From IMG/VR virus record IMGVR_UViG_3300027896_000159, positions 1-29,302 of that record: a DNA stretch of 29,302 bases, one strand, 5' to 3'. A program made the translations under genes and the position numbers. Under the pieces are notes generated by a model, which did not search any database, was not told the origin of the DNA, and saw nothing but the letters and a program-made list of their open reading frames with translations. Source of the DNA: a virus. Positions 1 through 29,302 of this stretch are shown in pieces. Position 1 is the first letter of the stretch. Each line of letters begins with the position of its first letter.

Positions 1-698
1 CATCCGAGCGCCTGAATGGTCTTACCTAGTCCCATGTCATCGGCGATAAGGGCACGTCCATTACGATCATCGATGAAAGAAATACCATCTCGCTGATAGG
101 GGTATAGGGTGGCGCGTAGACCTGGGATATTTGAGATTGGTTCTTTGACTTCTTTTTCTTGATTATCGAACCATGATTGTAGTTCAGAAGAAATTTGGAA
201 ACCCATTTTCAATAATTCTTCAATAGCTTCAAAACCGAGTGGTGCTTCCCATTGTTTTTTGGCAGCATTCCACTTTCTTCCGGATATCTTTTTGACTCTG
301 GATACTGTTTCTCCATCGTATGGAAAGGTAATAATGATGGTTTCGTTGTTGAGAACAGCTTTCTTTTCCTGTTTGTCTTTTTTGACTTCTGTTCCTGGCT
401 GGTTTGGAAAAGGGATAATAGTTGAAACTTGAGAATGATACTTTGGTAATAGTTTCTTCAATGATATGATCTGCTTTTCAGTCAATCGGCCTTTGGCTTT
501 GTATTGTTCAGCAAGAGATGAGCAGAAGCCACCATCAGTTCCGTTGAATCCGGCATTATTCTGATATTTGGTACCACGGATTATTTGTTCATCAGCTGTT
601 TGATATGAGTAGAGTACTATCAATGCGCCTATAGTATACTCATCGATTTGGATTGATTCTTTGAAGTGTTCAGGGGATGTAATTGTGATGGTTTCCAT
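1..698 (-). CDS. SNF2-family DNA helicase/translocase, N-terminal part (truncated by window edge)
   Basis: Open from an ATG at 698 to the left edge, giving 232 residues without a stop. AAGGAG sits just upstream of the ATG. Residues about 198-206 (LYPYQRDGI) look like the Q-motif region of SNF2 helicases, and residues 219-227 (ADDMGLGKT) are a near-textbook helicase motif I/Walker A. Residues about 119-172 (ITFPYDGETV...KKQWEAPLGF) resemble the HARP-like domain that precedes the motor in SMARCAL1-type annealing helicases. The first 90 residues look like a small phage/plasmid helicase accessory region. Known for the family: ATP-driven translocation on double-stranded or branched DNA. Inferred role: remodelling of phage replication or recombination intermediates. 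It is the last gene seen of the leftward operon. Motifs Ia-VI lie outside the window, so completeness cannot be judged. Confidence 0.88.
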   Translation of the reverse strand, partial: METITITSPEHFKESIQIDEYTIGALIVLYSYQTADEQIIRGTKYQNNAGFNGTDGGFCSSLAEQYKAKGRLTEKQIISLKKLLPKYHSQVSTIIPFPNQPGTEVKKDKQEKKAVLNNETIIITFPYDGETVSRVKKISGRKWNAAKKQWEAPLGFEAIEELLKMGFQISSELQSWFDNQEKEVKEPISNIPGLRATLYPYQRDGISFIDDRNGRALIADDMGLGKTIQALG

Positions 699-741
699 TT
701 TGATCTCCTTTTGTCCCAATCGGGGTCAGGTTTGTTTAAAT

Positions 742-747
742 ATTATA
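742..747 (-). promoter_or_regulatory. Possible -10 box ahead of the helicase gene
   Basis: The minus strand reads TATAAT here, in the 65-bp gap between the sigma-like gene and the helicase ATG at 698. No convincing -35 hexamer lies 16-18 bp upstream, so this could be chance in AT-rich DNA. It would allow the helicase to be transcribed separately from the rest of the leftward operon. Confidence 0.25.
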
Positions 748-763
748 CTAATTTTTCTGATTA

Positions 764-1270
764 TCATTTAAAAAGATTTTCGATTTCATGAACCGCATCC
801 CAATACCGTTCCCACTTCCAGCTTAACGTTTCACGACAATGTAATTTTAACTCACCCCGGATCTGCTTTGCGCTTGCTGAAGAAGGAGTCGGCCACATAG
901 TTCTCTTTGGATTGCTTTCTTCAACACTTTTTAATACACAGTTAACTACAGTTTTTGCATCTTCCGATAAGTGATTTAGCTGATCTCGGAACTCCACAAT
1001 CTGTTGTGGTTGTGATACGCCATCGACCTTAAGAGCATCTTCAAGAGGAAGGAACTTGCTTGAATGAGGTTCTTTTATTTTATTGTAACGTTTACGTTTG
1101 GACAACGTTAGATTATGAAATAACCAAGTACTGAAACCTCCTTTCTCAGGGTTGTGCGTTCGAATAGCTTTCATAAATGGATCTACTCCTTCTCCTTCCT
1201 GAGTAGCTTCCCATCCAAGTATTTGGATGAACATTCCTTGATGGTCTTCATATCGATGTTCAACTTGCAT
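764..1270 (-). CDS. Sigma-70-like phage transcription factor
   Basis: 168 aa. The ATG at 1270 comes one base after the stop of the preceding gene, whose end (AGAGGAATAGG) also supplies the ribosome-binding site. Residues about 33-60 (FMKAIRTHNPEKGGFSTWL followed by a basic stretch) match the pattern of sigma-70 region 2 (A..F..A...Y/NP.KG.FSTWL...R). Residues about 99-113 (LSEDAKTVVNCVLKS) and the C-terminal SAKQIRGEL...WKWERYWDAVHEIENL resemble the region-4-like half of small phage sigma-like proteins. Inferred role: redirecting host RNA polymerase or acting as a transcription cofactor. The N-terminus before region 2 is short, so it may be a reduced version. Promoter specificity is unknown. 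Confidence 0.65.
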   Translation of the reverse strand: MQVEHRYEDHQGMFIQILGWEATQEGEGVDPFMKAIRTHNPEKGGFSTWLFHNLTLSKRKRYNKIKEPHSSKFLPLEDALKVDGVSQPQQIVEFRDQLNHLSEDAKTVVNCVLKSVEESNPKRTMWPTPSSASAKQIRGELKLHCRETLSWKWERYWDAVHEIENLFK

Positions 1271-1271
1271 C

Positions 1272-1478
1272 CTATTCCTCTTCTGTTTGGGTTTGTCTTT
1301 CTAACCATGAATCACGTCTACATCTGCAGGCAATCAGAGTTGGGGCCACGCAGCTGAACAATTCTCCATTTGGGGTCCTAAAGTCATATTGAAAGAAGAA
1401 TCGACCACGCATCGCAAAACGTTCAAACTCTTCTCTGCCAGCTTCGGTTGTTGAAACTCCTCGTCTGTCTATTTTCAT
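1272..1478 (-). CDS. DUF3873-like small protein
   Basis: 68 aa. The ATG at 1478 follows the TAG of the upstream gene (1482-1484) by only a few bases, so translation is probably coupled. The segments GVSTTEAG, FFFQYDFRTPNGELFSCVAPTL and CRCRRDSWL match the order of conserved blocks I recall for DUF3873 (GVST, YYQYDYR.DGELFS, TL..CR..RD.WL), a family found on mobile elements and phages with no established function. It has three cysteines and an acidic C-terminus. Its position inside a leftward operon with a sigma-like factor and a helicase suggests an early or middle-phase role. The family match is from memory of the motif pattern only. Confidence 0.65.
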   Translation of the reverse strand: MKIDRRGVSTTEAGREEFERFAMRGRFFFQYDFRTPNGELFSCVAPTLIACRCRRDSWLERQTQTEEE

Positions 1479-1481
1479 AAT

Positions 1482-1670
1482 CTACTCCATGAGGTCAAAA
1501 ATATAGTCAGGTTCAAGACCAAAGAACTCTTCACAAATGTTATGGGCAGATTCAGTATCACCGTCATCCAAATAATTTTGAAGTTGGTCTTTGGCTTCTT
1601 CAATAAGGTCATCAGCTTCCAAAGAAGAGATGTTGTCACGTAACATAAGAACAGATTTGAGATCTGTCAT
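1482..1670 (-). CDS. Small acidic phage protein of unknown function
   Basis: 62 aa when started at the ATG at 1670. An ATG 12 bases further upstream (1682) is in frame, but GGAGG lies between the two ATGs, 5 bases before the second one, so the downstream ATG is the better start. The protein is strongly acidic and helical-looking, ending in FGLEPDYIFDLME. I recall similar short acidic proteins with a GLEPDY motif from phages, without known function. The gene sits directly before the DUF3873-like gene; its stop is 4 bases before the next ATG. Confidence 0.6.
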   Translation of the reverse strand: MTDLKSVLMLRDNISSLEADDLIEEAKDQLQNYLDDGDTESAHNICEEFFGLEPDYIFDLME

Positions 1671-1709
1671 AATATCCTCCATTAAATTTGAATTAAGCTA
1701 TCTCATCAG

Positions 1710-1750
1710 TGTCGCTTGCTAAAGGCGACAGACCCGGGACTGTGCCGGGT
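1710..1750 (-). promoter_or_regulatory. Two tandem GC-rich hairpins in a leftward-operon spacer
   Basis: Two perfect 6-bp inverted repeats lie side by side: TGTCGC (1710-1715) with GCGACA (1725-1730), and ACCCGG (1732-1737) with CCGGGT (1745-1750). Loops are 9 and 7 bases. Neither is followed by a T-run on either strand, so they do not look like intrinsic terminators. They stand out against the AT-rich background and may act on the mRNA (stability, processing or translation of the next gene). Confidence 0.45.
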
Positions 1751-1759
1751 TTCGAAAGG

Positions 1760-1915
1760 TTAAACTTCATCATCTCCTTGATAATCTATTGACCAAAGAT
1801 ACCATTTTTGCCCAATTGTCAATCTGCTAACAACTTTATCGAGGAGATTAAATGTAAAATCGGATACCTCTTCTGATTCTAAAACTAAATCATCGAGCCA
1901 AAGTATAAAGTTCAT
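1760..1915 (-). CDS. Hypothetical 51-aa protein
   Basis: ATG at 1915 preceded at good spacing by AAGGAG (AAGGAGAATGAA then ATG); stop TAA at 1762-1760. The 51-residue product starts MNFILWLDDLVLESEE, is acidic and rich in aromatic residues (ILWLDD, KWYLWSIDY), and has no recognised domain. It fills a gap in the leftward operon between the 92-aa and 62-aa genes on the same strand. The strong ribosome-binding site and position support it being real; no homologue was recognised. Confidence 0.55.
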   Translation of the reverse strand: MNFILWLDDLVLESEEVSDFTFNLLDKVVSRLTIGQKWYLWSIDYQGDDEV

Positions 1916-1929
1916 TTCATTCTCCTTAT

Positions 1930-1949
1930 GGCCGGATTGGTTACCGGCC
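1930..1949 (-). promoter_or_regulatory. GC-rich hairpin upstream of the 51-aa gene
   Basis: A perfect inverted repeat GGCCGG (1930-1935) / CCGGCC (1944-1949) with an 8-base loop lies a few bases upstream of the ribosome-binding site of the 51-aa gene and just downstream of the stop of the 92-aa gene. No T-run follows, so a terminator is unlikely. It is of the same style as the hairpins at 1710-1750. Confidence 0.4.
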
Positions 1950-1958
1950 TGGGTTTGG

Positions 1959-2237
1959 TTAAGATAAATCTTTTACTTTCTTTGCCAGTTCTTCAATGGC
2001 CATTTGGTGTTTGTGAATTTCTTTTTCCAGTTCTTCCAAAGTCTCGGCTCTTGGCAGCATGTCTTTAATTACTGGGAAGCCATATCGGAAGTAAAGGTCA
2101 ACAACGTCTTCTTTTCCTTTAATCGAAGGATGAAACATATAGACCTTTTCAATTACCTGGTATTTGTCATCGGGAAAGTCTTGCCGGCTGTCTTTGGTCT
2201 TTTTGTTCAACAAGTTCAAAAATTCTGATTTCATCAT
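1959..2237 (-). CDS. Hypothetical phage protein with C-terminal coiled coil
   Basis: 92 aa. The ATG at 2237 overlaps the TGA of the upstream 57-aa frame as ATGA, so translation is probably coupled; a weak GGGGAT lies upstream. The middle (YQVIEKVYMFHPSIKGKEDVV, then LYFRYGFPVIKDMLPRAE) looks like a conserved globular core. Residues about 65-92 (LEELEKEIHKHQMAIEELAKKVKDL) form a heptad-like coiled coil, so it may oligomerise. No function recognised. An ATG directly after the first (codon 2) is an alternative start. Confidence 0.65.
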   Translation of the reverse strand: MMKSEFLNLLNKKTKDSRQDFPDDKYQVIEKVYMFHPSIKGKEDVVDLYFRYGFPVIKDMLPRAETLEELEKEIHKHQMAIEELAKKVKDLS

Positions 2238-2407
2238 GGCTGATCCCCATATTTGATTGTTTCGACCTTATGGTCATCATCAGTTTGAGTAAATAACTCG
2301 CAGACAATCACTCCAAGGTGACGGACCTTATTGCCTGGCCACCTTTTTCCGGTCCCACTCTTTCGAGCTTCGATCCTTTCTTCTTCAGGCCCTGTTGTCC
2401 TGGTCAA
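2234..2407 (-). CDS. Hypothetical 57-aa protein with TTG start
   Basis: The frame is open on the minus strand from a TTG at 2407 to a TGA at 2236-2234, which overlaps the next ATG by four bases (ATGA). There is no ATG in the frame; an in-frame stop lies two codons before the TTG. The product has protein-like composition, for example GTGKRWPGNKVRHLGVIVCE and a C-terminal HKVETIKYGDQP. Upstream AAGATAAAGA is only a weak ribosome-binding site. It would be the first gene of the leftward operon. Alternatively the open frame could be a leader region; the coupled overlap is the main support. Confidence 0.5.
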   Translation of the reverse strand: MTRTTGPEEERIEARKSGTGKRWPGNKVRHLGVIVCELFTQTDDDHKVETIKYGDQP

Positions 2408-2516
2408 TCTTTATCTTATGATTAATCTTAACCCCAATTCAAAAAGAAGGAAAGAAAAAAGTAAAAGAATTTAAAGAAAAGTAAGAAAAAAAAAGATAAA
2501 AACATAATGATAACAT

Positions 2517-2546
2517 AACATATTGGTATAAAAAGAGATTGTTCAA
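2517..2546 (-). promoter_or_regulatory. Possible leftward promoter
   Basis: On the minus strand a TTGAAC hexamer (2546-2541) and a TATGTT hexamer (2522-2517) are separated by 18 bp. This is a fair but not strong match to a sigma-70 promoter, placed to drive the leftward operon that starts at 2407. AT-richness makes chance matches likely. Confidence 0.35.
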
Positions 2547-2607
2547 CATGACTTTCCTTAATACTTAATATACTTAATTATTTTTATAAAAAGATTGAAA
2601 AAGAGGG

Positions 2608-2613
2608 TATAAT
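2608..2613 (+). promoter_or_regulatory. Probable -10 box of the rightward (late) operon
   Basis: A perfect TATAAT lies 45 bp upstream of the endolysin ATG, in the divergent spacer. No good TTGACA-like -35 is present at 16-18 bp; the sequence there is A/T-rich. It could therefore need an activator, a phage-encoded sigma-like factor, or an upstream AT element. The expected start of transcription (about 2619-2621) falls immediately before the palindrome at 2623-2644. Confidence 0.5.
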
Positions 2614-2622
2614 AGAGAAATT

Positions 2623-2644
2623 AAAATTTGAAAATTCAAATTTT
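2623..2644. promoter_or_regulatory. Perfect 22-bp palindrome at the expected transcription start (operator candidate)
   Basis: The left arm AAAATTTGAA (2623-2632) and right arm TTCAAATTTT (2635-2644) are exact reverse complements around a central AA. It begins 10 bp after the TATAAT box and ends just before the endolysin ribosome-binding site. It could be a dimeric repressor operator over +1, or an mRNA hairpin next to the ribosome-binding site. Confidence 0.5.
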
Positions 2645-2658
2645 TGAAGAGGAAAACA

Positions 2659-3138
2659 ATGGAACTGACTATAAACCAAAAAGCATTTCTGGACATGATT
2701 GCAATATCAGAAATTGGAAGGGCTTTGTTAGACGCTTCTGATAATGGATACAATGTAATAGTCGGAAGTACCTTCCTCAAGCCAGACCTCTTCACAGACT
2801 ATTCCGATCATCCAAGAAAGCTTGTTCACTTTACGAACGGTATCCCGTCCAGTACAGCAGCAGGACGTTATCAAATAAAACAATCTATTTTTGATTTTTA
2901 CACCAAACAACTCAATCTCGATAGAACATTTTCAAAAGACAATCAAGACGCCATTGCAATGCAACTCATAAAAGAGTGTCATGCAATCGACTTAATAAAC
3001 AATGGAAAAATAACATCTGCAATTCTTCGTTGTTCCAGCAGATGGGCTTCCTTCCCAGGAAATCAAGATCAACAACACATAAACAATATAACAGACCTGA
3101 TTGAGGCCTATACAGAATCAGGTGGAATATTAAACTGA
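2659..3138 (+). CDS. Lambda R-like endolysin
   Basis: 159 aa, close to the 158 aa of lambda R. The ATG at 2659 is preceded by GAAGAGG; an upstream in-frame TTG at 2644 lies inside the palindrome and is less likely. The blocks FLDMIAISE, GYNVIVGS, LFTDYSDHPRKLV, AAGRYQ, DAIAMQLIKE and CSSRWASFPG run in the same order as in lambda R. Glu18 corresponds to the catalytic Glu19 of lambda R, which cleaves the glycan strand as a lytic transglycosylase in the periplasm. No signal peptide is seen, so export would need a holin. It overlaps terS by one base (TGATG). Its place ahead of the terminase genes, away from any obvious lysis cassette, is unusual. Confidence 0.93.
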   Translation: MELTINQKAFLDMIAISEIGRALLDASDNGYNVIVGSTFLKPDLFTDYSDHPRKLVHFTNGIPSSTAAGRYQIKQSIFDFYTKQLNLDRTFSKDNQDAIAMQLIKECHAIDLINNGKITSAILRCSSRWASFPGNQDQQHINNITDLIEAYTESGGILN

Positions 3139-3824
3139 TGACACGTACAAACCCACCCAAACATAAAAGAGTAAGAACAACTCTTCCAAAAAAAGTCAAA
3201 CAACAACCTCGTTCAAGACCAACAACCACATCTCAACGTATTAAGAACATGAATACAAAGATGTTGGTTGACAAGAAGATTAAGAAAGAAACAGATACAA
3301 ACTTTCGTAAAAGAGATTTACCAATCGAAGCCAGGTGGTGGGAAGCGAGAAGCACATCAGGAAGAAGACCAATATTCAAGACTCCAAACGAATTATACAA
3401 AGCTTGTATTGAGTATATAAGATGGGCAGAAGAGAATCCTTATTATGAGTATAAGGTCTGTGGATTGGATCACGGAGTTCCTATAATAGAGTATATTCCA
3501 AAGAAAAGACCGCTTACTATTGGTATGTTATCAATATTTTTAGATATTTCTGTTATGACCTGGGGAGATTATAAGAACAACAAAGGGGAAGGATTTTCTT
3601 ACATCTGTAACACAATTGACGAAATGATAAGAGAACAGAAGTTTGGAGGAGCAGCAAGTGGGTTCTTTAATCATGCCATAATTGCAAGGGATTTAGGGTT
3701 AACAGATAAGCGGGAATTAACCGGCGCAGAAGGACGACCATTGATACCGCCTGAACAGAATGATGAAAGAGCAAAGCAAAGCAGATTACAACTTTTGGCT
3801 GTGTTTGCAGATGATGAAGAATAA
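3138..3824 (+). CDS. terS: Terminase small subunit (P22 gp3-like)
   Basis: 228 aa. The start ATG overlaps the endolysin TGA. After a basic, probably disordered N-terminal 60 residues (many K/R/P/T), residues about 75-210 match the pattern of P22 gp3-type small terminases: GRRPIFKTPNELYKACIEYI, WAEENPYYEYKV, KKRPLTIGMLSIFLDIS, FSYICNTIDEMIREQKF, GAASGFFNHAIIARDLGLTDK. The role is recognition of the concatemer packaging site and presentation of DNA to the large subunit. TerL lies just downstream after two tiny genes. The long basic tail is an extension compared with the core family and may bind DNA. Confidence 0.85.
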   Translation: MTRTNPPKHKRVRTTLPKKVKQQPRSRPTTTSQRIKNMNTKMLVDKKIKKETDTNFRKRDLPIEARWWEARSTSGRRPIFKTPNELYKACIEYIRWAEENPYYEYKVCGLDHGVPIIEYIPKKRPLTIGMLSIFLDISVMTWGDYKNNKGEGFSYICNTIDEMIREQKFGGAASGFFNHAIIARDLGLTDKRELTGAEGRPLIPPEQNDERAKQSRLQLLAVFADDEE

Positions 3825-3850
3825 TTTATATATAAGAGGGAGGATAAGAG

Positions 3851-3955
3851 ATGGCCATAACAGATCCAACATTTACAAATAATATAACAGCCACAATCCA
3901 TATTCCCAGACCTTCCGACATGGAGCTTGACGACAAAATAACATGGAAACCCTGA
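3851..3955 (+). CDS. Hypothetical 34-aa peptide between terS and terL
   Basis: The ATG at 3851 has a strong ribosome-binding site (GGGAGG with a 7-base spacer). The product MAITDPTFTNNITATIHIPR... ends at a TGA at 3953-3955. It has no recognised domain. Its frame overlaps the start of the next small gene (3943), suggesting coupled translation. The clear ribosome-binding site supports expression; it might also serve mainly as a leader for the downstream frame. Confidence 0.45.
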   Translation: MAITDPTFTNNITATIHIPRPSDMELDDKITWKP

Positions 3956-4116
3956 TCGAAAAAAGATTGAGGTTAAGAAAACTTCAAGCAGTAATATTGA
4001 AGAAACTCATAAAGACATTGAGATCAGAATTTTACTTTGTAAATCGAAAGATTGAAGCATTAGAGAAGGAAGGATTAACCCAGGGGCAATCAGCGAAATT
4101 AGATGGCAAAGAATAG
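3943..4116 (+). CDS. Hypothetical 57-aa basic helical protein
   Basis: Runs from an ATG at 3943, which lies inside the preceding 34-aa frame, to a TAG at 4114-4116 inside the first codons of terL (14-bp overlap). The product begins METLIEKRLRLRKLQAVILK and continues with alternating basic and hydrophobic residues, typical of a coiled-coil or nucleic-acid-binding helix. No own ribosome-binding site is visible, so it would depend on coupling to the upstream frame. No homologue recognised. Its overlaps on both sides fill the terS-terL gap exactly, which supports it being a gene. Confidence 0.5.
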   Translation: METLIEKRLRLRKLQAVILKKLIKTLRSEFYFVNRKIEALEKEGLTQGQSAKLDGKE

Positions 4117-5644
4117 AAACATACCCAGCTTGATAGAGTTCTGGAAGATCAAGCGCCATCATCGCGGACAACCGTGTATTGTAAAACCTTTTCATCGAGT
4201 AATAGCAAAAGCATATACTCAGATGTTGATGGGAGAATTACCAGAGGGGAAGGATAATCTGATGATTCTTATGCCACCGAGGACAGGAAAAACAGATTTA
4301 TGTGACACAGCTATAGAATATGGTCAGAGCTTCTTTCCAGATTCAGAGAGTATAAAATCTGGATTTGGTCTTGAACTTCCAGTTGAATCAGTGATGGGAA
4401 TACGATCGACATTAAGTAGTGACTGGTATCGTTCGATGGTTGGAAGTGATTGGGGTTGTCATGTTAAGATGCAGGGAGAAAAGTTACCAGGACGACAAGA
4501 TCATTTTCGTACAGAAGAAGGGGGAAGTGTAAAAGCAGCAGGAGTTGGAACTGGAGTTGTTGGATTTGGAGCAGGTAAATTGAGACCTGAGTTTGGCGGG
4601 GCAATTTATATGGATGATTTACTCAAGCCTCAAGATATGCGTTCGGCCGTAATGAGAAAAGGAGCAGCTGAATATATTCAAGCAGGATTAAAACCAAGAC
4701 GGAACCGTCAAAGCAAACCATATACTCCAATGCTTCTTGTTATGCAGCGTTTAGTTCCAGAAGATCCTGCGGGAATTCTTTTACGAGAAGAGAGAGAAGA
4801 TTGGCACATTATCTGTATTCCTGCTCTTGATCCTATTACCCAACTTTCAATCTGGGAAGAAAGGATCAGTACAGATGAGCTTATGAAGATGGCTGATCGG
4901 GATCCAGAAAAGTTTCATGGTCAGTATCAACAAGATCCTAGATCAGCATCAGGAACGATACTTCACAGAAAGGATTGGAGAACATGGTATGATCGGATGG
5001 AAGTGGAAAATCGCTTAACACTGAAGATCATCACCTCTGATACCGCATTTAAGGAAGGGGAGCACAACGACTGGTCGGTATTTCAGTGTTGGGGGTTTGA
5101 AGGCAGAATAGGAATGTATTTGATTGATCAGATAAAAGGGCGCTGGGAATATCCCGATCTGCTTGTGTATGGCCAAGCGTTTATTGCAAAACATATTCAA
5201 AATCTGAGAGGTATTACTCCAGCAACAGAATTCTGGATTGAAGACAAGGCAAGTGGACAGTCTCTTATTCAATCATTTAAAAGGATGGGGATTCCAGCCA
5301 GGGCATGGGAACCGAAAGACAAGACCCCTAAGGACAAGTACGGCCGAGCAAGATTAATGAGTGACCCATTGTCTGCCGGCCGGATGTTTGTACCGGTTGA
5401 GAGTACTGAACAAAGTCTTCGATATGAAGATCTTCCGGTCGAGTTTCAACAAAGAGTAGCAAGAAGCCAGTTCGTCAATCTTCCCAATATTAAGTGGGTC
5501 AAGGGATTCAAAGATGAAGGAGAGGCATTCACCGCAGATGACAGCCACATGTATGATGATCAGGTAGATTCGGCAACAGAGGCAACTTGTATTTGGATAG
5601 AACGTGGTGGGGCAACTGGGGAACTTCCAGTTCCATTCAACTGA
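4103..5644 (+). CDS. terL: Terminase large subunit (packaging ATPase and nuclease)
   Basis: 513 aa. The ATPase half shows a Walker A at residues 56-64 (LMPPRTGKT) and a Walker B at about 168-173 (IYMDDL). In the nuclease half the expected acidic residues of the RNase H-like fold are visible: Asp313 in ITSDTAFKEG, Glu380/Asp381 in FWIEDKASG, and Asp485/Asp486/Asp489 in DDSHMYDDQVDS. The protein pumps DNA into the prohead through the portal and cuts the concatemer. The ATG at 4103 overlaps the upstream 57-aa gene by 14 bp. Length and domain order are normal for the family. Confidence 0.95.
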   Translation: MAKNRNIPSLIEFWKIKRHHRGQPCIVKPFHRVIAKAYTQMLMGELPEGKDNLMILMPPRTGKTDLCDTAIEYGQSFFPDSESIKSGFGLELPVESVMGIRSTLSSDWYRSMVGSDWGCHVKMQGEKLPGRQDHFRTEEGGSVKAAGVGTGVVGFGAGKLRPEFGGAIYMDDLLKPQDMRSAVMRKGAAEYIQAGLKPRRNRQSKPYTPMLLVMQRLVPEDPAGILLREEREDWHIICIPALDPITQLSIWEERISTDELMKMADRDPEKFHGQYQQDPRSASGTILHRKDWRTWYDRMEVENRLTLKIITSDTAFKEGEHNDWSVFQCWGFEGRIGMYLIDQIKGRWEYPDLLVYGQAFIAKHIQNLRGITPATEFWIEDKASGQSLIQSFKRMGIPARAWEPKDKTPKDKYGRARLMSDPLSAGRMFVPVESTEQSLRYEDLPVEFQQRVARSQFVNLPNIKWVKGFKDEGEAFTADDSHMYDDQVDSATEATCIWIERGGATGELPVPFN

Positions 5645-5710
5645 GGCAAGAAGATAATTTTTTTTAAGATGTTCCGATTATTTAATCCATTATTAAACAA
5701 GGTAAGAGAA

Positions 5711-5983
5711 ATGAGCGCAGAACTAGATGTATTGAAACAACAGACAGTAGACCTTAAAATAAATGTGCAGAACAACGCAACAGTTATTACCGCAGCAATA
5801 GCAGAGATTCAGAAGATGGCCGCAAATATTGCTGATTTGACGATAAAACTAAACGACGCCATTGCAGCCAATGATCCGGCAGCTATCCAGGCAGCAGCAG
5901 ATGATATTGCGGCAGAGAATGTGGCCATCAATAATCAGACTACCGCATTGAATGTAGCTATTGCTCCAGCTCCGGCCGTATAA
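5711..5983 (+). CDS. Hypothetical Ala-rich coiled-coil protein
   Basis: 90 aa from the ATG at 5711, which has AAGG 8 bases upstream; an in-frame ATG at 5669 would give 104 aa but has a poorly placed ribosome-binding site. The whole protein is heptad-like (LDVLKQQTVDLKINVQNN, then Ala-rich repeats of ADLTIKLNDAIAAND type) and ends in a short APAPAV tail. No domain recognised. It lies between terL and a membrane protein, where phages often carry small structural or lysis accessory genes, but nothing in the sequence fixes its role. Confidence 0.6.
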   Translation: MSAELDVLKQQTVDLKINVQNNATVITAAIAEIQKMAANIADLTIKLNDAIAANDPAAIQAAADDIAAENVAINNQTTALNVAIAPAPAV

Positions 5984-6028
5984 AGAAGTCGGATAAAGAA
6001 GAGAGATCGATCACAAAGGAGAAGAATT

Positions 6029-6442
6029 ATGAACTATGATTCGTTCAATAAAGCCAGAAGTATTGCCATTGTAGGCTTCGTCGTCATTGTAATATTTACG
6101 ATTATAATGGTGATTCTTACCGGGAATAGTGGAGCAGCCGATATGGTATTGAGTGACAATACTCCATTAACTTCCCCAAGTTTTCTTGATTGGATACAAA
6201 ATAATTCTTCTTCTTTACTTGCTGCTGCTTTAGGGATTAGTGAGACTCTTGCTCATATTCCTGGAATTAAATCGAATTCCATTACTCAGTTGATTTGCCG
6301 GATTATTATTTTTCTGGCTAGAGTAAAAGGAAACGAAGGGGAGCAGATACAAAAAGAGTGGGAAAAGTCTTTGGTTGATCCTGGACAGAACCCTTCAAAT
6401 TGTAAAGACATTGGAAAAGTAGCTGGGGAACCAAACAAATGA
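6029..6442 (+). CDS. Small membrane protein (possible holin-like)
   Basis: 137 aa with an excellent ribosome-binding site (AAGGAG). Residues about 11-31 (SIAIVGFVVIVIFTIIMVIL) form a clear transmembrane helix. A second moderately hydrophobic region (SSSLLAAALGISETLAHIPGI, about 60-80) matches a motif I recall from small phage membrane proteins (LSE.LA.IPG.K.NSI.QL). The C-terminus is hydrophilic. It could be a holin, because the endolysin needs one and no other classical holin is seen, but the evidence is only topology. It overlaps the portal start by four bases (ATGA). Confidence 0.55.
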   Translation: MNYDSFNKARSIAIVGFVVIVIFTIIMVILTGNSGAADMVLSDNTPLTSPSFLDWIQNNSSSLLAAALGISETLAHIPGIKSNSITQLICRIIIFLARVKGNEGEQIQKEWEKSLVDPGQNPSNCKDIGKVAGEPNK

Positions 6443-8274
6443 CCAAGCTTGTTCGTACAAATTTCTCTAATGCGATGTTCACTTCTCCAACTGGCGGACA
6501 GTTGGGTTCAGGGGATCGTGCTGCTTGGTCTTCGATGCCGACTTATTCAGGCAATCCATATGACAGCAACGACTTTGTTTTTCGCTGGAGACAGTTTGTC
6601 CATTTGTATGAGACGAGTTGGGAAGCCAGAAAGATAATTAGGATTATCCCGGAAGATGCTTTGAGAAAATCATGGATTATTGAAGATTTGCCAGAAGAAA
6701 TGGCCAAACCTATTCAGATTCATCTTGAAAGACTTCGTTTTGCAGATATTTTGAAACGGTCGATGATGTTAGAGCGTCTACTTGGCGGCTGTCTTACTTT
6801 TATGGGACTTGATTCCAATAAAGATGATCCAAGTGAGGCGTACGATATTAGAACTGGCAGCAGATTGAGATTTTTCAATGCAATCCCGGTTAGTAGGATA
6901 AGCAAACAACGTTGGGATACCAATCCACTTTCTCCTAATTACATGAGGGCCAGCCAGTATATGATTAATGGCCAGACTGTTGATGTAAGTCGGATGTTGG
7001 TCTGGGATGGTGATCCATTATTTGACTCTTATGATTTTGCCCTTACAAATTTTCGTGCTAACCTTGCTGGATTTGGTCCTTCCAAGCTCGCTCCTTTATG
7101 GGATGATATTGTTAGAGCAGTTGGGGCAAGACACGCCAGTTATCAGTTGATTCAGATGAGTAATGCCATTGTAGCTGCTGTTGATGGACTTCAGGATCTT
7201 CAGGCAACAAGAAATGGAAAACAGGCTCTTGAACTTGTAAAGGACATTGCAAATCAAATTGGGTTATATCGGGCAGCAGTAATTGATCGGGAAAAGGTAA
7301 CAATTACTCAACAGGCAGCATCTTTTGGGAGTGTCCCTGAATTGCTCCTTCTTTATGTTCAAATTCTTTCTGCCGGTTCTGATATTCCTGCTTGTCGTTT
7401 TCTTGGTCAAGCTCCTGGGGGATTGAGTACAGATGACAGTAGTGGAAAAGAAAATTATTATAACGTCATTGACGCCATCCAGCATCAACAAATTGAACCA
7501 AAGATCAGAAAAGTATATGATGTCGTTGGATATGAGTTGTTTCCCGGTCAATGGCAGAAAGCACGTGATGAATTTATTGTCAAATTTCCGCCGATGTGGA
7601 ATCAGACTGAGCTGGAAGAAGCCCAGACTGCAACGGCCAGGCTCGACAATGTTATGAAGTTAGTTCAAGCCGGATTAATGAGTGATCCTCATGCGCTTGA
7701 AGAGATAAACGCAAAAAATATTCTTTCCGTGAATTTGGATGATACTGATCTTCAAAACTTACAAGACGTAAGAGAAGAGCAAAAATCGCTTTCTATGCCA
7801 GATCAAGGGGAAGACTCCAGTTTTAATAAATCGAACGAATTTGAAAGCAAAGAATCGCAAACAAGTGGTAATAATCAGTCTACTGCTACCAAGGAAGTTA
7901 GAAACTTACGGAAGTCTTTCTATTTTAAGAATGCAGACCGGATTTCGTTGTTGATCAAAGCAGCTGGATATGATCCGGAAGTGTTTGATCATGAGCAATT
8001 TCGAGCTGGTTATACAACAGAGCAAGAACATTCTGATGTGACTCATGGAGATCCAGTTGAAGTGGCGAAGATTGTGTTGGCTCATTTGACAGAGAAACCG
8101 GACTATTATTTATTATTGAAAGAGTATGTGGAAAATGTCACTCCAACAGAAGAATTGAAATCGTTGTTTGCTTCTTTATCAACGGTCCAAGTTCAAGAAG
8201 TATATGAACAATGGTTAAAAGAGAATGAAGTTAAATCCACCAAAACAAACAAAAGAACGAGGAAACCGAAATGA
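6439..8274 (+). CDS. Portal protein (DUF1073-type) with DUF5661-like C-terminal domain
   Basis: 611 aa. Residues about 40-430 follow the DUF1073 portal pattern: ...ARKIIRIIPEDALRKSW, a central core with LVWDGDPL and GFGPSKLAPLWDDI, and SAGSDIPACRFLGQAPGGLS. The portal is the dodecameric DNA entry ring at one vertex, and the gene follows the terminase genes as expected. After a low-complexity linker (about 455-485), residues about 505-567 carry F..EQFRAGYTTEQEHSDV and VEVAKIVLAHLTEKPDYY, resembling DUF5661, a domain of unknown function. The C-terminal tail is Lys/Thr-rich. The fused domain may be a capsid-interior module. Confidence 0.88.
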   Translation: MTKLVRTNFSNAMFTSPTGGQLGSGDRAAWSSMPTYSGNPYDSNDFVFRWRQFVHLYETSWEARKIIRIIPEDALRKSWIIEDLPEEMAKPIQIHLERLRFADILKRSMMLERLLGGCLTFMGLDSNKDDPSEAYDIRTGSRLRFFNAIPVSRISKQRWDTNPLSPNYMRASQYMINGQTVDVSRMLVWDGDPLFDSYDFALTNFRANLAGFGPSKLAPLWDDIVRAVGARHASYQLIQMSNAIVAAVDGLQDLQATRNGKQALELVKDIANQIGLYRAAVIDREKVTITQQAASFGSVPELLLLYVQILSAGSDIPACRFLGQAPGGLSTDDSSGKENYYNVIDAIQHQQIEPKIRKVYDVVGYELFPGQWQKARDEFIVKFPPMWNQTELEEAQTATARLDNVMKLVQAGLMSDPHALEEINAKNILSVNLDDTDLQNLQDVREEQKSLSMPDQGEDSSFNKSNEFESKESQTSGNNQSTATKEVRNLRKSFYFKNADRISLLIKAAGYDPEVFDHEQFRAGYTTEQEHSDVTHGDPVEVAKIVLAHLTEKPDYYLLLKEYVENVTPTEELKSLFASLSTVQVQEVYEQWLKENEVKSTKTNKRTRKPK

Positions 8275-8561
8275 AAAACTTACTTACAACATTAATTATT
8301 GGACTTTTGCTTGTCATAGGACTTTCTAGTTGCTCATACCAACCAGCAATAAACGCAGCCGAGAAAGTAGCACTATCGAATGCAGAAGCAGCTAACGATA
8401 ATCTTCTTCTTGTAAACACTATAGTTATTTGCTCTATGTCGTATCGGACCTTTCTTCGTCACCCGGAAACATGGAGTTGGATAAATCAGATGTGTGCTCC
8501 TGGGGTAAAAGAGAAAACTCCAAATGATCTGCTAACAGTTCCAAAAGATCAGGTTAAATAA
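8271..8561 (+). CDS. Phage lipoprotein (possible lysis accessory/spanin-like)
   Basis: 96 aa. The N-terminus is a lipoprotein signal: MK then a hydrophobic stretch (LLTTLIIGLLLVIG) ending in the lipobox LSSC, with Cys21 as the expected lipidated residue. The mature part contains two more cysteines (CSMSYRTFLRHPETW...MC). It overlaps the portal stop by four bases (ATGA). Phage lipoproteins of this size include outer-membrane spanins, but no partner inner-membrane spanin lies beside it, so that role is only a possibility. Confidence 0.75.
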   Translation: MKNLLTTLIIGLLLVIGLSSCSYQPAINAAEKVALSNAEAANDNLLLVNTIVICSMSYRTFLRHPETWSWINQMCAPGVKEKTPNDLLTVPKDQVK

Positions 8562-8577
8562 ATAAGAGGAATACATT

Positions 8578-9054
8578 ATGTCTCAAGTAATTGATACCGA
8601 GTTTTCATATCAGAAGTTTGGGGACAACTGCTTTCAGCTCACCAGCCGGTTTCAGTTTCATTCCAGGATCGTGACTGGTAACCCTGCGACGATGGCTTTC
8701 ATCCAATATGATGGTGAAGGACTATTTGTCCTTTATCCCGGCTTTTGTTGGGATGGGGCGAGTGACGGAAATCCTCATCAGACGGATAAAGAACTTTGGT
8801 TCTCGATTATGCATGATTGTAAATTCCGATTGTTCCGAGAAGGGTTAATTAATCCGGATGAGTGGTTTACAGTTGCGAACGAGGAAATGGAGGAGGACGC
8901 CAGGAATGTAGGCATTTCTCATTTGGTTGCTGATATTATTGAATTAGCTGTTCAGGAGTTTGGGAAAAAAAATGCATATGGGGGCGAACCTATTCTGATA
9001 GTAAATAGTCATTTGCCGAGAACCATCACTGATATTAAGAACGAGAAAATATGA
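8578..9054 (+). CDS. DUF1353-like protein
   Basis: 158 aa. The segment YPGFCWDGASDG...ELWFSIMHDCKFRLFREGLI resembles the core of the DUF1353 family (GF.tD.AS.P......a.~HD.LY....G), with conserved Asp, Ser and the HD pair present (Asp65 region and MHD). The family is common in phage structural regions; its biochemical role is not established. A weak ribosome-binding site (AAGAGGAA) precedes the ATG. The next gene overlaps by four bases. Confidence 0.6.
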   Translation: MSQVIDTEFSYQKFGDNCFQLTSRFQFHSRIVTGNPATMAFIQYDGEGLFVLYPGFCWDGASDGNPHQTDKELWFSIMHDCKFRLFREGLINPDEWFTVANEEMEEDARNVGISHLVADIIELAVQEFGKKNAYGGEPILIVNSHLPRTITDIKNEKI

Positions 9055-9413
9055 AGCCAGTTGTAATACCACTACCGAATGATACTGCTGGTGATACCTG
9101 GAAAGGTGTGACTATTGGCCCTGTTTTGATAAATGGGTCTCAACCTTCACATCCTTTGGTTTCTTGTTCTTTATGCTTTTATCGTCAGACAGATAATGTT
9201 TTGGCTTATGCCTTTAGAAATGTTCCTGGAAGCGGAGAAGGGACAATAACGATAACTAATGCAAATACTTGGTTGGTAAATATTCCAGTACAGGTATGTC
9301 CTCTTACCCCTGGAAAATATAATTGGTTTTTTGTTGCGGTAGATTCACTTGGAAATCGAGACACTTATTATACCGGAGTGATTGAAATAGGTATAGGATC
9401 GAATAATGGCTGA
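9051..9413 (+). CDS. Beta-rich tail-appendage protein (BppU-N-like)
   Basis: 120 aa, predominantly beta-strand pattern, ending LTPGKYNWFFVAVDSLGNRDTYYTGVIEIG. This ending matches the common layout of a small baseplate/fibre-associated domain in which a strand motif ..pG.Y.y.....s.G....y..G...I closes the fold. It overlaps both neighbours (ATGA with 8578-9054; 8 bp with the collagen-like fibre gene), suggesting stoichiometric co-expression with the fibre. Probable adaptor for the fibre; function inferred from context. Confidence 0.5.
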   Translation: MKPVVIPLPNDTAGDTWKGVTIGPVLINGSQPSHPLVSCSLCFYRQTDNVLAYAFRNVPGSGEGTITITNANTWLVNIPVQVCPLTPGKYNWFFVAVDSLGNRDTYYTGVIEIGIGSNNG

Positions 9414-11667
9414 TTCAATTAACGCCCCCATAACAGAAGAAGTAATAATAATTTCTGCGCCAGTAGTCGTTGGGGAAATTGGAGCGCAAGGAGCGCAAGG
9501 AACTCCTGGCTTAAATGGTTTGCAAGGAATTGATGGTCATTCTCCTGTTGTCGGAATATCAGGGGATCAAATAACAATAGATGGGCAAATTACCGGAGAT
9601 CATCTTACAGGACCACAAGGAATTAAAGGTGATGTAGGACCACAAGGAATTAAAGGTGATGTAGGACCACAAGGAATTAAAGGTGATACAGGACCACAAG
9701 GAATTAAAGGTGATGTAGGACCACAAGGAATTAAAGGTGATGTAGGACCACAAGGAATTAAAGGTGATGTAGGACCACAAGGAATTAAAGGTGATGTAGG
9801 GTCACAAGGAATTAAAGGTGATGTAGGGTCACAAGGAATTAAAGGTGATACAGGACCACAAGGAATTAAAGGTGATACAGGACCACAAGGAATTAAAGGT
9901 GATACAGGACCTCCTGGAACAACTGATTATAATTATCTTACAAATAAACCAACAATCCCGTCTGCCCTATCTGCCTTGTCAGATGATACTAATAATAGAC
10001 GAGTATCAGATACGGAAAAATCAACTTGGAATGGGAAACAAAATCATTCGACCGCTCTTGACAATGTATCGGGGGTAAATACTGGAGATCAAGATCTTTC
10101 TGGATTGGTTTCTAAATCTACTACTGTCAATGGCCATGATCTAAATTCTAACATAACAATTTCCGGATCTGATATTCAAGTTTCTCAGATCGGCACACCT
10201 TCAACGGTTGATACTTTAAGCGATTTTTTCAATTTAGGATGGTCTGCTGGAGTTGTCAGTGGCGGTAATATTACTGATAATGGGGATGGTTCGATAAATA
10301 TTTCTTCCGGAGAGGGCATATTGAGATCATCCGCTGATACTCATGCCCCTATTTACAGTTCAACCTTTTCGGGGATAACTGCTGATTTTCCAGCTGATGG
10401 AGCAACGACATATTATTTTATTGATTATAACGCCGGGTCTTTTGTCATCCGATCGTCAACAATTATTACCTCTTTCAATTGTTTGGACAAATGCCACCTT
10501 TATACAATCAGCAGAGAAGGAACAAATCTATTTATTCTAGACGCTCGCGAGCAAAACGTTGATAGCAATAGGAAGGCCAGAAAACGTAATTATGAGACAG
10601 CTCCTTTTGCACATGCCCCTGGTGGAACAATACTTGGAGCGTCCGGTCTTTTCTTGAGTTTGACGGCCGGTGTCTTTTATTTCAGCTATGTTAGGATTCC
10701 TCATGGAGTTTTTGATACATCCCTGTCAGGCACGACAGTAGATAGGGTGATTATGTCTCACTGGCAAAACGGGTCTGGGGGATGGAATTATTCGGCAACT
10801 GATAAGCAAGTTAACAATCTGAAATATGATGATACAACTGGAACGCTTCACGATCTTGATACTAATCATTTTGGAGTTAGATGGATTTATTTGATTCTTG
10901 GGATAATCCCTAAATTTTCATTTGTTTATGATACTGGGAATTACGCTCTTTTAACAGATGCAAAAAATGCTGGAGTTCCGGCGTCTCTTCCTCCTTCAAT
11001 TTTGACAAATGGGGTACTTGTTGGTAGGTGCATTGTTCAAAAATCAGCATCCTCATTATCAGATGTTTCATCATCTTTTAACGTTTCATTTGTTCCCAGC
11101 TCTGCGAGCTTGCCTTCGGTTGCAGGTGCAAATGGCCAGGTGCAGTACAATCTCAATGGCGTTCTTGCTGCTGATGCACAATTTACCTGGGATAGTGTAT
11201 CTGAATCACTAAATATCAGCGGTGCAACTATTCTTACTGATAATCCAGTGGCGATATCAGGGGCATCAACTAGTGGATTCCTTCAGGTAAATTTACAGAA
11301 TAGAACAGCAACCGACTCGGCAGATTATGTAATAACTGCTGACCTTGGGAATAATAATGCTCTTTATGCTGACCTTGGTATCGGCAATTCAAATTACTCT
11401 TCATCGGTATGGGATGCAGTTGTTCCGTATGATACCTATCTGTTCGGAGATGGGGGAAATGTAGTCCTCGCCTCTTTGTCGGTTGGAAAAAAGATTAATC
11501 ATTATATTGCACAAACAGAACACGAAATTCATCCTGCTGATTTGGTGGTTTCCATGGATGTTAACGGAATTGACCTTCCAGCAGGGAAACATTACCGGGA
11601 AAATGGATTGAGCATGAAGGCTTATATTGCAGCAATGTCAACTTCAATGGCTATGGGTGGATTTTAA
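9406..11667 (+). CDS. Collagen-like tail fibre / appendage protein
   Basis: 753 aa. A short N-terminal segment is followed by Gly-X-Y triplets from about residue 24 (GEIGAQGAQGTPGLNG), then eleven near-identical 9-residue units GPQGIKGD[V/T] (residues about 69-167) and PPG. Such segments form trimeric triple helices in phage fibres. The rest is beta-rich, typical of receptor-binding or appendage proteins: LTNKPTIPSALSALSDDTNN then STWNGKQNHSTALDNVSGVN, a common phage fibre linker, then a large domain to the C-terminus. Inferred location: virion surface fibre. It ends in TAATG overlapping the next gene. No chaperone domain was recognised. Confidence 0.82.
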   Translation: MADSINAPITEEVIIISAPVVVGEIGAQGAQGTPGLNGLQGIDGHSPVVGISGDQITIDGQITGDHLTGPQGIKGDVGPQGIKGDVGPQGIKGDTGPQGIKGDVGPQGIKGDVGPQGIKGDVGPQGIKGDVGSQGIKGDVGSQGIKGDTGPQGIKGDTGPQGIKGDTGPPGTTDYNYLTNKPTIPSALSALSDDTNNRRVSDTEKSTWNGKQNHSTALDNVSGVNTGDQDLSGLVSKSTTVNGHDLNSNITISGSDIQVSQIGTPSTVDTLSDFFNLGWSAGVVSGGNITDNGDGSINISSGEGILRSSADTHAPIYSSTFSGITADFPADGATTYYFIDYNAGSFVIRSSTIITSFNCLDKCHLYTISREGTNLFILDAREQNVDSNRKARKRNYETAPFAHAPGGTILGASGLFLSLTAGVFYFSYVRIPHGVFDTSLSGTTVDRVIMSHWQNGSGGWNYSATDKQVNNLKYDDTTGTLHDLDTNHFGVRWIYLILGIIPKFSFVYDTGNYALLTDAKNAGVPASLPPSILTNGVLVGRCIVQKSASSLSDVSSSFNVSFVPSSASLPSVAGANGQVQYNLNGVLAADAQFTWDSVSESLNISGATILTDNPVAISGASTSGFLQVNLQNRTATDSADYVITADLGNNNALYADLGIGNSNYSSSVWDAVVPYDTYLFGDGGNVVLASLSVGKKINHYIAQTEHEIHPADLVVSMDVNGIDLPAGKHYRENGLSMKAYIAAMSTSMAMGGF
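9610..9906 (+). repeat. Eleven tandem 27-bp repeats encoding GPQGIKGDV/T
   Basis: Eleven in-frame copies of a 27-bp unit (begins GGACCACAAGGAATTAAAGG) cover 297 bp inside the fibre gene. The copies are almost identical at DNA level; the variation is mainly GTA versus ACA at the last codon and TCA for CCA in units 8 and 9. The low silent divergence implies recent expansion or homogenisation, so copy number is likely to vary. Confidence 0.95.
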
Positions 11668-12905
11668 TGATACGGACAGATTATACATTCAACGCGGCTG
11701 CAAAGACGATCACTTTTGCAAATCCAGTCATTGAAGAAAATATTGGGGTTATTGCGAATAAAGATCGTGGAGTGCTGATCTACAACTCGTTCGATTCTGC
11801 TGCCATCGGAACCCTCACTGGCCAGGTTCTTACGTTATCATATGATACCACGGGGCATTCAAACTCTGATACCCTACAGATATTCTATAGTGAATCGTCG
11901 AAGCATGTCACCGTTGATAACTCTGGAACAGATATAAAAATCAGTCTCGACAATGAGACAATAACAACAGTCGAGAAGACCGCGCAGTCGGCAATGACCA
12001 GCGATTCACCTACTTTCATGGTCATTACAGGAGATCCCTCTGGAGATTTTGCGGGAGTGGATTTGCTTGAACAGGTTATGACTGATCAATCTGGACTTGG
12101 ATTGAATGTAAAAATAATTTCCGGTATGGGTCGGGTAGATCAGACAGGGGCTCTAATGTGGTCTGATGCTCCAGTACCAATTACTCTCGCCGGCGTGACA
12201 GGCGGAGTATTCCTGATTGATACGAGCGGTTATGAATCCCTTAATATCACTAGTGGTACTAGCTTTGCTGGGAATGTTACGGCAGGTGATGATTTGTCAC
12301 TACCTTTTCAGGTCTTGACTGGATGCCCTCGCGTTCTTGGGGCTTTGACTTCAGCTATTGCTGCATCTTCTGGATACTCATTCCCAGCGATTGCTAGGTG
12401 GATAAAGATAACCCTAACTGCAGGTGGAACAGCTACGGCATTTCTCAGGCAGCAGGCCTGGAACGGATCATATACAACGAGTGTTCCGACAGCAAATGCG
12501 AACAATAATATTACTCAGTTTGGTTCAACAAATATTGTTAATGCTGGTGTTGCCGGCATTCCTTCAGTTGGTGGAAATATAGCTCCAGGAACAGCGGCAA
12601 CTGTAAATCCAGTACCGGTAGGAGGTGTGGATTCAACCAACCTTACTAGGAGATTTTTAACTGATACTTCTGGTAGACAGATTGTAAACATACAGGGGGC
12701 TTTAGTAAACCAGAATGCTTTTGCCGTAAATTCAAACCCGGTTCTCGATGTAGGAACAACAGATGGAATTAATCAGTATGAACTCTTATCCCAGATAGTG
12801 CTTGAGCTCCGAATTATGAATCAGCAGATGTTTAACTTTATGGGATATCAAGGGGCCGACACCCCGGACGCATATCGCGCAGATCAGTCATTTATATCAA
12901 TTTAA
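11667..12905 (+). CDS. Virion appendage/fibre protein
   Basis: 412 aa. The first 70 residues (MIRTDYTFNAAAKTITFANP, ...VLTLSYDTTGHSNSDTLQIFY) resemble a domain I recall at the start of many phage appendage proteins (trailing L..dts.hs.sD.LqI.Y). The middle is beta-rich with Gly/Ser/Thr, and the C-terminus (QYELLSQIVLELRIMNQQMF) is helical. It has no enzymatic motif. It is coupled to the fibre gene by TAATG. Inferred to be part of a fibre or spike complex encoded by 9051-13607. Confidence 0.55.
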   Translation: MIRTDYTFNAAAKTITFANPVIEENIGVIANKDRGVLIYNSFDSAAIGTLTGQVLTLSYDTTGHSNSDTLQIFYSESSKHVTVDNSGTDIKISLDNETITTVEKTAQSAMTSDSPTFMVITGDPSGDFAGVDLLEQVMTDQSGLGLNVKIISGMGRVDQTGALMWSDAPVPITLAGVTGGVFLIDTSGYESLNITSGTSFAGNVTAGDDLSLPFQVLTGCPRVLGALTSAIAASSGYSFPAIARWIKITLTAGGTATAFLRQQAWNGSYTTSVPTANANNNITQFGSTNIVNAGVAGIPSVGGNIAPGTAATVNPVPVGGVDSTNLTRRFLTDTSGRQIVNIQGALVNQNAFAVNSNPVLDVGTTDGINQYELLSQIVLELRIMNQQMFNFMGYQGADTPDAYRADQSFISI

Positions 12906-12920
12906 TTTGGAGAAAACAGA

Positions 12921-13607
12921 ATGAATGCAAATGGACAAGTAGGTATACAATCACCATCGTTTCCAGATGGCGCACAGCCGATGGTAAGACTTGATAAGCA
13001 GGGAGGAACGGTAGTATCAGAACTTCACGGTAGGTTTTACGAGCAGGCATATCGTGGCAATCTTTTTTCTTGCGGGCATGCTGGTGCTGTTGCTCTTGCT
13101 TCTCAAAATGCAACTGCAACATCACTGGCAGCAGCTGCACAGCCAATACTCGGTATTTGGAATCCGCAGACCGCACAAGTAAACCTTGTAGTGCTCCAAG
13201 CAGTTTTACAGGATTTCATCAACAATGTTACCTCTGTTGCACCTGGTGCATTTGTTTGGTGTTGGTCAATTGGAAATGCTGGAATTACAACCGGTGGCAC
13301 ACCTTATAATAGAAAAAGTATGGCAGCGGCTGGATCACTGACAAAGACCTTCCTTGGGGCAACTGCTCTTACCGGTCTGACGAACAACTTAGTGATTGTA
13401 GAGGCAGCTGATTTTCCTATCGCATCAGGTTTGTTGACAACAACCGTTGCAGCTGCGACTCCGACCCCTTCGGTCGAGGGTATCCAGAACTTTGATGGAT
13501 CATTGGTTATTCCTCCCGGTGGGGTTTTGGCCCTGATGAATACTCTTTCCGTAACGACTCACTCGGTTATGGGTCGGTTACTCTGGGAAGAAGTGCCGAT
13601 TATCTAA
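12921..13607 (+). CDS. Virion surface/appendage protein
   Basis: 228 aa with a good ribosome-binding site (TTGGAGAAAACAG). The N-terminal GRFYEQAYRGNLFSCGH and the C-terminal GSLVIPPGGVLALMNT...SVMGRLLWEEVP fit a jelly-roll-like virion protein (edge strands with PPGG.LAL). The alanine/threonine-rich middle is also typical of phage surface proteins. No enzymatic motif seen. Together with the three genes before it, it forms an appendage block inserted between the portal and the MuF-like gene. Confidence 0.5.
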   Translation: MNANGQVGIQSPSFPDGAQPMVRLDKQGGTVVSELHGRFYEQAYRGNLFSCGHAGAVALASQNATATSLAAAAQPILGIWNPQTAQVNLVVLQAVLQDFINNVTSVAPGAFVWCWSIGNAGITTGGTPYNRKSMAAAGSLTKTFLGATALTGLTNNLVIVEAADFPIASGLLTTTVAAATPTPSVEGIQNFDGSLVIPPGGVLALMNTLSVTTHSVMGRLLWEEVPII

Positions 13608-13639
13608 TATATAATTGTGAACAGGCTGAAAAGGATAAC

Positions 13640-14563
13640 ATGCCCATCTTACTCAACGACGAACAACTCAGAAAACTATCTCGAATGAGACGTGCTAGAG
13701 TTATGCGAAGCGGAAAGAACACCACTCCACAGTCTGAACGTCAGCTTCGTCGTGAGTTAGATGGGATGTATAAAAGGATTATTTTTCCGGCTGACGAAGC
13801 TTTGTTGGAAATGATAAGAAATGATGCAAGCCTGGAACTGATGACTCAACACATTGACTGGACATTACAACAGGCTCAGGCTTCATACGGATTAGCGGCA
13901 GATGATATTGTGTGGAGATGGATCTTGGCAGTACAGAAAGAAACAAGGGCAAAGATTATAGCAGGACTGCATAACACTCTTGGCGTTGATATGTCAGCCT
14001 TTTATGACCAGGCAGAGATGAAAGAGTTGATGTCTGTCTGGTCGTTGGAGGCAAGTCGGTATATCAGAACAATTCCTTCTGAGCATCTGGGAAAAATTGC
14101 AGAAGCAGTAAGACGAAACTTCACTGGCCAACCGTTCCCGGAAGGACGTTCGCTACTTCAACAGATAAAGGCAATCGGAAGGTTCGAAAAGAACTCACAT
14201 GCAAAACTCATTGCCAGAGACCAGACGAAGAAGGTGAGTTCCAGCCTCAATCAATATCGGCAGACATCGATTGGTATAAGTGAGTACATATGGCGAAATG
14301 TACGGGATCAACGAGTTGTTGGCAATCCTAGTGGTAAGTATCCGACCGGAAGTTCTGCCCATCACGATCACTGGATTATGGAAGGACTTTTGTGCAGATG
14401 GAATGACCCGACTGTATATAGCAAGGATGGAGGAAGGACTTGGTTGAAAAGAACTTCTGATATGCCTAAAGCTCATCCAGGGGAAGAAATATTGTGCCGG
14501 TGTAGTGCTGAGGCTGTGATTGATGTCAAAAAAATAATTGAATTTGCTGGAGGAACGGCATGA
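13640..14563 (+). CDS. MuF-like head morphogenesis protein
   Basis: 307 aa. The C-terminal third shows the MuF/SPP1 gp7 signature: AKLIARDQTKKVSSSLNQYR, a YIWRNVRDQRVV strand, HHDHW, and PGEEILCRCSAEAVI (the paired cysteines and the final strand of the fold). The N-terminal 180 residues are helical. MuF proteins are minor head components, often near the portal, that affect DNA ejection. The preceding AAGG is at good spacing. It overlaps the protease gene by four bases (ATGA). No toxin domain is fused at the C-terminus. Confidence 0.85.
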   Translation: MPILLNDEQLRKLSRMRRARVMRSGKNTTPQSERQLRRELDGMYKRIIFPADEALLEMIRNDASLELMTQHIDWTLQQAQASYGLAADDIVWRWILAVQKETRAKIIAGLHNTLGVDMSAFYDQAEMKELMSVWSLEASRYIRTIPSEHLGKIAEAVRRNFTGQPFPEGRSLLQQIKAIGRFEKNSHAKLIARDQTKKVSSSLNQYRQTSIGISEYIWRNVRDQRVVGNPSGKYPTGSSAHHDHWIMEGLLCRWNDPTVYSKDGGRTWLKRTSDMPKAHPGEEILCRCSAEAVIDVKKIIEFAGGTA

Positions 14564-15768
14564 AAATCTTAAACAAATATACCTGGGTAGATCCTGAACG
14601 ACCTACTTGGGAGCGGACAGATGCCGGCTTCCTTCGCTGCAAGGCCAGAATACTTGCAGAACGAGTTATGCCTTATTACCGTTCAGAGTTTACAGAAGAA
14701 ATCCCAGTCAGCGACATCGATCCGATTTTGATGCTCTGTCCTGGTGACGAGATGGCTAGTGTAGAAAGCCTCCATACTCTTGAAGGTGCTCCGGTCATAG
14801 CAGGGGAAGATCACACTTGGTTATCTACAGAAAACGTAGGAGAACATCAAATTGGGCAGGTAGCAGGTCAGCCTTGGATTGAAGATGGATATGTATGCTG
14901 TTGGCTACTCATTACCAATCCAACAGCAATAAAACAGTTGGAGAACAAGCAAATTGGGGAAATAAGTGCAGCTTACACTGCCATAAGTGTGTTTGAGCCT
15001 GGTGAGACTGCAAACGGTCCTCATCATGCAAGACAGACACAATTGAAGTACAACCACGTCCTACTTACCGGAGTCGGGAATGGCCGAGCTGGAGAGGATG
15101 TAAAAATCCTGAACAAAAAACAAGGAGAACAAAAAATGGGTGAAGTAACCTTAGTAAAGGTACGGCTCCGGAATACCGGACAGTTTGTGAATGTTGACGA
15201 GGAGTCAGCAAACAAGATTGAGGCAGATCAGAATGAGCAGGAAGGCAAAGAGGCTACGTCAGGTAAAGACTTGACCGCTGCAATGTCTGAGCTGGAAGGA
15301 AAGAACCAGGATGCTGCTGCTTTGCAGGCAGAGATCGATGAGTTGAAAGGGGAACTCCAGACGTACAAGGACAAACTTGATGAACTTCTTTCCGATGAGG
15401 CTGTCGAAGCAGCAGCTGAAGGTATGAATCAGGAAACTGGTGAAGGAGAAGAGATCCTGGAAAATGCTTTTCCTGAAGACCTCAAAGACGAGAAGAAAAA
15501 GGAAGAGGTGAAAAACACTGCTCGTAAACTTCACGGAGTCAAGAAACACGAATTTGTCCTTAATGCAATTGGAGTCAAGACTGATGGAATGTCTGCTCCT
15601 GAGATGAAGGGTGCGTTCAAGGCTCAGTATCAGATCGTGAATGCCACCAAAGGCAAAAAGACTGTCGCTGGTGCAATGCTCAATACTGGCGGCAAAACTC
15701 CGGAAACTAAAATTGGAACTGATGGTGGCAGGACAGCTCTTCAGCGTCTTGGCTATAAGACTAAATAA
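14560..15768 (+). CDS. Prohead protease (DUF2213-like) fused to scaffold domain
   Basis: 402 aa. Residues about 20-180 follow the DUF2213 head-maturation protease pattern: AGFLRCKARI, SLHTLEGAPVI, GEDHTWL, IGQV, QIGEISAAYTAIS and YNHVLLTGVGNGRAGED. His85, Ser136 and His166 are candidates for the His-Ser-His triad of herpesvirus-type assembly proteases. From about residue 193 on the protein is acidic, Glu/Lys-rich and coiled coil (EGKNQDAAALQAEIDELKGE...), as in scaffolds, ending in a basic tail. It sits just before the decoration and major capsid genes, the normal place. An internal start at 15136 probably makes the scaffold part alone. Confidence 0.82.
   Translation: MKILNKYTWVDPERPTWERTDAGFLRCKARILAERVMPYYRSEFTEEIPVSDIDPILMLCPGDEMASVESLHTLEGAPVIAGEDHTWLSTENVGEHQIGQVAGQPWIEDGYVCCWLLITNPTAIKQLENKQIGEISAAYTAISVFEPGETANGPHHARQTQLKYNHVLLTGVGNGRAGEDVKILNKKQGEQKMGEVTLVKVRLRNTGQFVNVDEESANKIEADQNEQEGKEATSGKDLTAAMSELEGKNQDAAALQAEIDELKGELQTYKDKLDELLSDEAVEAAAEGMNQETGEGEEILENAFPEDLKDEKKKEEVKNTARKLHGVKKHEFVLNAIGVKTDGMSAPEMKGAFKAQYQIVNATKGKKTVAGAMLNTGGKTPETKIGTDGGRTALQRLGYKTK
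15122..15138 (+). promoter_or_regulatory. Internal ribosome-binding site inside the protease/scaffold gene
   Basis: AAGGAG (15122-15127) lies 8 bases before an in-frame ATG (15136-15138, codon 193). This is as good as the ribosome-binding sites of the surrounding genes and falls exactly at the boundary between the protease-like and scaffold-like halves. Confidence 0.7.
15136..15768 (+). CDS. Scaffold protein from internal start (nested in the protease gene)
   Basis: A 210-aa product in the same frame as the 402-aa protease, starting MGEVTLVKVRLRNTGQFVNV. It would contain only the coiled-coil, acidic scaffold part and the basic C-terminal tail (KTVAGAMLNTGG...ALQRLGYKTK). This is the arrangement known from lambda C/Nu3, where the scaffold is the C-terminal part of the protease made from its own start. 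Support is the strong internal ribosome-binding site at the domain boundary; production is inferred. Confidence 0.6.
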   Translation: MGEVTLVKVRLRNTGQFVNVDEESANKIEADQNEQEGKEATSGKDLTAAMSELEGKNQDAAALQAEIDELKGELQTYKDKLDELLSDEAVEAAAEGMNQETGEGEEILENAFPEDLKDEKKKEEVKNTARKLHGVKKHEFVLNAIGVKTDGMSAPEMKGAFKAQYQIVNATKGKKTVAGAMLNTGGKTPETKIGTDGGRTALQRLGYKTK

Positions 15769-15807
15769 ATAAATTCTTTACAACAAAACATAAAGGAGAA
15801 TAAAACA

Positions 15808-16434
15808 ATGCCTGATTTTAAAAATGGATTCAGAGGCTCGGTTAATGGCTCTGTTCAAACTGCAATGACTGATCAGCCTGGTGGGAGTCTGCCTGGTATG
15901 ATTGCCTTTGCTTCAGACCTCAATCAGCAGGATTGCTTTGCTATTGGGGAAACTCTTGGTATCGCTGCTGGTAAGGGTGTCGAATTGATTCATGATGCAG
16001 AACAGGATTATCATAGTCAGCATCCGAATCAGAGGGCTTTTTTACCAATTTCTACCAGTACTGCTGTTAAATTTGGTGGCATTCTTATCTTTGATGAACA
16101 TTGTCAGAGTGATGACAATGGAGTTCCAGGCTGGGCAAAAGGTCGAATTGGTCAGGTGCTTCGTCCGGTTCGTGCTGGCGGTCGTATTTGGGTTAAAGCC
16201 AAAGAGACGATTACTCTAGCCAGCACTGTTAACTGGGTAACTGTTGCCCCGGTTTCTGGCTTGTACGAAGTTGGTGAGTTTGCCCCTGCTGCTCTTGGCG
16301 GTGGATCTGCTGGAACTTCTGTCCTTCTTCCTCATGCAGTTTGGGTTGTCCCTGCTACTGCCGGAAAGAATGCAATGATTGAACTTGTTGGAACCCTGAC
16401 TGCTACTGTTCCGGTCAATTCTAGTTCTGTATAA
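15808..16434 (+). CDS. Head decoration / capsid cement protein
   Basis: 208 aa with a clear ribosome-binding site (AAAGGAGAATAAAACA). It is beta-rich and glycine-rich, with VLRPVRAGGRIWVKAKETIT in the middle and a small-residue C-terminus. It lies between protease/scaffold and major capsid protein, where the decoration protein is usually encoded, and its length and composition resemble structural cement proteins found next to DUF2184-type capsids. No specific family is claimed with certainty. Confidence 0.65.
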   Translation: MPDFKNGFRGSVNGSVQTAMTDQPGGSLPGMIAFASDLNQQDCFAIGETLGIAAGKGVELIHDAEQDYHSQHPNQRAFLPISTSTAVKFGGILIFDEHCQSDDNGVPGWAKGRIGQVLRPVRAGGRIWVKAKETITLASTVNWVTVAPVSGLYEVGEFAPAALGGGSAGTSVLLPHAVWVVPATAGKNAMIELVGTLTATVPVNSSSV

Positions 16435-16477
16435 AACAATTAACATCAACAATAAATAAAGGATAAGGAGAAATAAA

Positions 16478-17434
16478 ATGGGTTACGGATTTACATCTGG
16501 TGGTTCACCGACGACTGTCGGGGCTTCTGAATTGATTATAAGTGTTTATGATCAAGTTGAAGCTGGATTTTATGATGTAGAGTATCCGGACATCCTCTTT
16601 CGTGAGGTGCTTCCGGCAGAGTCAATCAAAACTGATATCAATCCTGGTGCGTTGAATTATGTATACCGATCCAGGGATTTCAAAGGCAAGGGTCAGTTCA
16701 TTCAGGGCAATCCACGCAACATTCCAAGGGTTGGTCAGGTAGTTGGTCAGGTTACTATTCCAATGCAGGATGCTGCTGTTGGAGCTACCTTGAGTGACGC
16801 TGAAGCAAGAAACTATCAATATGGTTATCAGTCTTCTCTTGCCCAGGATTATGGCGAAATTATGCGTCGGGCAGCTGACTATCATGTTGAACGGACTTTC
16901 TTTTTTGGGGATACAGGAGTTGGTTTTATTCCTTTCTTGGATCATTCAAGTGTTTCCAAGATCCCAACTACTGCTTGGGCTGGTCTCGGTCCTAATGATT
17001 GGGTCAAGGCAATCAACTCTTGGATTACTACTATTTGGACAAACAGCAAAACCAAATATCTGCCTGACACCGTTTATCTTCCCCCAACTAAGTTTTCCAT
17101 GTTGACCCAGGGTTATGTCATTGGAACTGGTTCGGTTGGAGTCGCAGTTAGTGCCCTCGAATACATTCGTAACAACAACATCTACACTGCTCAGACTGGT
17201 AAACCTTTGAATATTAAGGTTCTACGTTATCTGGAAGGGGCTGGTGTAGCTGGAGTTGATCGTGCGATTGTTGGGGTATGGGATGGGAAAAACTTTGTAT
17301 TACCTTTCCCGATGCCCTATCAGCTTGCTCAGCCTGTCCCAATTCCTCTTGGAGTTGAGATGTTTGCTGAGTATAAGTTTGGAAGTTTCAACGTCAGACA
17401 TCCGTTGTCAATGGCCTATGTAGACGGCCTGTAA
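16478..17434 (+). CDS. Major capsid protein (DUF2184-like)
   Basis: 318 aa with a very strong ribosome-binding site (AAGGATAAGGAGAAATAAA). Features matching the DUF2184 capsid family: an N-terminal arm, YDVEYPDILFREVLP, DFKGKGQFI, a long helix-containing segment with ALSDAEARNYQYGYQSSLAQDYGEIMRRAADYHVERTFFFGD in outline, LPPTKFSMLTQ, and a final beta segment with FGSFNVRHPLSMAYVDGL. HK97-fold shell protein. A terminator follows 27 bp after the stop, so it closes the head transcription segment. Confidence 0.88.
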   Translation: MGYGFTSGGSPTTVGASELIISVYDQVEAGFYDVEYPDILFREVLPAESIKTDINPGALNYVYRSRDFKGKGQFIQGNPRNIPRVGQVVGQVTIPMQDAAVGATLSDAEARNYQYGYQSSLAQDYGEIMRRAADYHVERTFFFGDTGVGFIPFLDHSSVSKIPTTAWAGLGPNDWVKAINSWITTIWTNSKTKYLPDTVYLPPTKFSMLTQGYVIGTGSVGVAVSALEYIRNNNIYTAQTGKPLNIKVLRYLEGAGVAGVDRAIVGVWDGKNFVLPFPMPYQLAQPVPIPLGVEMFAEYKFGSFNVRHPLSMAYVDGL

Positions 17435-17461
17435 AAAGAACTGGGTCAGTATCTCAAAGAG

Positions 17462-17491
17462 AACTGGTCCCGGTGAAGACCAGTTTTCTTT
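17462..17491 (+). terminator. Rho-independent terminator after the major capsid gene
   Basis: An 8-bp perfect stem, AACTGGTC (17462-17469) with GACCAGTT (17478-17485), an 8-base loop, and then a T-rich tail (TTTTCTTT in part overlapping the stem end). It lies between the capsid gene stop and the next gene, with no clear promoter after it, so it probably reduces rather than stops transcription into the tail genes. Confidence 0.8.
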
Positions 17492-17518
17492 CAAATTTAA
17501 GAAAAGGAAACCACCGAT

Positions 17519-17995
17519 ATGTCAACAAGAACACGAAGAACTACAGTAGTTGGAGAACCACAGAGAGTTGAGAAAGAAGTCAAAAAAAATGAAATTGATA
17601 AAATGGTCAAGGACATGAAGAAAAAGGTTGTGGCAGCTCATGGACGAGGAGGGGAAGTGATGATTGCAAATCATCACACTGCCGACTTTCTCTTTCCAAG
17701 AGTTTCCCCATCGGGATTATCGATCCCTCCAATGTCCCTGCCTGCACAGATGGCCACTCCAGTTGATAGAGAAATCTGGAAAGAGATTAAAAAGATGCCA
17801 GTCGTACAACATTGGATCGACAGGGGCTTGTTGGCTGAGGTCCGTAGCGCGGGTCAAGTGCAATTGCTGGACGACACCAGTACGGATCTTGAAGTTCCCG
17901 AACATCTTCAAGAAGACGAGATCGAAGCAGAAACAGGTGGAATCCAAATATCAGCGAAGGCGAACCGGACGGGATTGGGAACAGTTACTATCTGA
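17519..17995 (+). CDS. Hypothetical protein following the major capsid gene (head-tail region)
   Basis: 158 aa. The N-terminal 40 residues are highly basic (TRTRRTTVV, KEVKKNEIDKMVKDMKKK), the middle has SIPPMSLPAQMATPVDREIW followed by KEIKKMPVVQHWIDRGLL, and the C-terminus is acidic. The segment EIW.EIK..P.VQ.WID.GLL is one I recall from small phage proteins encoded directly after the capsid gene. A ribosome-binding AAAAGGA lies 11 bases upstream. The function is unknown; it may be a minor head or connector component. Confidence 0.5.
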   Translation: MSTRTRRTTVVGEPQRVEKEVKKNEIDKMVKDMKKKVVAAHGRGGEVMIANHHTADFLFPRVSPSGLSIPPMSLPAQMATPVDREIWKEIKKMPVVQHWIDRGLLAEVRSAGQVQLLDDTSTDLEVPEHLQEDEIEAETGGIQISAKANRTGLGTVTI

Positions 17996-18020
17996 AATGA
18001 TTAATGACGAGGAATGAAAT

Positions 18021-18419
18021 ATGGCTGGAAAAACCCCTCCTACTTTGACTGAGTTTCTTGAAGATTTCCCTGAATTTTCTTCTTTGAATTCCGGAATGAT
18101 TCAACGAAGACTTGATATTGCAATTTCTTATCTTGATTCTGCAAATTGGGATATCAATTTTTTTGAGGCCGTTGAGTTATTTGTCGCTCATCGCCTTGCA
18201 TTGAGATCAATGGAAAGTAATAGCGGTCCAACAGGAGGGATTTCAGCAGGAATTGGCCAAGTGGCTTCGAGTTCTGGAGCTGGTATGAGCACTTCATTTT
18301 CAACAATTGATGTAAGTTCAAAAGACATTTCACAATTCTGGTTCAGCAAGACCTCATATGGCCAGGACTTTTTGAGATTAAGACAAGAAACAATGCCATA
18401 TGGTGCGATGAGCTCATGA
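18021..18419 (+). CDS. Head-tail connector protein (DUF4054-like)
   Basis: 132 aa. Opening LTEFLEDFPEFSSLN, a helix (IQRRLDIAISYLDSANWD), FVAHRLAL, and the ending WFSKTSYGQDFLRLRQETMPYGAM match the order of the DUF4054/gp6-like connector family (FPEF..., AH.LAL, T.YG..fL.L). Such proteins dock below the portal. The upstream ribosome-binding site GAGGAA is good. It overlaps the glycosyltransferase start by four bases (ATGA), tying the glycan cassette to the connector gene in one transcript. Confidence 0.78.
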   Translation: MAGKTPPTLTEFLEDFPEFSSLNSGMIQRRLDIAISYLDSANWDINFFEAVELFVAHRLALRSMESNSGPTGGISAGIGQVASSSGAGMSTSFSTIDVSSKDISQFWFSKTSYGQDFLRLRQETMPYGAMSS

Positions 18420-20044
18420 ACATTATAATTACAATACCAGGATTTACTCCTCATGGTGGTATTCGAGTTATTATTGAGTGGGCGAATCGTCTGAGCGAAA
18501 AACATCATGTGACTCTTTACAGCAATAGGCCTCAGCAGGCTCAGGAACAAAAATGGATAAGAATAAATCAAAAAGTTGTAATTACTCATTCTGCTGATTG
18601 TTTATCAGGAAGTAACGTATTGATTGTTACTAGTCCACATTATGTTCATTTATTAACTGATAAGAGGTCCCCAGAAAAGAAGTTCATTTTCCTTCAGATG
18701 CTGGAACATTTATTTCGACCAAACGATATGGGATGGCAAGCTGCTTGTTGGCAGCTGTACCTTAGTATATATCCAATGATTTGCATCAGTCAATGGAATA
18801 TTGATTTTTTAAAAAAGCTTGGGAGAACCGCGACAACACATCTTGTTGGTAATGGAGTAAACATAAATGATTTTCCGATTATAACTGATTCAAAAAAGAA
18901 AGATTTGAAGACAGTTTTGATTGAAGGCCTTGTTACTACTAATCCGACAAAAGATGCATATAATATTGCCGCAAAAGTTGGCCGAAGGTTAAAGGATGAA
19001 GGCTATACCATATTTTCATACGGGATACTTCCCCTTGGAAAATTTGCTGGAATTTCTAATGTTCATTTACAGAATCCAACATTGGAACATCTGAATGAAC
19101 TGTATGAAAAAGCTACAGTGCTTATCAAAGCGAGTTTACTTGATGCCAGGAGCTGTTCTCCTATGGAGGCGATGACAAAAGGAACTGTAACTGCAAGAGC
19201 TTCTGAATATGCAGATGATGATTTGATTCATGGTAAAAATTGTTTGAGATGCGAATATAACGAGGAAAGCCTGTATCAAATTACGAAACAGTTATTGGAT
19301 GATTCAGCATTACGAAATAGATTAAAAAAAGAATGTTTAAATCATGTTAAAAAGTATTCTTGGGATTATTGGATGGCCAAGATTGAAGATATTATTGAAA
19401 ATAAGTTTGAGTTGGATCGTCTTTGTATTATCTCCGTTGTATATGATGAGCCGGAATGGAGAACCACTCAAGCAAAGTTGAATCTTACTGGATATCCGAT
19501 TAATTATGTAAGCAGGAATGGAGTTGGAAGTCTGGCCAAGGCTTTGAACGATGGTTTTAAAAAATATTCAAAGCCTTGGCATGATTACGTTTGGTTTGTA
19601 ACTAATGTCGATTTTGACCCAGGTCTTCCGACTGATCTGGTAAAGAAGATGGATGAAACTAAATTTGCAGCACTTCATCCATCTTTTGATAGTGATCATC
19701 CCTTTTGTAGAAATAATGGAACAAGAGAAGTAGTCGAATCTCTGTTTGTAGAATTTACTTGTCCGATAGTGAGAACAGATGTTTTTTGTCAGGAATATTT
19801 GGATGAGAAAATGCCATATTGGGGACATGATCTTGATTGGGGTTATCGCTTACGAGAAAAAGGACATCAGCTTGGTATTTATCATGGTCGAAAAGTAGAT
19901 CACATTTACATCAGAAATAACCAACAACAACACTTGATAACTGAAGACAGGAAGAGACTTAGAGCGTCAACAGATGAGAATACTCGTCTGGCTCTGATTC
20001 ATAAATATGGCGAAAATTGGAAAGAAAAGGTGTGGCCACAATGA
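18416..20044 (+). CDS. Two-domain glycosyltransferase (GT-B/GT4-like fused to GT-A/GT2-like)
   Basis: 542 aa. Residues 1-335 look like a GT4-type GT-B domain: PHGGIR at 12-17 as the N-terminal glycine loop, VGNGVNI at 144-150, and DARSCSPMEAMTKGT at 243-257, corresponding to the EX7E donor-site motif with Asp in place of the first Glu. Residues about 336-542 look like a GT-A domain: LCIISVVYDEPEW, YVWFVTNVDFDP (395-402, DxD-like NVDFD), and YWGHDLDWGYRLREKGHQ (468-485) with His496, the usual acceptor-side pattern of GT2 enzymes. Together they could add two sugars in sequence. It overlaps the connector gene and the next gene by four bases each. Target (virion protein or host glycan) unknown. 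Confidence 0.85.
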   Translation: MNIIITIPGFTPHGGIRVIIEWANRLSEKHHVTLYSNRPQQAQEQKWIRINQKVVITHSADCLSGSNVLIVTSPHYVHLLTDKRSPEKKFIFLQMLEHLFRPNDMGWQAACWQLYLSIYPMICISQWNIDFLKKLGRTATTHLVGNGVNINDFPIITDSKKKDLKTVLIEGLVTTNPTKDAYNIAAKVGRRLKDEGYTIFSYGILPLGKFAGISNVHLQNPTLEHLNELYEKATVLIKASLLDARSCSPMEAMTKGTVTARASEYADDDLIHGKNCLRCEYNEESLYQITKQLLDDSALRNRLKKECLNHVKKYSWDYWMAKIEDIIENKFELDRLCIISVVYDEPEWRTTQAKLNLTGYPINYVSRNGVGSLAKALNDGFKKYSKPWHDYVWFVTNVDFDPGLPTDLVKKMDETKFAALHPSFDSDHPFCRNNGTREVVESLFVEFTCPIVRTDVFCQEYLDEKMPYWGHDLDWGYRLREKGHQLGIYHGRKVDHIYIRNNQQQHLITEDRKRLRASTDENTRLALIHKYGENWKEKVWPQ

Positions 20045-20511
20045 TGAATTCAAAATTGTCTGAAGTCTTACAAAGTGGAAAGCAGGTCTTGATTGATTGT
20101 GACGGGGTTCTTACCGACGGAACACTTACGATTGATCATCATGGGGAGAAGATGTTCAAGCGTTTTCATACCAGGGACGTTAGGGCGATTAGAGAATTGG
20201 TATATAACGGCTATGAAGTCGTGATTGTTACCGCCGATGATTGGCGTGGCATTTATTTCTTTGCAGATAAGGTCGGAGCAATTGTACATATCACTAGAGA
20301 TAAAGGGGAGCTTCCTTACGAGAACTATATTGCTATTGGTGATGACGTTTGGGACTTGCCGATGTTGAGAAAAGCTCGAATTGCTTATGCTCCCGTTGAT
20401 GCCAATCCTGTTTTATTTGCTTGTAAGCAGACAATGGTCAGACAACTGAGTACAAAGGGTGGCCACGGCGTTGTTGCTGAAGTTGTTGGTATTTTATTGG
20501 GGAAATCGTGA
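20041..20511 (+). CDS. KdsC-like HAD phosphatase
   Basis: 156 aa from the ATG at 20041, which overlaps the glycosyltransferase stop as ATGA; longer upstream starts are less likely. HAD motif I is DCDGVLTD (Asp19 nucleophile, Asp21), motif II VTAD (about 63-66), motif III Lys88 in TRDKGE, and motif IV GDDVWDLPML (100-109). The segment FKRFHTRDVRAIREL and a size without a large cap match KdsC and the phosphatase part of nonulosonate cytidylyltransferase proteins, which dephosphorylate 8- or 9-carbon acid sugars. Substrate here cannot be deduced. Inferred to supply or trim a sugar phosphate for its neighbours. Confidence 0.85.
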   Translation: MMNSKLSEVLQSGKQVLIDCDGVLTDGTLTIDHHGEKMFKRFHTRDVRAIRELVYNGYEVVIVTADDWRGIYFFADKVGAIVHITRDKGELPYENYIAIGDDVWDLPMLRKARIAYAPVDANPVLFACKQTMVRQLSTKGGHGVVAEVVGILLGKS

Positions 20512-21257
20512 TGACGAAGGTTGACGTGGTATATACTGTAGGTCAGTCATCGAAACACGGAGATGATTGGGAACTTCGTCATTCATTACGATCACTGGAA
20601 CAACAAGACTGTATTGGAAAGATTTACATTATTGGCCATAAACCTTCTTGGGCAAAAGAAGTTATCCATATTCCCTGCGCAGACCCTTTTCCGGATAAGA
20701 TGAAGGATGCCAACATCATTTATAAAATTTTGTTGGCTTGTGGTCGTGAGGAGTTAAGCGAAAACTTTGTTGTAAATAGCGATGACCATTATATTCTCAG
20801 GCCGGTTACTATTAGCGATCTTGAACCGGAATTAGAATTTCCAAGCTCATTGTTGAGTTCACATTTGAAGGCAGCTGTTTCATATTGGCATCAACGGCTT
20901 TTAAACACGATTGAATATTGCGCCAGAAAAGGAAGACCACAATATGTATTCCAAGGGCATAAGCCTTATCTGGTAAATAAAAATACGTACAAGAAGATTA
21001 TGACTCCACTTCCATGGGCACAAGGGATTGGCTTATTAACTCATGTATATTACAATTTTGCATTGGTTGATACTCCGAGAACAGAAGTTGGAAATACTGT
21101 TCGAATAAATACTGAAATAACATTGGATTTACTCGCAGCAGAACTCGGAGGGAAGAGAACTTTATTTTTTAATCATAATGATGATGGCTTATGTCCTCCT
21201 GTTAAAAAATTCATCGAAACCCTGTTTTCTAAAAAGAGTAGATGGGAGAACGATTGA
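20508..21257 (+). CDS. Stealth-like sugar-phosphate transferase
   Basis: 249 aa, start overlapping the HAD stop (ATGA). Features in the order of the Stealth conserved regions: VDVVYTVG (5-12) and ELRHSLRSLEQ (22-32) as CR1; NFVVNSDDHYIL (86-97) as CR2 with a DD pair; HKPYLVNKNTYKKI (151-164) as CR3-like; and FNHNDDGL (221-228) with a terminal SKKSRWE as CR4-like. Stealth proteins move hexose-1-phosphate onto capsule or other glycans in bacteria, and are used by some pathogens. A phage copy would most likely decorate virion or host surface glycans. The family call is by motif order only. Confidence 0.7.
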   Translation: MMTKVDVVYTVGQSSKHGDDWELRHSLRSLEQQDCIGKIYIIGHKPSWAKEVIHIPCADPFPDKMKDANIIYKILLACGREELSENFVVNSDDHYILRPVTISDLEPELEFPSSLLSSHLKAAVSYWHQRLLNTIEYCARKGRPQYVFQGHKPYLVNKNTYKKIMTPLPWAQGIGLLTHVYYNFALVDTPRTEVGNTVRINTEITLDLLAAELGGKRTLFFNHNDDGLCPPVKKFIETLFSKKSRWEND

Positions 21258-21258
21258 T

Positions 21259-21438
21259 ATGAATTGCAAAAAATGTCGTTATTTTGATTTTGAAGATACC
21301 AATTATGCAAAATATAAACGCTGTATATATGGCCAGGGAAAGAATGGCGTTTATGGTTATATTACTCGACATATTGATGTTGAAAACGAAGTTGCTGACT
21401 GGTGCCCTTTAAGGAAGAAAAATGAAATCCCCAGTTAA
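21259..21438 (+). CDS. Small four-cysteine protein
   Basis: 59 aa from the ATG at 21259, which has GGGAGAA upstream; longer in-frame starts run through the end of the Stealth-like gene and are unlikely. The sequence begins MNCKKCRYFDF and has CxxC, then single cysteines in KRCIYG and DWCPL: four cysteines that could bind zinc. It overlaps the next gene by 17 bp. No function recognised; it belongs by position either to the glycan cassette or to the neck genes. Confidence 0.6.
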   Translation: MNCKKCRYFDFEDTNYAKYKRCIYGQGKNGVYGYITRHIDVENEVADWCPLRKKNEIPS

Positions 21439-21907
21439 AAGAAGCAATCCGGATTGGACAAAAGATTTGATGAAGAGATTCAATTTAGCTGCCAGTAAAG
21501 AAATTGCCGTTGGCTTTCCGAAAGGCAAAGCAGAAGCATATCCAGATGGAACCTCTTTGATTCAAGTAGCAATTGACAATTGTTATGGAACATCAAGAAT
21601 ACCGAAACGTGATTTTATGACTTTAGCTCAACGAGGAATTCAAGATTCAACAAAACCAATTATGGCAGCAATAGCAAAAATGGTATCTAAACCACAATCA
21701 TCGAACATTCAGGCTATTGAAAATCTTTCTGAAGCAGCTGGAATAGCAGGTAGAGATCAGATTAAGAAGGCTATTGTGGACTTGAAAGAACCTCCGAATG
21801 CTCCGTCCACAATAGCAAGAAAAAAGGGGTCAGATAATCCGTTAATTGACACCGAACATATGCATGACAGTGTAACTTTTGTAGTCAGAAATAGGACAAG
21901 AAAATGA
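21422..21907 (+). CDS. Tail-completion / neck protein (HK97 gp10-like)
   Basis: 161 aa. The blocks EIAVGFPKGKAEAYPDGTSL, VAIDNCYGTSRIPKRDFM, GRDQIKKAIVDLKEPPNAPSTI and GSDNPLIDTEHMHDSVT match the phage tail-completion pattern (...E.GT..iP.R.F, ...I...PP.aPsTi..KGs..PLiDTG.m..s). Such proteins cap the head connector or the tail end. The His in place of Gly in DTEHM is slightly unusual. The stop overlaps the next ATG (ATGA). Confidence 0.75.
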   Translation: MKSPVKRSNPDWTKDLMKRFNLAASKEIAVGFPKGKAEAYPDGTSLIQVAIDNCYGTSRIPKRDFMTLAQRGIQDSTKPIMAAIAKMVSKPQSSNIQAIENLSEAAGIAGRDQIKKAIVDLKEPPNAPSTIARKKGSDNPLIDTEHMHDSVTFVVRNRTRK

Positions 21908-22296
21908 GTATTTTCCCAATCATAGGACCACGAATTGCTTTGAGTCTTTATCAGATGGATTTACCTGTTCATGATTTTATATATAGTACTGTCGATGGTG
22001 TGGATGTTAAAACTCCATTTGGTACGAGGACAAGTATTCAAGCGGCTGTTGATCCTTCAAATACTAAACGACTGGAAGAGATATTTGGGGCATCTGTTTC
22101 TCAAGGCGACATCGGTATTTGGACATTTGAAAAACTTTATGTGGTTGATCTTTATCTAGTAGGAGCAACAGATAGGTATCAATCTTATATAACCTACGGA
22201 GGGACACTCCATAAAATTGAGCAAGAAGCAGATTGGACAGAACAGGCTGGAATGTATGTTTATCGTGGTTCACGAGCAGTTAACCAACAGGCGTAA
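21904..22296 (+). CDS. Head-closure / tail-adaptor-like protein
   Basis: 130 aa. The ending segments GDIGIWTFEKLYVVDLYLVG, SYITYGGTLHKIEQEADW and GMYVYRGSRA resemble a small adaptor encoded beside tail-completion genes in contractile phages. N-terminal 40 residues are beta-like. No enzymatic motif. Position between the tail-completion and terminator genes supports a neck role; the specific family is uncertain. Confidence 0.55.
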   Translation: MSIFPIIGPRIALSLYQMDLPVHDFIYSTVDGVDVKTPFGTRTSIQAAVDPSNTKRLEEIFGASVSQGDIGIWTFEKLYVVDLYLVGATDRYQSYITYGGTLHKIEQEADWTEQAGMYVYRGSRAVNQQA

Positions 22297-22298
22297 AG

Positions 22299-23003
22299 AT
22301 GCAGACGACACTTGAACAGCTATATTCTGTTATTGGGGCGATAGTTAAAACCAGCACCGGCAGACCATGGTGGAGAAAAGTTCAGGATAGGCAACGGATT
22401 GATTGCCCTTATGCTCTTGTTTATATTGCCGTCGGAACTGGCTTTGAATATGATACCGTTGAGACTCTTTTTGATAATGGAACGATTCTTACTGACGATT
22501 TAATTCTTAATGATGATACAGTACTTTCTTCCAGTATTTTTCCCGCTCCATATGGAACAGATTTGAATGATGAAACACAATTAATTGATTCAACTGCTCT
22601 TTCTGGAGGTAAGACCCCAACTGTACATGAGGTGGTTTGGGGAGCTGTAAAATTGACAGTTGAAGTTGAATTTTTCTCAAGTTCGATAGCAGATCCAGTA
22701 ACAAGAGCAGCAAGCAGATTCAGAAATTCTTTACGGCTTTCGGCAAGGTTTTATGATTTGTGGACAATATGTGGTTTAATAGGATCAATTGATATACTTG
22801 ATTTTTCAACGGTATTTAGAGGGGATACGGAAGGGAGAGTCAGAGTGAGTTTCAACTTGTATGCAAATCTAACCGACGAACCACTTGCCGATACTTATCT
22901 TTTTGATATTGAAAAAGTAGATCTTGGAATCATCCATGTACGTCAGGATGGACTGGAAACAACAATAAGCCACAGAGTGGTGGCACCAACAGAAGGAGAG
23001 TAA
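22299..23003 (+). CDS. Tail terminator-like neck protein
   Basis: 234 aa. The N-terminus has TGRPWWRKVQDRQRIDCPYALVYI and the C-terminus RFYDLWTICGLIGSIDILDFST followed by GRVRVSFNLYANLTD, matching the order of phage neck/tail-terminator proteins (WW..q..P.p...PY, W...Gl.g...v.D.s, aR..fd). The middle contains an Asp/Thr-rich stretch at about residues 55-100 (LFDNGTILTDDLILNDDTVL) that looks like an insertion in an otherwise ordinary fold. Tail terminators cap the tail tube and set its length. Confidence 0.6.
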   Translation: MQTTLEQLYSVIGAIVKTSTGRPWWRKVQDRQRIDCPYALVYIAVGTGFEYDTVETLFDNGTILTDDLILNDDTVLSSSIFPAPYGTDLNDETQLIDSTALSGGKTPTVHEVVWGAVKLTVEVEFFSSSIADPVTRAASRFRNSLRLSARFYDLWTICGLIGSIDILDFSTVFRGDTEGRVRVSFNLYANLTDEPLADTYLFDIEKVDLGIIHVRQDGLETTISHRVVAPTEGE

Positions 23004-23004
23004 A

Positions 23005-24537
23005 ATGGGTACATATGTAGTATCAGATCAAAGTCTGCCCCGGTCCCTTGATGTTCAAATTTCCTTGTCAAGACCGCAGGCAGAAAAACGAACAAATTTA
23101 ACAGTATTGTGTTGTGTAGCTGAAAATCTTGGCCTGCTTCCTGATGCAAGACGAGTTCGATTCTACAGTGACTTAACTGCTGTTGGAATCGATTTTGCTT
23201 CGAATTCAGAAGCATATCTGATGGCCGAAACATTTATGAGTCAAGAGCCAAGGCCTCCTCAGATGGCAATCGGCCAGGTTTGGCTGACTCCACTCTATGC
23301 TCAATTGGTTGGAATGCCGCTGTCTGCTGCTGACATTGCAGCAACTAAATTGATTACCGATGGGTCGATGGATCTTACCTACAATAACAATATTATGGGC
23401 AGTGGGTCAGCAACATTGGTCAGTTTGACGGGGATGAACTTCTCGACCATAACAAACATTAGTGACATTAATACAATTATTGCTGCTCATCTTCCTGGCG
23501 GGTTACATTCGAAAGTTCAAACGCTTCCTGGTGGGGATCAAGTAATTGTAATTTATACAACTGCTACTGGAAATAATGTTGTTATTTCATTTCCGACTGC
23601 TCATTCAACAGGGACTTATGTCGGTACGTTGTTGAATTTTTCTGCAGTTTCTGGCGGAACTTGTTTGAATGGTTATACTCCAACTGATATTGCAGGTGAA
23701 CTTGACAACCTGAAATCGGCTGCTAATGCAAATGGTGAATTTTTCTATGGTTGGGCATTTGCCGCTTCGATGAGAGATGTAGCAATTCAGACCATTGCTG
23801 CTCAGTGGGCACTTGCTCAGGTTTATGCGCTTATGGGATTAACCACAAATGACATAACGGCATACAGCCCAAGTTATTCAACTGATATTGGAAAGGTAGT
23901 TTTGAATACTGGAAATAAAAGGGTGTTTACTAATTATCACAATAATGTTCAACGATATCCGGAAATTTCAATAATGGCTTATATGTTGTCTGTTAATTAT
24001 CAGCTGGAATTTAGTGTAGTAACAGCAAAATTCAAACAGCTTCCAGGCATTGAAACAGTTCCGTTGACCGAGACTCAGTGGGCAACTCTTAAAACAAAAG
24101 GATATAACTGTTATACAGCAACAGGAAATTCTGCGAAAGTATATCGGGAAGGAGAAACTGACAATATTGGCTGGTTTCTTGACACGGTTATCAATCTGGA
24201 TAACTTTGTTGAAGATCTTTCCACTAATGTTTTTAATGTCTTTCTTCGGAATAAAGTTGTTCCGTATACTAGACGCGGCATTGCTATGCTCCTGGATGCT
24301 TGTAACGAAACAGGAAGACAATATATTTATAATGGCACATTTGCAGATAGAGATGTTGCCGATACCACAAGGAAGAGTGGGTATCGAACAATTCCTGGAG
24401 TTACATTTACTCCAACACCACTCCAGAATCAAAGCGATGCAGATAGGGCTTCTAGAATCGGGCCTCCAATTGGCGGAGTTGTATACGAAGCAGGGGCGAT
24501 TCACAGTATAGCAATCAACGTTGAATCTCTTTCATAA
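23005..24537 (+). CDS. Contractile tail sheath protein (DUF3383-like)
   Basis: 510 aa. The opening (SLPRSLDVQISLSRPQAEKRTNLTVLCCV in outline), FASNSEAYLMAETFMSQEP, YGWAFAASMRDVAIQTIAAQ, an IAPGRRVFTNYH-like block (NTGNKRVFTNYHN) and the C-terminal GYRTIPGVTF, IGPPIGGVVYEAGAIHSI resemble DUF3383 sheath proteins of contractile phages. Its presence, with a DUF3277-like tube next to it, is the main sign that the phage has a contractile tail. A good GGAGG lies upstream of the tube gene that follows; this gene has GGAGAG near the start. Confidence 0.8.
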   Translation: MGTYVVSDQSLPRSLDVQISLSRPQAEKRTNLTVLCCVAENLGLLPDARRVRFYSDLTAVGIDFASNSEAYLMAETFMSQEPRPPQMAIGQVWLTPLYAQLVGMPLSAADIAATKLITDGSMDLTYNNNIMGSGSATLVSLTGMNFSTITNISDINTIIAAHLPGGLHSKVQTLPGGDQVIVIYTTATGNNVVISFPTAHSTGTYVGTLLNFSAVSGGTCLNGYTPTDIAGELDNLKSAANANGEFFYGWAFAASMRDVAIQTIAAQWALAQVYALMGLTTNDITAYSPSYSTDIGKVVLNTGNKRVFTNYHNNVQRYPEISIMAYMLSVNYQLEFSVVTAKFKQLPGIETVPLTETQWATLKTKGYNCYTATGNSAKVYREGETDNIGWFLDTVINLDNFVEDLSTNVFNVFLRNKVVPYTRRGIAMLLDACNETGRQYIYNGTFADRDVADTTRKSGYRTIPGVTFTPTPLQNQSDADRASRIGPPIGGVVYEAGAIHSIAINVESLS

Positions 24538-24564
24538 GATTTATAATAAGGAGGAACACAAGCA

Positions 24565-25023
24565 ATGAGAATTAATTTGTATGCACAGAATCGCCACACA
24601 TTGGTACTTGATGGAATTCCGATGTCAGATTTCAGTGATGGTGATTTTATCCAAATCAAAGCCGATGGCAATGCTGCCAGTCGTACTCAGGGTGGCGATG
24701 GGCCTGGGATGAACATCAGTACTGATCAGGGAGGTTCGATTCACATATCCTTGAAGCCTACTTCCCCGGTTCTTGGAATTTTGTATGAGTTGAGAAAGCA
24801 GCAGCAGAACAATCCGAGAATGTTTTCTTTCATGGTCATGACCGGAGTTGATGAAGTTATTTCTGCTATGGGTTGCGCTTTCGGAGAACTTCCTCAAGCT
24901 CAGACAGGCGGTCCAACTATGCAAGGGAGACAGTTTGCTCTTGAATGCCTCAGAGTTGAATGGGATCCAAGTGGAGTGGAACCTGCTGAGGGCGGAATGA
25001 TTCCATTGGCTTTCCCGGTATAA
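24565..25023 (+). CDS. Tail tube protein (DUF3277-like)
   Basis: 152 aa, strong ribosome-binding site (AAGGAGGAACACAAGC). MSDFSDGDFIQIKADGNAAS, the DGPGMNISTDQGGSIHISLK beta block, and a FSFMVMTGVDEVISAMGC core match the small tube proteins of the DUF3277 family. It follows the sheath gene directly, as in most contractile phages, and precedes the chaperone pair. The gene's length is normal for a tube subunit. Confidence 0.8.
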   Translation: MRINLYAQNRHTLVLDGIPMSDFSDGDFIQIKADGNAASRTQGGDGPGMNISTDQGGSIHISLKPTSPVLGILYELRKQQQNNPRMFSFMVMTGVDEVISAMGCAFGELPQAQTGGPTMQGRQFALECLRVEWDPSGVEPAEGGMIPLAFPV

Positions 25024-25055
25024 CACAATAAATCCTCAACCACCGTAGGTATATT

Positions 25056-25538
25056 ATGAGTATTAAAAGGGAATTACAAATAGGGGATCGTGTTTATGGG
25101 ATGTTAGTTCCTCCTGTAAAAATTGGCCTTCCTCTTTGTACAAAAACAGCCGTTCTTGTCGCGCCTCTTCTTTCAGGCCTTGGACAACAAGTTGGCGAAC
25201 TTACTAAAGACAAATCTTCTGAAAAGGCTTTGCAAATATTCGCAGGAACAATTAGCAATCTTGATCCAGATAAGTTGAATTTGTTGTTTGATTCAGCATT
25301 TAGGATGTCAAAAGTTTCGGTAAATGGAATTTCTATTTGTGACACAGATCTTGCCTTTGAACAGCATTTCAGCGGGTATCGAGAAGATTTGTATCAAGTA
25401 TATTTTTGGTGTCTTTGGGAAGTAGTGAAAGATTTTTTTCCAATAGCGGGGATCTTCACCCAGTTGAAAACCAAGTTCATGGGCAAACTGGACGAGCTGA
25501 TGAAGGAGGAATCATCATCCCCGCAGGTTGGGAGTTAG
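25056..25538 (+). CDS. Tail assembly chaperone, upstream frame
   Basis: 160 aa in the zero frame, placed between tube and tape measure genes, the normal site of the chaperone pair. The end FEQHFSGYREDLYQVYFWCLWEVVKDFF carries the aromatic helix typical of these chaperones, and the remaining tail (KTKFMGKLDELMKEESSS) is helical and polar. The frame ends at a TAG at 25536-25538. A run of seven T at 25433-25439 falls exactly as T_TTT_TTT in this frame, and a fraction of ribosomes is expected to slip -1 there. The ribosome-binding site is weak (GTAGGT). Confidence 0.75.
   Translation: MSIKRELQIGDRVYGMLVPPVKIGLPLCTKTAVLVAPLLSGLGQQVGELTKDKSSEKALQIFAGTISNLDPDKLNLLFDSAFRMSKVSVNGISICDTDLAFEQHFSGYREDLYQVYFWCLWEVVKDFFPIAGIFTQLKTKFMGKLDELMKEESSSPQVGS
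25433..25439 (+). other. Candidate -1 ribosomal frameshift site (T_TTT_TTT)
   Basis: Zero-frame codons GAT TTT TTT CCA contain the slippery heptamer T_TTT_TTT. Slipping back one base reads on through 25439-25699. A weak inverted repeat CCAGTT/AACTGG (25460-25465, 25486-25491) lies 20 bp downstream; no strong pseudoknot was identified by eye. Confidence 0.6.
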
Positions 25539-25699
25539 ATTGGTGGATTGGATACCCTGTTTGGGGTGGAGTTTGTAGTTGGAGAGATCTTGATCATTTA
25601 ACAGTTGCTGATGTTCTTGAAATGCATAGATCATTAAACTTAAAAAGATATCTTGAAGAGCAGTCTGAAAAACAATACCAAAATAATAAGGAGAGGTAA
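25439..25699 (+). CDS. Tail assembly chaperone, -1 frame extension
   Basis: The -1 frame is open from before the slippery site to a TAA at 25697-25699, adding 86 residues and giving a fusion of about 214 aa with the first 128 residues of the upstream frame. The part GGIIIPAGWELDWWIGYPVW...LDHLTVADVLEMHRSLNLK is clearly protein-like and resembles the second halves of other tail chaperone pairs, but has no ATG start of its own near its beginning. A strong AAGGAGG at 25503-25509 lies before three ATC codons in this frame, so rare non-AUG initiation is an alternative to frameshifting. The TAA overlaps the next ATG. Confidence 0.65.
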   Translation, partial: SNSGDLHPVENQVHGQTGRADEGGIIIPAGWELDWWIGYPVWGGVCSWRDLDHLTVADVLEMHRSLNLKRYLEEQSEKQYQNNKER

Positions 25700-26043
25700 T
25701 GGGAGGATCAACAGTTGATATATATGTTTTGGCCGCTCTGTTAGGTGGAATTTGGGTTCTTGGGGTTCTTAGTGAACTCGGGAAGATGATGGTTCATAAA
25801 CTATTTGGAAAACCAGAACCAATACAAATCACTGCTCCATGTAGTCCATGTGTACAAATTAGACAGGCAAGAGATGCTGAAAGAAAACGAGATAGAGAAG
25901 ATTTGAACAAAGAGATAGAAGGGTTGAAAGAGATTATCCACGCTCAAAATAAGAAAATTGATGCATTAGTTAGATTACTTTTTAAAATGGCAATTAAAAT
26001 GGGCGTGGATGATCTTAATGAAGACATGAGGGAGATCTTGTAA
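25699..26043 (+). CDS. Small transmembrane protein with CxxC and coiled coil
   Basis: 114 aa, ribosome-binding site AAGGAGAGG within the end of the previous frame; TAATG overlap. Residues about 7-27 (DIYVLAALLGGIWVLGVLSEL) are a transmembrane helix; residues 50-53 are CSPC; the rest to residue 110 is a charged coiled coil (QARDAERKRDREDLNKEIE). Topology is compatible with an inner-membrane i-spanin-like protein or a membrane-anchored tail accessory. Its position between the chaperones and the tape measure is an unusual place for a lysis gene. Function unknown. Confidence 0.55.
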   Translation: MGGSTVDIYVLAALLGGIWVLGVLSELGKMMVHKLFGKPEPIQITAPCSPCVQIRQARDAERKRDREDLNKEIEGLKEIIHAQNKKIDALVRLLFKMAIKMGVDDLNEDMREIL

Positions 26044-27578
26044 TGCCAACGGTAATGGATGAACTTGTAACAATCCTTGGAATCGATGTCGCTTCCGGGG
26101 CACAACAGAAGATTGACAAGTTCAATTCGACTCTTGATGGAATTGTAAAGGCTGCTGGTTGGATGGCTGCTGGTTTACTTACTGCTGCTGGCAGTATTGG
26201 CTTCTTTGCAGAAAGAAGTGCTAATGCTGGAGCAGCAATCGAGAAGTTTCATCAGATTACTGGTATTTCTACTGACACTCTTCAAGAAATGCAGTTTGCT
26301 GTTGAGCAGGTTGGCGGTTCTGCTGATGCTCTTACAAACGATCTTGCTTCACTTTCCAAATCGATGTCATCCCCTATACCTGGTGAATATAATAATGTTT
26401 TGTTTATGTTAGGGATAAACACTAAGAAGTGGAATGGTGAGTTAAAAACCTCGGCTGATGTGTTTATGGAAATGGCTGACAAGATGAAAGGTAAAAATCC
26501 GATTGAAATGACTCAATGGCTCAGTCGGGCTGGTATGAGTAACGATTCTGTTTTATTGTTGATGAAGGGCAGGGAAGCAATACAAAAATTAACAGATGAA
26601 GCAAGAAAACTTCCGGTAATTGTAGGCGATCAGCAACTTAAAAATCTTCTTGAGTTTGAAACAAGATTGAGTATGATAAGGAGGATTTTTACTTATCTTG
26701 GCCAAGAAATTAGTAGTGCTGCTGGACCTGCTCTTCGAGATATTGTTGAGTCTTTAACAAATTGGCTTAAACTGAATAAAGAGATAATTCAGACAGGACT
26801 GAAAGAATTTATTGATGGAATTGTAAATGGGTTTAAAAAGTTTGGGGAAATTCTTTCTGATGTTATTGAATATTTTCAAAAGACTTTCCCGAAAATAAAT
26901 GAATTTACAAAAAATCTTGATCGAACAAAACTTATCACTGAGATTGTAACTGGACTTCTTGTTGCTTTGACTGCCGTTCTTGGAGTTTTAGCAATTAAGC
27001 TCTTAATTGTTTACGCTCCATTTATTGCTGTTGGATTAGCAGTTAAGGATTTTATTGATTACTTACGTGGTGGTGACTCTGTAATTGGTTCTTTCATGGA
27101 AAAGATTGGTAAAATGGCAGACGAATTTGCTCAGAAGTTTCCGGCCATCACTGAAATATTTCAAATCATGGGAATGGGGATTGAAAATTATCTTACTCAC
27201 AAAATTGAAAATCTCAATAATTCTTTATCAAAGGCGTTTGAATTATTTGATAGATTAAAATCCAATGTTCAATGGCTTCTGGACAAAGATGAAAAGATTC
27301 TGGAGTTCATGGGATTTGGTCAAGGTAAAATTTCATCAGGCACAAAATCCCTCACTCAACCATTGACTGTTCCTGCTGGTGCTTCTGGAAGTTGGGGTCT
27401 ACAGAAAAGTGGAGCTTCTGGAGGATGGGGAGAACAAAAGAACACAACAATCAACCAAAAGAACGAATGGAACATTATGGGTGGTGATTCATTGGGGATT
27501 GCTGCTGCTGTTGGAACTAAATTAAATTATACTATGCAACAAATTTATCCAGGGATGACTTCTCTGACGAATCAATAA
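26043..27578 (+). CDS. Tail tape measure protein
   Basis: 511 aa, stop-start overlap TAATG with the preceding gene. Position after the chaperone pair, hydrophobic segments at about 35-55 and 298-334, and long helical, heptad-rich stretches (ELKTSADVFMEMADKMKGK, AQKFPAITEIFQIM) fit a tape measure. The start ELVTILGIDVASGAQQKIDKF is a common opening for this class in contractile phages. The length is modest for a tape measure, so the tail is likely short to medium. No lysozyme or peptidase motif is seen. Confidence 0.82.
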   Translation: MPTVMDELVTILGIDVASGAQQKIDKFNSTLDGIVKAAGWMAAGLLTAAGSIGFFAERSANAGAAIEKFHQITGISTDTLQEMQFAVEQVGGSADALTNDLASLSKSMSSPIPGEYNNVLFMLGINTKKWNGELKTSADVFMEMADKMKGKNPIEMTQWLSRAGMSNDSVLLLMKGREAIQKLTDEARKLPVIVGDQQLKNLLEFETRLSMIRRIFTYLGQEISSAAGPALRDIVESLTNWLKLNKEIIQTGLKEFIDGIVNGFKKFGEILSDVIEYFQKTFPKINEFTKNLDRTKLITEIVTGLLVALTAVLGVLAIKLLIVYAPFIAVGLAVKDFIDYLRGGDSVIGSFMEKIGKMADEFAQKFPAITEIFQIMGMGIENYLTHKIENLNNSLSKAFELFDRLKSNVQWLLDKDEKILEFMGFGQGKISSGTKSLTQPLTVPAGASGSWGLQKSGASGGWGEQKNTTINQKNEWNIMGGDSLGIAAAVGTKLNYTMQQIYPGMTSLTNQ

Positions 27579-27581
27579 ATT

Positions 27582-28337
27582 ATGAGCATAAACGATAGAG
27601 CACAATTAATTAATAACGGGCAGATGGGTGGAGACATTGTTGCTATTTATATGCAGCAAGCTATTCGAACTATGGCCGTAAGTGCTTCGATGGTATCTCA
27701 GGCCAGTCGTGAAGTGGCTTTAGAAGGAGGCGTCGATGGAAGTCCGAATTACATCCCACCTGCGCTGTTCGTAGCTGGAGTGCCTGTTACTGTCAGGACA
27801 CAAGAAACATACAGCTACGACGCTGAAATAACAGAAACAGCAATAGAAGATGCTGCCATAATAAGCGATCATATTATTCTTCATCCAATAAAAATTGATT
27901 TGAGCTTCGAACTTTCTAATTGGACTCCTGGGCAGGCTGCATACTCTTTAGATTTATTAGAAACGATGTGGAAGTCAAGAGTTCGTTTGGATCTTCAGAC
28001 AGAACACAAGAAGATTAAAAATATGGTATTGGAGAAGTTAAGTGTTGTCAATAGTGCTCCAGTTTGGGGGAGGCTTGAATTTAAGGCAACTTTTAAACAG
28101 GTGAGTGATGCAAGTCTCCCGACAATAACAATGACAGCATCTCAGGTTCAACATCAACCAGAAAAGACAAGCGGGCCAGAAGTCACAAAGAGTGCAGAAC
28201 CTCCTGTACAGAATGGGCAACAAGTAAAAGGGGAAATGTCTGATTCGGAAATTGATGCAGAGATAAAACAATTAGACAATTATAAGGCTGGAATGAAAGA
28301 TGGATCTATTCCATTATATAAAAGAGGCGGGAAATAA
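27582..28337 (+). CDS. Dit-like baseplate protein
   Basis: 251 aa. The middle, ETAIEDAAIISDHIILHPIKIDLSFELSNW, then YSLDLLETMWKSRVRLDLQTEHKKIKNMVLEKL and LEFKATFKQV, matches the Dit-like N-terminal domain of contractile-phage baseplate proteins (VEDGA.ItDHi...P...l...vs, W...r.~l.v.T....y.nm.i..l). The C-terminal 80 residues are low-complexity, acidic and basic. It lies directly after the tape measure, the usual place. Overlaps the next gene by one base (TAATG). Confidence 0.72.
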   Translation: MSINDRAQLINNGQMGGDIVAIYMQQAIRTMAVSASMVSQASREVALEGGVDGSPNYIPPALFVAGVPVTVRTQETYSYDAEITETAIEDAAIISDHIILHPIKIDLSFELSNWTPGQAAYSLDLLETMWKSRVRLDLQTEHKKIKNMVLEKLSVVNSAPVWGRLEFKATFKQVSDASLPTITMTASQVQHQPEKTSGPEVTKSAEPPVQNGQQVKGEMSDSEIDAEIKQLDNYKAGMKDGSIPLYKRGGK

Positions 28338-28669
28338 TGTCACAAATAATTCCACTTACTTCTGATGGAGAAGGACATTCAACTGTAGATTTGAATGGTA
28401 ATATGATTGAATTTGTAACACGATTCAATTATGCCGCCGCTTGTTGGACTTTAGACCTCATAGATGGAAGTGGTGTTTTTTTAGTAAAAGGTTTGATGTT
28501 AGTTCCTTATGTAAATGTTTTATTTCCATATACAAACCTTTGTAACATTTTAGGGTCATTAGTTTTGGTTGAAAAGAAATTTGGGGCTTATGTGGATCCA
28601 ATTGGACTGGGAAATCTTACTGAATTGATTTGGTTCGCTCCTGGTGAAGCTGTTTGGGCAATATTATGA
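28337..28669 (+). CDS. Baseplate plug-like protein (Pam3 gp18-like)
   Basis: 110 aa. The layout IPLTSDGEGHSTVDLNGN, FNYAAACWTLDLIDGSG, FLVKGLMLVPYVNVLFPY and the closing IGLGNLTELIWFAPGEA resembles the small baseplate plug proteins of contractile phages (cyanophage Pam3 gp18 family). The gene lies after the Dit-like gene and before the hub gene, as expected. It overlaps the next gene by four bases (ATGA). Confidence 0.7.
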   Translation: MSQIIPLTSDGEGHSTVDLNGNMIEFVTRFNYAAACWTLDLIDGSGVFLVKGLMLVPYVNVLFPYTNLCNILGSLVLVEKKFGAYVDPIGLGNLTELIWFAPGEAVWAIL

Positions 28670-29302
28670 ACAACAAAGACGGAAATCAGCCTTTTATTAG
28701 AAATATTGAACTTTCTATTGGACCTCTGCCAGAATGGAAAGGTGGGGGGGATAAGAAAGTTAGTACAAAAATATTTGCTGATGGAAGTCAAGATCATTTG
28801 CGAATTAAGTTCAATATTCATAAGTTTATAATGAGTACTGCAACCCCAACAGTAATCAGCATTTACAATATGAGTAAAGGCCTTCGAGACTCATTAAGAA
28901 CTTCGAACAAAGAAGCACAATTGTCTTTACAGGCTGGTTGGCAAAATATTGGGATGTCGGAGATATTTAGTGGAACACTTCTTGCATCGATAAGCAGAAG
29001 GGAAGGTGCGCATATAGTTACTGATCTAATAGGATTAGCTGGCTATGGGGGAACCGTAAGAGGTGCGACAATGCAGACCTTTTCTGGCGGATCCTCATTG
29101 AAGATGATGATAATGAAACTGGCAGATACTATGCCTGGAGTCAAGATTGATTCAAACTTAATTAATATCAAAGACGTAATCTTAGCTTCCGGAGGAGAAA
29201 GTACAGTAGGAAATACCGCTCAGGTTTTGGATGGGCTGGCCAGGACATATCATTTTAATTGGTGGATTGACAATGGCTGGTTTCATGCTATGGGGGATGG
29301 AA
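28666..29302 (+). CDS. Baseplate hub protein, N-terminal part (truncated by window edge)
   Basis: Starts at an ATG overlapping the plug stop (ATGA) and stays open to the right edge, 212 residues. The blocks LRIKFNIHKFIMSTATPTVI, YNMSKGLRDSL, EIFSGTLLASISRREGAHIV, GSSLKMMIMKLADTMPGVKI and the end NTAQVLDGLARTYHFNWWID match the hub/gpD-like fold seen in contractile phage baseplates (beta-barrel followed by a helical domain). The rest of the protein is outside the window. Confidence 0.75.
   Translation, partial: MNNKDGNQPFIRNIELSIGPLPEWKGGGDKKVSTKIFADGSQDHLRIKFNIHKFIMSTATPTVISIYNMSKGLRDSLRTSNKEAQLSLQAGWQNIGMSEIFSGTLLASISRREGAHIVTDLIGLAGYGGTVRGATMQTFSGGSSLKMMIMKLADTMPGVKIDSNLINIKDVILASGGESTVGNTAQVLDGLARTYHFNWWIDNGWFHAMGDG

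Follow-up and report, generated by a model that had tools for sequence, protein, structure and literature searches.

Introduction

The late promoter A3 of phage phi29 has a poor -35 element and needs protein p4, which binds inverted repeats. These p4 sites, CTTTTT-15-AAAATG, are imperfect and are located between the promoters A2c and A3, in the A2b/A2c-A3 switch region (PMC3100819). A different arrangement is described for the staphylococcal late operons of the Ltr/RinA type, where P23 of phage Phi13 has, upstream of its TATA box, three perfect direct repeats plus a partial fourth, and the direct repeats are needed (PMC13123087). Among the systems compared here, the nearest case of control at the ribosome-binding site (RBS) of an endolysin gene is the leader of T4 gene e, which encodes lysozyme (PMC3014915).

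Here we analyse a virus record of 29,302 bp, a genome fragment whose whole length we refer to as the window, in which a long inverted repeat separates a TATAAT hexamer from the endolysin gene. With moderate confidence, we interpret this repeat as the DNA operator of a dimeric regulator, encoded by phage or host, at the rightward late promoter. It would be a putative, lineage-specific operator of an activator-dependent late promoter.

An inverted repeat at the head of the rightward gene block

Leftward open reading frames run to about 2240-2410 of the window, and rightward genes follow from 2659 onward in the order endolysin, small terminase, large terminase, portal, then head and tail genes that include the major head protein and a tail sheath. 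The endolysin (2659-3138, plus strand; PHROG 90, E=1e-40) is the first gene of this block, and is followed on the same strand by the small terminase subunit, TerS (3138-3824; GP3_package 2e-19, phrog_606 1.6e-32), and the large subunit, TerL (4103-5644; phrog_38 5.1e-64). The intergenic stretch between the leftward and rightward genes is 20% GC. Elsewhere, the window encodes a small leftward protein that matches DUF3873 (1272-1478, E=3.6e-18), a tail-fibre-like protein with collagen triple-helix repeats (9406-11667; Pfam PF01391, 2.3e-20) and, within the structural block, a 542-residue protein (18416-20044) with sub-threshold glycosyltransferase matches (E=0.007) and no PHROG match. Just 3' of the major head protein gene, a hairpin (AACTGGTC...GACCAGTT, 17462-17485) followed by TTCTTTC is a possible terminator.

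The inverted repeat occupies 2623-2644 and, as a proposed operator dyad, has no strand. Its left arm, AAAATTTGAA (2623-2632), and its right arm, TTCAAATTTT (2635-2644), are 10 bp long, 100% complementary and separated by 2 nt. An initial sequence-only reading had described the element as a perfect 22-bp palindrome; this is accurate for the arms and slightly overstated for the whole, since the AA at the centre is not self-complementary and 20 of 22 bp are palindromic. The repeat starts 10 bp past the last base of TATAAT and ends 14 bp short of the endolysin start codon (ATG at 2659). Direct reading of 2608-2661 confirmed the 10-bp arms and their distance from the hexamer, and the proposed position at the start of the rightward block of endolysin, TerS and TerL was also borne out. 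Allowing loops of up to 10 nt, this is the longest perfect inverted repeat in the window.

We found no second copy in the window, itself a genome fragment, even at three mismatches, the one match being the site itself, so that the search for further copies suggested by the sequence-only reading came back empty. Further operator copies per genome are common but not required, and some operators are single. A pattern scan of the whole viral collection returned one exact match to the repeat, in different surroundings (locus L081).

Taken by itself, the repeat is weakly significant (p about 0.03). Whole-window shuffles are expected to contain 0.35 repeats with arms of at least 10 bp. Locally, a repeat matching or beating the observed one arose in 27 of 1000 shuffles of 2401-2660, and one as good in 40 of 2000 shuffles of 2238-2658 in one run and 23 of 2000 in another. 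For 2409-2658 it was 46 of 1500 with dinucleotide shuffling and 35 of 1500 with order-2 sampling. These figures, together with half-site matches that are no commoner than chance (34 against 30.5 expected), speak for an alternative in which an intergenic stretch of 20% GC occasionally yields a functionless repeat with 10-bp arms. Against it stand the matching stretches of several related phages, described below, which also carry repeats (combined p about 1e-6 with the window left out), and we regard chance as an unlikely, if serious, explanation. Any case that the repeat exceeds chance would rest on this recurrence; the window alone is not enough.

The putative rightward promoter

The hexamer TATAAT at 2608-2613 (plus strand) is the putative -10 element of the rightward promoter, and the sequence-only reading was right that it lacks a good -35 partner. 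Across spacers of 14-20 bp the best candidate matched at four of six positions (TTTATA, spacer 19), with three of six at spacers 15-18, and a promoter scan of the window listed nothing at 2608. We therefore ruled out a classical sigma70 promoter at this position, the -35 element being missing. The promoter itself amounts to a -10-like hexamer alone, and the inverted repeat overlaps or adjoins its core. The place of the missing -35 element is occupied by TATTTTTATAAAAAGA (2579-2594, plus strand), the second copy of a 16-nt direct repeat and 88% identical to the first, TATTGGTATAAAAAGA (2521-2536, plus strand), as identified by sequence comparison. This is a two-copy family, which could have arisen by chance. 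Sequence inspection places the endolysin RBS in the AAGAGGA region at 2647-2653 (plus strand).

TATAAT occurs 31 times in the window against 21.0 expected, a count reached in 2 of 100 shuffles, and some copies lie near gene starts (742 on the minus strand, 13610 and 24542). Two candidate phage-specific promoter motifs, both derived from the site itself, were set aside as weak: GGTATAAWARAGA gave 53 matches at up to three mismatches against 37 expected, and TATAAAAAGA gave 10 at up to one mismatch against 5.3 expected.

Long inverted repeats recur upstream of the terminase genes of several relatives

TerL, TerS and the major head protein served as queries to find relatives; where TerL is present it is mostly about 48-64% identical. 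The searched phage collection held no close DNA relative of 2200-10199, scans with the portal protein and, in genomes, with the tail sheath found no relative, and none of the relatives found carries the repeat sequence of the window or flanks that can be aligned with it. Three loci (L108, L109 and L114) are 100% identical to one another in their shared region and are thus uninformative on conservation of the arms.

Before TerS and TerL, several relatives hold an unusually long perfect inverted repeat, its sequence different each time. The measure, the longest perfect arm with a loop of up to 10, was set on the window before the relatives were examined, and each stretch was compared with 1500 dinucleotide shuffles. 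L108 has 12-bp arms with a 2-bp spacer (TTTAATATTATA-TT-TATAATATTAAA), equalled in 1 shuffle, with the same repeat in L109 and L114. L113 has 9-bp arms with no spacer (AAAATAATATATTATTTT; 15 shuffles), and L076 has 12-bp arms with a spacer of 7 (1 shuffle). L122, whose stretch is cut by the contig end and whose TerS is unrecognised, has 13-bp arms with a spacer of 1 and was equalled in none. These four repeats are significant. Two further loci are borderline: L111, with the same repeat in L130 (10-bp arms, spacer 5; 88 shuffles), and L077 (9-bp arms, spacer 3; 113 shuffles). Four of the ten relatives' stretches hold nothing notable, namely L124 (388 shuffles), L118, which is cut (398), L125, which has the same divergent layout as the window (1290), and L116 (1406). 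In L108, L113, L076 and L077 the repeat before TerS is the longest in the fetched locus, and in L130/L111 it is tied with one elsewhere.

Combining the ten relatives by Fisher's method, with the window left out, gave 6e-7 with dinucleotide shuffles and 4e-6 with order-2 samples, or 2e-5 and 5e-5, respectively, without L076; seven relatives combined earlier had given 2e-6. These combined values are indicative, as we chose the region boundaries ourselves, included L122 at a late stage and counted both L076 and L077, which are relatives of one another. The count includes L116 and L122 although the profile did not recognise their TerS, and L122 and L118 although they are cut. It leaves out loci that match L108 exactly over the region in common or come from the same contigs (L109, L114, L115, L128), contigs of loci already counted (L119, L120, L121, L123, L129, L130), near-identical copies of L125 (L126/L127), loci that lack all or nearly all of the upstream stretch (L078, L110/L123, L117) and two with a distant terminase in which the profile did not find TerS (L131/L132). 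L079 and L080 (TerL 26-30%) and the upstream stretches of 73 further endolysin loci lie outside the comparison. In one locus found with the endolysin (L002, 68%), the gene neighbourhood differs in the part read.

The repeats differ in setting as well as in sequence. The distance from repeat to first start codon is 14 bp in the window and about 51-67 in L108, L111 and L113, while the L076 and L077 repeats sit closer to the leftward gene. In several loci the arms are made up wholly or almost wholly of A and T, and in L108 a TATAAT (4803-4808) falls inside the right arm. Perfect TTGACA-17-TATAAT promoters point both ways around the repeats of L076 and L077; between these opposed promoters there are also several CTAATAT-type repeats (L076:4897-5402, L077:2047-2461). 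Separately, TTAAGAAAGTAAAGAAAAAAA is common to L108:4690-4735 and L111:4660-4700, in intergenic stretches that have otherwise diverged. Read by eye, its minus strand holds TTTACT, 17 bp, and then TATAGT or TATAAT, likely a leftward early promoter. An A-rich tract in the window, at about 2441-2500, resembles the shared sequence.

A dyad that precedes the terminase genes in both the window and its relatives might also be a packaging or replication site, read by terminase in the manner of cos or pac or by a replication initiator. Sites of the cos or pac kind are often at or near terS, and one contig (L110/L123) begins about 35 bases before the TerS ATG. However, the starts of the L122, L118 and L078 contigs lie at differing distances, sequence and spacing vary among the relatives, and in the window the endolysin gene separates the dyad from terS. 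We consider a site of this kind very improbable.

DNA dyad or RNA hairpin

The sequence-only reading had offered a dimeric repressor site and an mRNA hairpin as alternatives. In four of the repeats (window, L108, L113 and L122) the spacer is 0-2 bp, a closer fit to a protein dyad than to an RNA hairpin with its loop. The L113 repeat folds at 0 kcal/mol and so forms no RNA hairpin, while those of the window, L108 and L111 fold at -4.5 to -5.3 kcal/mol. As one reading for all these loci, a dyad bound by a dimeric protein is the simpler. The repressor-site proposal is supported in so far as such a dyad is typical of a dimeric regulator and recurs as a feature in the relatives' matching stretches, but its sequence is not shared.

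The repeat could instead act in the transcript. With a start expected at about 2618-2622, 1-5 nt before the hairpin, the stem would be 5'-terminal and might slow mRNA decay; 5'-terminal stems stabilise mRNA, and the arms are 91-93% paired in computed folding. Yet the stem is weak (-4.5 to -5 kcal/mol), the leader as a whole gains nothing in folding over shuffled sequence (z=0.25), and among the relatives the L108 and L111 hairpins reach -5.3 kcal/mol at most and the L113 repeat forms none. An RNA element of this type therefore seems improbable to us. The more specific reading of a hairpin that hides the endolysin RBS was not supported: in a transcript from about 2620 the Shine-Dalgarno (SD) sequence is computed to be 67-89% unpaired, and the repeat stops at 2644, short of the SD.

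Longer transcripts behave differently in computed folding. When transcription starts at 2545 or earlier, the SD is about 25% unpaired and the AUG 8-15% (0.25 and 0.13 for a start at 2530), through pairing of the SD with CTTTCCTT (2552-2559, plus strand), predicted for starts at or upstream of about 2545. Shuffled leaders did as well in 5 of 300 cases on SD and AUG jointly and in 19 of 300 on the SD alone. This effect was found by looking, and we treat it as a lead, not a result. It would allow a two-level timer of the endolysin, in which transcripts from the upstream TATAAAAAGA site would hide the RBS by way of 2552-2559 and those starting at about 2620 would leave it open; the repeat would then be both the inner stem that joins 2552-2559 to the RBS and, as DNA, the operator that chooses the start. 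We think such a timer quite improbable; if real, it would represent logic like that of T4 gene e, separately evolved.

Candidate regulators

We found no regulator for the dyad in this record, which is a fragment. The sequence-only reading had pointed to a sigma-like protein encoded at 764-1270 (minus strand), an assignment that we could not confirm. The protein has no significant Pfam or PHROG match, the scans found no relative, and its structure model (pLDDT 45.5) is too poor for a structure search. Its best PDB sequence match by phmmer is a sigma-H factor at E=0.11, which makes a sigma role no more than conceivable. In L076 and L077, a small divergent (leftward) protein with sub-threshold HTH_17 matches (E 0.007 and 0.016) may be the equivalent regulator of those loci. 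Directly 3' of the major head protein gene, the window also encodes a protein (17519-17995) with a weak match to a helix-turn-helix DNA-binding PHROG (phrog_5497, E=3.4e-4), for which Pfam is unconvincing.

Proposed mechanism

The anatomy of the site, its lack of a -35 element and the recurrence of long perfect repeats in several relatives are observed; where transcription starts, which protein binds and with what sign it regulates are inferred. As an operator, the repeat would cover about +1 to +25, the region where transcription begins, in a promoter with a good -10 element and no -35 element. A bound protein might block initiation or promoter escape, or join in the early-to-late switch, and the outcome would be late expression of the endolysin, terminase and virion genes. 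Because the dyad lies downstream of the -10 element, general promoter architecture suggests repression rather than activation. The missing -35 element and the second copy of the 16-nt repeat over its position suggest that an activator would also be needed. Regulation of this kind is, overall, ordinary for a phage. The repeat nonetheless probably marks where the late block is controlled in a group of uncultivated phages, contractile-tailed given the tail sheath gene, and the pattern of a dyad kept while its sequence is replaced suggests that pairs of regulator and operator turn over rapidly at a single site in the genome.

Comparison with known systems

None of the papers listed by a literature search describes such a feature, judged by title and the start of the abstract; we do not claim its absence from print. 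Each of the three known systems resembles the window in some respects and differs in others. The T4 gene e leader shares with it an endolysin gene and a TATA-type late promoter near the RBS, and by computed folding the longer transcripts of the window may hide its RBS as well. In contrast to T4, neither the SD nor the AUG lies inside the window's repeat, which excludes the RBS and ends at 2644, and the predicted hiding is by a separate upstream stretch, 2552-2559 (PMC3014915). With P23 of the Ltr/RinA type, the window has in common a TATA-box promoter of a packaging and structural block, which in P23 depends on a phage factor and repeats. Unlike P23, it has one inverted repeat downstream and at most a two-copy 16-nt direct repeat upstream, short of the at least three direct repeats upstream of the TATA box that characterise that type (PMC13123087). 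It differs from phi29 in having a single perfect dyad downstream of the -10 element. Like the phi29 switch, however, it combines an early-late boundary, AT-rich inverted repeats, A-tracts and a -10 element with a poor -35; the phi29 late promoter needs a phage protein (PMC3100819).
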